Below, one piece after another: positions 1 to 64,000 of a stretch of DNA of 64,000 nucleotides (its first letter is position 1; each line of letters begins with the position of its first letter). The DNA is from Armatimonadota bacterium (lineage in GTDB: Bacteria; Armatimonadota; Fimbriimonadia; Fimbriimonadales; Fimbriimonadaceae). The stretch is taken from the NCBI GenBank assembly GCA_025360125.1, contig JANYCU010000041.1, positions 62,001 through 126,000 on the forward strand, given 5' to 3'. A program made the translations under genes and the position numbers. The notes under the pieces were generated by a model. The model was given only the letters and a program-made list of their open reading frames with translations. It was not told the origin of the DNA and did not search any database.

Positions 1-155
1 CGTTCGATTGCTACTTTTTGGTCGTTTGGCTTAGTTGCCAAAACAATGAACTCGGCGAGTTCGCCGAGTTCATTTTCAACCGTTGCCGCCAACTGTTTAC
101 CTTGACGGGCTTTCGCGTTGAGGATCACGGCAAACCGCTTTTTTGTATTTGCCAT
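1..155 (-). CDS. Diacylglycerol kinase-like protein, N-terminal part (runs off window)
   Basis: Only the first 51 codons are inside the window; the gene continues leftwards past base 1. The start is the ATG whose complement is at 153-155. The N-terminus reads FAVILNAKARQGK, which resembles the opening strand and glycine-rich loop of the DAGK catalytic (lipid kinase / YegS-BmrU) fold, normally ILNPKSGRGK. The family phosphorylates diacylglycerol or related lipids at the membrane. With so little sequence the family call is tentative. The gene lies 10 bp downstream of the dps-like gene on the same strand, so the two may be co-transcribed. Confidence 0.45.
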   Translation of the reverse strand, partial: MANTKKRFAVILNAKARQGKQLAATVENELGELAEFIVLATKPNDQKVAIE

Positions 156-165
156 GGGAGAAGAG

Positions 166-645
166 TTATACCATGTGAGATTCGATAAGCCAGAGGTAAA
201 TCTCAAGCTCACCCGAAACCTTGGTCAAAAGATCGGTACTGATCGCATCGCCGATCTCAGCACATTCGTCGATTGACTTGTGCAGACCCTCAACCGTTCC
301 ATTCAGTGATTTCAAAAGTGCATCACACGCCGTCGATCGATTAAGCAATCCCTTCGGGAATGGCGGCAAAGATGACATCTCACCGACTTTGCTCGGTGTA
401 ACATCCATCACCTTGCCAAGTTGACGAGCTCGCTCGGCTACTTCGTCAATTCCTTTTTCAACTGTCGCCGCAACCTCGTCGAGTAAGCGGTGAATTGAAT
501 AAAAGTCTGGATCGCGCAGATTCCAATGGGCCAACTTCACGTGACTCTTTAGGTCGGTAACCGTGTAGACCAAGGGAAGGAGAATATCTCCAACTTTGTT
601 CTTGATTTCGGCGCTGAGCGGGTTTCGATTCTTGGTTGCTAACAT
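166..645 (-). CDS. dps: Dps-family DNA-protecting ferritin
   Basis: The 159-residue length fits the Dps family, dodecameric mini-ferritins that oxidise and store iron and protect DNA from peroxide. The ferroxidase ligand pattern is intact: H40 in an HWN motif, H52, D56, then D67 and E71 in DEVAE, with the family spacing. The C-terminus has the expected GD-T-dll and E...W helix. There is no long lysine-rich tail, so direct DNA binding is not obvious. A short gap separates it from the next gene leftwards. Upstream at 661-725 lie AT-rich sequence and a repeated GATCG motif; no clear promoter could be assigned. The family call is solid; its regulation is unknown. Confidence 0.9.
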   Translation of the reverse strand: MLATKNRNPLSAEIKNKVGDILLPLVYTVTDLKSHVKLAHWNLRDPDFYSIHRLLDEVAATVEKGIDEVAERARQLGKVMDVTPSKVGEMSSLPPFPKGLLNRSTACDALLKSLNGTVEGLHKSIDECAEIGDAISTDLLTKVSGELEIYLWLIESHMV

Positions 646-730
646 GGTGTTCCTTATCAGAACCCGAAGGTCCCTATAAGGTCACCTACGTCCGATCGTC
701 GTTGAATAACGCACGATCGGACCTTTTGCA

Positions 731-2899
731 CTACAGCGGCAATCCAAAGTCCGGGCTTGCGGGAAAATGGGTTTTCCCGCGCAACATTCGTCCAAGCTCA
801 TCAACAATGCCAATGTATCCATGCCCCAGATTGGGTTCCATTTTGCACTGCCCAAGGCCAATTGCGCACCGTTTCCCTTCGCCTAACTCAACGATTGCAA
901 CTGCAGCAGCATTTTTGAGATTGATTGTGGTCCCCTGATAAGTCAATAGGTCACCTGCAACGGCAAATCCAACCTTGTCGCAAAGTGCTTTGAGTTGAGG
1001 CATCGTGTCGGGATGGCCAACCAAGAACTTTCCGTCAAGATCGTCGATCACCGCCGACGAAGCAGAGCCTTCTATTAGCGAAAGGTATTCCGTATGCTTT
1101 GAATCTCGCACTACTTTATATTTCGAACTCAAATCTTGGAAGGAATGAAAACTCGGAGCCGGGCCAACCCGTAGTCCACGGTGGTAAGGGTCAAAATAGA
1201 CCTTGTTCGGACGGAAATCTGCCATTGAAATAGTGAAGTGGCCATCCGCTGTGACGTTCTTAGTATCAAGAACTCGCACCTGCATGCCTCCTCCTTTATT
1301 TTCAAACCAAAGATCGAGCGGCATTCGGAACTTTGCCCCATTCCAGTGAAGGCTCCCTTCAAACTTCCCGTTGCTAAACTTCCCTCCTTCGAGCGACACG
1401 TTGGCAAAGCCTGGTCGGCGGAACCAGTCATCAAAAAAGTCTTTCAACTGAAACTGAGCCATTCGACGCAGAACAACCTCCTCAAACTCTTCCCATTCGG
1501 CCGGTTCGCCCTTCGGATGGATCTTCACCCACTCTTTCATGCAATCGACCAGATTGGTCGTGCCAATCAATTGCTCAAGCATCGCCAAGACTAACGCTCC
1601 TTTGCCGTATCCGAGCGCTCCACCCGCCGCTCCGACCGAAGCACCCGAATTCATGAGGGTCGCCTCATTGAAGATGTCCTGGGGCATTGAAACGGTCTGG
1701 AATGCATCTCTGCGCTCGAGGACGTTGCCAATCGGAACTCCGCGGGCGTAATAGCCAGAAGACCAATTGGCAAAGCTTTCGTTCCAAAACGACTTCAGGT
1801 AAGTATTGGGCAGAATTCCACCCCACCACGTGTGTGACGGCTCGTGGGCGTCTTCATCCGGAAGTCCGCCGCCATAAGTCGCATAGGAATAAGCCTCCAG
1901 GGCACCTCCGCCGTAGGTTGGACTATCCAACGCTCCGTAACTGTTGAACGGGAAGGGTCCAAAGTTGGCATCGTACATTCGAATAATAGGGGCATATAGC
2001 TTGGGTTGCAATGCCATTCTTTCCTCGTCGACTCGTGGGCTCCACATTTGCAGCTTTCGCCCGTCAATCATTTCTTCAACGTGCTTTGTCTTCAGGACCG
2101 TCAAGCTCCAAAAGATCGTCGGCATGTCGACCTTGAACTTCTCGCCCGGATCCTTGACCACGGTTTCTTTGCCCACATAATTGCCTTGCGCGACGACTGT
2201 CCAATCCTTAGCCGGGGGGACAACCGTAATCTCATAAGTGGTCGGCATCCGGTTAACCATTGGGTACCAATAGTCGTTGGTCAAAGTAATGACCCCGGGT
2301 GTGATTGAACCCGCGTAATTCGGCAAATTAACAATGGCCGAATATTCCAGGTTCATGGTCACCTTGCCAAGCGATAGCTTGGGAATCATAACGATTCCGC
2401 CTGCTTGCTTGTACGGCACCGCTCGTCCGCCGATAGTCATTGACGAGACGCGGTAGCACGGTGAAAACCTCAGTGCATGGAACGGAGAAGCGCTGGGCGT
2501 GACTTCAGCACTTATCTCGTCGGTCAAATCCGCTTCTTTGTTTGCCAGGCTAAACGTCGTGCGCACTTTGTGGTGTCGCAATCTTAGGCCGTCCTTTGCT
2601 TGCTCATCGATGAATTTCAGCTTGGACCCAACTCGCTGGAAGAGCAGTTCTCCAATGTCTTCCGAAGTCAGCGGAGTCGTAAAGACAACAAAATCGCCTA
2701 CTCCGGGCATCTTCAAGTCTTCGGCTTTCCATCCGAATCGACCCACTTCGTAGGACCCGCCCTTCATCACTTTGAATTCGCTTCCATCACCCGTCGAAAA
2801 CTTGGCCAATTCGGCGATTTTCTTGCTTTTCGCTAGGTTCGTCAACGTCTCGGCGGAGGGTTGTTGGTGGAGGGTGAGCAACAGGGCGATGAGAAACAT
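731..2899 (-). CDS. Secreted M1-like (gluzincin) metallopeptidase
   Basis: A 722-residue protein with a short hydrophobic N-terminal signal (MFLIALLLTL). The M1 signature is visible: an exopeptidase-like loop GGALEAYS in place of GAMEN, then H352-E353-P-S-H356 followed by TWWGG, with NES at 373-375 supplying the third zinc ligand E374. M1 enzymes remove N-terminal residues from peptides using zinc. Two things are unusual. The gap between H356 and E374 is 17 residues rather than the usual 18, and the second motif residue pattern is PS instead of the common hydrophobic-alanine pair. The roughly 200 C-terminal residues after the catalytic domain look beta-rich and are not recognised. It is probably exported to the periplasm. 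The substrate is unknown, and activity is likely but unproven because of the motif spacing. Confidence 0.75.
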   Translation of the reverse strand: MFLIALLLTLHQQPSAETLTNLAKSKKIAELAKFSTGDGSEFKVMKGGSYEVGRFGWKAEDLKMPGVGDFVVFTTPLTSEDIGELLFQRVGSKLKFIDEQAKDGLRLRHHKVRTTFSLANKEADLTDEISAEVTPSASPFHALRFSPCYRVSSMTIGGRAVPYKQAGGIVMIPKLSLGKVTMNLEYSAIVNLPNYAGSITPGVITLTNDYWYPMVNRMPTTYEITVVPPAKDWTVVAQGNYVGKETVVKDPGEKFKVDMPTIFWSLTVLKTKHVEEMIDGRKLQMWSPRVDEERMALQPKLYAPIIRMYDANFGPFPFNSYGALDSPTYGGGALEAYSYATYGGGLPDEDAHEPSHTWWGGILPNTYLKSFWNESFANWSSGYYARGVPIGNVLERRDAFQTVSMPQDIFNEATLMNSGASVGAAGGALGYGKGALVLAMLEQLIGTTNLVDCMKEWVKIHPKGEPAEWEEFEEVVLRRMAQFQLKDFFDDWFRRPGFANVSLEGGKFSNGKFEGSLHWNGAKFRMPLDLWFENKGGGMQVRVLDTKNVTADGHFTISMADFRPNKVYFDPYHRGLRVGPAPSFHSFQDLSSKYKVVRDSKHTEYLSLIEGSASSAVIDDLDGKFLVGHPDTMPQLKALCDKVGFAVAGDLLTYQGTTINLKNAAAVAIVELGEGKRCAIGLGQCKMEPNLGHGYIGIVDELGRMLRGKTHFPASPDFGLPL

Positions 2900-2963
2900 G
2901 CTTGTATAAGTATCCTCTAAGTTGCGCCGAGGAAGGTCAAAAAGGTATCTTTTCTAGGCTTGT

Positions 2964-3040
2964 GGCGACATAGCTCAGTTGGTTAGAGCGAACGGTTCAT
3001 ACCCGTTAGGTCGATGGTTCGAGTCCATTTGTCGCTACCA
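2964..3040 (+). tRNA. tRNA-Met (anticodon CAT), elongator type
   Basis: A complete cloverleaf can be folded by eye. The acceptor GGCGACA pairs with TGTCGCT (one G-U at the base). The D arm begins GCTCAGTTGGT. The anticodon stem AACGG/CCGTT encloses loop TTCATAC with anticodon CAT. The T arm contains GGTTCGAGTCC. The discriminator A and CCA are encoded (3037-3040). The anticodon stem lacks the three G-C pairs of an initiator tRNA and the acceptor pairs at position 1, so it is an elongator tRNA-Met, or less likely a tRNA-Ile with a modified CAT anticodon. Confidence 0.96.
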
Positions 3041-3155
3041 TTTCTTTTGGGAGCCTGGGCGTCTCGCCCGGATTACAGCTTTGGAGTTCCGAAGTCTCTG
3101 CTATTACAAGGTTGTTTTCCCTTTGAGACGGATCCTCGTTTATAGTTCAACTTGA

Positions 3156-3629
3156 TTAACCTATAAACTTCGTGAACCTCGATGGCTTGGCCGTCGGCTC
3201 TTGGAAAGTCTTGCCAGTTCGCTCTTCGATCAGCTGCTTCAACCTTTCAAAGTTTTCGTAGTACTGATCGAGTCTCCACTCTTTGCCTTTAGTGAAGGAA
3301 AGGCGATAAGGTGGAGACACTTCAAATGCCTTCAGTTCAGAAATCTCATCGAATCCTCTGGATTTGATTACTTTCCCAGATCGATTAATTAGCATGATCT
3401 CTGTGTCCGTGATTTCCATTTGGCAACCGGAGATTGAAACGATATGCCAAACCAACCAGATGGCTATCAGGACGTAGCTGAACAGAGAGTATGGATACCA
3501 GTCAAACGTATCTCCAAGTGTTTTTGCCTTAAGTATGTGGGCGCAATTATTAATGATGCTGAACGCGACCAAAAAGATCATGATCGACCAAGTCCCAAAA
3601 ACCTTCCAGATATTGACTCGGAATGTCAT
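3156..3629 (-). CDS. Small two-helix membrane protein of unknown function
   Basis: 157 residues, not recognised at family level. Two predicted transmembrane segments lie at about residues 13-34 and 46-68. They are followed by a soluble tail of roughly 85 residues whose order (MEITDTEIMLINRSGKV, then a basic patch, then a helix of the ENFERLKQLIEERTG type) resembles the bacterial PH-like (YcxB/YdbT-like) domains found on small membrane proteins. It reads leftwards in a group of minus-strand genes with 3680-4282. The start is the ATG at 3627-3629. Function is unknown; membrane localisation is the only firm inference. Confidence 0.6.
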   Translation of the reverse strand: MTFRVNIWKVFGTWSIMIFLVAFSIINNCAHILKAKTLGDTFDWYPYSLFSYVLIAIWLVWHIVSISGCQMEITDTEIMLINRSGKVIKSRGFDEISELKAFEVSPPYRLSFTKGKEWRLDQYYENFERLKQLIEERTGKTFQEPTAKPSRFTKFIG

Positions 3630-3679
3630 TTCGTGTTCCCTACTGCTCGATGATACTCAAACGTAGAACCTGGCCCGAA

Positions 3680-4282
3680 TTAACAATTGAAGAAATCTGG
3701 TTTCAGCCGATTCTGGGCGAGCCATGATTGAATGCGATTAGCTTTCAGAGCTTCGTAATCCGGACTTTGCCACTCACTTTGAAGAGTCAGAACTGTTTCG
3801 ACGTGCTCGAACTCATATTTCCGTTGAATATCAATATTTTGAAAAATATCCTCGTTGGTCAATTTAAACTCGGGCAGAGGACAAAGTGGGTCGAGATAAT
3901 GGGCGATGACGACGTCCAACAGACCATTTACTGCACGCCACTCCTTCATGTATTCAAGGTTTCGATAAGCAAATTGTTCCAAGCTCCTGTACTTTTTACG
4001 ATATTCTGCGGTCGCTTCATGAACGATCGGAATCATAGTTTCTAGTTGATCGATCGGGCAATTACTAATGAACTCGTTGTTCATTCTCAATCTCAAATGC
4101 GATTCAGTGTTGAGCCCAATTCCACTAAAGACGTGAACGCGACGCATGTCCTTTTCACTGTATCGATCTAGGCAAACTCCAATGTAGAACCCCGGTTGAA
4201 TTGGTATTGCGGCTGTCCTTGATCCAATAAGCGATCCTTCAGGCACCGCACGTCTCATCCAATTTTTGTTATTGAAGGGCAT
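3680..4282 (-). CDS. Hypothetical protein, no recognised domain
   Basis: 200 residues without signal peptide or membrane helix. The middle is charged and helical with aromatic residues (EYRKKYRSLEQFAYRNLEY), and the C-terminus ends QNRLKPDFFNC. No family is recognised. Codon use and the absence of better overlapping frames make it a plausible real gene. It sits 29 bp from the CPA2 antiporter stop region on the same strand, and an ATG start is visible at 4280-4282. It may be cytoplasmic. Nothing around it suggests a pathway. Confidence 0.5.
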   Translation of the reverse strand: MPFNNKNWMRRAVPEGSLIGSRTAAIPIQPGFYIGVCLDRYSEKDMRRVHVFSGIGLNTESHLRLRMNNEFISNCPIDQLETMIPIVHEATAEYRKKYRSLEQFAYRNLEYMKEWRAVNGLLDVVIAHYLDPLCPLPEFKLTNEDIFQNIDIQRKYEFEHVETVLTLQSEWQSPDYEALKANRIQSWLAQNRLKPDFFNC

Positions 4283-4311
4283 GCGCAGAAGTTTTACCTT
4301 GCCTTCGGCTT

Positions 4312-5499
4312 TCAGCTTTCAGAATTGGCTTGAGAGAGGTCGCTTCCCTGCTCCTTCCCCGTCCGCTTTACCAAAACCTTCAAAATCGGAGCAGCGACAA
4401 TCGACGTCACCAGCGACATTCCCACCAGTAGCGAGTAGATATCTTTGCCAATCACTCGGAACTGAAAACCCAGCCCAGCGATGATGATGCCGACTTCCCC
4501 GCGTGGTACCATACCGATTCCGACCAACACTCTATCGTCTTTTGCCCCCAACCAGGCACCGACGAATTTTCCTACAATGGCCAGTACGGAAATGAAGACA
4601 AGGCTGCCAATAGCTCCTACGCTGTTAAACGCAGCAATATCCACGCTCATTCCTGCTGTAACAAAAAAGAACGGGACGATGAATTCGTTGAGGTCGATGA
4701 CTTTCTCATGGATCCAGTCACGATAGTCAGTCTCAGCCAAGACCATGCCGACCAAGAACGCGCCAATAATCGCCGCGAGACCCAACTGATTTGCTAGCAC
4801 CGCGACTCCAATACAGAGGGCAATCGACAATGACCACGGTGATAACGGGCTAAGCGGTTTATCGAGGATTCGACTGTTATGCTTGGCGAGACGGCGCCCT
4901 AACGTCGCCATGATGAATATGAAACCAAGCGACTGGACCGCGACCAAGCCAATCGACGCAAAATTTACGGCTTGGCCCGTCGAAACCGACGAAACAACGC
5001 TGAGTACCAACATCGCCAACACGTCGTCGATCACTGCCGCGCCGAGGATGACTTGACTGTATTTCTTGTCGATCACCCCAAGTTCCTGAAGGATTTTGGC
5101 CGTAATTCCCGCGCTGGTAGCGATGAACGCGGCCGCTACGAATACCGCTTGAGCGTTCGGCAAACCTGAAAAATGAGCCCAGCCAAAACCGATGATAAAT
5201 GGGACAATAACGCCAAGAACCGCAACAACAAATGCTTCCCTTCCTACCTTGCCAATCTTAGCAAAGGGAGTTTCAAGCCCAACGCTGAACAAAAGAAACG
5301 CCGCCCCAAGCTCCCCGAGGTCGGCTAGGACTGGGGTATCGGTGGTTGATACCCAACCCAATACTGATCGTCCAATCAAAACTCCGGCAAAGATTTGACC
5401 TACTACCGACGGCATCTTGAGGCGCATGGCGATCTCACCGCCGATAATGGCGGCCAGAAAGGCGATGAAGATCGCGGTCAGTGCAGAAGAATGTTCCAA
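4312..5499 (-). CDS. CPA2-family Na+(K+)/H+ antiporter
   Basis: 395 residues, almost entirely hydrophobic, with about 12-13 transmembrane helices typical of the Na_H_Exchanger/KefB-NapA group. The N-terminal helix pair contains MPSVVGQIFAGVLIG. The functional helix holds the conserved aspartate pair in VIDDVLAM that carries substrate cation and protons. A later GEVGIIIAG motif is also family-typical. There is no C-terminal TrkA-N (RCK) domain, so it is a core-only antiporter rather than a glutathione-gated Kef channel. The open frame begins at TTG (5497-5499) with no strong ribosome-binding site, so the start is uncertain by a few codons. The ion specificity cannot be read from sequence. Confidence 0.88.
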   Translation of the reverse strand: MEHSSALTAIFIAFLAAIIGGEIAMRLKMPSVVGQIFAGVLIGRSVLGWVSTTDTPVLADLGELGAAFLLFSVGLETPFAKIGKVGREAFVVAVLGVIVPFIIGFGWAHFSGLPNAQAVFVAAAFIATSAGITAKILQELGVIDKKYSQVILGAAVIDDVLAMLVLSVVSSVSTGQAVNFASIGLVAVQSLGFIFIMATLGRRLAKHNSRILDKPLSPLSPWSLSIALCIGVAVLANQLGLAAIIGAFLVGMVLAETDYRDWIHEKVIDLNEFIVPFFFVTAGMSVDIAAFNSVGAIGSLVFISVLAIVGKFVGAWLGAKDDRVLVGIGMVPRGEVGIIIAGLGFQFRVIGKDIYSLLVGMSLVTSIVAAPILKVLVKRTGKEQGSDLSQANSES

Positions 5500-5602
5500 C
5501 GTGAACTACATTCTACGGCTTGGAGAGAAATTTGGATGCGAGAATAGCCCGGAAGTCGATAGACTCACTCCTGACTCCCAACTTCTTAACATAATTAAGC
5601 TT

Positions 5603-5623
5603 CCGTTAACCACGTGTTAACGG
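5603..5623. promoter_or_regulatory. 21-bp inverted repeat upstream of the prepilin-type gene
   Basis: Arms CCGTTAAC (5603-5610) and GTTAACGG (5616-5623) are perfect complements around CACGT. The site sits about 78 bp before the ATG of the prepilin-type gene, between divergently transcribed genes, so it could be an operator or a short hairpin in the leader. It has no U-run, so a terminator is unlikely. Confidence 0.35.
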
Positions 5624-5700
5624 ACAGTAAAGTCTGGAACAGCGCTCATACACTGGATCAGTCGGATGGAAGCCACCTTGAGCTCCTCCGGGTGAACCCC

Positions 5701-6690
5701 ATGAGAAAAGCCTTTACGCTTATCGAGTTGCTTGTTGTTATTGCGATCATCGCAATCCTTGCAGCCATTCTTTTCCCTGTATTCGCTCAAGCTAAAGCCG
5801 CCGCGAAGAAGACCCAAGCTTTGGCCCACGTCAAGCAAATCGGAACGGCAGAGCAAATTTATCTGACCGATAACGACGATATGTACCAACCAGCGTACAT
5901 TTATCGCGATCCTTTTGCGTCTGGAAGCCTCGATACAACCGGTATCAACCACTGGTCTGGCGTGCTCTCCCCTTACGTCAAGAACTGGGACATGTTCCGT
6001 AGCCCAGAAGACCCATCCGGTGGTATCGCACCAACCAACTGGGATGACCGACCAGGCGGTGGTAATAACCTCGGCTATGGTGGAGGCTCTTCAACTAGCT
6101 TTACTCCTGGGAGCGGACTTCAAGACCTTCAGGCTCCTCGAATTAGCTACACCGCAAACGAAGCAATCATGCCTCGCCCTCGTGGTGGCATTGGTGGCGT
6201 AACAATCGGTCAGCCACAAAATGTTGTTAGCGCAACTAGCCTGGGCAGCGTCGCAGGAACAATCCTGTTGACCGACTTCTCAAACTTTCCAAAGGCAGTC
6301 AGTGGCACGGGTCCTGGCGGAACGACAAACAAGTCGCACCGACCAACGGACGCTTGGGCGTTGGACGCAAACGGAACCATTCCTTACGACACCAGCCTTA
6401 CGACAAACTCGCCAATTTGGGCAATCTCACCTGCTGCAGCTAAAGTCATTTTTGATGCACAGCCAACGGCACCACTCGGCGGAGGAAGCTATCCTCACCT
6501 CATCTACGCAAACTCAGGGCGATATACCGGAAAGGTCAACGTCTACGTTTTTGCCGACACTCATGCCAAAGCAAAGAACGTTTACCAAACATTACTCTGC
6601 GACGGCTTCGAGTGGGGCGACAAGGCTTATAACCAAGGCGGAGCTGACGTCCTTTGTTCGGCAACTGGCGCACCAGTCACCGTTAAGTAA
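5701..6690 (+). CDS. Prepilin-type N-terminal methylation protein (pseudopilin-like secreted protein)
   Basis: 329 residues starting at the ATG at 5701; the open frame extends further upstream but this methionine gives a classic type III leader. MRKAFTLIELLVVIAIIAIL is a short basic leader, the G/A-F cleavage site with the +5 glutamate, and the hydrophobic helix, followed directly by LFPVFAQAKAAAKK. That combination, with AHVKQIGTAEQIYLTDNDDMY, is the architecture expanded in Armatimonadota and Planctomycetota (SBP_bac_10/DUF1559-like). A prepilin peptidase and a type II secretion or type IV pilus machine would process and assemble it. The remaining 270 residues are a Gly/Ser/Asn-rich beta domain with an H-X-G-type C-terminal motif (VNVYVFADTHAKAKN). 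The exact role (minor pilin or surface protein) is unknown. Confidence 0.85.
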   Translation: MRKAFTLIELLVVIAIIAILAAILFPVFAQAKAAAKKTQALAHVKQIGTAEQIYLTDNDDMYQPAYIYRDPFASGSLDTTGINHWSGVLSPYVKNWDMFRSPEDPSGGIAPTNWDDRPGGGNNLGYGGGSSTSFTPGSGLQDLQAPRISYTANEAIMPRPRGGIGGVTIGQPQNVVSATSLGSVAGTILLTDFSNFPKAVSGTGPGGTTNKSHRPTDAWALDANGTIPYDTSLTTNSPIWAISPAAAKVIFDAQPTAPLGGGSYPHLIYANSGRYTGKVNVYVFADTHAKAKNVYQTLLCDGFEWGDKAYNQGGADVLCSATGAPVTVK

Positions 6691-6754
6691 AAAATACTGC
6701 TAGCCAAGAAGCTGTTAGTCAAGAAGCTATATAGCTTTAAGGCTCGCCAAAGAA

Positions 6755-6793
6755 AGTCTGATTCCAGCACATTGTTGGAGTCAGACTTTTTTG
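6755..6793. terminator. Rho-independent terminator shared by convergent genes
   Basis: AGTCTGATTCCA and TGGAGTCAGACT form a long stem around a short loop, followed on the plus strand by TTTTTT (6787-6792). It ends the prepilin-type transcript. The right arm overlaps the stop codon of the convergent cysteine-synthase-family gene. On the minus strand the stem is followed by TTTCTTT, so it may work in both directions. Confidence 0.8.
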
Positions 6794-7704
6794 ATTCCGT
6801 ATAATTCTCCTTCGAGATACTTAAGGCCGGAATCGCAAATGACGGTAACGACCCTTTTGCCGTGGCCAAGTTGTTTTGATCTTTGAAGGGCAGCAAATAC
6901 ATTCGCGCCTGAAGAGGTTCCGCCAAAGATGCCCTCTTTCCTTGCGAGAAGGCGCGCAGTAGCGATAGCATCCTCATCGGATACTGGGATGAAGCCGTCT
7001 GCAAGATCAACCCGGCAACCGCCCGGCACGATTCCCAAGCCCATTCCCTCTAAACGATGTCCGCCAGTAACTGTCATGCCCGCCAATGCCTGAGCCTGTT
7101 CAGGTTCGACGGCAAAGCACCTGGTCATCGGTAGGTGCTCTTTCAAGTACTCCGCGTTTCCCGAGAAGCAACCGCCAGTTCCAACCCCGGCAATAAACTC
7201 GTCGATTCGCCCCTGCAGAGTCCCGAGGATTTCTTTGGCCATTGCGTGATAGGCACGGCGGTTGTCCGGATTATTGAACTGGTCGGTAAAAAAGTAACCC
7301 GGCAAGGCTCGGAGTTCGTCAACGCGCTCAAAGCAACGCCTGAAAAGCTCAGGCGTAATTTGGCCGTTCTCGCACGGAACTATGTCGAGGGTTGCCCCGA
7401 ATGCTCGCATCGTGTTGAGTTTGCTGTTGGCAAAGGCATCGGATGAGACGAAGTGGGATTTATAGCCGCGGGTCGCACAAACCATTGCCAGAGAACTTCC
7501 GGTGCTTCCCCCGGTGTAATCCACCACAGTCCCGCCGGGTTCGAGTGCGCCAGATGCCTCGGCTCCGACAATCATCGAAAGGGCCATACGGTCCTTCATG
7601 CTGCCCGTCGGATTTGCACCTTCCCACTTCACCCATACTTCGGCATGATCTGGATCTGGCAGATGTTTAAGCTGAAGCAGCGGCGTATTCCCAATTCCAG
7701 TCAT
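6781..7704 (-). CDS. Cysteine synthase-family PLP enzyme (CysK/CysM-like)
   Basis: 307 residues, the usual length for O-acetylserine or O-phosphoserine sulfhydrylases of PLP fold type II. The PLP lysine is in NPTGSMKDRMA. The substrate loop is YTGGSTGSSLA. The phosphate-binding loop is GVGTGGCFSG, and GIFGGTSSGAN is the late serine-containing motif that contacts the pyridine ring. The reaction is beta-replacement making L-cysteine from activated serine and sulfide; cystathionine beta-synthase activity cannot be excluded. There is no CBS-domain tail. It is transcribed towards the prepilin-type gene and shares its terminator. No other sulfur gene is adjacent. Confidence 0.88.
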   Translation of the reverse strand: MTGIGNTPLLQLKHLPDPDHAEVWVKWEGANPTGSMKDRMALSMIVGAEASGALEPGGTVVDYTGGSTGSSLAMVCATRGYKSHFVSSDAFANSKLNTMRAFGATLDIVPCENGQITPELFRRCFERVDELRALPGYFFTDQFNNPDNRRAYHAMAKEILGTLQGRIDEFIAGVGTGGCFSGNAEYLKEHLPMTRCFAVEPEQAQALAGMTVTGGHRLEGMGLGIVPGGCRVDLADGFIPVSDEDAIATARLLARKEGIFGGTSSGANVFAALQRSKQLGHGKRVVTVICDSGLKYLEGELYGIKKV

Positions 7705-7820
7705 GACCGAATATTACCTACGCGACACCAAATCGAAATCGTGCCATGATTCGTGAGCAGATGCCGATTACATGGACCCAACTGCACGCAACAATTGCCA
7801 CCAAGATGTCGCAGGCGAAC

Positions 7821-8975
7821 CTAGGACGAAACCGCAATAGCCGTCATCAACGTCACTCCAATCTCGATTGCATCGTCATTAAAGTCAAAGTGGGGAGTAT
7901 GCACGCTCGGATAACTATCCTTACCAACCGGGATTAAACCAAGCTGGTAGAAGCACGAAGGACATTCGGCACCGTAGTAGGCGAAGTCCTCACCACCCAT
8001 CGTCGGATAGGCGTCGTCCGACACAAACTCCTCGCCAACGGTCTTGCGCGCGACCGCAAGAAACCTTTCGACCGCAGACTCATGGTTCATCACCACCGGA
8101 TAGCCTTCGTTGAGTGTGACAACCGCTTTCACATCATGAGCAGCCGCAATTCCGTGAGCGATTTGCTCCACTCGATCGCGAGTATGTTTCCGGACATCGG
8201 CGTCCATTGTTCGAATCGTTCCGTGAATCATTGCGGTCATCGGAATAATGTTGTTGGTCGTGCCGCTGTGAATTTGGCCAACCGTAACCACAACCTGCGC
8301 GAACGGATCAATATTTCGCGATGCGATTTGTTGAAGGGCCAGCACCAACGTCGCCATCGCCACAATCGGGTCGCGTGACATTTCTGGTGCTGCCGCGTGA
8401 CCACCTTGGCCATGCAATTCGATGAAGAACTCATCGGTCGAGGCCATCATCGCGCCAATTCGAGTCGCGACACGGCCCAACTTCACGCTAGTCCAACCAT
8501 GAAGCCCGAACATAAAGTCGGCTTTCTTGCCAAGCAAGGTTCCGTTGAGGCAACCTTCTCGCACCATGAGGTCACCGCCCGCACCACCTTCCTCGGCAGG
8601 TTGAAAGACAAAAAGCACATTGTTAGGCCGCTCGGTCATTTTCGACAAACGTTCGGCCACACCAAGCAGAATCGTTGTATGTCCGTCGTGACCACAGGCG
8701 TGCATTCGACCCGCGATCGTACTCGCATACGGCAAGTTCGTTTCTTCATGAATCGGCAAAGCGTCCATATCCGCCCGGAGCGCAATGGTCGAAGCTTGAT
8801 CAGGGTTGGTTGTCGCAGGCAAATAGCCTAAAACTCCCGTGCCCTTGGCGAGTCCGGCTCGGAACTCAATCCCCAACTCTCCCAGCGTTTTCTGCACCAA
8901 TTCACTGGCATAAGTCTCTTCAAATCGAATCTGGGGGTGAGCATGTAAATCGTGCCGAATCTCAACAAGGTTCAT
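7821..8975 (-). CDS. M20D-family amidohydrolase (HipO/IAA-amino acid hydrolase type)
   Basis: 384 residues when started at ATG 8973-8975 (MNLVEIRHDLHAHPQ); the frame is open 20 codons further up, but this start has GAAGGT about 12 bases ahead and matches family N-termini. The family cleaves N-acyl amino acids (hippurate, N-acetyl-diaminopimelate, IAA conjugates) using two metals. The metal ligands are visible in HACGHDGHT (Cys and His), PAEEGGAGG (Glu pair), a later His in GLHGW and the C-terminal TMGGEDFAYY. A dimerisation domain lies at about residues 175-295. It is cytoplasmic. The neighbouring cysteine-synthase-family gene is on the same strand, 116 bp downstream, so co-transcription is possible. 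The true substrate is unknown. Confidence 0.88.
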   Translation of the reverse strand: MNLVEIRHDLHAHPQIRFEETYASELVQKTLGELGIEFRAGLAKGTGVLGYLPATTNPDQASTIALRADMDALPIHEETNLPYASTIAGRMHACGHDGHTTILLGVAERLSKMTERPNNVLFVFQPAEEGGAGGDLMVREGCLNGTLLGKKADFMFGLHGWTSVKLGRVATRIGAMMASTDEFFIELHGQGGHAAAPEMSRDPIVAMATLVLALQQIASRNIDPFAQVVVTVGQIHSGTTNNIIPMTAMIHGTIRTMDADVRKHTRDRVEQIAHGIAAAHDVKAVVTLNEGYPVVMNHESAVERFLAVARKTVGEEFVSDDAYPTMGGEDFAYYGAECPSCFYQLGLIPVGKDSYPSVHTPHFDFNDDAIEIGVTLMTAIAVSS

Positions 8976-9041
8976 GGCCAAAAGGTTACCTTCGCAATCG
9001 CTCTGGAAGACATAATGAAATGAACCCAAGCCCAAGTCACC

Positions 9042-9722
9042 ATGGTCTCAATCCTTGATAATATCGTTTGGAACTCCCTCAGCGGCCCGCACAATATCTA
9101 TGCGGAAGGCACCGGGGCGGCAAGAAGATATGCTCGCGGATTTTCACCAATCATCGGCTTTCAAGACCGCAATAATCCCGATTTCGATTCCTTGGCGTCC
9201 GTTTGTAGCGTTGGTGAAACATTCTACACTGACGGTTGGACAGGGATAGCACCCGATGGTTGGCAAATAGAACTCGAGACCACGATGTTCAAGATGGTCT
9301 GGGCGGGCCCAATGCCTGCGGTCAACGAAGCTCCCGATGCGGTACCACTCGGCGCTGAACATTCGGCGGAAGCCCTCGAATTGGCGTTATTAACCAACCC
9401 GGGCCCTTTTGGACTACGAACCATTGAACTGGGAGACTACTACGGCTATTTTGAAGGGCCTCAATTGATTTCGATGACCGGAGAACGGTTCTTTGCGGGC
9501 AAGTATCGAGAAGTCAGCGGCGTTTGCACTCATCCAGATTTTCAAGGGCGCGGTCTCGCCAAGAAACTGATGTTGAAAGTGATCCGACAAGAAATGCTGC
9601 GGGGCGAGATACCCTTTTTGCATGTCATTTCTTCGAACCTGCTTGCCCGTGGGCTATACGAAAGAATGGGTTTCGAGAATTACCTTGAATCCATCGTCAG
9701 GATGATTTCTCGAACCCACTAG
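9042..9722 (+). CDS. GNAT-family N-acetyltransferase
   Basis: 226 residues. The C-terminal half is a GNAT fold: beta-4 and the acetyl-CoA pyrophosphate loop appear as GVCTHPDFQGRGLAKKLM (Q/R-x-x-G-x-G/A pattern), then a helix, then ISSNLLARGLYERMGF, the usual motif B with the tyrosine that can act as general acid. The first 100 residues form a divergent N-terminal extension with an FYTDGW segment, probably the acceptor-binding portion. The acceptor is unknown. The gene is divergent from the M20 hydrolase, whose ATG is 66 bp away, and 41 bp before the next plus-strand gene. Confidence 0.82.
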   Translation: MVSILDNIVWNSLSGPHNIYAEGTGAARRYARGFSPIIGFQDRNNPDFDSLASVCSVGETFYTDGWTGIAPDGWQIELETTMFKMVWAGPMPAVNEAPDAVPLGAEHSAEALELALLTNPGPFGLRTIELGDYYGYFEGPQLISMTGERFFAGKYREVSGVCTHPDFQGRGLAKKLMLKVIRQEMLRGEIPFLHVISSNLLARGLYERMGFENYLESIVRMISRTH

Positions 9723-9763
9723 TCCTTCTATCGTTATTTCTCATTTGCAGGTAGGATTCGCTT

Positions 9764-11635
9764 ATGGTTTGGTTATCCCTTGCGGCTTTTATGCTCACCA
9801 ATAGTGCGCCAATGATAGTATCAGCTCTACCATCTGACATTGAGCTTTTAGCGCCGGACGCAGACCCGTCAAATCCTAAACATGACGCCGAAACGACTGC
9901 GGTAGCCATCGCTCCTGGCGAGAAGCCAAATTGCCCAAAGGGTCGACTGATCGTGTCGTCAGGATGGCGAAGTAATTATATTATTGCCGGACCGTCGTTC
10001 ATGCCGACGCCCGGTCAGACCACCCAACTACTGATTACAGATTTGACTCCAGGAGCGCCGACAAAGCTTGTCAATCTGCCAATTCCCAAAGGAAAGGTAG
10101 GAATTCCCGGCTGCGATTCGATCTTAACCAAAGCTGCAAACGGCGACATCCTCTTCATCTACCTCTATGCCGTCGCGGACCCAGTTACTGATCCAAAGTA
10201 CAAACCAGCATTTGACGGATGGAAAGGTTATAACGAAGGTTGGCGTTGCGCGTTTGCCCTTTGGCGCTCTACCGATGGCGGCGACACATGGACGACCCCA
10301 ACTCAAGGAGCATTTTCTTCTCCTGGTCAGCTTTCGCAAATTACCGCTAAGAGCCCATCAATTATTTTGGACACCGCCAATATGGATGGAATGTCGTCGA
10401 TCAATGGTGTTCTGGAAGCAGGCGAATACGCGTGGCCACAGACAGACAAAAACAAGCCATGGTTTGGCGGATACGATCGCGAAGAGCTCTATGCAGATCC
10501 CTGGCATCCAAATGTCCTTTACATTACGTGTGGCGTTCGCTCAGGCACGGCAATAAATGGTGACGGAACTTTGATGTTCGAAGGTCACGCTGTGTATCAA
10601 AACGTTTTGTTTTCTTCCCTCAATGGCGGTGCCACATGGTCGTCACCAACTGTTTTAGGCTACGGCTTCAACCCTCCAATTATGATGACTTCAGTTCCTC
10701 CGTTGGCAGCTCATCCTCAAGGCAGACTCTACATCCTTGGTCGAGGAGCCCATGCTCCCAAATTACGTTGGTCTGACGACTTCGGAAAGACTTTTTCCTC
10801 TGGAGTGGAATGTATTTCTGACGATACTAACCAAGACTTATACTTTGGAAACGTCGAGCCTGGTGCGATGCCGCTTTCGACGAATATAAGGTCCCATTTT
10901 GCGCTGGCCAGAGGAGCAACCAACGATCAATTCGATACCGTTCGTGTTGCATACAGTGGCACAAAGTATGGTCACCAAAACATCATTGTGTCAAACGTGA
11001 TTGTGCGGGCGAACGGAAAGGCAACCGTAGAGTCGGGGACAATTATTAGCCCGCAAGATATTCTTCACGGACATATCCTTTTCCCTCACTTCATCGAAAC
11101 CGATCAGTGCGGAGCAATGAAAGCCAAAACTGCGAATTCAGCAGTTTTGGCTTGGATTGAAGGAAGTCGACAATCGAGCGAGAAATTCCTTAAGCCTATC
11201 GCCAACCCTGTTCTCCAATCAGGCGAGAAAGGAGAACGACAAGAAAACAAGGGAAGACCAAGCAACCCATACGGTGAGCAGCCACCAGTGGCGGCATCAA
11301 TTAAGGGCGGTGTCGCGACCCTTGCTGAACGAGCATCGGACCAGGTTTGCACGAAAGCAATGTTCTTCGGCAATGCGACTGAGCATAGCCTTGGTGACGC
11401 AAAGGCGTTAGGTCCAATTTCCCTCATTAATAAGCAACGTCGAGATTGGAATCCATTAGGTGGATTCTTTGGTGATTACACCAAGGGTGCATTCTTTGGT
11501 GGCATGACCGATGGCAGTTTGAACTTCATCGTTCAGTATCCCAGCCGTCGATCAGATGTGACTCCGCAACATGTGAATTACAACGTGGTCAGCCTGCACC
11601 CAATAACGTTTATAAATAACAGAGGCGGAAAATAA
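9764..11635 (+). CDS. Secreted BNR/Asp-box beta-propeller protein
   Basis: 623 residues with an N-terminal hydrophobic stretch (VWLSLAAFML) that fits a signal peptide. Asp-box motifs are visible: STDGGDTW at about residue 172, SLNGGATW at about 286 and SDDFGKTF at about 337. These mark the corners of sialidase-type six-bladed propellers. The catalytic arginine triad, Asp and Tyr/Glu pair of true sialidases could not be recognised, so carbohydrate cleavage is not supported; many such proteins are surface or binding proteins. It reads away from the GNAT gene with a 41-bp gap. No partner gene is obvious. Confidence 0.65.
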   Translation: MVWLSLAAFMLTNSAPMIVSALPSDIELLAPDADPSNPKHDAETTAVAIAPGEKPNCPKGRLIVSSGWRSNYIIAGPSFMPTPGQTTQLLITDLTPGAPTKLVNLPIPKGKVGIPGCDSILTKAANGDILFIYLYAVADPVTDPKYKPAFDGWKGYNEGWRCAFALWRSTDGGDTWTTPTQGAFSSPGQLSQITAKSPSIILDTANMDGMSSINGVLEAGEYAWPQTDKNKPWFGGYDREELYADPWHPNVLYITCGVRSGTAINGDGTLMFEGHAVYQNVLFSSLNGGATWSSPTVLGYGFNPPIMMTSVPPLAAHPQGRLYILGRGAHAPKLRWSDDFGKTFSSGVECISDDTNQDLYFGNVEPGAMPLSTNIRSHFALARGATNDQFDTVRVAYSGTKYGHQNIIVSNVIVRANGKATVESGTIISPQDILHGHILFPHFIETDQCGAMKAKTANSAVLAWIEGSRQSSEKFLKPIANPVLQSGEKGERQENKGRPSNPYGEQPPVAASIKGGVATLAERASDQVCTKAMFFGNATEHSLGDAKALGPISLINKQRRDWNPLGGFFGDYTKGAFFGGMTDGSLNFIVQYPSRRSDVTPQHVNYNVVSLHPITFINNRGGK

Positions 11636-11653
11636 CCCCGAAATCGCGATTAG

Positions 11654-11684
11654 AAAAAGCCCGCTAGTCATGAACCAGCGGGGC
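11654..11684 (-). terminator. Rho-independent terminator for the YCII gene
   Basis: On the minus strand GCCCCGCT pairs with AGCGGGC and is followed by TTTTTC (complement of 11653-11658). It lies 17 bases after the stop of the YCII-family gene. The plus-strand gene ending at 11635 has no U-run after the same stem, so the minus direction is favoured. Confidence 0.65.
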
Positions 11685-11700
11685 CCTTCCCCATGAATTT

Positions 11701-12054
11701 TTAAATCGCACGAACCTCGATTCCAAATCCGTATTGCTCTCCCATCAGCGCACCTGGATGCAACGATGCAATCTTAACCGCTTCGTCAATGTTGTCAGCT
11801 TCAATAATGAAAAAACTGCCAATCTGCTCTTTGGTCTCGATGAATGGCCCGTCGGTTACAAATGGCTTTCCGTTTCGTGGCCGGATCGTTTTCGCGGTTT
11901 TTGGACTATGTAAGCCTTCCTCTTCCACTATTTTTCCCGTTTCGCGAAATGGTATGCACTGGGCAAAGCACTCCTTCATAATCGCCGCTTTGACTTCTTC
12001 AGGTTCAGAATCGAATGATTCAAAGTTGAAATATCCAAGGCATAAGTACTTCAT
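11701..12054 (-). CDS. YCII/DGPF-domain protein
   Basis: 117 residues, a single YCII-related ferredoxin-like domain. The diagnostic VTDGPFIETKEQIGSFFIIEA segment (the DGPF motif) is at about residues 66-86, followed by a DEAVKIASLHP helix carrying the conserved histidine. The start MKYLCLGYF is canonical. In other bacteria such genes often sit beside ECF sigma factors; here no sigma factor is adjacent, so the genomic context is orphan. The biochemical function of the family is not settled. A dedicated terminator follows. Confidence 0.85.
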   Translation of the reverse strand: MKYLCLGYFNFESFDSEPEEVKAAIMKECFAQCIPFRETGKIVEEEGLHSPKTAKTIRPRNGKPFVTDGPFIETKEQIGSFFIIEADNIDEAVKIASLHPGALMGEQYGFGIEVRAI

Positions 12055-12265
12055 ATTATTTACTCTATTTTAGCTGCCAGCCGTACTGTGAGTCGCACTG
12101 GTATGGCAATGAATCGTTCCATCACCGAGGGATTCGACATTTTTGCAGTTTTTTTTCGAATCCCATTTGCATCGTGTAAATATTCGATCGAATAGTTAAG
12201 AATTCAATGCGGGTTTCCATGCTTGATTTGAATATTGACGCTCCGTCCAACGTAAACTCTTTTAA

Positions 12266-13576
12266 ATGTCCGATCTTTTCGAAGCCGCTGGACTTGATCA
12301 AAACCCCCAGCGACCGCTGGCCGATCGCATGCGCCCGAGAAGCCTCGACGAAGTACTCGGCCAAGACCACCTTCTTGGACCGAACGGGCCAATTCGAAAA
12401 ATGACTGAAGTCGGACGGCTCTCCTCAATGATCCTTTGGGGCCCTCCGGGTACGGGCAAGACGACGATTGCTCGACTCCTTGCCGAGGCTTCCGGCTACG
12501 AGTTCGATCAAATCTCGGCAGTTTTCTCCGGTGTGGCGGATCTGAAGAAGTCCTTCGAAGCAGCGCGAATTCGTCGTATGTCAGGACAATCAACGTTGTT
12601 GTTTGTCGATGAAGTCCATCGCTTTAATCGTGCCCAGCAGGATGGATTTTTGCCGTTCGTCGAACAAGGCGTAGTAACCCTGATCGGAGCAACCACCGAA
12701 AATCCTTCCTTCGAATTGAATGGGGCTTTGCTCTCTCGCTGTCAAGTGTATGTCCTCAAACGATTGGATGATAGCGCTCTCCGCCAGCTATTGAAGAGGG
12801 CCGAAGAACATGAGGGCCGAACGCTGCCCCTCACGGACGAAGCCAGAGAGGCACTGCTTGCTCTAGCCGATGGCGATGGCCGATATTTGTTGACTTTGAC
12901 CGAGACATTGTTCAACATCGGTTCGACCGAACCCCTTTCCACAGCAGAACTGAGCCACTTGCTCCAGAAGCGAAGTCCGGCCTATGACAAGAACAAAGAA
13001 GAGCATTACAACATCATTTCTGCCCTTCATAAGTCGATTCGCGGCTCAGATCCCGACGCTGCCCTTTACTGGCTAGCGAGGATGCTGACTGGCGGCGAAG
13101 ACCCAATGTTCATTCTGAGGCGACTTGTACGAGCAGCCAGTGAAGACATCGGTGCGGCAGATCCACTTTCCATCCTAGTTGCTCATGCAGCAAAGGACAC
13201 TTACGAATTCTTAGGCTCACCCGAAGGAGAACTCGCCATTGCCCAATTGGTCGTTCATCTTGCTTGCGCGCCAAAATCGAACGCGGTTTACAAGGCATTC
13301 GGCACCGCGATGAAAGTGGCGAAAGAGACTGGTTCCCTTGCCCCGCCAACTCATATTCTCAACGCTCCCACGAAACTCATGAAGAACCTGGGTTACGGCG
13401 CAGGGTACGAATACGACCATGATACGGCCGAAGGCTTTTCGGGGCAAAACTACTTCCCCGAGGGAATGGAGCGGCAAACATTCTATAACCCGAAAGGCAA
13501 CGGTGCCGAGGCAAAAATCCGAGAACGCCTGGACCGCTGGGCAAAGATCAGGCTCGAAAAAGATTCAATCCCTTAA
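12266..13576 (+). CDS. rarA: Replication-associated recombination protein A (MgsA/WRNIP1-type AAA+ ATPase)
   Basis: 436 residues, normal for RarA. The N-terminus has PLADRMRPRSLDEVLGQDHLL, typical of clamp-loader relatives. Walker A is GPPGTGKTT (about residues 59-67), Walker B is LLFVDEVHRFN, and sensor 1 is LIGATTENPSF. The C-terminal tetramerisation domain has IRGSDPDAALYWLARML and later the GYGAGYEYDHD motif. RarA acts at stalled replication forks, opening DNA ends and interacting with SSB. Start MSDLFEAAG is the first methionine that gives the conserved N-terminus. It is transcribed alone. The accessory island begins just downstream. Confidence 0.95.
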   Translation: MSDLFEAAGLDQNPQRPLADRMRPRSLDEVLGQDHLLGPNGPIRKMTEVGRLSSMILWGPPGTGKTTIARLLAEASGYEFDQISAVFSGVADLKKSFEAARIRRMSGQSTLLFVDEVHRFNRAQQDGFLPFVEQGVVTLIGATTENPSFELNGALLSRCQVYVLKRLDDSALRQLLKRAEEHEGRTLPLTDEAREALLALADGDGRYLLTLTETLFNIGSTEPLSTAELSHLLQKRSPAYDKNKEEHYNIISALHKSIRGSDPDAALYWLARMLTGGEDPMFILRRLVRAASEDIGAADPLSILVAHAAKDTYEFLGSPEGELAIAQLVVHLACAPKSNAVYKAFGTAMKVAKETGSLAPPTHILNAPTKLMKNLGYGAGYEYDHDTAEGFSGQNYFPEGMERQTFYNPKGNGAEAKIRERLDRWAKIRLEKDSIP

Positions 13577-13598
13577 TCTCGCTGGTGGAAAAAGACGT

Positions 13599-13988
13599 CT
13601 ACTCACCCATATCGGCCAGATACTTAGCAACTTCAGGGTCCTGCATTGGATCCCATTCTGACAAATATCCTACTCCTTTCAAGTCCTTGGCGATGCTCCA
13701 AACCAAGTTTTCCGCATCTTCAATTCCTTCTCCACCATGGATGAGGCACCAATAGAGCCTCGCAACCACCTGCATTTTTGGAATGGGAAGTTCAGTCTTA
13801 GGTGACCAAAAAATAATATTTGCCGCCGAACGCCAATACAACGGCTTTTCTCGATCGGAAAGGATTGCAAGAGCTTCCTCGACGATCGACAACCATCCCT
13901 CGCTTTTGGCATGATTCTGGACCTCTAAACAAAGATCAAAATCTTCGTCCTGAGCCTCCCTATCGAGCAATGCTTTGATCACTTCCAT
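13599..13988 (-). CDS. Hypothetical small acidic helical protein
   Basis: 129 residues, acidic and mostly helical with several Trp residues; no signal or membrane segment. The order of short helices (EALAILSDREKPLYWRSA, PKMQVVARLYWCLIHGG) resembles small HEAT-like or immunity-type proteins of accessory regions, but no named family is recognised. It marks the first gene of the island, convergent with rarA (22 bp apart). Function unknown. Confidence 0.5.
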   Translation of the reverse strand: MEVIKALLDREAQDEDFDLCLEVQNHAKSEGWLSIVEEALAILSDREKPLYWRSAANIIFWSPKTELPIPKMQVVARLYWCLIHGGEGIEDAENLVWSIAKDLKGVGYLSEWDPMQDPEVAKYLADMGE

Positions 13989-14368
13989 CTTGCAATATCA
14001 ACCAAAAGAGCTTGTCTCAAAAATAAACGCTTACTGCATTGTCCGCCGAAGCGCTGGCGCGATAGCCCGAAAGAATGGTGCCCTACCATAGCCTCAATCA
14101 GGTTCAACTTAGGTTCAAGGAAAACACTACTTACGACAACCTTTTTTGTCGTAACCCAGTGTACACCTGTTTCATTTATAGTGTCCATCCTGCCTGTACC
14201 ACCCAAGCGGGTAGAAGTTGATGGAATCACGAAACGGACAAGATTGAACCTTTTCAAACGCAAAAAGACGGACGCTTGAAGTGAGCATCCGTTCTTATCT
14301 CGTTGGTACTTTGAATCCACAAATTGGCGACTCAAGGCTAAGTCCATATAGCTATTGTACGTGCTTGC
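13989..14368. other. 380-bp segment without a convincing gene; contains an inverted repeat
   Basis: A minus-strand open frame of 122 codons (13979-14347) overlaps the preceding gene start and gives a low-complexity, basic product, so it is not called. TTACGACAA (14131-14139) and TTGTCGTAA (14146-14154) form a 9-bp inverted repeat beside the 3' end of the integrase gene. This is a plausible place for an attachment or arm-type site, but no second copy was found in the window. Confidence 0.4.
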
Positions 14369-15466
14369 TTATGCGAATCTGGATCGCTCAATTTCTGCCT
14401 TTTCTTCCGCCTCTTGAACCAGTTTCCAAAGCTCTTCCATCCAAACGCGCTTCTTCTCGATTCGGGCATGGCTGTAATTTCCGATCGGTCCTTGTTTTAT
14501 TTTCCCGCTCAGTTCAGCGACAATTGAACTCGGACAGGAAAGCTCGTTTTCCATTAGGCTGATGAATGTGTGACGGAGGGCATGGGGCGAAATCACTCTA
14601 ATGCCCGCCCGTTTACACGCGGCTTGGAGGCTTCTAGTTGCGTTGTTTGGCGTGATAAATCCGCCTCGCGTGTCCGAGCAAATGAAAATATCTGAGACTT
14701 GACGACAATTGAGTAGGACTCTGAAAAGCTCTTCGGGGAGCGGTATAAATCTATGGCTATGCTCCGTTTTCAGCGTCTGGGATATCACACAGCCTCCCTT
14801 CTGTTGAAGAACCTGTTGACGGACTTCTAAGACGCCAAATTCATCAATTGCTGATCTAATCACCCCGGTTGCTTCACCAATCCGCAAAGAACAAAAGCCA
14901 GCCAGAATAACAACAGGTAGAGAAAGGCTGTCACAAGCGTTGTAGAGCTTGAATAACTCTTCGGCTGACAAAGCTATTTTCGGCTTGCTCTTCTCTCCAA
15001 ACACTGAAACTCTAGCAACCGGATTCCTTTGAATCAATTCATCATCCAACGCAACGTTCATAACTCTCGAAAAAACGATCTTCGCCTTTCTCAGTGTTAC
15101 TTCCTTAAATCGAAGCGATCCATTTTTGTTTTTGAGTTTTGACCATCGTATGAAAGCCTCTTGAACCGGAACTCGCTTTATGCTATCAATTTTTTCATGC
15201 CCGAAAGTTGGAAGAACCAACGTCTCCATGAAGTAGGCCACTTGCTCTTGCCATGCTCGCGATCTTCCTTCAATCGTGGAGAGAAACGCACCGAAATAGA
15301 ACCCTGCCAGCGTTCGATCATCCTTGAAACTGAGTGATTCCGTTGCTTTACGTTCCGCTTCGTGCCTGTCTTTCGCATAGTAGGATTTTCGTTTTCCCGT
15401 GATAGGACAAATCCCCTTCGCTTCGAATGTCCCGTTCTTTCTTTGGCTTGCGGTTGCTTTGATCAT
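14369..15466 (-). CDS. Phage-type tyrosine integrase
   Basis: 365 residues with the usual phage-integrase order. There is a short N-terminal beta segment (KNGTFEAKGICPITGKRKSYY, an AP2-like arm-binding region), a SAM-like core-binding domain, and the catalytic domain. Catalytic residues: the first Arg in GFCSLRIGEA, the box-II HALRHTFI with H-x-x-R, and the nucleophile Tyr in GNYSHARI. Such enzymes integrate and excise genomic islands or prophages. It overlaps the small HTH gene (15348-15749) by about 119 bases in another frame, as int/xis pairs often do. It appears intact. It is unlike the second recombinase at 17499-18362, which lacks the arm-binding domain. Confidence 0.9.
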   Translation of the reverse strand: MIKATASQRKNGTFEAKGICPITGKRKSYYAKDRHEAERKATESLSFKDDRTLAGFYFGAFLSTIEGRSRAWQEQVAYFMETLVLPTFGHEKIDSIKRVPVQEAFIRWSKLKNKNGSLRFKEVTLRKAKIVFSRVMNVALDDELIQRNPVARVSVFGEKSKPKIALSAEELFKLYNACDSLSLPVVILAGFCSLRIGEATGVIRSAIDEFGVLEVRQQVLQQKGGCVISQTLKTEHSHRFIPLPEELFRVLLNCRQVSDIFICSDTRGGFITPNNATRSLQAACKRAGIRVISPHALRHTFISLMENELSCPSSIVAELSGKIKQGPIGNYSHARIEKKRVWMEELWKLVQEAEEKAEIERSRFA

Positions 15467-15749
15467 GGTTTGTTCTCAGGTTTTGGTTTGGCGCAAAAAG
15501 CTGATCTTTGCTTCTCAACTTTTGAAGCTTCTGGACTGCGTCGTCAAGATCAGAATACGCGAACCAATCATTCCCTAGGTTTGCTACGATCCCCCTTTTG
15601 ATCAGTTCGCGGAGCCGATGGACAGTACAACCAAGATACAACGCGGCTCCGTCAGTGTTCGTTGCAATTGGCGGACGCCCTTGAGGGCGATCATATGAAC
15701 CACAAGCACTGTTGACGTTTCCTCCTTCGATTTGTGCATGTGAGTTCAT
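15348..15749 (-). CDS. Small HTH (excisionase-like) DNA-binding protein
   Basis: About 133 residues from ATG 15747-15749; the frame can also start at a TTG at 15800. A helix-turn-helix of the MerR/excisionase type is suggested by ATNTDGAALYLGCTVHRLRELIKRG, then a wing-like segment NDWFAYSDLDDAV. Excisionases bend DNA to direct the integrase towards excision. Its position directly ahead of, and overlapping, the integrase supports that role. The basic C-terminal tail is translated from sequence shared with the integrase 5' end and may be dispensable. Both start and exact extent are uncertain. Confidence 0.55.
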   Translation of the reverse strand: MNSHAQIEGGNVNSACGSYDRPQGRPPIATNTDGAALYLGCTVHRLRELIKRGIVANLGNDWFAYSDLDDAVQKLQKLRSKDQLFAPNQNLRTNHDQSNRKPKKERDIRSEGDLSYHGKTKILLCERQARSGT

Positions 15750-16273
15750 GAAAAGAACGATACTTTCCGTACCCCCTAAGTTGTGAAGCCCATAATCCAA
15801 GAATTTACGCTATTTTTCCGAGAAATCCCTAGCTTTTGAGCCTGAGTTTTTGTAAATGCTGAGACTGACTTTTGTAAAAGAAATATCCGCGACTTTTGAT
15901 TTTTCAAAAGCGAGTTTGCTCAACGATCACCATTTTTGAAGGAAAGATAATTGGTTCGATCCGAATAGTGCGCGAGGGTGAACCTTTGAGTGTGTGACAG
16001 CTTTTCAAGAGGTATGTGGCTACGCTAATCGCCTCTGGTAAAGCATTGAAATAAGACGGTGAACATGAATCGTGCGTTCTTGGCTTGACGTCTTACCAAG
16101 ATACGGCGTAACACTGCTCAAACTAGCTCATGCATTAAACCGCCAGACATATAACGTTATAGGCCAAATACACTGCTTAAAATAATGCTCGCTCTGGGGC
16201 AGAAACATTGCTCTCTCATGGACGGTTACCTTCTTGTGGTCTCATCCTAAAATCGTGTGTATACTGAACTTCG
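15750..16273. other. 524-bp intergenic region with iterated CTTTTG motifs and a palindrome
   Basis: No gene is supported here. Between 15830 and 15910 short motifs of the CTTTTGA/CTTTTGTAAAAG type recur at least three times, the last being one copy of the 20-bp island repeat. TATAACGTTATA at 16150-16161 is a perfect 12-bp palindrome. Just before the next gene TATACT (16259-16264) could be a -10 element, but no well-spaced -35 was seen. Confidence 0.4.
15891..15910 (+). repeat. 20-bp island repeat, copy 1
   Basis: GACTTTTGATTTTTCAAAAG; 19 of 20 bases match copy 3 (19617-19636). The unit is itself a weak hairpin, with CTTTTGA and TCAAAAG arms around a T-rich loop. It lies in the intergenic region upstream of the integrase/HTH pair. 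Confidence 0.6.
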
Positions 16274-17353
16274 ATGAACTTTGAGGCTTGGATAGGACAG
16301 CTTGTTCCCGTGCTGGACGCCAATCACCCTGGAATAACTCCAACAATGTTGGACGCAAACGCCATGTACCAGGCCTTTGCAAATGGAGTCTCACCAGATG
16401 TGTTTGGAGGTATCCCCACGTTGCCACTCAAGCCAACACCGCAACCCTTAGTCCAGTCATCGCCCGTTGTGATACCTCCAGTTCAGAATTTGCCAGTTTC
16501 GCCACTTGCGACGGCTGAAATTAAACCCAATTGGAGCGCAACAACTAATCAGAACTCATCCAGTCAACCCAAAGCCTCCCTCAACTCAACGCATATGGGA
16601 TTAGCAGTTTTGGGGTTCATGTTAGTAGCTGGCGTAGTTTTTAATCTGTATCTTCGCCTATCCGATCCAGGGTTCCCCCCGGCTCAAGGATTGCCTCAAG
16701 AAGCTCCATTGAACGATACTCAACGGTTGGAAAAAGCAAGGCAGTCTATCTCGACCTGGGCAGGCGATGAATCCACGTATGTTGCAAGCAAGTCCCTCCT
16801 CTCCAGCATCTCAAAAGAGAGTCCGAGTTACAAAGAAGCCCAATCGTTGACCGTCAAGTGGGATGCAAGAAAAAAGGAATCGGAAAAACATAAAGCGGAA
16901 AAGGCAAAGGCGGACGAAGAGTTGCAACGGCAACATGAGCGGCAGGAAGCATTAGACGCGATTAAGAATGAAAAGAAGGATATGGCCTACTTCACGGGCG
17001 AGGGAGATGTTAAGGTGGCTGTGCCAACCGTGAATTTGAAGAGATCGACGGAAAGTCATGAAGCGTCAGGTAAATCAACCTTTGTTCACGTCTTTATTGG
17101 AGTAAAAAACGTCGGGACTGAGACTATTCATGCAAATCCAAATGATTTCACATTGGCAGATTCTGACGGTAATACGGCCTCGCCCGATACGGACACATAC
17201 GGCCTTAGCAATTATTTCAACGCTGTGAATTTGAGTCCTGGGCAACAGACATCCGGTTGGCTCATTTTCTATTTGAAAAAAGACGAACGCTACACCCTTA
17301 CTAGAAGTGGCATGGTAAGTGGTTCTAACGTTACAAAGACCATAATTCCCTAA
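16274..17353 (+). CDS. Membrane-anchored protein with DUF4352-like extracellular domain
   Basis: 359 residues. The first 110 residues are soluble and proline-rich (repeated VxxPPVQ, PLKPTPQP). One transmembrane segment follows at about 113-135 (MGLAVLGFMLVAGVVFNLYL). Then come a charged helical or coiled-coil region at about 150-235, rich in Lys/Glu, and a C-terminal immunoglobulin-like domain. Its phrases FVHVFIGVKNVGTETIHANPN and LSPGQQTSGWLIFYL match the DUF4352/Telluride pattern seen in secreted lipoproteins. Function is unknown. It is an orphan in the island with no partner in the same transcript. The ATG at 16274 fits a signal-less type II anchor. Confidence 0.65.
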   Translation: MNFEAWIGQLVPVLDANHPGITPTMLDANAMYQAFANGVSPDVFGGIPTLPLKPTPQPLVQSSPVVIPPVQNLPVSPLATAEIKPNWSATTNQNSSSQPKASLNSTHMGLAVLGFMLVAGVVFNLYLRLSDPGFPPAQGLPQEAPLNDTQRLEKARQSISTWAGDESTYVASKSLLSSISKESPSYKEAQSLTVKWDARKKESEKHKAEKAKADEELQRQHERQEALDAIKNEKKDMAYFTGEGDVKVAVPTVNLKRSTESHEASGKSTFVHVFIGVKNVGTETIHANPNDFTLADSDGNTASPDTDTYGLSNYFNAVNLSPGQQTSGWLIFYLKKDERYTLTRSGMVSGSNVTKTIIP

Positions 17354-17393
17354 ACTAGCAAGAGCGGTTTAATCTCCGTCAACCTAAAAACGC

Positions 17394-17413
17394 ATTTTGA
17401 AAAATCAAAGGTC
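17394..17413 (-). repeat. 20-bp island repeat, copy 2 (inverted)
   Basis: Reverse complement of this site is GACCTTTGATTTTTCAAAAT, one base different from copy 3 and two from copy 1. It lies between the DUF4352-like gene and the 3' end of the recombinase. With copy 3 in opposite orientation it brackets the recombinase, lipoprotein and XRE genes. Confidence 0.6.
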
Positions 17414-17498
17414 TCGGCCCTAACAGAAATTGCCGGACGATTTACGGCGGGCTACGATGCACAACCCCGCCCCCTTAAAGGTTCGTGCCACCCGTTAT

Positions 17499-18362
17499 CT
17501 ACCCTTTCAAGTACATCCCCGAACTTTCGGAAGGTCGAGCATGAGTGTATTTACTCGTGGTAGCCAAAGAGCTATGCGCGAGAGTTGCCTGAACCAAATG
17601 GATCGGTGCGCCATTGTCGAGACTGTGTGAAGCATGAGCATGGCGCAACCAGTGAGATGAAACATTTCCCGGGATTCCCGCACGTCGAGCGGCCCCTGAT
17701 ACGATCCGGTGAACTTGCTCTACACTCAGCCTCGAATGGTTCCTGGAAACCAGAAGGGGAGCCGTCCCTTCCCTGTTTCCTTTCAACTCTTCAAGCTTTT
17801 TGAAGATCTTCGCAGGAATACGGACTGCATGGGTTTTGCCGCCCTTTCCGAATAACGTTAATTGGCCAGCATCTCCGGCTTTTTGGACGTCCTCGCAGGA
17901 CAGTCCGCACAGTTCCGAAACGCGACAGCCCGAATAGTATAGGGCTTCAAGGATGGTTCGGTTCCGCTCTGACGGCTCTAGCAAAATCATTTCAAGCACT
18001 TGTCTTTCGTCCAAGATTCGGTTAGCAAGAGTCGATTTCAATTTAGGCAAAGAGACAACTGCACCAACATTGAAACGAAGGAAACCAACTTTTTGCCCGT
18101 AGCTCAAAAGGGACTTGACTGATGACAGAACTCTGCTTCGAGAAGAATCAGCAAGAGCACCTATTGCCAGGTCAAACCCGTGAACGTCGCTAACCGTCAC
18201 TTCGCCCAGGCTCTTCCGGCAGAACAATCCAAACCGCTCAACATCCGCTCGGTAAGCCCTTTTCGTATGTTCGCTTTTCCCATGAAGCCATAGGTTCATA
18301 AGTTGATCGTCATTCTTTGCACCACTGACAGAAGCGGGGACGGGAAGGGTCAAGTTAGACAT
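17499..18362 (-). CDS. XerC/D-type tyrosine recombinase
   Basis: 287 residues, the length of XerC/XerD, with a SAM-like core-binding domain (about 20-100) and a catalytic domain. Catalytic signature: Arg in SGCRVSELCGL, beta-hairpin Lys in LFGKGGKTHAVRIP, HWLRHAHASH (H-x-x-R), a following His in ATLAHSSLATTS and nucleophile Tyr in KYTHARP. All are present, so it should be active. It has no arm-binding domain, so it would act on a simple core site. A 13-6-13 bp palindrome sits 17 bp upstream of its start. It is encoded within a tRNA-linked island, so it is more likely a mobile-element recombinase than the chromosomal XerC or XerD, though this cannot be excluded from one window. Confidence 0.88.
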   Translation of the reverse strand: MSNLTLPVPASVSGAKNDDQLMNLWLHGKSEHTKRAYRADVERFGLFCRKSLGEVTVSDVHGFDLAIGALADSSRSRVLSSVKSLLSYGQKVGFLRFNVGAVVSLPKLKSTLANRILDERQVLEMILLEPSERNRTILEALYYSGCRVSELCGLSCEDVQKAGDAGQLTLFGKGGKTHAVRIPAKIFKKLEELKGNREGTAPLLVSRNHSRLSVEQVHRIVSGAARRAGIPGNVSSHWLRHAHASHSLDNGAPIHLVQATLAHSSLATTSKYTHARPSESSGMYLKG

Positions 18363-18378
18363 GATTTTGCTACTCTAC

Positions 18379-18410
18379 GAGTGCAAGATAAGTGACGTTA
18401 TCTTGCACTC
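18379..18410. promoter_or_regulatory. Palindromic core-like site (13-bp arms, 6-bp spacer) beside the recombinase
   Basis: The left arm GAGTGCAAGATAA (18379-18391) and the right arm (18398-18410) are perfect inverted copies flanking GTGACG. Arms ending ATAA and beginning TTAT around exactly 6 bp copy the architecture of dif and related Xer core sites. It lies 17 bp upstream of the recombinase start, so it could be either a recombination core or an autoregulatory operator. Confidence 0.6.
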
Positions 18411-18623
18411 AGTAATCATACCCAACCGTTTTAACGGTTTAAAACAAATATCACGACTTAGAAGACCTTGGCACTCCTAAACACGCCCTACAGCCGTTTT
18501 AACGCCAACAATGCGATGTTTGTAAGCGATACCATCGTCCGATCCTGGGGAAAAATGGCTCAATAGCTCTAAATTCCGATTTCCGGTTGGATGTTGAGAT
18601 TCCTAAAACCTCATGCTGAGACG

Positions 18624-19313
18624 CTACTTCTCAACAAGCTTTGTATGGAAGTCGGCGTACACGAGGACTTTCCAAACGGAACCTTCAACGACTGCACATT
18701 CCCACGTTGAGGTGTCTGTAACTCCGCGAAGCTTTACACCAGGAGATGTAATTCTGAATCCTGGGTCAATTGTTTGTCCATGTAGATAGGGATTAAGGTC
18801 ATTTGGTTGACCGGGCCAAGTCTCATCATTATCCGAACTATAGATTCGAATTGCATCGCAAATTTGGTCTGCATTGACCTTCAACTCGATTCGCTCCTTT
18901 ATAGCTTGTGGCGTGAATTTCTTATTTGACCGATTCCACTCGTCGGTAGAACCATGAAACGCCTTTAGACTGATTCGGTTTTTCTCATCCTTCGAAGCTT
19001 CGTCCTTCGTCAAACTGCTGAAAAAGAGGGTTTCGTGATCGTTGCTAACATCGAAATATCCCTTTATGTCACTGTGCGAAGGTGAACTTGGATCATTTGA
19101 ACTCAAGATAATTTCGGTTGGCCCTGTTCTTCGCCAATTTAGATTCATGTCGGAAGCGCGAGCATGACCGTCATTCATAAATTCCAAGTAATTCGGTGTT
19201 CCCGCTCCCCATTTACCAACAAGTGGGTCGGTACCGCGACATGATACTAGAGTAAGTCCAACCGCCAGGATTAACAGGCTAAACGAGATCGGCGGTTTTG
19301 GATCGGTTCTCAT
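18624..19313 (-). CDS. Lipoprotein of unknown function with pseudopilin-like segment
   Basis: 229 residues with a lipoprotein signal: a basic N-terminus, a hydrophobic stretch and lipobox LTLVSC, giving Cys25 as lipid anchor. After it comes LVGKWG, a lipocalin-like opening, and a beta-rich region. Residues about 145-175 contain AIRIYSSDNDETWPG followed by DLNPYL, closely resembling the calcium-loop region of type II secretion pseudopilins (YxxDNxxxP). The C-terminus ends VLVYADFHTKLVEK, similar to the VxVxFADxH end of the prepilin-type family. It may be a lipoprotein derivative of that family. It sits alone between the recombinase promoter region and the XRE gene. Confidence 0.6.
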   Translation of the reverse strand: MRTDPKPPISFSLLILAVGLTLVSCRGTDPLVGKWGAGTPNYLEFMNDGHARASDMNLNWRRTGPTEIILSSNDPSSPSHSDIKGYFDVSNDHETLFFSSLTKDEASKDEKNRISLKAFHGSTDEWNRSNKKFTPQAIKERIELKVNADQICDAIRIYSSDNDETWPGQPNDLNPYLHGQTIDPGFRITSPGVKLRGVTDTSTWECAVVEGSVWKVLVYADFHTKLVEK

Positions 19314-19367
19314 GCGAAAAGTGAAGTTGCTACTCAGTCAGTGGCAGACTTTTAGGAACCATACCTC

Positions 19368-19625
19368 TTGTTGGTATCCAGTGGCAACCCTCATGTAAAT
19401 GACCATCTTCGGCAAATGCTTGCTCGCGCTCGCGAAGATAGGGGTCTGACTCAGAGACAGCTTTGCAAAAAGCTCTCTCGAAAAGCCACGTATATTCAGA
19501 AGATCGAATCAGGCGAAACAAAGAAACTTGATGTTGCAGAAGTTATGTCGATCTTGGACACCCTCGAACTAGATCGGAATGAGTTTTTCAGAGAATTCCT
19601 CGCTGGAATTGCTCTTGACCTTTGA
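19368..19625 (+). CDS. XRE-family HTH transcriptional regulator
   Basis: 85 residues, a single Cro/C1-type helix-turn-helix: MLARAREDRGLTQRQLCKK, then LSRKATYIQKIESGE. The best supported start is TTG at 19368, which has AGGA about 10 bases ahead. The short size and lack of a sensor domain fit island or phage-type repressors. Its stop codon lies inside copy 3 of the 20-bp island repeat. It is divergent from the lipoprotein gene and could regulate that gene or the recombinase, but no operator was proven. Confidence 0.8.
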   Translation: MLVSSGNPHVNDHLRQMLARAREDRGLTQRQLCKKLSRKATYIQKIESGETKKLDVAEVMSILDTLELDRNEFFREFLAGIALDL

Positions 19626-19636
19626 TTTTTCAAAAG
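19617..19636 (+). repeat. 20-bp island repeat, copy 3 (overlaps the XRE stop codon)
   Basis: GACCTTTGATTTTTCAAAAG. The TGA stop of the XRE gene is part of the repeat. Orientation matches copy 1 and is opposite to copy 2. Confidence 0.6.
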
Positions 19637-19670
19637 TTGAAGGGTGCCGTTGCCCTTCAAAGCTTCTTAT

Positions 19671-20195
19671 TTAGGGATGTGTTTCCCAAAGCGGATCAAG
19701 TGACTCAACGCTTAGTTGCCGTTCAGAAAAGAAATATTTGATGCCTTTAATCAATCCAAAGCCAATCGTCGCTCCTGCAACCGGAATCGCGGCGGCAACA
19801 ATTACACCCACCACCATACCGCCTCCGAACAATCCTCCGAGTGCCGCTAAACCCGACGTAATGCCCGCTCCTGAAAGTCCAGGTATGCCAAGGGCACTTA
19901 TAGCGGCTGTAATTGATCCAAATCCAAGTGCTCCCCCACCCGTGCTACCGATAGCCTCTGAAATCTTCTCACGTTCGGCCTTAGAGAGCTTCGAAAACCG
20001 TTTGAAGCCGATTTCGATCATGATCCCTGTTTGCTTGGTCATTTCGTCCGAAGGGAGAGTAACTTGAGATAGGAGCCTTGCAAGCGTAGGCTCTGAGCAA
20101 CCGATTGCCTTCGCAGTTTTCCGAACTGTAAGTTCATTTGACTCTATGAACGCGGCTAGAATGGGTGCGTAATTTTCACGGGAAAGCTCATTCAC
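19671..20195 (-). CDS. HTH protein fused to a glycine-rich hydrophobic tail
   Basis: 174 residues. Residues 1-50 read like a short HTH (TVRKTAKAIGCSEPTLARLLS). A linker follows, and then residues about 85-150 are a long glycine/alanine-rich hydrophobic stretch (GGGALGFGSITAAISALG, later GLFGGGMVVGVIVAAAIPV) resembling the glycine-zipper membrane segments of bacteriocins, holins or channel-forming toxins. The C-terminus is soluble. No family is recognised. The HTH plus membrane-active segment is unusual and could point to a membrane-bound regulator or a toxin-like island product. Repeats in its upstream region suggest regulation. Confidence 0.55.
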   Translation of the reverse strand: MNELSRENYAPILAAFIESNELTVRKTAKAIGCSEPTLARLLSQVTLPSDEMTKQTGIMIEIGFKRFSKLSKAEREKISEAIGSTGGGALGFGSITAAISALGIPGLSGAGITSGLAALGGLFGGGMVVGVIVAAAIPVAGATIGFGLIKGIKYFFSERQLSVESLDPLWETHP

Positions 20196-20227
20196 GCTGT
20201 CAAGAATACCGATATAGTATTCATCCG

Positions 20228-20271
20228 TACACTGTCATTCACTGGGTTCGTACGACAGAATGTACGACAAT
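20228..20271. promoter_or_regulatory. Repeated GTACGACA elements upstream of the HTH/glycine-rich gene
   Basis: CGTACGACA (20251-20259) and TGTACGACA (20263-20271) are direct repeats 12 bp apart. CGTACACTGTC (20228-20238) is a near-inverted partner of the segment at 20256-20268. The cluster lies 33-76 bp upstream of the minus-strand start at 20195, a likely operator position. Confidence 0.4.
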
Positions 20272-20353
20272 CACCCCTTGTAAACTCTTAGAAAAACTCC
20301 ACACTAACCGCTTGTTCTACCTATAGCCAGAATCAAACAGGTAGAAATACCTT

Positions 20354-20440
20354 TGGTGCCCAGGAAAGGACTCGAACCTTCACATCATTTCTGACACTAA
20401 TACCTGAAACTAGCGCGTCTACCAATTTCGCCACCTGGGC
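20354..20440 (-). tRNA. tRNA-Leu (anticodon CAG)
   Basis: Read on the minus strand. The acceptor GCCCAGG pairs with CCTGGGC. The D arm is GCGAAATTGGTAGACGC. Stem CTAGT with loop TTCAGGT gives anticodon CAG. A long variable arm of the class II type follows, and the T arm contains GGTTCGAGTCC. The discriminator A and CCA are encoded (20354-20357). Its 3' end points towards the accessory island, the usual orientation for islands integrated at a tRNA 3' end. Confidence 0.95.
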
Positions 20441-20555
20441 AGGGGAGTCAAAAATATACCTGGATTTCGGGAATTCGCGAATTATCAATAGATATTTCAC
20501 CTCGCTCAGCCAATGATTTCAGTAAGGGTTTTTCCCGATTGGATTTAAAAGGGTT

Positions 20556-22256
20556 ATGGTTCTCACGGGCGAGCATTTTCTGCAGGAAGGATTGATTACT
20601 GGTGATCAACTTAACCAAGCCATAACCAAGCAACGGGAACTCGATAACAAAGAATCATTAGCCCGAATCCTGGTTCAAATGGGATTCATTAGTGAACGTG
20701 ATCGTGTTCGATGTCTGGGCAAAGTTTGGGGCGTTCCATTTGCCGACATCAATGAAGTCATGCCCCAGGCTGAAGCTCTCGAACTGCTCAGCCCGCAAAA
20801 TGCCCGCAAATTTAAGGCTCTTCCGATCGAACGTCACGGTAGCCGGGTCATTGTGGCAATGGTCAACCCGCTGGATATTTTTGCGATTGACGAGATTCGC
20901 CTCATTACTGGCCTCGATGTCGAACCGATGATTGTCATCGAGGAAGACCTCTACGGCGCATTGCAACAGTATTACCGTAGCGAAGGCGAACTTCTTGCTG
21001 GCGTGATCCGCGACTTCGACGGCAGCGAACTTAGCATCGGCGCGACACCCGACGATGAACAAGAACAAGAAGCTGACGACGCACCAATTATTCGACTTGC
21101 CAACCTCATCATCAGCCAAGCGGTCATCGACAAAGCATCCGATATCCACATAGAACCGCAAAAAGACGGACTGCGGGTTCGATACCGTATTGATGGCGTG
21201 CTGATGGAAGGCATGAACCTTCCTAAGAAAGTTAGCGCCGCACTCTCAAGTCGATTTAAGATTATCGCCAACATGGACATCGCCGAAAAGCGAATGCCTC
21301 AAGATAACCGAATTTCCATGACCGTTTCCGGCAAAGAATTTGACTTTCGGGTTAGCACCCTCCCTTGCGTCTTTGGCGAGAAAATTGTTATGCGTGTCCT
21401 CGATAAAGGCAGCATTAAGGTCGGGCTCAAAAAACTTGGCCTTCTTGAGAACAACCTCGCAGCAATCGAGGATATGTGTACCAAGACGTACGGAATCATT
21501 TTGGTAACAGGTCCAACCGGGTCGGGTAAGTCGACAACCCTCTATTCGATTTTAAACCACATCAATACAGGCGACAACAACATCATCACCATCGAAGACC
21601 CCGTTGAATACGAGCTTTCCGGAATTAACCAGTGCGGCGTCAATGTTCGAGCTGGAATGACATTTGCAGCGGGCCTCCGGTCCATGCTTAGACAGGACCC
21701 CGACGTCATCATGGTTGGTGAAATGCGGGACAACGAAACGGCAACTATCGCGATGGAAGCAGCCCTCACGGGTCACCTCGTCCTTTCGACTCTGCACACC
21801 AACGATGCGCCATCAGCGCCAACACGACTCATCGACATGGGAGTTGAACCGTTTCTGATTTCTTCTTCCGTAATCGGAATTCTGGCCCAGCGACTCATGC
21901 GCGTCACTTGTACGAACTGTAAGGAGCAATATCAAGTCAAAAAGTCAGATATTGTCCGCTTTGGGTTCGAATTGCCGAATCACATCATGGATGACGGCAA
22001 CGAGACGATAACCCTATATCGAGGAGCTGGTTGCGAGAAGTGTAAGAAATCTGGCTACAAGGGCCGAACTGGAGTCCACGAGCTAATGCTCATGACGGAC
22101 GAAATTCGAGACATGATCTTAAAACATGAACCAGCACACTTGCTGCGCGCAACTGCGGTGAAAAACGGCATGCAAACGTTGCAAAGCGATGCCCTCTCAA
22201 AGGTTCTACTGGGCATTACGACCATTGATGAAGTCATAAGAGTGATTTATGCCTAA
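20556..22256 (+). CDS. pilB: Type IV pilus / type II secretion assembly ATPase (PilB/GspE)
   Basis: 566 residues. An N-terminal MshEN-type domain (about 1-150) is followed by the hexameric ATPase core. Walker A is GPTGSGKST at about residue 318, the Asp box is ITIEDPVEYE, Walker B is QDPDVIMVGEMRD, and the His box is TGHLVLSTLHTND. The zinc-binding CTNC...CEKC pairs lie at about 451 and 492, which is diagnostic of PilB/GspE rather than PilT. It powers pilin extension at the inner membrane. The ATG at 20556 has AAAAGGG ahead. pilT follows after 60 bp. The inner-membrane platform gene pilC does not follow pilT here. Confidence 0.93.
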   Translation: MVLTGEHFLQEGLITGDQLNQAITKQRELDNKESLARILVQMGFISERDRVRCLGKVWGVPFADINEVMPQAEALELLSPQNARKFKALPIERHGSRVIVAMVNPLDIFAIDEIRLITGLDVEPMIVIEEDLYGALQQYYRSEGELLAGVIRDFDGSELSIGATPDDEQEQEADDAPIIRLANLIISQAVIDKASDIHIEPQKDGLRVRYRIDGVLMEGMNLPKKVSAALSSRFKIIANMDIAEKRMPQDNRISMTVSGKEFDFRVSTLPCVFGEKIVMRVLDKGSIKVGLKKLGLLENNLAAIEDMCTKTYGIILVTGPTGSGKSTTLYSILNHINTGDNNIITIEDPVEYELSGINQCGVNVRAGMTFAAGLRSMLRQDPDVIMVGEMRDNETATIAMEAALTGHLVLSTLHTNDAPSAPTRLIDMGVEPFLISSSVIGILAQRLMRVTCTNCKEQYQVKKSDIVRFGFELPNHIMDDGNETITLYRGAGCEKCKKSGYKGRTGVHELMLMTDEIRDMILKHEPAHLLRATAVKNGMQTLQSDALSKVLLGITTIDEVIRVIYA

Positions 22257-22316
22257 GGATTTTCAAACGAAGTGTGGAATGAACAAACTACTATTTGTCG
22301 AATATAGGTGGGCGAA

Positions 22317-23636
22317 ATGAGCGAAGAATTTAATTGGAAACAGTTCCTAAAGAGCGATTCAGACATGACTCCTCTTGTCGAAGAGGGAGCAATTGTCGAT
22401 CCGAGAACCGGAGAGATGGTTGTCCAACCATACGAGAAGCCAAAACTCGATATGGTCAATGTAAATGCGTCGCAAGAACTTGCTGACAGCGTTATCGACC
22501 AACCGAAATTCAATATTGGCTCAGATCGTGAGGTCAGCGGATATTCCAAAGACGAACTTAAAAACATCTCTGACTATCACATCGACGACGTTTTGCGAAT
22601 CGCAATCGAAAAGAAGGCTTCAGATATACATATCACAGTTGGCTTACCCCCGATGATCCGATTGGACGGCGAGATTATGCCTCTGCCATTCAGTCCGCTG
22701 AACCCCAAGGATGCTCGACGTCTTGTATACGACACCCTGACAAATGATCAGCTTGAACGCTTTGAAACAAAACACGAACTTGACTTTGGTTACTCGGTCA
22801 AAGACCTTGCCCGATTCCGATTTAATGTCTACATGCAGCGTGGCTCGGTCGCAGGTGCCCTTCGGGTTATTCCAACCAAAATTCCGGCTTTTGACAGTCT
22901 AGGCCTTCCGCACGTCATCCGGGAAATGTCGAACCGAACCTCAGGATTGATTCTTGTTACCGGACCGACTGGTTCTGGAAAGACGACAACTATCGCTTCG
23001 ATGATTGATGACCTAAACGAGAACTTGTCATCGCACATCCTGACGATCGAAGACCCAATCGAATATATCCATCGCCACAAGCGCTCGATGGTCAATCAAA
23101 GAGAACTTCATCACGATACGTTCTCGCTCCACGATGCACTAAGAGCAGTTCTTCGTGAAGACCCCGACATCATTCTCGTCGGTGAACTTCGCGACCTCGA
23201 AACCATTGAGGCAGCCCTTACACTCGCCGAAACGGGTCACCTCGTTTTCGGAACGCTTCACACTCGTAACGCTCCGGCCAGTATTGACCGTGTCGTCGAC
23301 GTATTCCCATCCGATCAGCAAGACCAAATCCGGGTTCTCCTCGGTAACACGCTTGAAGGAATTGTTGCTCAGCAACTGTTGCCAAAAATTGGTGGCGGTC
23401 GATGTGCGGCGATTGAAGTCATGCTTGGCTCATCTGCCGTCAAGAACCTTATCCGAGAAGGCAAGACGCACCAAATGTACTCCGTCATCGAAATGTCGGG
23501 TGCATCCGGAATGCAGACGATGGACCGATCTCTTTCGGACCTCTATCGAGCGGGCGTCGTTTCCTTTGACGAATGTCTCATGAGGGCAATAGACAAAGAC
23601 ACATTCACCCGAATGGCGAAAGGCGTCGCGGCTTAA
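22317..23636 (+). CDS. pilT: Twitching motility ATPase PilT
   Basis: 439 residues from ATG 22317 (AGGTGGG lies 7 bases before it; an upstream in-frame GTG at 22308 is less likely). The PilT core begins at about residue 85: HIDDVLRIAIEKKASDIHI, then Walker A GPTGSGKTT (about 216-224), Walker B REDPDIILVGELRD and the His box TGHLVFGTLHT. The PilT-specific retraction motif appears as AVKNLIREGK (usual AIRNLIREGK). The first 80 residues are an acidic extension absent from typical PilT. It drives pilus retraction. It lies in an operon with pilB and is closed by a terminator. Confidence 0.93.
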   Translation: MSEEFNWKQFLKSDSDMTPLVEEGAIVDPRTGEMVVQPYEKPKLDMVNVNASQELADSVIDQPKFNIGSDREVSGYSKDELKNISDYHIDDVLRIAIEKKASDIHITVGLPPMIRLDGEIMPLPFSPLNPKDARRLVYDTLTNDQLERFETKHELDFGYSVKDLARFRFNVYMQRGSVAGALRVIPTKIPAFDSLGLPHVIREMSNRTSGLILVTGPTGSGKTTTIASMIDDLNENLSSHILTIEDPIEYIHRHKRSMVNQRELHHDTFSLHDALRAVLREDPDIILVGELRDLETIEAALTLAETGHLVFGTLHTRNAPASIDRVVDVFPSDQQDQIRVLLGNTLEGIVAQQLLPKIGGGRCAAIEVMLGSSAVKNLIREGKTHQMYSVIEMSGASGMQTMDRSLSDLYRAGVVSFDECLMRAIDKDTFTRMAKGVAA

Positions 23637-23669
23637 AAAGCTAGAGAACGTTCCCAGTTTTCCCAAAAA

Positions 23670-23700
23670 AGACCAACTTGAAATCTCGTCCAGTTGGTCT
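23670..23700 (+). terminator. Hairpin terminator after pilT
   Basis: AGACCAACT and AGTTGGTCT form a perfect 9-bp stem with a 13-base loop, followed by a T-rich tract (ATCTTCTTATTCTT). It separates pilT from the symporter gene. The following CGCTTCTTC units (about 23718-23743) are a short direct repeat. Confidence 0.6.
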
Positions 23701-23769
23701 ATCTTCTTATTCTTCCATCGCTTCTTCCGCTTCTTCCGCTTCTTGGCTGAATAAGGGTATAAGTCTCTC

Positions 23770-25005
23770 ATGCAAGAGATTGCGGCTGAACCATCGAAAA
23801 ATGCTTATCAACGGATTCCCCTCTACGTCAAGATCATTGTTGGGCTAGTCCTTGGTGCCATCCTTGGAATCTCCGGCAAGCAAATTGGATTTGACCCGAT
23901 CCAACTCAAGTGGATTTCCGATCTGGTCATGCGGGTCCTTCGACTTCTGGCGACCCCGCTGATTTTTAGCGCAGTTCTTGGCAGTATCGTAACGGCCAAC
24001 GTCTCCGGCAAGAAAGCCGGACGGCTCATGTTCCTTCTCGCCACGAACTCAGTAGTGGCGATTTTGGTCGGCCTCCTGGTTGCAAACATCATGCAGCCTG
24101 GTCGCCACCTCGATATCCCTCAAAGTTCAAAGGTTGTCGACAACGCCCCCTACAACCTCTTCCAGCACCTTTTTGACAGCGTTCCCAAGAACTTCATCAC
24201 TCCGTTCATCGAGAACGACATGATCGGCATCATCATTCTCGCGATCACGCTTGGCTTTGCGATGCGAATCCTCATCCGAGGCACCAATGAAAAGCTGGTC
24301 AAAAGCGTAACCTCACTCCAGAACGTCCTCAATGCGGTTTTCCAAATGATGGTTACTGTCTTGACCTGGGTGTTCGAACTCGTTCCCCTCGCAGTTTTTG
24401 CCGTCGTGGCGGCAACGGTATCCGAAAAAGGACTCGGTCAACTATTTGCCATGTACTACTGGATAGTTGCGGTGGTCGTGGCCCTATTGCTGATGTTGGT
24501 TTTTTACATGATTCGGTTGATGATTCAATCCCATGTCAAGCCAGGTCAATTCTTAAAGGGTGGAAGCGACGCTTTTCTCATGGCCTTCTCTACCGCGTCA
24601 TCCGCCGCGACCTTGCCTGTCACGTACCGGAATGCAGTTGAAAACCTCAATATCAGGCCCGACAACGCAAACCTGGGAATCATGGTTGGCGGGACGTTTA
24701 ATCACGACGGAACCGCACTGTACGAGGCAATGGCCGCTTTGCTTGTGGCCCAAGGACTCGGCATGAACCTACCGATTGGACAGCAGGTTGTTGTGGTGGT
24801 GATGTCCATGATTGCAAGCGTTGGTGCGGCGGGAATCCCGAACGCGGGCCTCGTGACCATGATTGCTGTTTTTACCGCAGTCAAGTTGCCAATCGCGTTC
24901 ATCCCGACCTTGCTAACGGTTGACTGGTTCCTCGACCGATGTCGGACCACAATCAACGTCATGGGCGACATGACTTCGACGTGCATCCTTGATTCCAAAG
25001 ACTAA
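23770..25005 (+). CDS. Dicarboxylate/amino acid:cation symporter (DAACS, GltP/DctA type)
   Basis: 411 residues, eight-helix-plus-hairpin DAACS fold. Visible motifs: PLIFSAVLGSIVTAN near helix 2, a serine-rich re-entrant hairpin FSTASSAATLPVT (HP1), GGTFNHDGTALYEAMAAL (the NMDGT-like helix 7 motif, here NHDGT) and GAAGIPNAGLV (HP2). The family imports glutamate, aspartate or C4-dicarboxylates with Na+ or H+. The NMDGT motif having H in place of M is seen in some paralogs and may alter cation binding. It is followed immediately by the convergent protease gene and a palindrome that encodes the ends of both. Confidence 0.9.
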   Translation: MQEIAAEPSKNAYQRIPLYVKIIVGLVLGAILGISGKQIGFDPIQLKWISDLVMRVLRLLATPLIFSAVLGSIVTANVSGKKAGRLMFLLATNSVVAILVGLLVANIMQPGRHLDIPQSSKVVDNAPYNLFQHLFDSVPKNFITPFIENDMIGIIILAITLGFAMRILIRGTNEKLVKSVTSLQNVLNAVFQMMVTVLTWVFELVPLAVFAVVAATVSEKGLGQLFAMYYWIVAVVVALLLMLVFYMIRLMIQSHVKPGQFLKGGSDAFLMAFSTASSAATLPVTYRNAVENLNIRPDNANLGIMVGGTFNHDGTALYEAMAALLVAQGLGMNLPIGQQVVVVVMSMIASVGAAGIPNAGLVTMIAVFTAVKLPIAFIPTLLTVDWFLDRCRTTINVMGDMTSTCILDSKD

Positions 25006-25020
25006 CTAGTCTTTGGAATC
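24991..25020. terminator. 30-bp perfect palindrome shared by two convergent gene ends
   Basis: The arm GATTCCAAAGACTA (24991-25004) is exactly repeated in inverse at 25007-25020 around two bases. Each strand therefore encodes D-S-K-D then a stop (TAA on plus, TAG on minus). It probably acts as a bidirectional hairpin ending both transcripts, but there is no U-run. Confidence 0.55.
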
Positions 25021-26208
25021 ATTAATCAGCGGAACCCGTTCAACTTCGGTGCGGTAAAGTTCCCCGCGCCGAGACATCGCCAGTTTGACCTTCGATCCTG
25101 CTTTTCCTTCAAGCTTGGTTTTCATCCGTTCAAAACCAATATTCAGGGCTTCGTCTCCATCAACCGAAAGGAGTAAGTCACCGCGCTTGATGCCTCCTTT
25201 CGCGGCAGGACCACCATCTTGAACTCGGACTACAAAGTAATTCTTCGAAGCTTTATCCCAATAGACATCCATCCCGGTGCTGGCAGGTTCGTCTTCATGA
25301 ACCTTGCCAGTAAAGTTTTCGAACCAGATTCGTCGTCGTTCGTAGTCAATGATGATGTTAAAGTTCTTAAGAAATCCAAAGCCAACCGTACCATCAGAAT
25401 CGGCAGAACCAGCTGGGAGGTCGATAATGCTCCACACTGACGACTCCACGGGAACACCAAAGATCGAGAGTTTTGGCATCCGAATGTACCAAGAATCAAC
25501 TGGTCCCGATGCAACGGAAGCCGTCGTCATAAAGTTTGGCTTTTTGGCTATTGGCCAAATGCCAACCCTATCAAGCACATCTCGGTGGGTGGTTGCGTAA
25601 AACGAATTTCCCGTATCTAATGCCAAAATCATCGATTTTCCGGCTTCCGTTTTGACCCGCATTTCGAGCGCGCTGAATCCAGTTGGCAGAAGGTTACTTA
25701 AGAACGTCGTCTTGTTATTCGGCACTCGCTGAGTGATATCGAATGACTTTGGATAGAAGATGAACTTCCCTTTCTGAAAATTGATTTCGGTAATGGTATT
25801 TTTTACAACTGACAGACCCATGATTCCGTCGCAGTGAGTACCGTAAGATTCTGAGTAACCGCCCGTAGACGACATCACCGAAGTTGAAGATTCATCAACC
25901 GGAATCGTTTGAGAACCGAGCTTAAAGGTCTTGATCTTAACCGTATCCGCTTGAAAGGAGCCAACAAAGTCTTGAAGGTTAATTTTGCCGTCGGGTTTAC
26001 CTATGTTAAGCGAACTATCCAAAACCGTCCAACCCGCAAAGCCAGTGTCAAACATCAGGGAAACGTTGCGACCATTGACGGTCGCATCAACGATCAATGC
26101 ATGGTCCGTCATCTTAAACGCACATTCCGATGTAGCCTGCGGAACGGCTGGCATTGTTCGCGGTAGGGTGCTGTGCGCAAGAAGCAACAAACTGAATGCG
26201 GTTGTCAT
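25006..26208 (-). CDS. Retropepsin-like aspartyl protease with C-terminal PDZ domain
   Basis: 400 residues with an N-terminal signal (TTAFSLLLLAHS). Two DTG triads are present, D54-T-G in LMFDTGFAGW and D198-T-G in LALDTGNSFYAT, marking a duplicated retropepsin-like (gag-asp protease) fold. A FGFLKNFNIIIDYERRRIWF segment ends that part, as in other family members. Residues about 320-395 form a PDZ domain (GGPAAKGGIKRGDLLLSVDG). It is predicted periplasmic. The family cleaves or binds peptides, and the PDZ part probably presents substrates. Convergent with the symporter; both genes end in the shared palindrome. Substrate unknown. Confidence 0.82.
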   Translation of the reverse strand: MTTAFSLLLLAHSTLPRTMPAVPQATSECAFKMTDHALIVDATVNGRNVSLMFDTGFAGWTVLDSSLNIGKPDGKINLQDFVGSFQADTVKIKTFKLGSQTIPVDESSTSVMSSTGGYSESYGTHCDGIMGLSVVKNTITEINFQKGKFIFYPKSFDITQRVPNNKTTFLSNLLPTGFSALEMRVKTEAGKSMILALDTGNSFYATTHRDVLDRVGIWPIAKKPNFMTTASVASGPVDSWYIRMPKLSIFGVPVESSVWSIIDLPAGSADSDGTVGFGFLKNFNIIIDYERRRIWFENFTGKVHEDEPASTGMDVYWDKASKNYFVVRVQDGGPAAKGGIKRGDLLLSVDGDEALNIGFERMKTKLEGKAGSKVKLAMSRRGELYRTEVERVPLINDSKD

Positions 26209-26248
26209 GGTTAATAAAGATAACGCATAACAACCACGTTTGGTGCGC

Positions 26249-27034
26249 TTATTTTCGACCCAAAAGGATATAAAGAGGCTGGGTTATAAAGCTCAAACCC
26301 AAACAAGTGCACGGAATATGGGCAATGAGCCAAACAAAGTTGCCCTTTCGATGAATTAAATCCATGATCGTCCAAACCATGTTTCCTGCTAGGACGGCAT
26401 AAGCGAATATTTGCATCATCGGATTCTGCATCGCTTTAGTAATAGCTTGCATTTGGGCCTGATCCTTGGAGGAAATAGCCGCCATGAGTTCAGACCAGTG
26501 GGTCACAGTGTTGTAAGCCGTATAACCAATACTTGCGGCACTGCAAATGGCGAGCACCCATCCTATCATCACCCAACTTGGCCCCATATTTCGAACGAAA
26601 GCGATTCCCTCGTTTTGAGGCATAAACCCTTCGGGAGACTCACGTGGGTACTGGCTTCCTCCTTGAAGCGGAACTTGGTCGGGTCCCATTTTCTCCAGCA
26701 GAGTCTTGGTACCTTCATGATCAGGATCTAAATTGAGCGCTTCGTTGGCCAAGTTTCGGGCCTGACCAACGTTGCCCATATTGAACTCATGAACCGCCGC
26801 GTTGAAGCGAGCCTTTACATTGGTTGGAGCCAATCGAATCGCCGCCGAAAAAGCCTCACTCGCATCCCGACTTTGCCCCAACTGCGAAAGACTGATGGCT
26901 TCTATCAGCTTTGCGTCGCCATTATGTGGGTCACTTTCCAAACCTTCGCGGGCAGCGGTCAGAGCCTCGCTAAATTTCCCCGTATTCACAAAATCGGTCG
27001 CCTGCTGAATTTTCGAATTCTGATCTTCACTCAT
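26249..27034 (-). CDS. TPR protein with three C-terminal membrane helices
   Basis: 261 residues. The first 110 residues are three TPR units (KIQQATDFVNTGKFSEALTAAREGLESDP style, then SRDASEAFSAAIRLAPTNV and QARNLANEALNLDP). A linker with an SPEGFMPQNE segment follows. Three hydrophobic segments lie at about 153-176, 205-226 and 234-256. No enzymatic motif is seen. It may tether TPR-mediated contacts to the inner membrane. The divergent liv operon begins about 100 bp away. Family otherwise unrecognised. Confidence 0.65.
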   Translation of the reverse strand: MSEDQNSKIQQATDFVNTGKFSEALTAAREGLESDPHNGDAKLIEAISLSQLGQSRDASEAFSAAIRLAPTNVKARFNAAVHEFNMGNVGQARNLANEALNLDPDHEGTKTLLEKMGPDQVPLQGGSQYPRESPEGFMPQNEGIAFVRNMGPSWVMIGWVLAICSAASIGYTAYNTVTHWSELMAAISSKDQAQMQAITKAMQNPMMQIFAYAVLAGNMVWTIMDLIHRKGNFVWLIAHIPCTCLGLSFITQPLYILLGRK

Positions 27035-27139
27035 TTACTTGCGATTCTACTTCGATAACTGACATTTAGGTGCCAAATTTCTGTATACTTTCGGCACTCG
27101 AATCGTTGACAGGTCGTTAACATTTGTAAGGTGAAACCA

Positions 27140-28378
27140 GTGAAAATCGGGGGAAGCAATCTTAATTTAATCGCGCTCGGACTAGTCGTCTCGGGCATTC
27201 TCGTCGGATGTACAGGTGGCAATACAAGCAACGGTACAGGAAACAACGTAGCCGCCGCTGAGCCAGATACTTGGGACGGCACAGAAGCCATCAAGATCGG
27301 TTGTGTAACCAGTATCTCCGGTGACAACAAGCCATGGGGAACTGACCAGCTCGAAGGCTGTAAGCTCGCTCTCAACGAATTCAACAAGGCTGGTGGTCTC
27401 GACGGAAAGAAGGTCGGTATGGTTGAAGGTGATACAGCTTCAAAGCCTGACCAAGCCAAGCTCGCTGCTGAAAAAGTACTTTCTCAAGGCGTAGTCGGAA
27501 TCGTTGGCGAAGTCTCAAGCGGAAACACCATTCAAATTGCTAACTCAGCAAAAGCGAAAGGAGTTCCTGTCGTCGCCGTTGGTGCAACTCGAACTGATTT
27601 GACCAAAGACAGTCCACACGTTTTCCGAGTCTGCTACACCGACGCGTTCCAAGGCCCAGTTATGGCAACCTTCGCTTTCGAAAAGCTTCACATTAAGAAA
27701 ATGGCTATCCTCACGGATAACTTCCTCCCTTACTCACAAGGTCTGAGCGACAGCTTCCGCGAGAAGTTCAAGGCTCTCGGAGGCACAATCGTTGCTGACG
27801 AAAAGTACGAATCCGGTGGAAAGGGTCTTCCTGACTACCAAGGTGTCTTGACCAACATTGCCAAAATGAACCCAGAAGGACTCTTCTTGAGCGGCTACTT
27901 CACCGAAGTCGGACCAATCACCAAGCAAGCCCGTGCTAACGGTATCAAGGCAACATTCCTTGGTGGCGACGGATGGGATAGCGATACGATTCTTACCAGC
28001 GCTGGCGATGCCATCCTCGGCGGATTCTTCTGTAACCACTACAACAACCTCGACACAAGCCCAGAAGTCCAAGGCTTCTTGACAAAGTGGCGAGCAAAGC
28101 ATGGCGGCAGCGATCCATCGACAACGATGGGCGCGCTCGGATATGACGCGATGTCCCTGACTCTCGACGCCCTCAAGCGAGCCAAGACAAAGGATTCCAA
28201 AGGACTGCTTGATGCCGTCGAAGATACGACTGGATTCAAAGGCGTTTCTGGAGAAATTACTCTGAAAGGAAACCACGGTAACCCACCAAAGAAAGCAATT
28301 GTTGTTGAAGTAACGAAGAAGAATGGTGCCAACTGGCAGAAGTTCGCAGTCTCGTACACTCCGGATCAAATCAAATAG
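27140..28378 (+). CDS. livJ: Branched-chain amino acid ABC transporter substrate-binding lipoprotein
   Basis: Periplasmic binding protein, type I (LivJ/BraC). The preferred start is GTG 27140 because AAGGTG (27128-27133) lies 6 bases before it; an in-frame GTG at 27131 is the alternative. A lipobox GILVGC follows a hydrophobic signal. The mature protein has the LivJ order: IKIGCVTSISGDNKPWG, LALNEFNKAGGLDGKKV, then QAKLAAEKVLSQGVVGIVGEVSSGNT, with a C-terminal DAMSLTLDAL and FKGVSGEITL. It delivers leucine, isoleucine, valine or related ligands to the LivHMG machine. It is the first gene of a four-gene operon and overlaps livH by one base. A possible -10 (TATACT) is at 27084-27089. Confidence 0.9.
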   Translation: MKIGGSNLNLIALGLVVSGILVGCTGGNTSNGTGNNVAAAEPDTWDGTEAIKIGCVTSISGDNKPWGTDQLEGCKLALNEFNKAGGLDGKKVGMVEGDTASKPDQAKLAAEKVLSQGVVGIVGEVSSGNTIQIANSAKAKGVPVVAVGATRTDLTKDSPHVFRVCYTDAFQGPVMATFAFEKLHIKKMAILTDNFLPYSQGLSDSFREKFKALGGTIVADEKYESGGKGLPDYQGVLTNIAKMNPEGLFLSGYFTEVGPITKQARANGIKATFLGGDGWDSDTILTSAGDAILGGFFCNHYNNLDTSPEVQGFLTKWRAKHGGSDPSTTMGALGYDAMSLTLDALKRAKTKDSKGLLDAVEDTTGFKGVSGEITLKGNHGNPPKKAIVVEVTKKNGANWQKFAVSYTPDQIK

Positions 28379-29553
28379 TGACAACCCTTAGTGCCCTCCC
28401 GCTGGCATCGGTGGATTTCACCACCTTGCCACAGCAACTCGTAAATGGCTTCCTTTTGGGAGCCATTTACGCGCTCGTAGCTCTCGGCTATACCATGGTG
28501 TATGGCGTCCTTAAGCTCATCAACTTCGCTCACGGCGAAGTTTTCATGTTGGGCTCATATGGCGCGTTGTTTACATCCTGGATGCTGGGATTCGGTCCTG
28601 GCGGAAACGAGGCCTTAACCGGATCATGGGTGACTCTTGTCATCATGCTCTTCGGCTCGATGCTCGTGAGCGGCACTGCTGGTTTTCTCATCGAAAGATT
28701 TGCCTATCGGCCAATTCGAAACCATCCCCGAATCGCTTCACTTATTACTGCAATTGGTTTGTCACTGCTTCTGCAATATGGTGGCCAAATCTTCCTCCTC
28801 CAGGGCGGGAAGCAAGCCATCAATTCGAAAGTCAATCCATATGCCGATGACCTCACGTTCAACTTAGTCAAGCCTGATCAGAAATTAGCCGCAGAGGCTG
28901 CAACGTACCAAAAACGCGTTGACGATGCTCAAGTTGCAAAAGACAAACAATTTGAACACGAACCGGATCGCTTTAATCCTTCTCCGCTCGGAGTTTCGCT
29001 CGAAAAAACTCTGAATGAACTCAAGGAAAAACAAAGCGATATCACTAACAAAGCAAACCTAACTGCCGTTACCCTCAAGATTCCCAAGGGCAAACTCATC
29101 ATGTTGACCGCTATTCTTGGCCTGATGTGCAGTTTGTGGTATCTCGTCATGAAAACCCGAATGGGACGCGCAATGCGCGCCGTCTCTGTCGACTTTAATG
29201 CCGCGTCGCTCATGGGAATTAACCTCAATACGGTTATCACTTTCACCTTTATCTTAGGTTCAACTTTGGCAGGTGCAGGTGCGATGATGTACTCAACGTT
29301 CCAAGCCGCACCAATCGATTCCTTCTCAGGAGCTGCTCCTGGCGTCAAAGCTTTCGTTGCGGCGGTCCTTGGCGGAATCGGCAACATTCCTGGTGCAGTG
29401 CTCGGAGCCCTCGTCATGGGAATCGCCGAGAACCTCGTCACGTGGTCCGGCTATTCCAGTTACCGCGACGCGATCGCGTTCGTTATTCTTATCGGCGTCC
29501 TCCTGTTTAGACCAGGCGGCATCCTAGGATCAAACAAGGTGGAGAAGGTTTGA
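28378..29553 (+). CDS. livH: Branched-chain amino acid ABC transporter permease LivH, with large loop insertion
   Basis: 391 residues; LivH is normally near 290-310. It starts at GTG 28378, overlapping the livJ stop. The N-terminus (FLLGAIYALVALGYTMVYGV) and the C-terminal part (AVLGGIGNIPGAVLGAL, then VILIGVLLFRPGGILG) are classic LivH. Between them, at about residues 145-235, is an insertion of roughly 70-90 residues that is charged and helical (QKLAAEAATYQKRVDDAQV, LEKTLNELKEKQSDI). In typical LivH a short loop occupies this position. Such an insertion may form a soluble module facing the substrate-binding protein or the cytoplasm; its role is unknown. Confidence 0.88.
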   Translation: MTTLSALPLASVDFTTLPQQLVNGFLLGAIYALVALGYTMVYGVLKLINFAHGEVFMLGSYGALFTSWMLGFGPGGNEALTGSWVTLVIMLFGSMLVSGTAGFLIERFAYRPIRNHPRIASLITAIGLSLLLQYGGQIFLLQGGKQAINSKVNPYADDLTFNLVKPDQKLAAEAATYQKRVDDAQVAKDKQFEHEPDRFNPSPLGVSLEKTLNELKEKQSDITNKANLTAVTLKIPKGKLIMLTAILGLMCSLWYLVMKTRMGRAMRAVSVDFNAASLMGINLNTVITFTFILGSTLAGAGAMMYSTFQAAPIDSFSGAAPGVKAFVAAVLGGIGNIPGAVLGALVMGIAENLVTWSGYSSYRDAIAFVILIGVLLFRPGGILGSNKVEKV

Positions 29554-30767
29554 AAACATTTAGTGTCGGTGATTGGACGAAGTCCAGACTTATTAGCGTC
29601 GTCGTCGCCCTGATTTTCTGTTTCCTATGCCAACTCGCCTTTGGGGGAGATGGTTTGAAAATCTACCTTCGGTTGCTTTTCTCGCTTGTCGGCATCTACG
29701 TCACGTTGGCAGTTAGTCTTAACCTCATTAACGGAATCACAGGCCAATTCTCTATCGGCCACGCGGCTTTCTACCAAATTGGTGCATATACCGCTGCCTT
29801 GCTCGGGTCGACCTATTTTAGTAATATGGCCAATCATTCCAGTCTCCTCTGGCTCTTTATGGCGATGATTTTTAGTGCCATAGTGGCTGGGGTTGCTGGC
29901 TTCATCGTTGGGCTTCCTTCATTGCGACTGCGAGGCGATTATTTGGCGGTGGTAACGCTCGGTATCGGCGAAATCGTCAACATCATCGTCAAGAATCAGA
30001 AGTCGTTGGGTGAGGCGTATGGTCTCTCAACGGCGAAATATGAATCGACTGTTTTCGCAGTGGTCTTGCTTGCAATCATTTGTATTGCTGTTTCGAGAAA
30101 CCTACTCAAGACTTCTCATGGACTAGCGTTCCTTGCCGTTCGGGAGGATGAGATTGCATCTTCAGCCATGGGCGTGAATCTGACCAAGGTCAAAGTAACC
30201 GCCTTCGTACTCGGTTCAGCGTTTGCCGGAGCCGCAGGAGCTCTCTACGCGCACACGAAGGGTTTTGTCGGACCAGCAGACTTTTCAATGGATACCTCGT
30301 TCCTCATCCTAACGATGGTCGTCCTTGGCGGAACGGGGTCAATTACGGGTACGACATGCGCGGCCATTGTCCTATTCATCATTCCCGAAAAAATGCGCGA
30401 CATGCATGACCTCATGCTCGGGGTCCCAATCGGAGTTGCAATTGGTATCATGGTCGGCGTCGGCATGCTAAAGAAAATTCAAGACACATTCCACGGCGAT
30501 GGCAAAGTTCGATTTGGCATGAATATCGGATCGATGGTTCTGGGAATTATAGTTGCCTATGGGGCTTCAAAGCTTCTCTGCACGATTCACGGATTGCAGA
30601 CGATGGTTAATGGCCAGCTATTCCGAATGCCAGTTCTCGCAATCACGCTTGTCGTTGTGATGCTGTTAAGACCTCAAGGAATCTTTGGACATAACGAATT
30701 CAGCTGGAGTTGGGTTCAGAAGCTTATCGGCAAAAAGAATGTTCCAGAAGCGGAGGTGGCAGCATGA
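29550..30767 (+). CDS. livM: Branched-chain amino acid ABC transporter permease LivM
   Basis: 405 residues, multi-helix permease paired with LivH. It begins at TTG 29550, overlapping the livH stop (TTGA) with GGAGAAGG 8 bases upstream, so it is translationally coupled. Diagnostic segments: NLINGITGQFSIGHAAFYQIGAY, GLPSLRLRGDYLAVVTLGIGEI (the LivM signature), VREDEIASSAMGVN and VVLGGTGSITG. It forms the second membrane subunit of the LivHMGF importer. Length is slightly longer than usual owing to extra hydrophobic segments after residue 310. It overlaps livG by an ATGA. Confidence 0.9.
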   Translation: MKTFSVGDWTKSRLISVVVALIFCFLCQLAFGGDGLKIYLRLLFSLVGIYVTLAVSLNLINGITGQFSIGHAAFYQIGAYTAALLGSTYFSNMANHSSLLWLFMAMIFSAIVAGVAGFIVGLPSLRLRGDYLAVVTLGIGEIVNIIVKNQKSLGEAYGLSTAKYESTVFAVVLLAIICIAVSRNLLKTSHGLAFLAVREDEIASSAMGVNLTKVKVTAFVLGSAFAGAAGALYAHTKGFVGPADFSMDTSFLILTMVVLGGTGSITGTTCAAIVLFIIPEKMRDMHDLMLGVPIGVAIGIMVGVGMLKKIQDTFHGDGKVRFGMNIGSMVLGIIVAYGASKLLCTIHGLQTMVNGQLFRMPVLAITLVVVMLLRPQGIFGHNEFSWSWVQKLIGKKNVPEAEVAA

Positions 30768-31528
30768 GTATCTTAACTCTGAAAGATGCAACTATCAAAT
30801 TCGGCGGCCTTACGGCAGTCAATTCTGTTTCATTTGAACTCAACAAGGGCGACCTTTTTGGCCTCATAGGTCCGAACGGCGCAGGAAAGACGACTTGCTT
30901 CAACATCATTACGGGCGTCTACGAGCCAACCTCAGGGGAAATCCTTTTTAATGGCAAACGGATCACGGGAACGCCCTCAAACAAGATTGCTCAACTCGGT
31001 ATCTGCCGAACGTTCCAGAATATTCGCCTCTTCCAGTCGATGACCTCGCTGGAGAATGTCGTTGTTGGCGGCTTCCTCCGACACAAGACAGTTCTTGGTT
31101 CAGCTCTTTGCTATCTACCGGGCGCGATTAAAGAAACGGAGAAACTCAAGCTACAAGCCCTCGAACTGCTCAAGCTGGTCGATCTCGATGACGTCGCCAA
31201 TACTCGAAGCCGAGACTTACCCTATGGCAAGCAGCGTCGACTGGAGATTGCTCGCGCCCTTGCAACTCAGCCCCAGCTTCTGCTTCTTGACGAGCCTGCC
31301 GCGGGAATGAACCCGAACGAAAAGAAGGAATTGCTTGATATGGTCAAGAAGATTCGCGACGAGCTAGGAGTCACTGTCCTTCTTATCGAGCACGACATGA
31401 AGTTCGTGATGAACCTCTGCGAAAAGATCTTTGTTCTCGACCACGGCGAGGAGATCGCTCAAGGACCCCCTTCAGAGATTCGGAGCAATCCGAAAGTTAT
31501 CGCGGCGTATTTGGGCGAAGCGGTTTAA
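30764..31528 (+). CDS. livG: Branched-chain amino acid ABC transporter ATPase LivG
   Basis: 254 residues from ATG 30764, overlapping the livM stop (ATGA) and preceded by GGAGGTGG; the frame extends 18 codons upstream inside livM. Walker A is GPNGAGKTT. The LivG/BraF-specific ABC signature LPYGKQRRLEIARAL stands in place of LSGGQ. Walker B is LLLLDEPAAGMNP, and the H-loop is LLIEHDMKFVM. It energises uptake. The usual second ATPase LivF is not encoded next to it: the operon ends here with a terminator, so LivF must come from elsewhere or LivG must work as a homodimer. Confidence 0.93.
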   Translation: MSILTLKDATIKFGGLTAVNSVSFELNKGDLFGLIGPNGAGKTTCFNIITGVYEPTSGEILFNGKRITGTPSNKIAQLGICRTFQNIRLFQSMTSLENVVVGGFLRHKTVLGSALCYLPGAIKETEKLKLQALELLKLVDLDDVANTRSRDLPYGKQRRLEIARALATQPQLLLLDEPAAGMNPNEKKELLDMVKKIRDELGVTVLLIEHDMKFVMNLCEKIFVLDHGEEIAQGPPSEIRSNPKVIAAYLGEAV

Positions 31529-31644
31529 TATTTTAGCCTTTAGCCACTAGCCTTCAGCTGTCAGTCAAACCCGGCATAGGAACGCCAGTTTTGCTGGCTG
31601 GCATGATTTGAGAACGACGATCAGTCAAAGCCTAACTAAGCAAA

Positions 31645-31680
31645 GCGAGCAGGTTCAAAGTGAACCTGCTCGCGTTTTTA
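31645..31680 (+). terminator. Strong terminator closing the liv operon
   Basis: GCGAGCAGGTTC and GAACCTGCTCGC form a perfect 12-bp stem around AAAGT, followed by GTTTTTA. It confirms that the liv operon stops after livG. Confidence 0.9.
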
Positions 31681-33609
31681 TGTGTGAAATTCTATTAGCC
31701 TCAAGGCGCGCAAATTGATTGCCTGCCATTTGTCTATGAAGGTTGGCGATACTTTCACTTCGTAGCTTCCAGCTGGAAGTTCAAGTCTTTGAGATTGAAT
31801 CCGGACAAAGGTGCTCCAACTGGCGGTATGGGGAACCTCGAATTGTAGATCCTTCTTAGCCTTTGTTTCGCGATTGATGAACGAACAGGTTATTGACGAG
31901 CCCGCGTTTTCCGTGCCCGCTTCAATGCATACTTCACAAAAGTAAAGTCTCTCGACCTTCAAGAACCAACTTATCGTCGCATGGCCAGAATCCCAGTAAC
32001 CAAAGTTTGATTTGCCGTCCTTCATCTCAACCTTTATTCCGCCGGTTGTTTCAGCCAAGTCCGGTTCGAGATTAAAGTTGCCCATTGCATCGGACATGAC
32101 CTTTTTTGGCTCGGGCTTTGGAACGAGGTCGGGGCGGAAGGCTTCGACATTGCTGCAGGTGATTTTGAAGACATAGGCAAAGTCATCGCCCATGTTAGCG
32201 GGGAGGGAAATGTGAAGTCCGGAGTTGCCCTGGACAAAACTCAGCTTTTGCTTGAAAGAGATTCCTTCAACCTTGGTGACTCGTCCTGTAACTCCAGGGA
32301 AGGTTGCCAACGATTGGATATTGAGTTCATTGGATTTCGGAGTGCCAAGGATGGTGGCGTAGAGTGTGTTCCTCCCTTTGCGGGCGAAACGGATGTCGGC
32401 GGCCGAGAATGGGAAGTCTTCGTTGAAGTGACCGCCGCCGACCTTGGTTGGACCTTCGCCAAACGTAAGCCAGGGGCGAGTACCGTAAATCGATTCACTG
32501 TTCACCTTCATCCAGGCACCGACGGTGTGGAGGGTGTCGACGAGATCTTGGTCGAGGCTGCCGTCTGGTCGTTGGACGACATTGAGAAGCAGGTTGCCGT
32601 TTTTGCTGACGACGTCGACCAGCGTATGGACTATCCAGTCGGCCTTGCGGAATGGCCAGTTCTTGTTGTAGAACCAGTCTCCGACACTGGTGTCGGTCTG
32701 CCAGGCCACCGGGCTGATTTCGGCCATCGAGCCGCGCTCACGGTCAGTGACGAGGCTGCCCGCGCGAAACTCGCCCGAGGTCATATCCTTCGCCAGATAA
32801 ACCGCCTGCTCCTTCCCTTTCTGATCAAGGTTTTGATTATAGAGATTGGCCATCACCTGCCGCCCAACCGAACCAAAAGGAACGCCGCCATCAGAATAAA
32901 GCAGGTCAGGTTTGTAGTTTGTCAGCAGGTCGTTGATCCGATTCGACCACTCTGTATGCCATCCCGGATTCGTCGAGTACCAGCCACGATCATTCTCCGC
33001 AGGTAACGGATGGTAAAGGTCTTGGTACTTAGGATTAGCACCCTCGTACGGCACACCCGCCATCGGTCCCGTCTTGTCCGATTCCTTCGATCCGCGCCAC
33101 CAAGTGTAGCTGGCCCCCATATGCTCCGACACCCCAAACTTCATCCCGTTGTTTTTTGCCGCCCGTTGCCACTCTCCAACCACGTCGCGATGCGGACCGT
33201 ACTTCGTGGCGTTCCACTCGTGGAACTTCGAGTTCCACAAATCAAAGTTATCGTGGTGGCACCCCATGCTGACAAAATATTTCGCCCCGGTTTCCTTATA
33301 CAGCTTCATCAGCTCTTCTGGCTTCCATTGCTCGCATTTCCAGAGGTCGATCAACTCTCGGTAGCCATGTTCGCTCGGATGCCCGTACCGCTTGAGGTGA
33401 TCGTTGTATTGCGCGCTGTCTTGAATGAACATATTTCGGGCGTACCAGTCTCCCGCCATTGGCACCGACTGTGGTCCCCAGTGCGCCCAGATGCCAAACT
33501 TCGCATCTCGAAACCAATCGGGAGCTTGGAACTGCGCCAGCGAATCCCAATCAGAAGTGAATTTCGGAGTTTGCATGAGGCTAAATCCCACAAGTAGCGA
33601 TAGCGGCAT
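31678..33609 (-). CDS. Alpha-L-fucosidase, GH29 family (secreted)
   Basis: 643 residues with a short hydrophobic N-terminus that may be a signal peptide. GH29 features in order: FGIWAHWGPQSVP near residues 38-50, KYFVSMGCHHDNFDLW near 110-125, RDVVGEWQRAAKNNGMKFGV near 141-160 and DLLYSDGG, whose D240 is the expected nucleophile. The C-terminal 230 residues are beta-sandwich modules; the last is not classified. The enzyme removes terminal alpha-L-fucose from glycans. Neighbouring genes do not form a glycan-use locus, so its substrate source is unknown. Confidence 0.85.
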   Translation of the reverse strand: MPLSLLVGFSLMQTPKFTSDWDSLAQFQAPDWFRDAKFGIWAHWGPQSVPMAGDWYARNMFIQDSAQYNDHLKRYGHPSEHGYRELIDLWKCEQWKPEELMKLYKETGAKYFVSMGCHHDNFDLWNSKFHEWNATKYGPHRDVVGEWQRAAKNNGMKFGVSEHMGASYTWWRGSKESDKTGPMAGVPYEGANPKYQDLYHPLPAENDRGWYSTNPGWHTEWSNRINDLLTNYKPDLLYSDGGVPFGSVGRQVMANLYNQNLDQKGKEQAVYLAKDMTSGEFRAGSLVTDRERGSMAEISPVAWQTDTSVGDWFYNKNWPFRKADWIVHTLVDVVSKNGNLLLNVVQRPDGSLDQDLVDTLHTVGAWMKVNSESIYGTRPWLTFGEGPTKVGGGHFNEDFPFSAADIRFARKGRNTLYATILGTPKSNELNIQSLATFPGVTGRVTKVEGISFKQKLSFVQGNSGLHISLPANMGDDFAYVFKITCSNVEAFRPDLVPKPEPKKVMSDAMGNFNLEPDLAETTGGIKVEMKDGKSNFGYWDSGHATISWFLKVERLYFCEVCIEAGTENAGSSITCSFINRETKAKKDLQFEVPHTASWSTFVRIQSQRLELPAGSYEVKVSPTFIDKWQAINLRALRLIEFHT

Positions 33610-33760
33610 GTGCCGAAGTATATATCGGGCAAAGGCGAGGGGCGAGTATAGATGCAGAAAATAGCAACTCGTTCAGCGTTGCCATTGTGGAGAAAGCGAT
33701 CGCCAGCAGGGCTGCGGAGGCAGAACGATGGTCTGATTGTTTAGAATTTCTTTATTTAGG

Positions 33761-33794
33761 GCCGGGCAAGGCTGATCTGCCACTTTTGCCCGGC
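33761..33794. promoter_or_regulatory. Inverted repeat and -10-like box before the FGE-fold gene
   Basis: GCCGGGCAA (33761-33769) and TTGCCCGGC (33786-33794) are perfect 9-bp inverse arms with a 16-base loop. TATAAT follows at 33801-33806 and overlaps the first possible ATG. If this is the -10 box, translation would have to begin at a later methionine such as 33817. No good -35 was seen. Confidence 0.35.
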
Positions 33795-33804
33795 TACCGC
33801 TATA

Positions 33805-34581
33805 ATGGCAAAGAACATGCTATCTCTTCTACTAAATCTCACCTGGACCCGACAGACCGCACTGCCATCACAGATTCTGAATGCTAAAAGCGGCGAAGCG
33901 ATGATTTTTGTACCGTCCAGTTCCTTTCCTATGGGAGACGACGAATTTAAAGATGCACGGCCAGTGCACTCTGTTCAATTGGACTCCTACTACATTGGCA
34001 AAAACCTGGTCACCGTGGCGCAGTTTAAGAAGTTTTGCCGTGAAGCTCCTTATCCAACATTTAGTTGGGGGCGCAAACCTCCCCCATGGGGTTGGCAAGA
34101 CAATCATCCGATGCTGTTCGTGACTTGGCATGATGCGACCGCATATGCACACTGGGCAGGTGGCGACCTACCAACCGAGGCTCAATGGGAGAAAGCTGCC
34201 AAGGGGCCCACTAATCGGCGATACCCGTGGGGAAACACCTTTGATAGCAGTCGTCTTTGCTGTAGCGTATGGGAGCTACGCGTGGGTCCACAAGACGTGG
34301 GTTCGTATCCATCTGGGGCCAGTTCGTATGGCTGTTTAGATATGGCAGGTAACGCAGCCCAATGGTGTAAGGATTGGTACTCGGATTTGGGATACATGAA
34401 CTTGGGAACGGAGAACCCTCTTGGGCCCGGCACGGGCACCAAAAAGGTCGCTCGAGGCGGAAACTGGTATTTCGATAGTCCAGAAATGTTCCGAACCACT
34501 TTCAAAGGAGACCTCGATCCGTCCAAGGGATATTTTGGAATTGGCTTTAGGATCTGCACACCAGTAACAAAAAAGAACTAA
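33805..34581 (+). CDS. FGE/sulfatase-modifying-factor-fold protein lacking the catalytic cysteines
   Basis: 258 residues with a hydrophobic N-terminus (LSLLLNL) that may be a signal. The SUMF1/FGE-sulfatase fold is clear: FPMGDDEF, ARPVHSVQLDSYYIGKNLVT, HPMLFVTWHDATAYAHWAGG, LPTEAQWEKAA, YPWGNTFD, DMAGNAAQWCKDWY, VARGGNWYF and GFRIC. In true formylglycine-generating enzymes the C-terminal GGSxxC...YCxRxxxR segment carries the copper-binding cysteine pair. Here it reads GGNWYFDSPEMFRTTFKG, without either cysteine. It is therefore probably not a formylglycine generator; related proteins act as binding or other oxidase-like domains. The start may be the internal ATG at 33817. Confidence 0.75.
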   Translation: MAKNMLSLLLNLTWTRQTALPSQILNAKSGEAMIFVPSSSFPMGDDEFKDARPVHSVQLDSYYIGKNLVTVAQFKKFCREAPYPTFSWGRKPPPWGWQDNHPMLFVTWHDATAYAHWAGGDLPTEAQWEKAAKGPTNRRYPWGNTFDSSRLCCSVWELRVGPQDVGSYPSGASSYGCLDMAGNAAQWCKDWYSDLGYMNLGTENPLGPGTGTKKVARGGNWYFDSPEMFRTTFKGDLDPSKGYFGIGFRICTPVTKKN

Positions 34582-34607
34582 GCGCTCGAAATACGATGCG
34601 CTTAGTT
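34570..34607 (-). terminator. Terminator of the E1 alpha/beta operon
   Basis: AACTAAGCGC and GCGCTTAGTT form a perfect 10-bp stem. On the minus strand the stem is followed by CTTTTTT (complement of 34570-34576), so it ends the E1 beta transcript. The plus-strand gene stops inside the left arm and probably uses the same hairpin. Confidence 0.8.
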
Positions 34608-34629
34608 CCCTTGTCCCATTTCACAGTAC

Positions 34630-35643
34630 TTAGAACTTAACGATTCGCATCGCTTCGGCAACGATCTTATCGACCGTCGGAAGCACGTGCAATTCAAGCG
34701 GTTTGACCCATGGAACCGGAGTATCCATTCGAGTGACCCGGCTTGGCGGAGCATCCAGCAAGTGGAACGCTTTAGTGCTAATTCGAGCGACCAATTCACC
34801 CGCAAATCCGCAGGTCATCGGTGCTTCATTCACCACAATCACCCGACTGGTCTTTGCGATTGAATTGAAAACGGTTTCTTCGTCCAGCGGAACCAACGAC
34901 CGGAGGTCGATGACCTCAGCCGAAACACCCACGTTTTCAAGCTCCGCAGCAGCATCCAGACAGTGATAGACATTCTGGCCGTAAGAAACCAGTGTGATGT
35001 CCTTCCCTTCGCGCCGGATCGCGGCCTTGCCAAGCGGAACAATGTAATCCTCGGTCGGAAGCTCCTCTTCGATCTCTCGTTTTCGGTAAAGCTCCTTAAT
35101 CTCGTAGAAGATCACCGGGTTACCGTCGCGCAAGGCAGCTTTGAGCATCCCCTTGGCGTCATACGGAGTCGATGGGCAAACAACCTTTAGTCCTGGTGAG
35201 TTGCAGAACCACGCCTCGTTCATCTGACTATGATACAAAGCACCACCGCCGTAAGCCCCCGCAGGACCTCGAACAACGACGGGAATATGGACTTCACCCG
35301 CAGTGCGATAGTGGTAAGTCGCCATCATGTTGACGATCTGATCAAATCCACACGAAATAAAGTCGATGAACTGCATTTCGGCCATGACCGTCATTCCATT
35401 GAGAGCCATTCCGACCGCAGATCCAATAATTGCGGCCTCTGAGATCGGCATATCCACCACTCGATGGTCGCCATAAGTTGCTTGCAGTCCTTCGGTAACG
35501 CCAAACGCACCACCAAGCTTTCCAATATCTTCTCCCTGACACAGCATCAGGGGGTTTCGAGCCATTTCTTCGGCAAGTGCCTCATTGAGGGCGGTCAGAT
35601 AATTTTTCTTTACCGCGACAGGAGCTACAGTTGTTGCGCTCAT
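34630..35643 (-). CDS. 2-oxoacid dehydrogenase E1 beta subunit (branched-chain type favoured)
   Basis: 337 residues, the usual E1 beta length. The pyrimidine-binding domain has VVDMPISEAAIIGSAVGMAL, and GALYHSQMNEAWFCNSPG is the segment typical of branched-chain (2-oxoisovalerate) rather than pyruvate E1 beta. The C-terminal transketolase_C part starts at about residue 205 (LVSYGQNVYHCLDAA). It forms the alpha2-beta2 thiamine diphosphate enzyme with the preceding gene and feeds an E2 acyltransferase. It overlaps E1 alpha by 4 bases, so they are coupled. E2 and E3 are not in the window. Confidence 0.9.
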   Translation of the reverse strand: MSATTVAPVAVKKNYLTALNEALAEEMARNPLMLCQGEDIGKLGGAFGVTEGLQATYGDHRVVDMPISEAAIIGSAVGMALNGMTVMAEMQFIDFISCGFDQIVNMMATYHYRTAGEVHIPVVVRGPAGAYGGGALYHSQMNEAWFCNSPGLKVVCPSTPYDAKGMLKAALRDGNPVIFYEIKELYRKREIEEELPTEDYIVPLGKAAIRREGKDITLVSYGQNVYHCLDAAAELENVGVSAEVIDLRSLVPLDEETVFNSIAKTSRVIVVNEAPMTCGFAGELVARISTKAFHLLDAPPSRVTRMDTPVPWVKPLELHVLPTVDKIVAEAMRIVKF

Positions 35644-36764
35644 GGTTTGTCACCATCCCAGAACACCCATTGCTCGGCTTCCTCAGCGGCAGGCATGGGT
35701 GAATTCATCGCGAACTCGATTCCTTTGTTCATAAACTCAATAATCTCAGGTGGAAAGTCATCGTTCGAGGATTCTCCCGCATTCTTCCCTTCCGCCATAT
35801 ATGACGTCTTATCGGCTCCAGTCAAATATCCAAGTTCAATCAAGCGCTTTCGACAAACAGCAATTGGATCCCGCTTTCGACCTTCTTCAATCTCTTTAGC
35901 GGGGCGATACTTCATCGCTCGGTCATCATCGTGGTCGCCATGACCATAGGCCCGGAAAGTCTTACATTCCACGATCGAGGGGCCATTTCCAGCGCGTGAG
36001 TGCTCAACCGCTTGCATGACTTTGTCATACACATCAAAGACATCTTGGCCATCGGCGATGAGTCCTAAAATTCCGTAGCCCTTGGCTCGGTCGGCTACAT
36101 CGGGAGTAGGACACTCCATCTCGACTGGCGTGCCATAGGCCCACTGGTTATTTTCAACAATCGTAATGACAGGAAGTTTATGAACTGCAGCATAGTTGAT
36201 CGCTTCGTGAAAAATTCCTTGAGCAGTAGAACCTTCTCCGTTGTAAGTGAGACAAACTGCATTGCCACCTTGCATTCGGTCGGCGTAGACAACACCAGCA
36301 GCAACGGGAATCGTTCCGGCCAACATCGATGTTGAGTGAATGATCTTCTTTGACTTAGAACCAATGTGCGACCAATTATCGCGGGCTCGTCCAGGAGATC
36401 CTTCCTTTCCCCAAACTTGGCAGCAAACTTCTTCAATGCTCATTCCGAGCCGATTGGGGTTATCAACGCCAAATCGAAAATCCTTCATGAAGAATGCTGG
36501 CATATCCCGGTGGATTGGACTAATCCAATCGGTTGCCGCCAATCCAAAAAGTGAACCAACAAGAATAGCTTCTTGGTTGTGTGAAGAGTAAAGCGTGCCG
36601 CGTAATCGGCCCCGTTTTTTCTCTTTGATGAGCCTCACGTCAAAATACCGAGCTAAATAGAGTTGCTTGAAGAGTTCCAAACAATCTTCTTTCGATAAAT
36701 TCTGACTAGGCTTTATTGCTTGCTCCGCCCTTTCGGCAGTCGCTGATCCTGACTTCGCGCTCAA
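35640..36764 (-). CDS. 2-oxoacid dehydrogenase E1 alpha subunit
   Basis: 374 residues. The thiamine diphosphate motif is intact: GEGSTAQGIFHEAIN (GDG-type start) and the closing VENNQWAYGTP about 30 residues later. The phosphorylation-loop region has RAYGHGDHDDD. The N-terminal AERAEQAIK tail and SHNQEAILVGSLF segment are family-typical. It decarboxylates the 2-oxoacid and transfers the acyl group to E2 lipoyl. The downstream E1 beta resembles the branched-chain enzyme, and a leucine/isoleucine/valine importer lies about 5 kb away, so a branched-chain substrate is likely. Pyruvate or acetoin remain possible. Confidence 0.9.
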   Translation of the reverse strand: MSAKSGSATAERAEQAIKPSQNLSKEDCLELFKQLYLARYFDVRLIKEKKRGRLRGTLYSSHNQEAILVGSLFGLAATDWISPIHRDMPAFFMKDFRFGVDNPNRLGMSIEEVCCQVWGKEGSPGRARDNWSHIGSKSKKIIHSTSMLAGTIPVAAGVVYADRMQGGNAVCLTYNGEGSTAQGIFHEAINYAAVHKLPVITIVENNQWAYGTPVEMECPTPDVADRAKGYGILGLIADGQDVFDVYDKVMQAVEHSRAGNGPSIVECKTFRAYGHGDHDDDRAMKYRPAKEIEEGRKRDPIAVCRKRLIELGYLTGADKTSYMAEGKNAGESSNDDFPPEIIEFMNKGIEFAMNSPMPAAEEAEQWVFWDGDKP

Positions 36765-36821
36765 CAGATTCTCCGTTTCTGTAGTCCTTATTATGGAAGG
36801 TTACCCGACCTAAAATAGACT

Positions 36822-36853
36822 AAAAAGCCCGAGAGAACGAATTCTCTCGGGCT
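36822..36853 (-). terminator. Terminator after the LolA-like/thioredoxin gene
   Basis: AGCCCGAGAGAA and TTCTCTCGGGCT form a 12-bp stem with a four-base loop, followed on the minus strand by TTTTTAG. It separates the thioredoxin fusion gene from the E1 operon. Confidence 0.88.
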
Positions 36854-36869
36854 AGTATCAAATGACAAA

Positions 36870-37856
36870 TTAATTGTTCGAATTAAGCATTGCTTGAATC
36901 TTCGGAATAAAGACCGCCCCGTCTTCATATCCGAGAACCGAACCAACAACCGAGCCGTCAGGTCGGATGACAAACATGTTTGGAATGGCGTTCACTCCGA
37001 ACTGCTCGGCCAAACCTGGATTCAAGTCGATGTCGACCTTGCAGAAGATCATTTTCTTGCCAAGAGCCAAGAACTCTTCAGTGTGGAACACGTCTCGGTC
37101 CATCATCTTACAAGGGCCGCACCAGGAAGCCATGAAGTCGATGAAAATCTTCTTGTGGGTTCGAGTTGCAATCAACTTTGCTTCATCGAGGTCGAAAAAC
37201 CACTTGGATGAAATCAAATCTTGATAGTTAATTTCCTTGGCAGTATCAGGAGCCTTAAACGCGAACAACGAATCTGATGGCTTACCGTCAATGACCATGT
37301 CCTTTGCGTTGATAACCATTTGGAATGGCTTGTCATTGGTTCCTTTCGATGCAGTCAAAGAGGATCGCTTGGCGATGTTGTCACTGCCAACGTAGAAGGA
37401 CTGAGTCTTCTTGCCGCCTTTATCGAACGTTGTTTTGACTTCGATGACCTGATCTCCACCAAGACTTCGCTTTTCGCCATCAACCGACTTAATGACGTTA
37501 GGAGCTTCACCAAAGAATCCGGTGAACAAATTGTATTGGTCCGAATCCAAAAGGACTTTAATGTCCTCTTTGGTTTGAGGTTGCTTGTAATAAACGCCCT
37601 GCTTTTTGTCGAAAGTCGTGATGGTTGTGCCATCAGCGATGACCAACGTCGCATCCGAATCCAATCTCAAGAGATTGGGCTTCTTCATGTCAATGGTGTA
37701 GCTTGATGCTGAACCGCCGATTTCTTGAACGCCTACTTTTGCGCTGATTGAAGACTTGCTCTTCAGGGAATCTTGCCAAGCGGAAAAGCCCTTACTCGGG
37801 GCATCGCCTCCACCTGGAAAACCGTAGAAAACGCTAAATGCTAATAATGTCGTCAT
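36870..37856 (-). CDS. LolA/DUF2092-like domain fused to thioredoxin
   Basis: 328 residues with an N-terminal hydrophobic stretch suggesting export. Residues about 25-215 resemble the LolA/LolB/DUF2092 lipoprotein-carrier fold: repeated beta strands with KPNLLRLDSDATLVIADG, FTGFFGEAP and GGDQVIEVKTTFD. Residues about 230-328 are a thioredoxin domain with W245-C-G-P-C, then VDIDLNPGLAEQFGV and the cis-proline loop NAIPNMFV. Joining a lipid-carrier-type barrel to a periplasmic disulfide reductase is unusual. It may reduce or deliver envelope lipoproteins. It is preceded by a divergent glycosyltransferase gene and ended by a strong terminator. Confidence 0.75.
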   Translation of the reverse strand: MTTLLAFSVFYGFPGGGDAPSKGFSAWQDSLKSKSSISAKVGVQEIGGSASSYTIDMKKPNLLRLDSDATLVIADGTTITTFDKKQGVYYKQPQTKEDIKVLLDSDQYNLFTGFFGEAPNVIKSVDGEKRSLGGDQVIEVKTTFDKGGKKTQSFYVGSDNIAKRSSLTASKGTNDKPFQMVINAKDMVIDGKPSDSLFAFKAPDTAKEINYQDLISSKWFFDLDEAKLIATRTHKKIFIDFMASWCGPCKMMDRDVFHTEEFLALGKKMIFCKVDIDLNPGLAEQFGVNAIPNMFVIRPDGSVVGSVLGYEDGAVFIPKIQAMLNSNN

Positions 37857-37894
37857 AGAATTGACCTATCCTTAAAAGCTATCATACAACCAGA

Positions 37895-39274
37895 ATGATC
37901 GCACCAAGCAAGTTTGCAAAGATTTTCTTATTGGTTTTTGCATGCCTACACCTTGTTTTTGCTGGGATTTTCGCCTATAAGACGCCTTATCGTATGCCCG
38001 GAATGCTGATTGGTCAAGGCGGAAAGCCTTCTCCTGCTTCTGATATTGGCGCGCCAGACGAGCGCCAGCACGCCAACTACATCCGTTTTTTACTCAAGCA
38101 ACACACTTTGCCCGTCTTGGTTCCAGGGAGTCCAAATGTAGGCGAGGAATACGAGAGCCACCAGCCCCCACTTTACTACGCCTTATCGGCCATACCCGCA
38201 GCGATATCGGGGCAAACCGACGTCGAAACGCCTGCGTTTGGACAAGGAGTCCGAGATTTTAATTGTCTAATCGGAGCATTCGGCATCGTCGGAGTATTCT
38301 TCGCGGTTTTTTGGGCAACGAAGCGAGAAGACATTGCCTTAGTCGGCACTGCATTTGCGGCCTTGCTTCCGATGAATTGCGCCCTTAGCGGCACGATCTC
38401 GAACGACCCGCTCCTTATCGCCATGATCAGTTGGTCATTTGCTTTTTGTGCCAAGGCCCTTGGTGCTGAAGAAGACAAGGACGTCGCAAAGCCATTTCTG
38501 CTCGCCGCGGTATTCGCCGGACTTGCATGCCTCACCAAATCCACCGGACTTGTTTCAATCGCTGGCCTAGCGTTCACTGGTCTTTATTTACGATCGTGCT
38601 TGCCAGTGGCTAAAATTGCTGGCCTTGGATTTGTCGCCATTCTCATAGCCTCTCCAATTTGGATACGGAATCAGTTGCTATACGGCGATCCACTTGCCCA
38701 AAAGGTCTTTAAACTGACATTCACAACTTCGACCAAAAAGGAAGTCATTACTGGCATCATCGACATGAGCGGCGCTGCCGGGTCAACCGAAGCCCAGTAT
38801 TGGATCAACTGGGTAGGTTATTGGACAGCAAGGAGCTACATTGGCGCGTTTGGGTACGTCGATATTTGGCTCAATGCATCGGGTAAGGCCATCACTTCAG
38901 ACAGGCATCCTGATCCGAACTGGCTCTACAAAGCCATTCTTGCTCTCATCGCCGTCGCCAAGCTCGCTTTCTGGATCGATGTTCGAAATCGATATAAGGA
39001 CATTTCCAAGGCGATCTGGGTTGGACTCGTAATCTCCATCCTCACCCTGCTCCTCTTCGTCGGATTCAACATGACTTACTTCCAGGCACAAGGAAGGTAT
39101 CTCTTACCCTGTCTCGCCCCCACCGCAGCAATTCTCGGCATCGGTTGGATGCTGCTTTTTCGATCAAAACTCATGCCCGCATTAATACTGGTGAGCCTTG
39201 TTTTCGGCGGAACCACTGTCTATGCTTTGTCAAATCTTTCGGAAGAATTCATAAGTCGGACAGCGACAAATTAG
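37895..39274 (+). CDS. GT-C family membrane glycosyltransferase-like protein
   Basis: 459 residues with about 11-12 transmembrane helices. The first periplasmic loop carries IGAPDERQHANYIRF and EYESHQPPLYYALS, which correspond to the acidic and aromatic motifs of the PMT/GT39 and DUF2142-type GT-C superfamily. These use lipid-linked sugars. It is intact and begins ATG 37895. It stands 38 bp from the divergent thioredoxin-fusion gene and 42 bp ahead of the ECF sigma gene. Donor and acceptor are unknown. Confidence 0.7.
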   Translation: MIAPSKFAKIFLLVFACLHLVFAGIFAYKTPYRMPGMLIGQGGKPSPASDIGAPDERQHANYIRFLLKQHTLPVLVPGSPNVGEEYESHQPPLYYALSAIPAAISGQTDVETPAFGQGVRDFNCLIGAFGIVGVFFAVFWATKREDIALVGTAFAALLPMNCALSGTISNDPLLIAMISWSFAFCAKALGAEEDKDVAKPFLLAAVFAGLACLTKSTGLVSIAGLAFTGLYLRSCLPVAKIAGLGFVAILIASPIWIRNQLLYGDPLAQKVFKLTFTTSTKKEVITGIIDMSGAAGSTEAQYWINWVGYWTARSYIGAFGYVDIWLNASGKAITSDRHPDPNWLYKAILALIAVAKLAFWIDVRNRYKDISKAIWVGLVISILTLLLFVGFNMTYFQAQGRYLLPCLAPTAAILGIGWMLLFRSKLMPALILVSLVFGGTTVYALSNLSEEFISRTATN

Positions 39275-39316
39275 TGACCTCTGGCGGTTGTAAGTGCGTC
39301 TTATTAGGAGCAAGTG

Positions 39317-39889
39317 GTGTCAATTTACTTTGAGGGAGCAGGAAGTTTTGATGAGGATTCAATCCTTGTCGAGCGATTTCTGGCGGGCGAAGCATCCGCA
39401 TTTGAAGCTCTGTACGCCAAGTATTACGGCAAGGTACTTTCCCTCTCGAAGGGCGTTCTCATCAGCGAGGAAGAAGCTGCCGACGTAACCCAAGAAGTCT
39501 TTACGCTTGTCTATCGTAACCTTCACCGCTTCAATCGCCAATCGAAGTTCTCAACGTGGCTCTTCCGAATCACCATCAATCGAAGCATCCAAGAATCCCG
39601 AAAGCGACGCTTCAAGCACAAACATGTTGAACTCAGCGAGGCAGCTGAAAGCGTTGCTCCCGAGGCAATGGAAGATGCAGATCCGCGAATTCAGTTGGCA
39701 ATGGAGAAACTTACCCCTCAAGATCGGGCCATTTTGACCCTATTTTATTGGCAGGAGCAAAATCTTCAAGAGATTTCTGAATCAATGGAGATCAACCTAA
39801 ACGCAGCGAAAACGAGACTCTATCGAGCGAGAGAAAGGTTCCGTATTTACTTTGAAAAGGAGGTACCCCATGATTCCGAAAGAAATTGA
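39317..39889 (+). CDS. ECF-type RNA polymerase sigma factor
   Basis: 190 residues from GTG 39317, which has AGGAG six bases ahead (GTG 39314 is the alternative). The sigma-70 region 2 has AFEALYAKYYGKVLSLSKG, EEAADVTQEVFTLVYRNL and FSTWLFRITIN. Region 4 has LTPQDRAILTLFYWQEQNLQEIS and a recognition helix INLNAAKTRLYRARERF. It directs RNA polymerase to a small regulon, probably envelope or stress genes. Its end overlaps by 20 bases the next gene, whose ribosome-binding site AAGGAGGT lies inside the sigma gene, so the two are coupled. Confidence 0.93.
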   Translation: MSIYFEGAGSFDEDSILVERFLAGEASAFEALYAKYYGKVLSLSKGVLISEEEAADVTQEVFTLVYRNLHRFNRQSKFSTWLFRITINRSIQESRKRRFKHKHVELSEAAESVAPEAMEDADPRIQLAMEKLTPQDRAILTLFYWQEQNLQEISESMEINLNAAKTRLYRARERFRIYFEKEVPHDSERN

Positions 39890-40601
39890 CGACCTAATGT
39901 GGGCTATCGCTGAAGGCACTGATCAAGCGGCAATCGAAGAGTTTGGTGATCGCTATCCAAACCTCCGCGAAGAACTCCTGAAACGAATTCGAACCATCAA
40001 GGCTTTGAAGTCTGGGAGTCGACTTCCCCGCTCAATTACGACGCCAACTTTCCAAAACACCCAAGTTCGACCTGCAAATTGGAGATTGATTTGGGCAACC
40101 TTTAGCCTTGCTATTCTCTCAATTGTCGCATTTGGCGTCTATCGAGCCAATACATCTTCTCTTCCAAAGCCCGTCGTTCCACCCGTGGATCTGAGTCATT
40201 CGCAATTGCCAGCGACAAATATTCCCGATGCAACGCAGAATATTCCTCAGCCATTGAGGGTCCCGCAAAACAATCAGAATCCTCAAGGCAACAATCAGCC
40301 ACTGGTCATCACTAAGCCGCCAAACCCGAGCAACGGTCTGAAAACAATGAAGCTTGAATCGGCAACGCTACAAGCTGCCATCCTTCTGATCGCCGAAGAA
40401 GATCACATGACGGTTACGATTGCAAAAGGCACCCCTAATCCAACCATCAAAATTGACTACGTCAACATGACGCCGATGGATATGTTGAAAGACCTCGGTC
40501 AGCAATACGCTTTCACGCCAGTCCTCGACGGCGAACACGCGATCCTCATAATTCCCAAAAAGGATGAAGATGAAGGCCAAATCAACGGCGACAGCCATTG
40601 A
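39870..40601 (+). CDS. Membrane protein with STN domain, likely anti-sigma partner
   Basis: 243 residues from ATG 39870, which has AAGGAGGT five bases upstream inside the sigma gene. The first 50 residues resemble the N-terminal helices of FecR-like anti-sigma factors (acidic helix, then FGDRYPNLREELLKRI). One transmembrane segment lies at about 78-100. A Pro/Gln/Asn-rich spacer follows, and residues about 160-235 match the secretin/TonB short N-terminal (STN) fold: ATLQAAILLIAEED, PTPTIKIDYVN-like strand and MDMLKDLGQQYAFTPVLDG. STN domains sense or dock to TonB-type systems. The gene order makes it a membrane-tethered regulator of the sigma factor, but inhibition itself is inferred. Confidence 0.72.
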   Translation: MIPKEIDDLMWAIAEGTDQAAIEEFGDRYPNLREELLKRIRTIKALKSGSRLPRSITTPTFQNTQVRPANWRLIWATFSLAILSIVAFGVYRANTSSLPKPVVPPVDLSHSQLPATNIPDATQNIPQPLRVPQNNQNPQGNNQPLVITKPPNPSNGLKTMKLESATLQAAILLIAEEDHMTVTIAKGTPNPTIKIDYVNMTPMDMLKDLGQQYAFTPVLDGEHAILIIPKKDEDEGQINGDSH

Positions 40602-40626
40602 CGAAAGGGCCTCTGTCAGATATAGT
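40598..40626 (+). promoter_or_regulatory. Sigma-70-type promoter for the zinc-ribbon gene, nearly leaderless
   Basis: -35 TTGACG (40598-40603) and -10 TATAGT (40621-40626) are separated by exactly 17 bp. The ATG at 40637 is only 10 bases after the -10, so the transcript would start close to the initiation codon and lack a normal ribosome-binding site. Confidence 0.6.
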
Positions 40627-40636
40627 TTAGGAATCC

Positions 40637-41365
40637 ATGCGTATCCAACGGTATTCCGACGTAATTGAGAGCATCAGTGAAAGAGCATTCTACTTTTTCC
40701 TAGGCACTATATTTTGCGGAGCACTGGGAGGACTTCTTTACAAATACAGGGGTGACGGCATTCTCACAGGCTTGGCTTTTGTACTGATGGTCGCTGCTGC
40801 CCTGATGCTGATTTACGGCATTTATGTCGCATCCGAAGCAAGAAAGGTAAAAGCCTTTACCATTGACTGCCCCATCTGCACCGAAGTCAACGAGTTGACC
40901 GAAAAGCCAACGAACGAAGACATCACGTGCGTGGCATGCAACCATAGAATTCCGATTCAAGATGGAAAAGTTCTTCCAGTTATGCAGGTTCGATGCGGTT
41001 ACTGTAATTCACTCAACTACTACAGCGACAAAACCGACCTTCTTATTTGCGAAACCTGTAACCACGAAATTCCAATTCACCAAGAAGACGGCAAACCCGT
41101 CAAACACCTTCCGAAAGGATTTGCCTTGGTCGATGACAATATGCTCTATGAATTGGTCCTTCTCGAAGGATCAAAAACAGACGAAGATTTGGTTAAAACG
41201 CTGCAGTCAATGCTGGCACTCAACCGAAACCAAGTGCGCGATTTGCTCGACGAATTGCCTGTAACCCTTCTACAAGGTATTACTCGCATGAAAGCCGACA
41301 TGCTGACCGCCCAATTGATCGGTCACGGGGCAAAAGCAGAAGGTCGAGCGATCCAGCAACACTAG
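40637..41365 (+). CDS. Membrane protein with zinc ribbons and L7/L12-like C-terminus
   Basis: 242 residues. Two transmembrane helices lie at about 15-38 and 44-66. Four CxxC pairs follow, at CPIC, CVAC, CGYC and CETC, which form two zinc ribbons. The last 60 residues (LVKTLQSMLALNRNQVRDLLD, ADMLTAQLIGHGAKAEGRAI) resemble the ribosomal L7/L12 C-terminal fold, used elsewhere as a translation-factor docking surface. No family name is certain. It may be a membrane-bound adaptor. It has its own promoter at the end of the STN gene and is unlinked to the pyrophosphatase. Confidence 0.6.
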   Translation: MRIQRYSDVIESISERAFYFFLGTIFCGALGGLLYKYRGDGILTGLAFVLMVAAALMLIYGIYVASEARKVKAFTIDCPICTEVNELTEKPTNEDITCVACNHRIPIQDGKVLPVMQVRCGYCNSLNYYSDKTDLLICETCNHEIPIHQEDGKPVKHLPKGFALVDDNMLYELVLLEGSKTDEDLVKTLQSMLALNRNQVRDLLDELPVTLLQGITRMKADMLTAQLIGHGAKAEGRAIQQH

Positions 41366-41468
41366 TTGATCGGTGTGGTCTGCATTTAGGTACACTTTAA
41401 CGGAATATCCAGGTCAGCGGCCAAGTGCTTTAAGCATGGAAGCGTTTGATTTCAGGTGGTAATAAACC

Positions 41469-44400
41469 ATGAAGTCACTTCAGCTCACAATAAAGGGTGC
41501 AGTAAGCACGCCAACAGCTCGTTTACGCTTAATCGGCGTTTCAATTTTAGGTCTCCTTAGTTCCCTTGCCTTCGCATCCGAAGGCGAAGGAATCCACTTA
41601 AAGTTCGCGAAACAAGATCAACAAATTCTCGGAATTTCCGCAGTTTTTGGTCTTCTCGGAATCTTAACCGCATTCTTAATTGGTCAGGGCGTTCTCAAGA
41701 ACAGTCGTGGCAGTCAAGGAATGCAAGATGTCCAAAACGCGATTCAAGATGGAGCGAAAGCCTATCTCAGCAAGCAAATCAAAATGATGATTCCATTCAT
41801 TTTGGTTCTCGCCCTGCTCCTCTTCTTCCTCTATCGAGGCGCAATGGGCATGCAAGCTGGACTTGTAGCATTAACCTTTATCCTTGGCGTAGGCTCTAGC
41901 TACTACTCAGGCTATGCAGGAATGATAATGGCAGTCCGCGCAAACGCACGCGTTGCCTCGGCGGCACTCACGAGTAACAAAAAAGCCCTTGAAATTGCTT
42001 TTCGCTCTGGTTCCGTTGCTGGACTCTTGACCGTCGGTATTGGCCTTTTCTTCTCCTGCGTAATCTTGCTTGCCATGCCAGGCAGTGCAACGATCATGTT
42101 GGTTGGCTATGGCTTCGGCGGATCGCTCGCTGCGCTCTTTATGCGTGTCGGCGGTGGAATCTTTACCAAGGCCGCTGACGTTGGTGCAGACTTGGTCGGC
42201 AAAGTCGAACAGTCCATGCCAGAAGATTCACCACTCAACCCTGCAACCATTGCAGACAATGTAGGCGATAACGTTGGAGACTGTGCCGGAATGGCGGCCG
42301 ACGTTTTCGAATCTTATGAGGTCATGTTGGTCGCAACCATTGTTCTTGGTGCGGCAACTTCGGCAGTCCTCGATGCTACAGTCTGGCCAAAATTAATCGT
42401 CTTTGCCCTTGCCGTTTGCGCTATTGGCATTGTGGCCTCGCTTATCGGTATTCAGACAGTAACTGGATCCGACGACGCAGAATCCGATCCTTTGAAACCA
42501 ATTAATAAGGGATTTTGGGTAGCAGCATTAATCGCCGCTGTCGGCGTCTTTGGCCTTGCGTTCGTGCTTTTGCCAGATGTAAAGGTTCAAGAGCTTTTGA
42601 CGGCTAAGTCGGCGTCGGTTCGACTTTCAAAATCAGTCACCGCGATCAGAGACTCTGTAGCGAAAGAAACCAAAAAGGAAAAGAGCGAGATATTACCAAA
42701 AGACCTGCTCTCCCGAGACGATATTAAGGCCCTTGGCTTCACTGAAAAGGATGAGCGAAAAATTCAAACGGCATTAGCTCCAGCTGCTGATGTTCCCGGC
42801 GAAGACAAGGGACTCGAAGGCTATACCGAAGTCACCAATCAAGACTTCAAGGATATGACGATTCCGGCTTTGCGTTACGCAATGCCTGCTCCACAGGCAG
42901 CCCCAAGTGCGACTCGAAGCTATGTCACCGTTGCCGATCGATTCGATCCATCGAAGAATAAGCTCATCACGGTCAAACTCGATATCAGCCAAGAAGCGGC
43001 TGGAATGCCAGGGCAACCCGGCCAAAAGCAAGAAGTCTCCATCTGGCTGGGTGCCACAACTGAAAAGGCACTCGACGATGTCTTGAAGAGGGAGAAAGAG
43101 AGAGCCCAGACTTCACAGTCAAAGCTATCGATCATTCCTGACAAAAAGCACATCCTCGCATCCAAGCTGTTCTACAACGCAAAGGACGATAAATTTGCCG
43201 TCATTGCTCCAGTTGGCGTCGACCATCCGGAAGTCTATCAAACAATGGAGCCCCTTTCGTTCTATCGAAAGTCAGTCTCCGATGTCGAAGATTTTGACAA
43301 AAAAGTTAAAGTTGATCCGAAAACAGTCGGGGCACCTGAAGCCGTTGCGATGGACAGTGCCGCGACCATCGTCAAAGCACGCGCTGGATTTTGGCTCTTT
43401 GCAATCCCAGTTATTTTTGGCATCCTGATGGCAATTGGTATTCAGATCTTGACCAACTACTACGTTGGAACGAAGAATAAACCAACACGTGAAGTGGCGG
43501 GTGTATCGAGTACTGGTCCTGCCCCAATGATTATCCAAGGCTTTGCTTTGGGCTTAGAGTCAAGTGTATTCATGGCCCTTGCGATTGTGATCGCATTGAT
43601 GGTCCCGCTCTTCCTCTTCCCTGCTGCAATCTACGGATCGATGGTCCTTGGCTATTACGGAATTGCGTTGGTTGGGCTCGGATTGCTGACCACAACCGCA
43701 TACATTCTCGCGATGGATACCTTTGGACCAATCTCAGATAATGCCCAAGGTGTTTTCGAGATGAGTGGCGAAGGCACCAATGAATACGGCTATAAGTCGC
43801 TTCAAAGACTCGACGCGGCCGGTAATACAACGAAAGCTCTCACCAAGGGCTTTGCGATTGCCACCGCAGTAATCGCTGCCGTGGCCTTGTTCCAATCGTT
43901 TGTCGAATCAGGGCACCTTCAAGGTGTTGGCCTTCGACTCGACGTTCCCGAAATCTTCATGGGACTCTTGATCGGCGGCGCGGCACCATTCTTGTTCAGC
44001 GCATTTACGATCAATGCAGTCGGACGAGCTGCCTTCGAGCTGATTCATGAAGTTCGAAGACAATTCCGAGAGAATCCAGGCATCTTGGCTGGCACATCAA
44101 AGCCGAACTACGGTCGATGCGTCGAACTGGTCACTGCCGCCGCTCAGCGAGAGCTGCTCGGCCCCGGTATCCTCGCCATCTGCCTTCCAATTGCGGTCGG
44201 ATTTGGTTTTAGCTTGTTGCCTGGCACGCCAGTCACCATCGGCGACCATGTCTACAACCTCAAGGGTGCCCAGGCTTTGGGTGGCTTCCTTGCTGGCGCA
44301 ATAGTTGTCGGACAGCTAATGGCCGTTACCTTGTCGAACGCTGGCGGAATTTGGGACAATGCCAAGAAGATGATCGAAGACGGTTTCACTGGTCATCCGA

Positions 44401-44675
44401 AGGACAGCGAAGCATTCAAGGAAGCGAAGAATGCTGCAGTTGTCTGCGATACCGTCGGCGATCCGTTCAAGGACACCGCTGGTCCAGCTCTGAACCCCCT
44501 TATCAAGGTTATGAACCTCGTTGCCTTGCTTTCGGTTGGCGTCATCATCGACGGAGCAATGACACCAATGGTTCGAGTGGGGATCACAGCCGTCGCTATC
44601 GCCCTTCTCGTATTCGCGTTCTGGCGAAGCAAGCAAGGATCATTGGCTGAAAAACTTCAACACATGAACGACTAA
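41469..44675 (+). CDS. hppA: Membrane-bound proton-pumping pyrophosphatase with large insertion
   Basis: 1068 residues; typical bacterial enzymes have 660-800. The mPPase core is intact: substrate motif DVGADLVGKVEQ near residue 235, IADNVGDNVGDCAGMAADVFE near 260, MDTFGPISDNAQGVFEMSG near 750 and GDPFKDTAGPALNPLIKVMN near 1005. Residues about 367-635 are an extra hydrophilic region, Lys/Glu-rich and then beta-like (SYVTVADRFDP, VSIWLGATTEKALDDV), between two core helices. GNTTK at 785-789 with T792 matches the Lys/Thr pair of K+-independent enzymes, so proton rather than sodium pumping is inferred. It couples pyrophosphate hydrolysis to membrane energisation. Confidence 0.92.
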   Translation: MKSLQLTIKGAVSTPTARLRLIGVSILGLLSSLAFASEGEGIHLKFAKQDQQILGISAVFGLLGILTAFLIGQGVLKNSRGSQGMQDVQNAIQDGAKAYLSKQIKMMIPFILVLALLLFFLYRGAMGMQAGLVALTFILGVGSSYYSGYAGMIMAVRANARVASAALTSNKKALEIAFRSGSVAGLLTVGIGLFFSCVILLAMPGSATIMLVGYGFGGSLAALFMRVGGGIFTKAADVGADLVGKVEQSMPEDSPLNPATIADNVGDNVGDCAGMAADVFESYEVMLVATIVLGAATSAVLDATVWPKLIVFALAVCAIGIVASLIGIQTVTGSDDAESDPLKPINKGFWVAALIAAVGVFGLAFVLLPDVKVQELLTAKSASVRLSKSVTAIRDSVAKETKKEKSEILPKDLLSRDDIKALGFTEKDERKIQTALAPAADVPGEDKGLEGYTEVTNQDFKDMTIPALRYAMPAPQAAPSATRSYVTVADRFDPSKNKLITVKLDISQEAAGMPGQPGQKQEVSIWLGATTEKALDDVLKREKERAQTSQSKLSIIPDKKHILASKLFYNAKDDKFAVIAPVGVDHPEVYQTMEPLSFYRKSVSDVEDFDKKVKVDPKTVGAPEAVAMDSAATIVKARAGFWLFAIPVIFGILMAIGIQILTNYYVGTKNKPTREVAGVSSTGPAPMIIQGFALGLESSVFMALAIVIALMVPLFLFPAAIYGSMVLGYYGIALVGLGLLTTTAYILAMDTFGPISDNAQGVFEMSGEGTNEYGYKSLQRLDAAGNTTKALTKGFAIATAVIAAVALFQSFVESGHLQGVGLRLDVPEIFMGLLIGGAAPFLFSAFTINAVGRAAFELIHEVRRQFRENPGILAGTSKPNYGRCVELVTAAAQRELLGPGILAICLPIAVGFGFSLLPGTPVTIGDHVYNLKGAQALGGFLAGAIVVGQLMAVTLSNAGGIWDNAKKMIEDGFTGHPKDSEAFKEAKNAAVVCDTVGDPFKDTAGPALNPLIKVMNLVALLSVGVIIDGAMTPMVRVGITAVAIALLVFAFWRSKQGSLAEKLQHMND

Positions 44676-44694
44676 TTCGGCAGGCTGCCGTAGT

Positions 44695-44726
44695 AAAGAG
44701 CCCAGGTGAAACCACCTGGGCTCTTT
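44695..44726 (+). terminator. Terminator after the pyrophosphatase gene
   Basis: AAAGAGCCCAGGTG and CACCTGGGCTCTTT pair perfectly over 14 bp with loop AAAC. It lies 19 bases after the hppA stop and ahead of apt. The U-tract is short. Confidence 0.85.
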
Positions 44727-44754
44727 GCATCTCTAGGGTATCCTAAGTCACGAA

Positions 44755-45276
44755 ATGGCAGAGCTTTTGGCCCGTGCCCTGGTCCGAGACGTCCCCGATT
44801 TTCCGAAACCAGGCATCCTATTTAAAGACATCACCCCCATCCTCGAAGACCCAGAAGCTTTTCAGCAAGTCGTCGATCTTCTCAGCGAAGACGCAATTGC
44901 AAAAGGTGCCGAAGTCATCGTCGGCATTGAAAGTCGGGGATTTCTTTTTGGCACCCCAATGGCCTTGCAGTGCAAACTTCCCTTCGCGATGACTCGAAAG
45001 CTCGGAAAGCTTCCTTTTGAACGAATCACCGAAGAATACGCCCTCGAATACGGAACGAACACCGTTGAGATGCATGTCGACGCATTAAAGCCTGGCCAGA
45101 AAGCCTATATTGTTGACGATCTTCTTGCGACAGGTGGAACCGCTGGTGCGGCTTGCCGACTCGTAGAAAGACTCGGTGGCGAAGTTGTTGGATTCGGCTG
45201 CATGATCGAATTAACCTTTCTGGATGGTCGGGCCGCTCTTCCCAATTTGCCGATCACTGCTCTGATGGAGTTTTGA
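44755..45276 (+). CDS. apt: Adenine phosphoribosyltransferase
   Basis: 173 residues, the standard Apt length. Motifs: VRDVPDFPKPGILFKDITPIL at the N-terminus, GIESRGFLFGTPMA, then VDDLLATGGTAGAAC as the PRPP-binding loop. It salvages adenine to AMP. TGA is at 45274. miaA begins 18 bp downstream, so apt, miaA, hfq and dapF probably form one transcript. The start MAELLARALV is the first ATG after the hppA terminator. Confidence 0.95.
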   Translation: MAELLARALVRDVPDFPKPGILFKDITPILEDPEAFQQVVDLLSEDAIAKGAEVIVGIESRGFLFGTPMALQCKLPFAMTRKLGKLPFERITEEYALEYGTNTVEMHVDALKPGQKAYIVDDLLATGGTAGAACRLVERLGGEVVGFGCMIELTFLDGRAALPNLPITALMEF

Positions 45277-45293
45277 ACCAAAGCAATCCCGAT

Positions 45294-46160
45294 ATGGATT
45301 CCCCTCATCTCATCGCAATCATGGGGCCAACTGCATCGGGAAAATCCCAAGTTGCCGAAGCAATCGCAAATCAACTTAATGCGGCAATCATCAATGCCGA
45401 CGCTTTTCAAATATACCGAGGCATGGATGTTGGCACCGGAAAGTCACCTAATCGAGCCCGCTATCAATTGCTCGATATCCGAAATCCCAATCAAGATTTT
45501 GGTGTCGGAGAATTCGTGGTCCTCGCCGCCGGGCTTCTACACGAACATTTTCAAAACGGAAAATCGGTTGTCATCTGTGGCGGAACCGGGCTTTACGTCC
45601 GGGCATTGGTCGAGCAATACGACAATCTCATGCCCGCTCCGTCACTAGAACTTCGAAACCAAGTTTCTCGCCTTACCTTTGACGAAGCAGTCGCTCAATT
45701 GCAAGAAAAAGATTCTCAATCCGCCTCTACAATTGACCTAAAAAATGAAATCCGTGTAAAACGAGCGCTCGAAAAAACTCTCGGTGGACAATCGCCTGTC
45801 CAATTCACGATTCCTCCGTTTCAAATCCAAAAAGTCGCAATCATTCCCACACCAGAACTTTCACAGCAGAAAATCAGGCAACGAACCGATGAAATGATAC
45901 AAAATGGCTGGGTATCTGAAGTGAAGGACCTCCTAAGCAAAGGATACAACGGGGAAAATCCAGGATTTCGGGCCTTAGGGTATCAAGCAATTGCTGAGTA
46001 TATTGAAAAAGGTGGAAACGAGGAGGACCTCGTCAACCGTATTAAGGTGGATACTGTTCAATATGCAAAACGTCAGAGAACGTGGCTGAGAGCAGAACCA
46101 AACTTAATTGTTTACAGTGAAACCGAAGATGTTTTGGCTGCAACGTCGCACCTACATTGA
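45294..46160 (+). CDS. miaA: tRNA dimethylallyltransferase
   Basis: 288 residues from ATG 45294 (MDSPHLIAIMGPTASGKS); the frame is open 47 codons further upstream within apt, which is not expected to be translated. Walker A is GPTASGKS; the tRNA-recognition region has NADAFQIYRGMDVGTGK (usual DSxQxYRxxxIGTAK); then FGVGEF and IICGGTGLYVRAL-like follow. The C-terminus has PGFRALGYQAIAEYI. It isopentenylates A37 of tRNAs reading U-starting codons. Its partner hfq follows after 29 bp, the conserved miaA-hfq order seen in many bacteria. Confidence 0.95.
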   Translation: MDSPHLIAIMGPTASGKSQVAEAIANQLNAAIINADAFQIYRGMDVGTGKSPNRARYQLLDIRNPNQDFGVGEFVVLAAGLLHEHFQNGKSVVICGGTGLYVRALVEQYDNLMPAPSLELRNQVSRLTFDEAVAQLQEKDSQSASTIDLKNEIRVKRALEKTLGGQSPVQFTIPPFQIQKVAIIPTPELSQQKIRQRTDEMIQNGWVSEVKDLLSKGYNGENPGFRALGYQAIAEYIEKGGNEEDLVNRIKVDTVQYAKRQRTWLRAEPNLIVYSETEDVLAATSHLH

Positions 46161-46189
46161 GGAATTTTTTTTAAGGATAAGAATACAAA

Positions 46190-46453
46190 ATGGGCAAGGC
46201 AATAAACCTTCAAGACATGTTTTTGAACCAGGTCCGCAAAGAGGGCGTTGGTGTTACTATTTATCTCACAAACAGTGTGCAACTCCGTGGCCATGTGCGC
46301 GGTTTTGATGCATTTACGATCCTTCTAGACAGTGCAGGAAAGCCAACTCAGCTAGTTTACAAACACGCGGTTGCAACAATAGTTCCGAACAAAACCGTTG
46401 GATCATACAAGTCTCCAGGAGAAATGGACACTCCACGCGACGACGAAGATTGA
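46190..46453 (+). CDS. hfq: RNA chaperone Hfq
   Basis: 87 residues, a single Sm-like domain with the Hfq order: [40 protein letters not shown] (Sm1) and a [10 protein letters not shown] Sm2 motif. It forms a hexamer that binds small RNAs and mRNA A-rich tails. AAGGAT lies about 11 bases before the ATG. The C-terminal acidic tail is short. It overlaps the dapF TTG start by four bases (TTGA). Confidence 0.95.
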
Positions 46454-47274
46454 ACCTAATATTCACCAAAATGCACGGAATCGGAAACGATTTCGTGCTG
46501 ATTGACACCATTCGAGATGGCGTATTTGACTGCGATGTCGAAGCGTTGTCAAAGCGCGTGTGTGACAGGTCGTTCGGAGTTGGGGCTGACGGTTTGATTC
46601 TTGTCGAAAGGTCAGGCAACACATTGCTAATGAGGATGCTGAATCCCGATGGGTCTGAATCTGAAATGTGCGGTAATGGCCTCAGAACCTTTGCTCGACT
46701 CTGCCACGATCGTAATTACGCCGACGGAAAATTCCAAGTCCAAACTGGAGCAGGATTACTTCAAGTCGAATGTCTGCCCGACCAGTCAGTCAAGGTAAAT
46801 ATGGGCATAGCCGAACTGGAACCATCCAAAATTGGGATGGTAGGTACAAGTGGAACCAATTTCATTAACCAACCAATCGGAAATGGATTCTTCGGAACCG
46901 CTGTTTCGATGGGTAATCCCCACATCGTCATTTTCGTTGACAAAGTTTCAGAAGTTGACTTAGCCAACGACGGACCCAAACTCGAAAGGGCATCGCTCTT
47001 TCCAAACCGAACCAATGTCCACTTCGTGCAAATTGAGTCGGAAAACGAAATCTCTCAGCGAACATGGGAACGAGGAGCCGGAATAACGCTTGCATGTGGC
47101 ACAGGTGCATGTGCTGGAGCAGTAGCCGCTTTTCTCAACCAGAAGACCGGCCGAAGCGTAAAAGTGAACTTGCCTGGCGGTACCTTGCAAATTCAATATA
47201 AGGAATCAGGCGAAGTTACAATGACGGGAACCGCAGAGTACGTCTTCGAAGGGTCATCAAGCGCACTTCTTTAG
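46450..47274 (+). CDS. dapF: Diaminopimelate epimerase
   Basis: 274 residues. It starts at TTG 46450, overlapping the hfq stop. The two catalytic cysteines are C74 in EMCGNGLR and C216 in [11 protein letters not shown], with DGSESEM and [10 protein letters not shown] as supporting motifs. It converts LL- to meso-diaminopimelate for peptidoglycan and lysine. Its 3' end overlaps the convergent PilZ gene by 18 bases. It is probably the last gene of apt-miaA-hfq-dapF. Confidence 0.95.
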
Positions 47275-47895
47275 AACTCGATATAGTTGGTCTCGAGAAT
47301 CATCGAAGAAGTCCATAAATTCGATTCCGTTCGTACCGTTTTCTTTGTTTTCATGAACAACAAGCCCAAGGGCTCGAATGTCCACTCCGTCAATATTACA
47401 CTTGAATTCAATAAGAGCGTTCAGTGGCAAAGTTGGCTCAACGGCAATCCATGATCCACCCAAACTTAGGTCTTTAGTTTCGCCTTGGCTGACAGAAATG
47501 ACCGTCGATGTTTGAACTTCTGTAACGGCTCGAATACTCACTGGAGCGTGAACGGCATATCGAGGATAGACTCGTCGGTCTACTTCCCTCATGTTCGTTC
47601 TCATGATTTCCATGACGTTTCCTGTCTTCCACGGCATGACTCGTACCGCTTCAGCTTCACCCTTCAAGACGTCGGCTCCTCTATGCCATACCAAGACGAC
47701 TGGTTGAGGATATTCCAGGTCAAGCACGCGCAAATCTTTCGTAAATAAGTAAAGCGGAGCCTCACTCGTGACAAGGCAGCTAATCGCCATCGGACGGCCG
47801 CTAATCATAAATGCCGCGACGACCGTGCTGTCGACTGGCAAATACTTTGTTATTTCTTGCTTTGACACGCAATAAGTATTGGCACACGTGGTCAA
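47257..47895 (-). CDS. PilZ-domain c-di-GMP binding protein
   Basis: 212 residues. The N-terminal half (to about 105) is a YcgR-N-like beta domain. Residues about 108-205 are a PilZ domain with the two c-di-GMP motifs: RRVYPRYAV (RxxxR-type) and KDLSLGGSWI (D/N-x-S-x-x-G). It likely links second-messenger level to motility or surface attachment; pilB and pilT are elsewhere in the window. The start is an uncertain TTG; GTG alternatives exist nine codons later. It overlaps the dapF end by 18 bases. Confidence 0.8.
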   Translation of the reverse strand: MTTCANTYCVSKQEITKYLPVDSTVVAAFMISGRPMAISCLVTSEAPLYLFTKDLRVLDLEYPQPVVLVWHRGADVLKGEAEAVRVMPWKTGNVMEIMRTNMREVDRRVYPRYAVHAPVSIRAVTEVQTSTVISVSQGETKDLSLGGSWIAVEPTLPLNALIEFKCNIDGVDIRALGLVVHENKENGTNGIEFMDFFDDSRDQLYRVLKKCA

Positions 47896-47909
47896 AAACT
47901 AAAGTGCTT

Positions 47910-48389
47910 TCAGAATTTTTCAGACTTTAAACGATCCATTTCCCGCTGCGTATCCTTTTTCATCAGCGATTCACGTTTGTCATAAAGGGCCTTTCCTCTT
48001 GCCAGGGCAATCTTGACCTTTGCTTTTCCGTGACTAAAATAGATCTCCAATGGAACGATAGAATAGCCCTTCTCAAGGCTTTTGCGATCAATCACCTCAA
48101 TCTCTCGTTTATGTAAGAGCAATTTGCGATCTCTACGCCGTTCTAGCTGAAAATTGGATGAGTGTGTGTACGGCTCAATGTCCAAGTGCACCAGCCATAA
48201 TTCGTCGTTCACAACTTTACAGTAGCCGTCCGTCAAGTTTGCCCGACCGTTGTAGAGGCTCTTAACTTCACTTCCGACCAATACCAAGCCTGCCTCATAC
48301 TCAGCGAGGATTTCGTATTCAAACCGAGCCTTTCGGTTCTGAATTGTCTTCGGACCCGGTGCTTCTTGCTTGTTTTTGGACTTGGCCAT
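47910..48389 (-). CDS. smpB: SsrA-binding protein SmpB
   Basis: 159 residues from ATG 48387-48389 (MAKSKNKQEA); the frame is open 65 codons further upstream but that part overlaps the divergent FKBP gene. The SmpB fold is seen in NRKARFEYEILAEYEAGLVLVGSEVKSLY-like order: the beta-barrel with GSEVKSL, GRANLTDGY and then RDRKLLLHKREI. The C-terminal basic tail (KKDTQREMDRLKSEKF) enters the mRNA channel. It rescues stalled ribosomes with tmRNA, whose gene was not seen in the window. It is 14 bp upstream of the PilZ gene. Confidence 0.94.
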   Translation of the reverse strand: MAKSKNKQEAPGPKTIQNRKARFEYEILAEYEAGLVLVGSEVKSLYNGRANLTDGYCKVVNDELWLVHLDIEPYTHSSNFQLERRRDRKLLLHKREIEVIDRKSLEKGYSIVPLEIYFSHGKAKVKIALARGKALYDKRESLMKKDTQREMDRLKSEKF

Positions 48390-48447
48390 GTCACTTAGTG
48401 TACTTTGTGGGAGCAAACTGAGTTGAATTTGGGTAATTTCTATACAT

Positions 48448-49224
48448 ATGTCTCGACTTGCGTTCGGAGTGATTTTGATAGCAGTTCTTGTTGGCTGCAG
48501 CAAGAAACCTGATGCCACCAACCCAGGAGCAGGAAATACCCCTGGCACTGGTGCGGCCCAAGGTTTCAAAACACTATCGCACACTGATCTAACACCTGGA
48601 CACGGCGACGGTGGTAAGACCGGAGACTATGTCTTGGTTTTCTACCGAGGAACGTTCCTAAATGGCAAAGAATTTGACTCTAACATGGATGCGACCGGAA
48701 AACCGAACATTGAATTGGATCCATACGCTGTAACTATCGGGGGTGGAGGAGTTATCAAAGGTTGGGACCAAGGTCTCATCGGTATGAAAGAAGGCATGAC
48801 CCGGAAGCTCAATGTGCCATGGTCACTTGCATACGGCGAAAATGGAGACGGCCGGAAGATCCCTGCAAAAACCGACTTGGTGTTTACAATGACTATCGCC
48901 AAGCTGTATAAAGGTGGCTCCGAGCCATTTATCGATACCGAAGACGTCAAAGTTGGTACGGGACCCAAAGCTACCGAGAACAGCACAGTCACATTCCGTT
49001 ACGTTGGGAAAACCATGTCGGGACGAATTTTCGATGACCAGTTGAAAAATGATCTCACAAGCCCAGTCAACCGACTGATTCCTGGCTTCAGAGGAGCCGT
49101 GGTCGGAATGCAAGCCGGAGGAAAGCGAATTATATCATGCCCTCCCGGTGCTCCAAACCCGACAGGACTAATCCCGGCGGGCCAACCAGTTGACTACACT
49201 GTCGAGCTAATTTCCGTCAAGTAA
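48448..49224 (+). CDS. Two-domain FKBP-type peptidyl-prolyl isomerase lipoprotein
   Basis: 258 residues with lipobox AVLVGC (Cys17). Domain 1 (about 50-155) contains GDYVLVFYRGTFLNGKEFDS, GGGGVIKGWDQGLIGMKEG and YGENGDG, the FKBP signature. Domain 2 (about 160-258) repeats the fold with NSTVTFRYVGKTMSGRIFDD, IPGFRGAVVGMQAGGKR and PAGQPVDYTVELISV. Domain 2 has changed several pocket residues (no Trp in the base) and may be a chaperone-only copy. It is anchored in an envelope membrane. Its stop abuts the convergent SDR gene end. Confidence 0.88.
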   Translation: MSRLAFGVILIAVLVGCSKKPDATNPGAGNTPGTGAAQGFKTLSHTDLTPGHGDGGKTGDYVLVFYRGTFLNGKEFDSNMDATGKPNIELDPYAVTIGGGGVIKGWDQGLIGMKEGMTRKLNVPWSLAYGENGDGRKIPAKTDLVFTMTIAKLYKGGSEPFIDTEDVKVGTGPKATENSTVTFRYVGKTMSGRIFDDQLKNDLTSPVNRLIPGFRGAVVGMQAGGKRIISCPPGAPNPTGLIPAGQPVDYTVELISVK

Positions 49225-49965
49225 TTAGTGGAAGTAGCTCGCTCCGTTGATATCAATCACGACGCCACTCAGGTAACTGGCGGCGTCGCTTAACAAAAAG
49301 CTCGCTGTCGCCGCGCAATCTGCGGGACTCCCCATCCTTCCCATCGGGATCGTGGCCAAAATATCCGCTAATCGGTCATCCATTCCATCCCGCGCCATCG
49401 ACGTATCAACCCAACCGGGAGCCAGGCCAAAGAACTCAATTCCCGTGTTCGCGTATTCAACTGCCAAACTTCGGGTCAAATTGATCAACGCCGCCTTTGA
49501 AGCCGCATAGAAGGCAGCATTTGCCTCGCCACGAAAACCAACCCGGCTTGACACATTCAGCACTTTTCCATGACCCTGCTTTGAAAACTGCTCTAAAGCA
49601 AAATAAATCAGTTCGGCTGGTGCCTCAAAATTCACTCGCATCATATCCGCCCGCAGCGCTTTCCAATTCGAATAGTCATCCGCAAACGGACTTTGCACAT
49701 AGATTCCCGCATTATTCACCAGAGCGTCAATCGAAGTAAGCGCACTTGCCTTCTTCCATAAAGAGGCAGTTTCCTCTTCACTTTTCAGGTCAGCCTTGAT
49801 CACTCCCAGGCATCGAGCACCAATATTTTGGGCCAAAGCTTCAGCCTCGGTTGCGTTGGCCGAGTAGTGCAAGATCACGTTCCAATGGTCGCCAGCCAAC
49901 TGCTGAGCCATCGCGGCACCAATTCCGCGCGAGCTACCCGTTACCAAAACTGTCCGATTATTCAT
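49225..49965 (-). CDS. Short-chain dehydrogenase/reductase
   Basis: 246 residues from ATG 49963-49965 (frame could start at TTG 49974). Rossmann motif TGSSRGIGAAMA, NNAGIYV, the catalytic serine region VLNVSSRVGF and YAASKAAL (Tyr-x-x-x-Lys) are all present, so it is catalytically intact. It resembles FabG/3-oxoacyl reductases and other SDRs; the substrate is not determined. The C-terminal LSDAASYLSGVVIDINGAS is classic. It is convergent and abutting with the FKBP gene. Confidence 0.88.
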   Translation of the reverse strand: MNNRTVLVTGSSRGIGAAMAQQLAGDHWNVILHYSANATEAEALAQNIGARCLGVIKADLKSEEETASLWKKASALTSIDALVNNAGIYVQSPFADDYSNWKALRADMMRVNFEAPAELIYFALEQFSKQGHGKVLNVSSRVGFRGEANAAFYAASKAALINLTRSLAVEYANTGIEFFGLAPGWVDTSMARDGMDDRLADILATIPMGRMGSPADCAATASFLLSDAASYLSGVVIDINGASYFH

Positions 49966-50021
49966 GAATAACAAATTCTACTTTTAAACCTGGCTGACTA
50001 ATTTCGCGTATAACTAACCAT

Positions 50022-51350
50022 ATGCGATATTCTTTCGTTTTTGTAGGATTGTCTTGTCTGGCGGCAGTGGGTTTTGGAATTGGGGCAACTCAAAAGTCAG
50101 TCTCTTCCACGGTTAAAATTCCGAAGAGCGTGACCTATGCCGAGAACATCGCGCCGATCCTGAATGCACACTGTACATCTTGCCACCACGACGGGGCCGT
50201 AGCCCCATTCTCCTTGGTCGGTTATGAGGCTTCAAAAAAGCAAAGTGCGAACATCGCCAGCGCGACCGATGGAAAGCGAATGCCGCCGTGGAAGGCCGTA
50301 CACGGATACGGAACTTTTCTTGACGAAAACCGACTCACCGAATCAGAACTCACCATTCTAAAGACATGGGCAGAAACGGGTGCAGCCAGAGGCGATGTTA
50401 AAAAGGAGCCAAAACCACAAGTCTTTTCCAACGACTGGGATCTTGGCAAGCCAGACGTTATCCTTACTCAAACAAAGCCATTCAAACTGGAAGCCGAAGG
50501 CGCCGACATTTACCGAAACTTCGTCTTCGACCTCAAGAACACCGAGCCAGTTTATGTAACCGCCATGGATGTGAAGCCAGGAAACCGAAAGGTCGTCCAT
50601 CACATCATCGGATTCCTTGATGCTGGCAACGGTGCAACGCGACTTGCAAAGAACAACACCGACGGACAAGAAGGCTACACGTCATCCGGAGGCGGCATTG
50701 GAACCGTACCAAGCGGTTCACTTGGCGGATGGGCTCCCGGAGTCACGGTCCGCAAAACTTTACCGGGAACGGCATTCGTCGTTAAACCAGGAACCAAGAT
50801 CGTCATGCAGGTTCACTATCATAAAGATGGCAAGCCAGAAATGGATCAGACCAAGCTTGGCCTCTACACCACCAAAGTGAAGCCTGAAAAAGAAGTCGAC
50901 ATTCTCTGGTGCGCAAATCCAATGTTTCAGATTCCGGTTGGGGCTGCCAGTCACCGCGTGGCTTGGAAGCAAACCATTCCCGCTGACGCAACGATCTACA
51001 CGGTCATGCCCCATATGCATTTGCTCGGCAAATCCATGAAGGCAAAACTAGTCAAGTCCGACGGAACCGAAGTTCCATTGGTCTTCGTTGACAAGTGGGA
51101 TTTCAATTGGCAACTTGTTTATGCGCTCAAAGAGCCGCTGCAAGTGAAGAAGGGCTGGAAAATCGCCGTAGAGGCGATTTACGACAATTCGGACGCCAAT
51201 CCGTATAAAACGAACCGTGCGGTCACCTGGGGCGAGCAAACGACCGATGAGATGGCTCTCCTCGTTATTGGATATACATCCGACACGCCAATTGACATGA
51301 AGACTCAAATTAAGCAAATGGTTCTGGACTTCGCCAAAGGCGGAAACTAA
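50022..51350 (+). CDS. Cytochrome c domain plus copper type II monooxygenase-like domain
   Basis: 442 residues with a signal-like N-terminus. C51-T-S-C54-H55 is a c-type heme site, near NIAPILNAHCTSCHHDG, and a GKRMPPWKA segment supplies a possible axial methionine. Residues about 150-440 resemble the PHM-like copper type II ascorbate-dependent monooxygenase core: HHIIGF (CuA His pair), MQVHYH (His-x-His) and MPHMHLLG. It is probably periplasmic and redox-active, coupling heme electron delivery to copper chemistry. Substrate unknown. It is closed by a strong terminator. Confidence 0.7.
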   Translation: MRYSFVFVGLSCLAAVGFGIGATQKSVSSTVKIPKSVTYAENIAPILNAHCTSCHHDGAVAPFSLVGYEASKKQSANIASATDGKRMPPWKAVHGYGTFLDENRLTESELTILKTWAETGAARGDVKKEPKPQVFSNDWDLGKPDVILTQTKPFKLEAEGADIYRNFVFDLKNTEPVYVTAMDVKPGNRKVVHHIIGFLDAGNGATRLAKNNTDGQEGYTSSGGGIGTVPSGSLGGWAPGVTVRKTLPGTAFVVKPGTKIVMQVHYHKDGKPEMDQTKLGLYTTKVKPEKEVDILWCANPMFQIPVGAASHRVAWKQTIPADATIYTVMPHMHLLGKSMKAKLVKSDGTEVPLVFVDKWDFNWQLVYALKEPLQVKKGWKIAVEAIYDNSDANPYKTNRAVTWGEQTTDEMALLVIGYTSDTPIDMKTQIKQMVLDFAKGGN

Positions 51351-51376
51351 CCAACCTTCGGGAATCAGACATTAAG

Positions 51377-51409
51377 AAAGCCGCAGATGAATCTGCGGCT
51401 TTCTTTTTT
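51377..51409 (+). terminator. Terminator between the cytochrome gene and dnaK
   Basis: AAAGCCGCAGA and TCTGCGGCTTT form an 11-bp stem with loop TGAA, followed by CTTTTTT. It ends the plus-strand gene. The minus-strand dnaK end is 28 bp away and may also use it. Confidence 0.9.
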
Positions 51410-51436
51410 CGGACAACTGAAAGCTGAAAGCTATTC

Positions 51437-53350
51437 TTACTTCTTTTCCTCGTCCTTTACTTCTTTGAACTCGGCGTCGATAACCTCTTCGCCTTCGTGA
51501 GCGTGAGTCGTCTCACCTGTCACGTGCTGTTGCTCTCCGCCTGCGCCCGAGTCGGCATAGAGCTTCTCGGCAATTGCGTGGGAAACTGTTTCCAACTCGG
51601 CATACGATGTCTTGATCTCTTCTTCAAAGCCAGAGACAACCGCCTTTCGGACGGCTTCAATCTTTTCAGTAGCGTCTTGTCGCATGCCCTCTTCGATCTT
51701 GTCACCCGCGTCCTTCAGGGTCTTTTCGGTCTGGTATGTGAGTTGGTCTGCCTTATTCTTGAGTTCAGCAAGTTCTTGGAACTGCCGATCGGCTTCGGCA
51801 TTTGCCTCGGCGTCCTGCACCATCCGCTCGATATCGTCTCGATTGAGGTTGCCTGAACCCGTGATCGTGATGCTCTGCTTGGCACCAGTTGCCTTCTCTT
51901 GCGCACTGACGTGCAAAATTCCGTTGGCGTCAATGTCAAACGTAACTTCGATCTGCGGAACTCGTGCAGGCGCCGATGGGATTCCGGCAAGGTGGAACCG
52001 ACCGATGGACTTATTGTCTCGAGCCATTGGTCGCTCGCCCTGAAGAATGTGAATCTCAACTTCCGGCTGGTTGTCCGTCGCTGTCGTATAGATTCGGCTC
52101 TTCTTGGTAGGAATCGTCGTGTTTCGATCAATCAGCTTGTCGAAAATACCGCCTTGGGTTTCAACACCCAGCGAAAGAGGAGTAACGTCGAGGAGAACGA
52201 TGTTCTTGACCTCACCACCCAAAACGCCCGCCTGAATCGCGGCACCGATGGCCACTACTTCGTCGGGGTTGACCGAGCGATTTGGCTCCTTGCCAGTCAA
52301 CTGCTTGACCAAGTCTTGAACTTGTGGCATTCGAGTTGAACCTCCAACCATGATGATTTCGTCGATTTCACTAGCTTTTAGCTTTGCGTCTTCAAGAGCC
52401 TGGAAGAATGGCTTCTTGACTCGGTCCATCAAGTCGGAAGTAAGTTCTTCGAACTTCGCTTTCGACATCGTCACGTCAAGGTGCTTCGGCTCATTATCAA
52501 CCGCAGTGATGAAAGGCAAGTTGATTTGAGTCGTCGTCTGGCTCGATAGCTCAATCTTGGCTTTCTCGGCCGCGTCTCGCAGTCGCTGAACTGCTGCGTT
52601 ATCTTTCAAAATGTCGACGCCTTGCTCTTTCTTGAATTCGGCTGCAAGGTAATCAACAATTTTGTTGTCAAAGTCGTCGCCACCGAGGTGACTGTCGCCG
52701 CTCGTTGATCGAACTTCGAAAACGCCTTCGCCCACGTCAAGGACGGACACGTCGAACGTTCCACCACCAAGGTCAAAAACGAGAATGGTTTCGTTGGCCT
52801 TCTTGTCTAAGCCATAGGCAAGTGATGCCGCCGTTGGCTCGTTGATGATTCGCAGGACCTTCAGTCCCGCAATCTCTCCCGCGTTCTTGGTTGCGGTTCG
52901 TTGCGCGTCGTTAAAGTACGCTGGAACGGTGATAACCGCCTGATCGACCGTCTCGCCGAGGTAAGCCTCTGCGTCGTTCTTCAGCTTCTGTAAAATCATC
53001 GCGGAAACTTCTTCGGGAGTCAAATCTTTATCGAGTGCAGGCACATGGGCAGCCGCTTGACCGTTCTTTCCAGCTTTGAGCTTGTACGAAATTCTGCTTT
53101 GCTCGCCCGAAACTTCGCCATATTGGTGGCCCATGAATCGCTTGATCGAACTGATGGTGTTTTCAGAGTTCGTAACTGCTTGGCGCTTTGCGGGTGCTCC
53201 CACGAGTCGTTCGCCATTCTTTTTAAATGCAACGACACTCGGACAGGTTCGCGAACCTTCCGCGGTGCTGATGACGACTGGCTCTCCGCCTTCCATAACG
53301 GCTACGACCGAGTTGGTCGTCCCAAGATCAATTCCTACTGTTTTTCCCAT
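51437..53350 (-). CDS. dnaK: Molecular chaperone DnaK (Hsp70)
   Basis: 637 residues from ATG 53348-53350 ([20 protein letters not shown]); an in-frame ATG 13 codons upstream is not used by the family. The nucleotide-binding domain has [19 protein letters not shown] and [10 protein letters not shown]-like segments. The peptide-binding domain has [11 protein letters not shown] and [10 protein letters not shown]. The acidic EEKK-type C-terminus is present. It folds nascent and stressed proteins. dnaJ and grpE are not adjacent. The promoter at 53369-53397 is plausible. Confidence 0.97.
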
Positions 53351-53368
53351 TGCTATATCTATTATGGC

Positions 53369-53397
53369 ATTAAACCACTTGAGCCTCATGCGCTCAA
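53369..53397 (-). promoter_or_regulatory. Sigma-70-like promoter for dnaK
   Basis: Read on the minus strand: -35 TTGAGC (complement of 53392-53397), 17-bp spacer and -10 TTTAAT (complement of 53369-53374), 18 bases before the dnaK ATG. There is no CIRCE-type inverted repeat, so HrcA control is not visible. Confidence 0.45.
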
Positions 53398-53596
53398 TGC
53401 ATACCTACGTTCAGAATACCAGAGCAGTTGCAGATCGGGCCAAAATTCCTGGTTAAATCTTTGGAAGTTGATGGGGGCCGGTCCTAACAATCTGCGAGGA
53501 TACGCATGAACAACTCATCAACTACAAGCCTCATCTAAGTTACAACGGAGGACTACTCCCATGGTTGGATTAAGTTTCAAAGATTCCCGAGACTCC
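53398..53596. other. Intergenic stretch with a partial repeat copy
   Basis: No gene is supported. Bases 53489-53515 (starting ACAATCTGCGAGGATACG) match part of the larger repeat at 53597-54021 and 55107-55497. A third partial copy is therefore present. Confidence 0.4.
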
Positions 53597-54021
53597 GTGT
53601 GGCCTGCATACCCGACAATCTACGAAGTTGCGAGGATATGCAGGAACAACCAATCCTGACTCCCGCTACAGAACCGGAATCGCCGAGAAGTCAAGGCGTG
53701 AGATGGGTACTTTTGGAAAACGAATCCGGGTGGCATTGGCAGCGACGTCTACGAAGTTGGGAGTTGCCTGTGTAATCAAGGGTAAAAGAAGTCTATTGTG
53801 AGTCAAGCCAAGAAACTGAATACCCGTCAGTTCATCAATGAGTTTGGCCACTCTCTTTATCTGACCTTCTCCATACACGAATTGGAGTTGGAATAGGCAA
53901 AGTGACCAGCACTCTCACAGGTTTTTCACGGTTAACTCTCAGCTTCGCAGGGGTCGCTAACCATGCCACCCGGGTTAGGCTTTCATCTAGCAGAAGTACC
54001 CCACCCACAAAGTGGCTCGCC
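53597..54021. repeat. Diverged direct repeat, copy A
   Basis: About 425 bp that align over most of their length with 55107-55497 in the same orientation. The best parts are near-identical: GTCTACGAAGTTGGGAGTTG (53748-53767) and AACTCTCAGCTTCGCAGGGG (53934-53953). Copy A is about 33 bp longer near 53646-53696. Neither copy has a conserved full-length open frame. The plus-strand caspase-like fragment begins inside this copy. Confidence 0.75.
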
Positions 54022-54535
54022 TGTTGTTTCTATGACTCCATTCAAACACGATATGATGTCTGGTGGGTCAGCACCTGACCTCATTATGTCTACCTGGCAA
54101 GGGAATGCGATCCTCACCCCATACCTGATGTCAATTCCAAAGAATCAATATAAATTCTTGTGGCTCGACGGATGTTGTACGGCCGGAAGCAGCCAATTTC
54201 AAGGTAGCAATGATTACATGACCAGTAGTCCTGTGCCCACGTGGGGTACTTCGTTCGGAATGTCGGTTTGGAAAGAAAATCAAGGATTTCTAGGTTGGAA
54301 TGGAAGTTCGCTTTCCAATGGATCAAGGAGTCTGGTAGGAAATGTTGCCGAAACTTGCTGGAAACGTTGGCGGTTACGCCTGTGGCGAGCGCTACTAATT
54401 TCCGATCTTACACTTACTGATGCAGTCAACGATGCTAACCTTCACATGGGTGCTTCAGATACACGGTATATGCCTTATACAACAGAAAACGGAGTGAGTA
54501 AGGTTTACTGGTTAGGAGGGTTTTCATTCCCATAA
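53963..54535 (+). CDS. Orphan caspase/clostripain-like fragment (possibly truncated)
   Basis: 190 residues; the first 20 codons come from repeat copy A. YKFLWLDGCCTAGS at about 71-84 and the later WGTSFG and FLGWNG segments resemble the beta-strand, Asp-Gly-Cys turn and following region of caspase-fold or clostripain-like peptidases (Cys near the strand end). The paired histidine strand expected earlier is missing, so this may be the 3' part of a broken gene whose 5' part decayed into the repeat. No ribosome-binding site supports the ATG at 53963. Other frames through the repeat contain stops. Treat it as a possible pseudogene. Confidence 0.4.
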   Translation: MPPGLGFHLAEVPHPQSGSPVVSMTPFKHDMMSGGSAPDLIMSTWQGNAILTPYLMSIPKNQYKFLWLDGCCTAGSSQFQGSNDYMTSSPVPTWGTSFGMSVWKENQGFLGWNGSSLSNGSRSLVGNVAETCWKRWRLRLWRALLISDLTLTDAVNDANLHMGASDTRYMPYTTENGVSKVYWLGGFSFP

Positions 54536-54550
54536 AACCTTAGTTTCACC

Positions 54551-55039
54551 ATGAAGCAACTTTTGGCTATTCTTCTGTTGACGCCCCTTTGCGGCTGTGC
54601 AAACCATCGTGGCGAGAAGGCGAGCTACCGAACACCAACCATGCTAGAAGGTTTCGAATTGGCCCAGAGAGGTAAAATTGAATACATTACTATCCAGGAC
54701 CTTAGCGGAAACGTCAAGTCAGAATTTACTGTTCTCGGAGATTCTTATGCTCGTCCACTATTTGACGAATTCATTGAAGGCTTTCGTAAAGATCCAAATC
54801 AATGGAGTCGACTAGCCAGAAATTCGCCGGAATTGAGGCCGCTCTCGAATCGGTTCGTCTCCATTAAGTATCGACCAACGAACCTCACCGAAAGGGAAAA
54901 ACTGATTGTGCCTTCCTTTGGATTTTTCATTCCGAAGGACGAAGGGCAGATATTGAGCCCAAAAGCAATAACTCTCCTAAAAGGTCTGGAATTGAAATCA
55001 AAATCCGAGCCCAACCATATCTATGGCAAAGACGAATAA
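54551..55039 (+). CDS. Small lipoprotein of unknown function
   Basis: 162 residues. Signal with lipobox TPLCGC, so Cys16 is probably lipid-modified. The mature part has IEYITIQDLSGNVKSEFTVLGDSYARPLFDEF-like alternating strands and an unusual PLSNRFVSIKYRPTNLTEREK segment. No family recognised. It follows the caspase-like fragment by 15 bp and lies between the two diverged repeat copies, so the pair may be an inserted module. Confidence 0.55.
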   Translation: MKQLLAILLLTPLCGCANHRGEKASYRTPTMLEGFELAQRGKIEYITIQDLSGNVKSEFTVLGDSYARPLFDEFIEGFRKDPNQWSRLARNSPELRPLSNRFVSIKYRPTNLTEREKLIVPSFGFFIPKDEGQILSPKAITLLKGLELKSKSEPNHIYGKDE

Positions 55040-55106
55040 TTATTCGACGAGTCACTTTGTGATCTGGGAGTTTTGACAAGTCACGTTGTGAGTGGGGCTA
55101 AATTGG
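55040..55106. other. Iterated GAC-AAGTCAC units
   Basis: Imperfect units GACGAGTCACTTTGTGATC (55048 on) and GACAAGTCACGTTGTGAGT (55075 on) are followed by GACAAGTCACCGTGAGATGG (55163 on) inside copy B. A related GAGAAGTCAAGGCGTGAGAT lies in copy A near 53685. This is an older repeat layer. Confidence 0.45.
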
Positions 55107-55497
55107 TGTGGCCCGCGTACCTGACAATCTGCGAAGCTGCAAGGATACACAGGAAAGCTAATCGACAAGTCACCGTGAGATGGATAGTTGTGGAAATGGA
55201 ACCGGGTGGCACTGGCAGCGACGTCTACGAAGTTGGGAGTTGCCTGTGTAATGAAGGGTAAAACCAGGCAATAGTGAGTCAGCCCGAGAATCTGATGACC
55301 AGTAAGTTAATCAATGAGTTTGGCCACTCACACTAATTGACCTTCTCCACTTACGAACTGGAGTTAGATTAGGCAAAGTGACCAGCACTCTCAAAGGTTT
55401 CTCACGGTTAACTCTCAGCTTCGCAGGGGTCGCTAACCGTGCCACCCGGGTTAGGCTTTCATTATCCAAAAGTATCCCGCCCACACAGTGGCTCGCC
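55107..55497. repeat. Diverged direct repeat, copy B
   Basis: About 391 bp matching copy A (53597-54021). In the last 110 bp the two copies differ at only a few sites and share the phrase CACGGTTAACTCTCAGCTTC (55402-55421). The copies flank the fragment and lipoprotein, as if a segment had been duplicated around an insert. No ORF of useful length is conserved between them. Confidence 0.75.
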
Positions 55498-55509
55498 GTC
55501 TCATCCCTG

Positions 55510-55553
55510 TCAGGCGCTTTTTTCCAAAACTTAGAATTTCACGAAGCGCCTGA
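55510..55553. other. Inverted repeat after copy B
   Basis: TCAGGCGCTT (55510-55519) and AAGCGCCTGA (55544-55553) are perfect 10-bp inverse arms with a 24-base T-rich loop. It could be a weak hairpin or the edge of a mobile segment. The remaining bases to 55670 hold nothing recognised. Confidence 0.35.
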
Positions 55554-55670
55554 ACGAGGGCGTGGGAAGGTTCGGAATACTTCATCCACTAAGGTCCGCT
55601 CTCCGACTCCTCAAAGCGCGGAAAGCCGTTAATTCCTGTTGATTGAGATTTCGAACTAATGCCCCTGAGC

Positions 55671-58600
55671 TTACAAAACCGGGATGGCCGACTCGTGCTG
55701 AACGACCGCCTTTGACCCCGGAAGCTTCGCCGGAACCAAGGTCGAGACCCCTGGTTCCTGCATCGTAACCCCTAGCCAATTGGGCGCGATTTCGATCGTT
55801 GAAGGATTGTGGGTGATGACGATGAACTGGATCGTCTTCGAGAACTCTTCCAGTGTCGCGGCGAACCGCTCCACATTTCGCCCGTCGAGCGGAGCGTCGA
55901 CTTCATCAAGAACAACAAGCGGAGCGGGCTTCACCTTCAGTAATGCAAACAGAAACGCCGAGGCGCAAAGCGAGCGCTCGCCACCAGAAAGCAATTGCAA
56001 TGCCTGACGCTTTTTGCCGGGAAGCTGGACCTCAATCTCGACTCCACTTTCCAACACCTTCTGCGGATCGGTCAGCTCGATGGAAGCCGAACCGCCACCA
56101 AACAACTTTTCGAACATGATTGAGAACTGTTCGCGAACCGCATCAAAAGTCGTCACAAATCGGTCTCGAGTGAGCTTGTCAAGCTCATGAATCGAGGCTT
56201 CGACCTGCTCGATACCGTTCAAAATATCGTCTCTCTGAAGTGAAAGTGTCTCGAATCGTTCGGTCAACCGTTCAAAAGCCTCAATTGCGCCCGTATTAAC
56301 GTCGCCCATCGCCTTAATCTCGCGTCGCAGGCGACCAACTACTGACTGTGCGTCCCCGGGAACATCGTGCATCGCCTCTTGGGCAAGTGCATCGGTTTCG
56401 CTCAGCGCATAAGCATCCATCAATCGCTCAGCGAGCGTCGCCCGTTTCGTTTCCGCCCTTGCCCGACTTAACTCGTTCTGATGGTTTGACTCGCTCAGGC
56501 TCATCACGTTGGCCCGAGCATTTTTGAGCGACTCCTGCAAAACCATATTCCGCTCGGATAGCTCTCGTCGCTCCATGGTCAAGGCAGTCAGGGACACCAT
56601 CAGGGCTTGCTTCTCCTTGGCGTACGTTTCGGCCTCCACTTTGAGCTGATCGACTTGCTGACGCAGCTTGTCGCGCTCAGGACCAAGATTATCTAGCCTT
56701 CTGCCCCGATGAAGTTCCGCGTCAGTGGCTGACTCCAGTCGCTTCTCGGCGGCATATTGCCGAATCTGCGCTTGACGGGTGCGTTCCTGGGCATCGCGCA
56801 ACCGAATTTCGGCTTGCTCAACGTCGGCCGATTTCGAGGCCAGAGTCTTCAGACACTCATCTCGATTCCGCTCAAACTCAGCGGTGTCCACATCATCAAT
56901 TCCGCCCAGCTTAGCCTTTTCAATAGCGTCAATTTCGTGGTTTGCCTTGCTCAGCTGCCGATCCGCATCGCGATGCTCTTCTTCCAATGCCCTCAAAAGC
57001 TGTTCGGCTTCGTCGGCTGGCTCCTTCGCTTCCTTTCTCGCTTCTCGGTTTGCGGTTAGTAATTCTTCGTTCTCTAATATCCGGCGAAGTCGATCTTGCT
57101 TTCGTTTGTCGGCTCCGGCGATCAGCTTGTCGAGTTGACCGATTTCTTTTTCGAGTTCCGCAAGGTCGGCCCGACGTTGGACCACGCCGTAGCCTTGTCG
57201 TTGCGACAGACCACCCGTCACTGCGCCGCTCGAATGGATGACTTCCCCGTCCAGGGTCACCATGCGGCTCCAACCCGTCGTTTTGGCCAGCTTTAACGCA
57301 TCAGCAATCGTATCAACGATCACGATTCGACCCAACAGACTCTCGATGACAGGCAAAACCCTCGCTTCGCATCGAACCAGCTCGGACGCCCGATTGATCA
57401 CCCCTTTTTCGCTCAGGACCTTGCGCATTTCCGAGTTAACGTCCTGCCGACGCATCAACGAAATGGGTTGAAACGTACACCGCCCCGCCCGATTCTCTTT
57501 CAGCCATTGAACCGCGGCTTTCGCCTCGTGGTCGCTATCGACAATCAGGTCGTTCGCAGCTGCCCCCAGCGCGGTCTCGATCGCCAAAGATAGGTCCTTA
57601 TCAACATCGATCGCATCGGCGACCGATTCAAAATTGCCCTTTATCAGGCCCCTTTCGCGCGCTTCGAGAACTGCGCGCGATCCCTGAGAAAGCCCCTCAT
57701 GAGCGTCGAGAGTAGCTTCAATACCGCGACGACGACCTTCAAGGCTTGCTCGCTCGCTCAATGATTCGCGCAACTTGGTGGATTCTCGATCTTCTTCTCG
57801 CTTAATTTCGTCGATGGCAGTAACGAGGCGGCCAATCTCCTCCTCGATAACTCCGATGACTGCACTCGCAACCGTATACTCCTGCTTCGCAACGTCAATC
57901 TCTTGAAGGAGCTTGGGGAGGGACTTATCTATTCCCGAAATTTCTCGTCGGAGCAGTCGCGCTCTTCCCTCTTGCGCCTCTCGCTCGGCTTCCCACTTCA
58001 TTCGTTGCGTTTTTCGTTCCCTTGCCTCGTTGAGGGACTTTTCGGCCTGGCGAAGATCATCGCTTAACTTCTTGGACTCGGACGACGCTCCAGCGGATTC
58101 GGACTGGATTTTCTCTAACAATTCGAGTTCGGTCGCGGCTTCTTTTTTGGCAACTTCTGCATCATGAGTCGCTTCCTTCAATCGGTTCGCGACGGTAGTC
58201 GCATCTTCCTTTAAGTTCTTCTCTTGAGCGATGAGCGACGAAATCTTCTCTTCGGTGATCTTGACGTTGGCTTCAGTCCGCTCCTGCAAGGTCATCTGCT
58301 CTTGGTGCGAGGTGCGAGTTTGATCAATTTCCCGGTCAAGAACCCGAATCCGGTCAGAATCTGAGCCTAATTCCAATTCAAGTTTATCGGCGATAATTCG
58401 TTCCCGTTCAACCAATCCCGCCGAATTGGCGATCTTCTCTTCCAAGTTACGCAGTTCATGCATCGCCGCACAAAAGTCTCGAATAAGGAGTCCAATTTCG
58501 ACTTCCCGAAGGGCCGCATCGAGTTGCTTGAACCGAATGGCAACCTCGGCCTCTTCGCGCAGCGGTTCGCGGTGGGATTCAAGTTCTCGAATGATGTCAT

Positions 58601-59174
58601 CAACCCGGCTCAAACTATCTTTTGCCGAGGCGAGTCGTCGAAGACTTTCGATCTTTCGCGTTCGGTACCGTTGGACACCCGCCGCCTCATCAATCCACCC
58701 TCGGCGATCTTCGGCAGAAGCAGACAAGGCTTGATCGATCTCTTTTTGCCCGACGATCGCATAACCCGCCCGGCCAAGACCGGAGTCGGCCAATAGTTCA
58801 AGAACATCCTTCAATCGGCACGACTGGCGATTGATCGAATAATCAGTGTCTCCGCCCCGGGTCAGTCGGCGGGTAATCCAGACTTCGCTCGCGTCTATCG
58901 GGAGGGTACCGTCTTCGTTATCAAAGCACAGCGAAACTTCGGCAAAGCCAACGGGCTTTCGATTTTCCGATCCGCTAAAGATGACATCTTGCGAGGATGA
59001 AGCCCGAAGGTGCTTGATGCTTCCTTCGCCCAAAGCCCACAGAATCGCGTCAACAAGGTTGGATTTTCCGCATCCATTGGGGCCGACAACGGCAACCACA
59101 CCGCCATCCAAACCGAATTCGGTTTTTTCTGCAAATGTCTTAAACCCGAAGATACGAACGCGCGTCAGCCGCAT
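55671..59174 (-). CDS. smc: Chromosome segregation ATPase SMC
   Basis: 1167 residues, normal for bacterial SMC. Walker A is GPNGCGKSNLVDAI at the N-terminus. Two long coiled coils flank a central hinge (about 500-640) with GLIKGNFESVADAID and ALGAAANDLIVDSD. The ABC signature is LSGGERSLCASAFLFAL and Walker B is PLVVLDEVDAPLD in the last 100 residues. It loads with ScpA and ScpB to organise the chromosome; those genes are not in the window. The frame is intact throughout. The start MRLTRVRIFGFKTFAE is conserved. Adjacent upstream, a plus-strand gene begins 68 bp away. Confidence 0.97.
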   Translation of the reverse strand: MRLTRVRIFGFKTFAEKTEFGLDGGVVAVVGPNGCGKSNLVDAILWALGEGSIKHLRASSSQDVIFSGSENRKPVGFAEVSLCFDNEDGTLPIDASEVWITRRLTRGGDTDYSINRQSCRLKDVLELLADSGLGRAGYAIVGQKEIDQALSASAEDRRGWIDEAAGVQRYRTRKIESLRRLASAKDSLSRVDDIIRELESHREPLREEAEVAIRFKQLDAALREVEIGLLIRDFCAAMHELRNLEEKIANSAGLVERERIIADKLELELGSDSDRIRVLDREIDQTRTSHQEQMTLQERTEANVKITEEKISSLIAQEKNLKEDATTVANRLKEATHDAEVAKKEAATELELLEKIQSESAGASSESKKLSDDLRQAEKSLNEARERKTQRMKWEAEREAQEGRARLLRREISGIDKSLPKLLQEIDVAKQEYTVASAVIGVIEEEIGRLVTAIDEIKREEDRESTKLRESLSERASLEGRRRGIEATLDAHEGLSQGSRAVLEARERGLIKGNFESVADAIDVDKDLSLAIETALGAAANDLIVDSDHEAKAAVQWLKENRAGRCTFQPISLMRRQDVNSEMRKVLSEKGVINRASELVRCEARVLPVIESLLGRIVIVDTIADALKLAKTTGWSRMVTLDGEVIHSSGAVTGGLSQRQGYGVVQRRADLAELEKEIGQLDKLIAGADKRKQDRLRRILENEELLTANREARKEAKEPADEAEQLLRALEEEHRDADRQLSKANHEIDAIEKAKLGGIDDVDTAEFERNRDECLKTLASKSADVEQAEIRLRDAQERTRQAQIRQYAAEKRLESATDAELHRGRRLDNLGPERDKLRQQVDQLKVEAETYAKEKQALMVSLTALTMERRELSERNMVLQESLKNARANVMSLSESNHQNELSRARAETKRATLAERLMDAYALSETDALAQEAMHDVPGDAQSVVGRLRREIKAMGDVNTGAIEAFERLTERFETLSLQRDDILNGIEQVEASIHELDKLTRDRFVTTFDAVREQFSIMFEKLFGGGSASIELTDPQKVLESGVEIEVQLPGKKRQALQLLSGGERSLCASAFLFALLKVKPAPLVVLDEVDAPLDGRNVERFAATLEEFSKTIQFIVITHNPSTIEIAPNWLGVTMQEPGVSTLVPAKLPGSKAVVQHESAIPVL

Positions 59175-59241
59175 AGCTAAATGAAGACTCTAGAATACTA
59201 TGGCGCGAATATTGCATGAACAACTGAAAACAAGGAAAGTT

Positions 59242-59721
59242 ATGGATGTCTCAAAAACCACTCGCGCATTGATTGCAACAATTACCATTGCTACTGTAAG
59301 TCAAAGCTTTGCCCAAGTTGACGCCCGCACGGCAATTCAAGGCAACTACGACAAGGTCTCTCGCCTCTCGATCAAGAAAGACATCACCCGGCTCGAGAAG
59401 ACGATTCGCCGAAACGCAGCATCAAATTTTCACACCATCGACTCGATGCAGAACACGCTGGACCTTAGCGCAACGGTTCGACAAAACACCGACCAACTAT
59501 CCAAGGTTGCAAAATTCAACTCCAACACGAACAAGATCGTCGGCATCAAAGCCAAGGGCCGCGACCTTGTTTGCACCGTGCAAACCAACTTTGACCTCAT
59601 CATGTCTGACAAAAAGAAAACCCGAGTGACGGGCAACGTCGTAAGCGAGGACACCTGGATCAAGACGATGAAGGGTTGGAAGATTAAGCAGAGCAAGGTC
59701 GTCAAAGAATCGTCGCTTTAA
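59242..59721 (+). CDS. Secreted NTF2-like (SnoaL/DUF4440-type) protein, paralog 1
   Basis: 159 residues from ATG 59242 (AAGGAAAG just ahead; an earlier in-frame ATG lies 14 codons upstream). A signal peptide ALIATITIATVSQSFAQ is visible. The mature protein reads like a cystatin/NTF2-like domain: IQGNYDKVSRLSIKKDI, an alpha helix, then VCTVQTNFDLIM and EDTWIKTMKGWKIKQSKVV. It shares this order with the next gene. Such domains bind small ligands or act as small exported enzymes; function is unknown. Confidence 0.7.
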   Translation: MDVSKTTRALIATITIATVSQSFAQVDARTAIQGNYDKVSRLSIKKDITRLEKTIRRNAASNFHTIDSMQNTLDLSATVRQNTDQLSKVAKFNSNTNKIVGIKAKGRDLVCTVQTNFDLIMSDKKKTRVTGNVVSEDTWIKTMKGWKIKQSKVVKESSL

Positions 59722-59750
59722 GCTTTACAGTCGCCCGAATTTAGGTTAAG

Positions 59751-60251
59751 ATGGGCGATATGGTCCGTTTCCTTCGCCTTGGCTCCTTGGTAGGAATTCT
59801 ATGTCTTTCTGTGGCTTGCCTTGCCTTAGATAAGACAATCAAAGAATCCTACGAACGGGTCCAAACCGCGACCCTCAAAAAGGACGTGGTCGCGATGAAG
59901 CAGATTTGGAAGGATTACGTCGATCCCAATTGCGTGGAGGATCGAAACGGCAAGAAGACGACGGCCGCACAAATGATCCAGTCGTTTGAACGGCAGATGA
60001 AGCTGATCAAGAAGGTCAATGCCTGCAAAATCGAGGTGACGAATTCGAAGTCGAAGGGTGGCAAGGTTGTCTGCACCGTCGAAACCAAGCAGTCCTTCGT
60101 CATTGCTGTCAAGGGAAAAGACAGCGTCTTTGATGTTATTTCTGTGGTCGAAGACACCTGGCAGAAGGTGAACGGAAAATACAAAATCATCGGAATGAAG
60201 TCCATCAAAGACACCTTAAAACAAGACGGAAAACTTGTCTCCGGTGGATAG
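59751..60251 (+). CDS. Secreted NTF2-like protein, paralog 2
   Basis: 166 residues, with a signal-like LVGILCLSVACLAL. The same scaffold as paralog 1: IKESYERVQTATLKKDV, VVCTVETKQSFVI, then VEDTWQKVNGKYKIIGMKSIKD. Sequence identity is modest, so the duplication is old. The ATG at 59751 or the in-frame ATG at 59760 may be used. Gene spacing (29 bp) suggests one transcript with paralog 1. Function unknown. Confidence 0.7.
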   Translation: MGDMVRFLRLGSLVGILCLSVACLALDKTIKESYERVQTATLKKDVVAMKQIWKDYVDPNCVEDRNGKKTTAAQMIQSFERQMKLIKKVNACKIEVTNSKSKGGKVVCTVETKQSFVIAVKGKDSVFDVISVVEDTWQKVNGKYKIIGMKSIKDTLKQDGKLVSGG

Positions 60252-60375
60252 CCTCCCCAAACGTCAGAACTTTGGGACTAAAAACCATCTTCTCCCAAGA
60301 CTTGCAACCTATCGCTGGGTTCAACCGAATGTGTATAATCGGAAGACTAACTCTTTTCTGGAAATTTGAAACTCA

Positions 60376-61185
60376 ATGAATCGCCTTATTAACTGGATAA
60401 AAGGTCTGTTTAACCGGACCATGGACAAACTCGAAGATCCCGAGATGATGCTCGAGCAAGCAAAACGGGATATGCAGGTCACGCTGCAGAGCAACCAAGA
60501 GAAGGCAGTTCAGGCCATCACCCAGAAGAACATGCTCGAGAACTTGCTGAACGACCAAAAGCGAAAGTCTCAAACCCTTGAGACTCAAGCAACGATGGCT
60601 CTCAAGCAAGATAAGCGCGACATGGCAACTCAGCTCATGCGCGAAAAGATGAATGTTGACGCCAGCATTGCCAATGTTCAAACAAGCTATGACCAAGCCG
60701 TCGCCACCGTTGAGCAAATCAAGATCGGCATCAAGCGACAACAAGAAGAAGTCCGCAAAAAGACCGCCGAAGCTATGGTGCTCAAAACCCAATGGAAACA
60801 GGCTCAAATTCAGAATTCCATCACGAAGGCTTTAGACGGTCTCACGTTCGAAAACCAATTTGAAGGATTTGGCGCAGTTACCGACAAGATTCGAGAAAAG
60901 CAAAGCGAGGCATCAGCCCGACAAGAAATGCAAAACGAATCGTTAGCCGGAAAGATGATGCAGCTTGAAGATTCCTCGCGAGACATGGAAGCCGAATCTG
61001 AACTCGAAAAACTCGAGCAACGACTTGGACTGAAGCCAGCCGCAACAACCGTTGATGCCACTCAAACGGTCTCCGTGACTGACGCAACCGTAGCGACTGG
61101 TACTCCTGCCGCACCGGGTGCAACTCAAGGCGAAGCAGAAAAGGCACTTGAAGATTTGGAAAAGCGACTAAACAGCGGAAATTAA
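60376..61185 (+). CDS. PspA/IM30 (Vipp1-type) membrane-remodelling protein
   Basis: 269 residues. The N-terminus MNRLINWIKGLFNRTMDKLEDPEMMLEQ is the amphipathic helix plus PspA motif. A long helical region follows (KRDMATQLMREKMNVDASI, QQEEVRKKTAEAMVLKTQW), and the C-terminal tail is flexible with Ala/Thr/Pro and a short LEDLEKRL helix. The family assembles into ESCRT-III-like rods or rings and protects the inner membrane. A TATAAT at 60334-60339 may be its -10 box. No PspB/C or PspF partner is adjacent. Confidence 0.9.
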   Translation: MNRLINWIKGLFNRTMDKLEDPEMMLEQAKRDMQVTLQSNQEKAVQAITQKNMLENLLNDQKRKSQTLETQATMALKQDKRDMATQLMREKMNVDASIANVQTSYDQAVATVEQIKIGIKRQQEEVRKKTAEAMVLKTQWKQAQIQNSITKALDGLTFENQFEGFGAVTDKIREKQSEASARQEMQNESLAGKMMQLEDSSRDMEAESELEKLEQRLGLKPAATTVDATQTVSVTDATVATGTPAAPGATQGEAEKALEDLEKRLNSGN

Positions 61186-61194
61186 TTTTCCGCT
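61174..61194 (+). terminator. Short hairpin at the end of the PspA gene
   Basis: AGCGGAAA and TTTCCGCT are perfect 8-bp inverse arms around TTAAT; the stop codon lies within the loop. There is no long U-run, so termination is weak at best. Confidence 0.35.
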
Positions 61195-61226
61195 CACGCT
61201 TTCTGTTGTTCAAGTAATCTATCTAT

Positions 61227-61946
61227 ATGGCATCAGCCGACCTCACGAGGCTCTACAAGCTACATCTCATCGACGTTGGCATTCTTGAAATCAAGAAGAA
61301 GGCCGTCTCGCTGGAGGCAGGTAAACGACATCAGGCTGAACTGGAAGCATTGACTGCCCAGTTCAAAAAGGTCGAGGCCGCTTTTCACCAAATTCACGGT
61401 GAACAGAAAGACATCGAGCTCAGTAATCAGCAAATCGACGATAAAGTGAAGTCGATCGATAACCTGCTGTTTGGCGGTTCCATCAAGAATTCCAAAGAGA
61501 TTGAGTCCTACGAAGCTCAAAAGAAATCGCTGGCCAAGCAAAAATCCGGAAACGAAGATCGGTTGCTCGAAGTTTGGGACAAAGTCTCGGTCGCCGAATC
61601 CGCATTCAAAGCAGAAAAGAAGACCCTCGACGAAAGAACCAAAGCTTTCGAAGAATGGAAAGCCAAAGCCACCATCTTCAAAGGTCAACTTGAATCCAAA
61701 TACAAAGAACTCATGACCCTGCGCCCGAACGCCGCCAAGGGGATTGACCCAACTCTCATCGCAAAATATGAAGCGACAAAGCAACAACACCACGGAATCG
61801 GTGTCGCCCTCGTCACAAAGCAACAAACCTGTGAAGAATGCGGAACTAAAGTCTCTGACAAGAGTATTGAATCAATTAAGGATGATCGTATCGTGAATTG
61901 TGAGGAGTGCCATCGAATTTTGTACTGGACGGGTGGAATCGTTTGA
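61227..61946 (+). CDS. CT398-type coiled-coil zinc-ribbon protein
   Basis: 239 residues. A long helical hairpin (about 1-180) has repeated Lys/Glu heptads and ends in a C4 zinc ribbon: CEEC about 20 residues before CEEC, at residues 205-235. This is the CT398/CdsZ architecture, which in chlamydiae contacts type III secretion and sigma-54 proteins and elsewhere is of unknown function. The last codons overlap by four bases (TTGA) with the downstream lipoprotein, so translation is coupled. Confidence 0.82.
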   Translation: MASADLTRLYKLHLIDVGILEIKKKAVSLEAGKRHQAELEALTAQFKKVEAAFHQIHGEQKDIELSNQQIDDKVKSIDNLLFGGSIKNSKEIESYEAQKKSLAKQKSGNEDRLLEVWDKVSVAESAFKAEKKTLDERTKAFEEWKAKATIFKGQLESKYKELMTLRPNAAKGIDPTLIAKYEATKQQHHGIGVALVTKQQTCEECGTKVSDKSIESIKDDRIVNCEECHRILYWTGGIV

Positions 61947-62626
61947 AGCTGACTGCCCTACTTGGGTTGATCAGTTTTGTCCTGCTCGGTTGCGCAAAGT
62001 TTCCGGCTAGCATCTCACCAGATTCGACCCGGGTCATCTTTCGAATGACCGTACGAGGCCAAATCCGAAGCGATTACGTCTACGTCTTCCCAATCAGAAC
62101 GTCAATCGACCCAAACCCGCAAGGTGATGGGCCAACTCCGGCCCTGCAGTACCCTACTCCTAACGGGTTTGTTACTGGCAACCTTCAGTACTTCGTGTTG
62201 TGGACGCCCGACACTCAGCAGTACACCCTTTACAAATTTACTGACAGCACGCTGACGTTTTATACCGCGATTGGCGTTCCCATCAATACCCTCGATGCGA
62301 CCACAGGATCAAAGACCCTCGGATTTGAACTTTCGCTAGAACAGCTTGTCGAAACCCCTGGCACATCAAACCAACTTCAGGTGCTCCAAGTAAATTTCTT
62401 GACCATGAGCGCAAAGCTCAATCAAAGCAATGGAACAAGCCGAAGGATAGACTGCTTGGGCAACACCAACCTGTTGACCGACTTTAACGAGCCAGTCAAG
62501 ATTCCGCTGGCCACAACCGGACTGTATGATAACCAACGCTTCAACTTCCTCGAACCAATCGATCCTGACTGCTCAGATCCTGATCTCGACATCTCGGATT
62601 GGTCCGTCGAGGTTCGCCGACAGTGA
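61943..62626 (+). CDS. Small envelope lipoprotein
   Basis: 227 residues from TTG 61943, which overlaps the preceding stop (TTGA) and has GGGTGG about 7 bases upstream. The frame is open for another 12 codons upstream but would lack a signal. Lipobox VLLGC follows a hydrophobic stretch. The mature protein is beta-rich with TSIDPNPQGDG and TGSKTLGFELSLEQL segments; no family is recognised. It is sandwiched between the zinc-ribbon gene and rmlD in one coupled transcript. Confidence 0.65.
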   Translation: MKLTALLGLISFVLLGCAKFPASISPDSTRVIFRMTVRGQIRSDYVYVFPIRTSIDPNPQGDGPTPALQYPTPNGFVTGNLQYFVLWTPDTQQYTLYKFTDSTLTFYTAIGVPINTLDATTGSKTLGFELSLEQLVETPGTSNQLQVLQVNFLTMSAKLNQSNGTSRRIDCLGNTNLLTDFNEPVKIPLATTGLYDNQRFNFLEPIDPDCSDPDLDISDWSVEVRRQ

Positions 62627-63480
62627 GGGTACTGGTTCTCGGGGCCAACGGAATGTTGGGATCCGACCTCGTACGCATTCTAAGCGAGCGCAACCACAAA
62701 GTAACCGCATTTGCATCAAAGGATTTGGACATCACCGATGAACGCGCGGTACGAGAGCATCCCGCCCTGAGCAAAAAGAACCAAGAGTGGGTCATCAATT
62801 GCGCCGCTTATACTGAGGTCGATCGGGCCGAAGAAGAACCAGAGATTGCCAGAGACGTCAACGAAGAAGGAGTCTTTAATCTCGCGGCTAGGTTAGAACG
62901 TGGTCCACGATTCTTCCACTTCTCAACCGACTTTGTGTTCGACGGAACCAAGGGCTCCCCGTATATCGAGTCGGACCCAATATGCCCACTTGGGGAATAT
63001 GGCATGTCCAAAGCCGAAGGCGAACGGTACGCCGAGGCGATGACCGAAGACGCGATTATATTCCGGACGTCTTGGCTCTATGGCCCAAACGGCAAATGCT
63101 TCCCTCGAACCATCATCCAAGCTCACGATGCCGGGAAAACACTGCGAGTGGTGAACGACCAGGTCGGATGCCCGACCTACACCGTCGATCTCGCCGTTGC
63201 GTGTGCTGAAGCCATCGAACAGCACTTAAGTTCCGGCATCTACCATGCCTGCGGCCAAGAGGCGATGTCCTGGCAATCATTTGCCGGACAAATCCTCGAA
63301 GCCTGGACGGACCATCCCGTGGAAATCGAAGGGATTTCTACCAGCAAATACCCAACGCCCGCCCGGCGTCCGGCGTATAGCGTTTTAGATACGTCCAAAC
63401 TCGCGGCGACCGGAATCGCTCCGTGGCGACCAACCACCGAGTGCCTCGCTGACTTTTGTTCCAGGCTAAAATCAACCTAA
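62623..63480 (+). CDS. rmlD: dTDP-4-dehydrorhamnose reductase-like protein
   Basis: 285 residues from GTG 62623, overlapping the previous stop (GTGA). Motifs: VLVLGANGMLGSDLVRIL, INCAAYTEVDRAEEEPEIA, FSTDFVFDG, YGMSKAEGE (Tyr-x-x-x-Lys), RTSWLYGPNG and the NDQVGCPTYTVDLA segment. It reduces dTDP-4-keto-rhamnose or a related sugar with NAD(P)H, making a precursor of surface polysaccharide. Other rml genes are not nearby. The frame is intact. Confidence 0.88.
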   Translation: MRVLVLGANGMLGSDLVRILSERNHKVTAFASKDLDITDERAVREHPALSKKNQEWVINCAAYTEVDRAEEEPEIARDVNEEGVFNLAARLERGPRFFHFSTDFVFDGTKGSPYIESDPICPLGEYGMSKAEGERYAEAMTEDAIIFRTSWLYGPNGKCFPRTIIQAHDAGKTLRVVNDQVGCPTYTVDLAVACAEAIEQHLSSGIYHACGQEAMSWQSFAGQILEAWTDHPVEIEGISTSKYPTPARRPAYSVLDTSKLAATGIAPWRPTTECLADFCSRLKST

Positions 63481-63594
63481 GTCAACAGTATTAGTGCGTG
63501 AATTTTTAAGCTTTCGAGAAAGCCAATCACGTTTGGCATTCATTGTGTAGCTACTCATTTCCATAAGGCAAGACGCCTTTAGGAAATTATAAAA

Positions 63595-63909
63595 ATGTTA
63601 CGATGGATCGTTTCTCTCACAGCTCTTATCGCCGTCTCTTCCGTTTTCGCTCAAGGCAGCTCATTCGGCGGACATGATTCACATGACGGTGGCCTCTTTG
63701 GCAAAGACGACAAAGGCAAAGGCGACGACAAGGGCAATATCTTCTGCCCAACTGACGACAAAGGCAAGGACAATTCCTACTGTCCAACCGACGACAAAAA
63801 CTCTTGTCCAAAGCCTCCACCAAATTGCGTACCCGAGCCAGCTTCATTCTTGGCTCTCGGAGTCGGCGGAGTAGGCTTCCTCTTGGCTCGAAAGAAGAAG
63901 AAAGCATAA
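63595..63909 (+). CDS. Short PEP-CTERM surface protein
   Basis: 104 residues with an N-terminal signal. The middle is Asp/Lys/Gly-rich with two CPTDDK units, and the C-terminus is a PEP-CTERM sorting tail: VPEPASFLALGVGGVGFLLA then RKKKKA. In organisms with exosortase this tail is cut during export of surface proteins. The gene has its own terminator. The exact job is unknown. Confidence 0.82.
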   Translation: MLRWIVSLTALIAVSSVFAQGSSFGGHDSHDGGLFGKDDKGKGDDKGNIFCPTDDKGKDNSYCPTDDKNSCPKPPPNCVPEPASFLALGVGGVGFLLARKKKKA

Positions 63910-63940
63910 ACTTTCGACTCAAAGGATAATCGCAAAAAAG

Positions 63941-63976
63941 AATCGGCTTCACCCAATCGGTGAGGCCGATTTTTTG
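63941..63976 (+). terminator. Terminator after the PEP-CTERM gene
   Basis: AATCGGCTTCACC and GGTGAGGCCGATT pair (one G-U) with loop CAATC, followed by TTTTTTG. It lies 31 bases after the stop. Nothing further is recognised to the end of the window. Confidence 0.85.
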
Positions 63977-64000
63977 TTTATGGCAGTCTTCGTTTGAAGT

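Follow-up and report, generated by a model that had tools for sequence, protein, structure and literature searches.

In the genome of an Armatimonadota bacterium we found a perfect 32-bp palindrome next to a gene for a simple Xer-like tyrosine recombinase (Rec287), and this palindrome is very probably, judging from comparative evidence alone, the cognate core site of that recombinase. Together, site and gene probably represent a single-recombinase multimer-resolution module of mobile elements, similar to Cre/lox or XerS/difSL. Our confidence in this whole reading is good rather than high, because recombination activity was deduced from sequence and the island carrying the pair has no recognized replicon.

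The stretch of DNA analyzed here, referred to as the window, comprises 64,000 nt of contig JANYCU010000041.1. The palindrome is located at positions 18379-18410 and reads GAGTGCAAGATAA gtgacg TTATCTTGCACTC, i.e. two perfect 13-bp arms around a 6-bp spacer with ATAA and TTAT at the inner ends, exactly as described in a first-pass annotation of this DNA. That annotation had also pointed to a resemblance between the right arm and Xer binding sites, and the right arm indeed agrees in 7 of 11 bases with TTATGTTAAAT, given there as the XerD-box consensus of E. coli. The palindrome lies on the upstream side of the Rec287 gene (17499..18362, minus strand) with a gap of 16 nt between its end and the ATG, and its placement directly upstream of a recombinase was thus correct. 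When the window was resampled 10 times under a Markov model, inverted arms of at least 13 bp with spacers of 3-10 bp arose at a mean of 0.0. A small number of further long inverted repeats of equal length are also present in the window, therefore palindromy by itself is weak proof and it is conservation across phyla that carries the proof of a site. A search of the 4.13-Mb draft genome for a second copy, which had been proposed in the first-pass annotation, found the 32-bp site only once with up to 3 mismatches allowed. Based on the direct reading, the single copy in the genome and homologous sites upstream of family members, we annotated the palindrome as a putative core recombination site. 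In gene orientation its spacer reads cgtcac, and two loci of the family (L042 and L153) have the reverse complement, gtgacg, in gene orientation. By this comparison the site of the window may be reversed with respect to its gene.

Rec287 (P0001) is a protein of 287 aa in which Pfam searches placed a SAM-like core-binding domain at residues 24-88 (PF02899), a catalytic domain at residues 131-277 (PF00589) and nothing else. This layout leaves no room for an arm-binding domain, in agreement with what had been stated from the sequence at first. The residues R147, K176, H237, R240, H263 and Y272 are intact, and every one of them is retained by 127 or more of the 130 family members. Among NCBIfam models Rec287 ranked with archaeal XerA (153.9 of 220 bits), XerC (144.8 of 335.2) and XerD (135.7 of 329.6), yet far under every equivalog cut-off, so that it could be assigned to neither XerC nor XerD. 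A FastTree phylogeny built from the Rec287 family and 28 chromosomal Xer proteins encoded by relatives of the host separated the two groups with a support of 1.0, and a C-terminal HARPxxSSxxY signature was present in 82 of 130 family members versus none of the 28 chromosomal Xers. Contigs C22 and C51 of the host carry its two remaining Xer-like genes, and such other Xer-like genes are present in all 61 relatives, the host counted among them. The description of the recombinase as an orphan is therefore accurate as far as Rec287 is distinct from these two genes, but it does not hold beyond that, since Rec287 is a member of a large family.

Homologues of Rec287 with 38-53% identity come from Cyanobacteria, Planctomycetes, Alphaproteobacteria, Rhodothermales, Armatimonadetes and others, where plasmids, phages and contigs carry them. 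From genome contigs we retained 80 homologues with 41-53% identity (Cyanobacteria, Planctomycetes, Armatimonadetes, Methylobacterium, Acetobacter, Rhodothermales and others). Further homologues were encoded on 35 plasmids, cyanobacterial for the most part, as well as in viral contigs and in the sequenced genomes of two phages that infect acetic acid bacteria. Out of 138 loci or replicons, 34 contained ParA homologues and 17 contained terminase homologues, and annotated plasmids of the family carry parA, replication and mobilization genes on the same molecule. Within the host's order a Rec287 homologue was present in 2 of 113 genomes (E<=1e-45). Rec287 is therefore not a fixed chromosomal gene in this order, and its occurrence does not follow the vertical inheritance of one pair per chromosome that characterizes XerC/XerD.

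When we scanned with the arms of the window, about half of the 80 loci had related sites, placed upstream of the recombinase at distances of 14-450 nt, and with up to 5 mismatches there were 58 matches versus 5 in shuffled loci. The 6-bp spacer was also found in these related sites. We further used a rule that is independent of arm sequence (12-bp arms complementary at 9 or more of 12 positions, an inner end with TAA or TTA, and a spacer of 6 bp), which within 600 bp of the gene recovered a site upstream in 65 of 136 loci versus downstream in 1 of 136. A stricter rule yielded 29 matches across 1.87 Mb of loci, every one of them upstream of a family recombinase and 26 within 450 nt of it, and the other three, 1.2-3.2 kb off, were all on contigs of Rhodothermales or other Bacteroidota. 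Distances of this size separate site and recombinase in L064, L070 and L097 (Rhodothermales/Bacteroidetes), in one case with a miaA-like gene nearby, and the sites of these three loci possibly belong to a chromosomal dif system. A search of viral contigs that started from the motif agreed with this in part, as 10 of the 16 exact matches were no more than 70 bp away from a recombinase of the family. Three viral contigs (L216, L218 and L223) have the site GACGCAAGATAAgccactTTATCTTGCGTT in common and contain no family recombinase in the stretch read; these elements could borrow the recombinase of another element. About half of the loci, including the plasmids L145, L149 and L150, had no clear site under the palindrome rules, which indicates that some sites of the family have diverged or are placed elsewhere. 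In six loci of Planctomycetes (L036, L037, L041, L044, L049 and L053) the right half-site was seen where the recombinase gene begins, and in some of them it seems to cover the ATG.

The arms varied by lineage with palindromy kept (AGATAA..TTATCT, ACATAA..TTATGT, GGGATAA..TTATCCC), i.e. both arms of the family sites change together. Many of the starting loci were close relatives, and 44 loci were left for a comparison of arms and proteins once proteins with more than 90% identity had been dropped. Arm distance among these loci was correlated with protein distance (Mantel r=0.42, with none of 5000 permutations as high and kinship ignored), versus r=0.08 when the 24 bp next to the arms were compared, which were at random distance throughout and, being saturated, are an imperfect control. 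Between proteins that were more than 50% different the arms differed at about one third of positions and the flanks at about 0.75, the random value. Arms that are held past 50% protein divergence and that change jointly are expected of a site that is read by the protein. The excess of sites upstream of the genes, the joint change of the arms and the tracking of recombinase sequence by arm sequence are the grounds on which we regard the palindrome as the very likely core site of Rec287. Of the att or core site that had been proposed at first, the core site thus stands, with the motif found upstream of the same family across phyla and hardly anywhere else in the loci analyzed.

The most likely use of the palindrome is the resolution of multimers or tandem copies. 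The complete plasmids L134, L148 and L132 each have just one site, which adjoins the gene as in Cre/lox, and the linkage of one recombinase to a dif-like site is also the arrangement of XerS and XerH-type systems. The proposed use is based on the one site per replicon, the association with partition and packaging genes, the separate integrase where integration occurs, and what is known of Cre/lox, XerS/difSL and plasmid-borne XerL. Two Rec287 protomers would occupy the two arms, two such sites would pair, and strand exchange would take place where the arms meet the 6-bp spacer, on the model of Xer/dif and Cre/lox. With normally one site beside the gene on each replicon, the reaction would need two copies of the element on one molecule, so that its main task would be to convert dimers, multimers or tandem copies to monomers. 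Multimers of plasmids, phages or excised islands might in this way be reduced to monomers for inheritance or packaging. The sequence directly shows the site and the gene, their conservation and covariation, the single copy and the location of the island ends elsewhere, and from it we infer that Rec287 binds, cleaves and resolves.

Two phages of the family provide a view of such a system in elements with an integrase of their own. The Acetobacter phage phiAP1 encodes two tyrosine recombinases, of which the Rec287 homologue is the second beside a classical integrase. The attachment site of phiAP1 is tRNA-Ser, where a vector with integrase and attP integrates (PMC8566455). We located the published att sequence at the start of the record beside the integrase (176-1414), and the Rec287 homologue (12403-13278) ahead of the terminase, with the palindrome CGCAAGATAA gtgtag TTATCTTGCG 69 nt upstream of its gene and 12 kb away from the att site. 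The phage phiKM1 showed the same layout of two recombinases with changed arms (GGGACATAA ctgtag TTATGCCCC). This layout implies that, in such elements, integration is a function apart from that of the palindrome system. Phages of acetic acid bacteria (L211 at ~12250-12360, L106, L164-L171) further showed conserved half-sites that precede the core site at a fixed spacing (-57 and -30). In phiKM1 one half-site has changed along with the core, and the arrangement resembles the accessory sites of TnpI-type resolvases. Accessory sites (TnpI/IRS-like) as a general feature of the family were rejected, with 52 half-sites in real versus 29 in shuffled loci, mainly in one clade; they were clear only in phages of acetic acid bacteria and relatives, and we do not propose them for the window.

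In the window the pair is part of an island of ~6.3 kb between rarA and tRNA-Leu (14084..20353, ends approximate), which was delimited by comparing the rarA-tRNA-Leu-pilB region with two relatives (G009 and G002). In both relatives rarA, tRNA-Leu(CAG) and pilB adjoin, and the gap between rarA and the tRNA gene is ~120 bp (G009) and ~630 bp (G002) versus 6.8 kb in the window. The presumed integration target is tRNA-Leu (anticodon CAG; 20354..20440, minus strand), which is in the same place in both relatives. The span of the island follows from the left flank AGAATGGTGCCC, which is identical to the empty site in G009, and from the repeat TGGTGCCC, which forms the putative left att core (14076..14083) and is found again as the putative right att core within the tRNA-Leu 3' end (20354..20361). 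The ends are probable as mapped, with 8 bp being short for an att core. The presumed integrase of the island is Int365 (14369..15466, minus strand), an arm-type tyrosine integrase with PF00589 over and Phage_int_M under the cut-off. Homologues of Int365 (43-47%) are located beside tRNA-Leu genes in the genomes G034 and G035, each with the same small ORF upstream; there the integrase end is next to the tRNA gene, whereas in the window the integrase is at the end far from it. Most likely Int365, rather than Rec287, put the island into tRNA-Leu, and the module would be a passenger brought in by this different, arm-type integrase. An ORF of 150 aa with a provisional start that overlaps int and extends upstream of it (15348..15800, minus strand) is a candidate excisionase or helix-turn-helix partner, as its homologues are directly upstream of int in L213, L214 and L215; profile searches gave no family match for it. 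The island further encodes an XRE-type helix-turn-helix regulator of 85 aa (19368..19625, plus strand; Pfam HTH_31 and HTH_3). The repeat CTTTTGATTTTTCAAAAG occurs three times, always within the island (15891-15910, 17395-17413 in inverted orientation, and 19617-19636), and has one match with 2 mismatches elsewhere in the genome. It is a candidate operator of the helix-turn-helix regulator and looks more like an operator than like the terminal inverted repeats of a smaller element. An ORF of 174 aa (19671-20195) has a helix-turn-helix-like N-terminus and a glycine-rich hydrophobic half, and its only match in a defense library was a very weak one to mad1 (E 0.0044).

Some features of the island would fit a module that was captured with it and is now idle in this host. 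Int365 has LSGK versus LAGH in relatives, i.e. a Lys for the catalytic His, and is possibly inactive, so that the island may now be fixed. The att repeat of only 8 bp and the lack of a recognized replication or partition gene in the island are likewise compatible with such a relic. Against this, the Rec287 ORF is open and catalytically complete, and the site is perfectly symmetric, whereas decay would blur the symmetry. We regard an idle module as unlikely.

Rather improbable is an operator that merely resembles a core site, as was also suggested in the first-pass annotation, i.e. a palindrome bound by a repressor or by Rec287 that regulates the recombinase gene without any recombination. Its closeness to the ATG and to a weak promoter-like pair (18443-18415) would fit this function, as would the apparent overlap with the start codon in some Planctomycetes. 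The distance between site and gene varies, however, from ~16 to ~450 nt, which makes an operator unlikely as the sole role. In addition, no regulator gene was common to the loci within the limited set of neighbors, the 6-bp spacer with ATAA/TTAT ends is that of an Xer-type crossover site, and the arms follow the sequence of the recombinase. Autoregulation could be a side role of the core site.

That Rec287 integrates and excises the island with the palindrome as its att site is distinctly improbable, and the att part of the original proposal, a self-mobilizing element, was not upheld. A palindrome adjoining a simple recombinase would suit this function, and Brujita-type phage integrases and XerT are precedents of simple recombinases able to mobilize elements (PMC8138268). 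Yet with up to 3 mismatches allowed the draft genome has no second copy, unlike the two end copies of phages or ICEs, and the island ends at tRNA-Leu, 2-4 kb from the palindrome, with a different 8-bp repeat and with a separate integrase of the tRNA-Leu type. The distant att site of phiAP1 speaks against it as well. With a single copy and with the island ends at tRNA-Leu, Rec287 was rejected as the mover of the island. Despite the single-recombinase dif sites that adjoin their genes in streptococci and epsilonproteobacteria (PMC5357621), it is highly improbable that the pair is the chromosomal dif/Xer system of the host, given its sporadic occurrence within an island and the other Xer-like genes in all relatives, and for the host's order we rejected it by the low number of genomes with a homologue (2 of 113).

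The core site with its recombinase resembles several known systems. As in Cre/loxP, VCre, SCre, Vika, Nigri and Panto, one recombinase is combined with one palindromic site near the gene and one site per replicon on plasmids or phages. Sites of the lox type are 34 bp long with an 8-bp spacer (PMC4957104), whereas the site described here has 32 bp and a 6-bp spacer and the protein is Xer-like with 287 aa. The 6-bp center is shared with difH of XerH/difH, but XerH/difH and XerS/difSL are chromosomal, while the Rec287 family is sporadic, borne by mobile elements and has another site sequence. The plasmid-borne XerL of Coxiella has a palindromic dif immediately adjoining the Xer gene (PMC9765430) and in this is similar to our plasmid pairs; XerL is, however, confined to Legionellales, where the chromosome depends on its service too, whereas the Rec287 family spans phyla. 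The plasmid pBAS2 of Caldicellulosiruptor encodes an Xer-like recombinase that is thought to resolve multimers (PMC5779722), which we likened to Rec287 by its description and for which no core site was identified there. Also by description only, the simple layout of Rec287 is like that of the 'Cyan' subgroup, simple tyrosine recombinases of cyanobacteria without an arm-binding domain (PMC8138268). IMEX elements differ in that they have no recombinase of their own and an attP that mimics the host dif.

The mechanism class is thus already known. An earlier description of the family and its site was not found in the open-access literature, which misses most subscription papers and is therefore weak evidence of novelty. 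Tentatively, and with somewhat less than even confidence, we suggest a previously unnamed mobile-element family of single-recombinase/site modules that spans phyla, serves as a second recombinase in some elements, has arms that co-diverged with the protein into several specificities, and perhaps acts as chromosomal dif in Rhodothermales lineages. For many genes annotated merely as 'tyrosine-type recombinase/integrase' this provides a testable pair of recombinase and site. Many of them probably encode resolution enzymes and not integrases, which matters for the prediction of integrated elements. The natural variation of the arms with protein sequence is useful for understanding how Xer-like recombinases read DNA, and the pairs of the family could be developed into orthogonal tools for recombination. 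Cyanobacteria and Planctomycetes, in which the Rec287 family is frequent, are two phyla where a published prediction of dif sites was unsuccessful (PMC3025954), and the two observations may or may not be connected.
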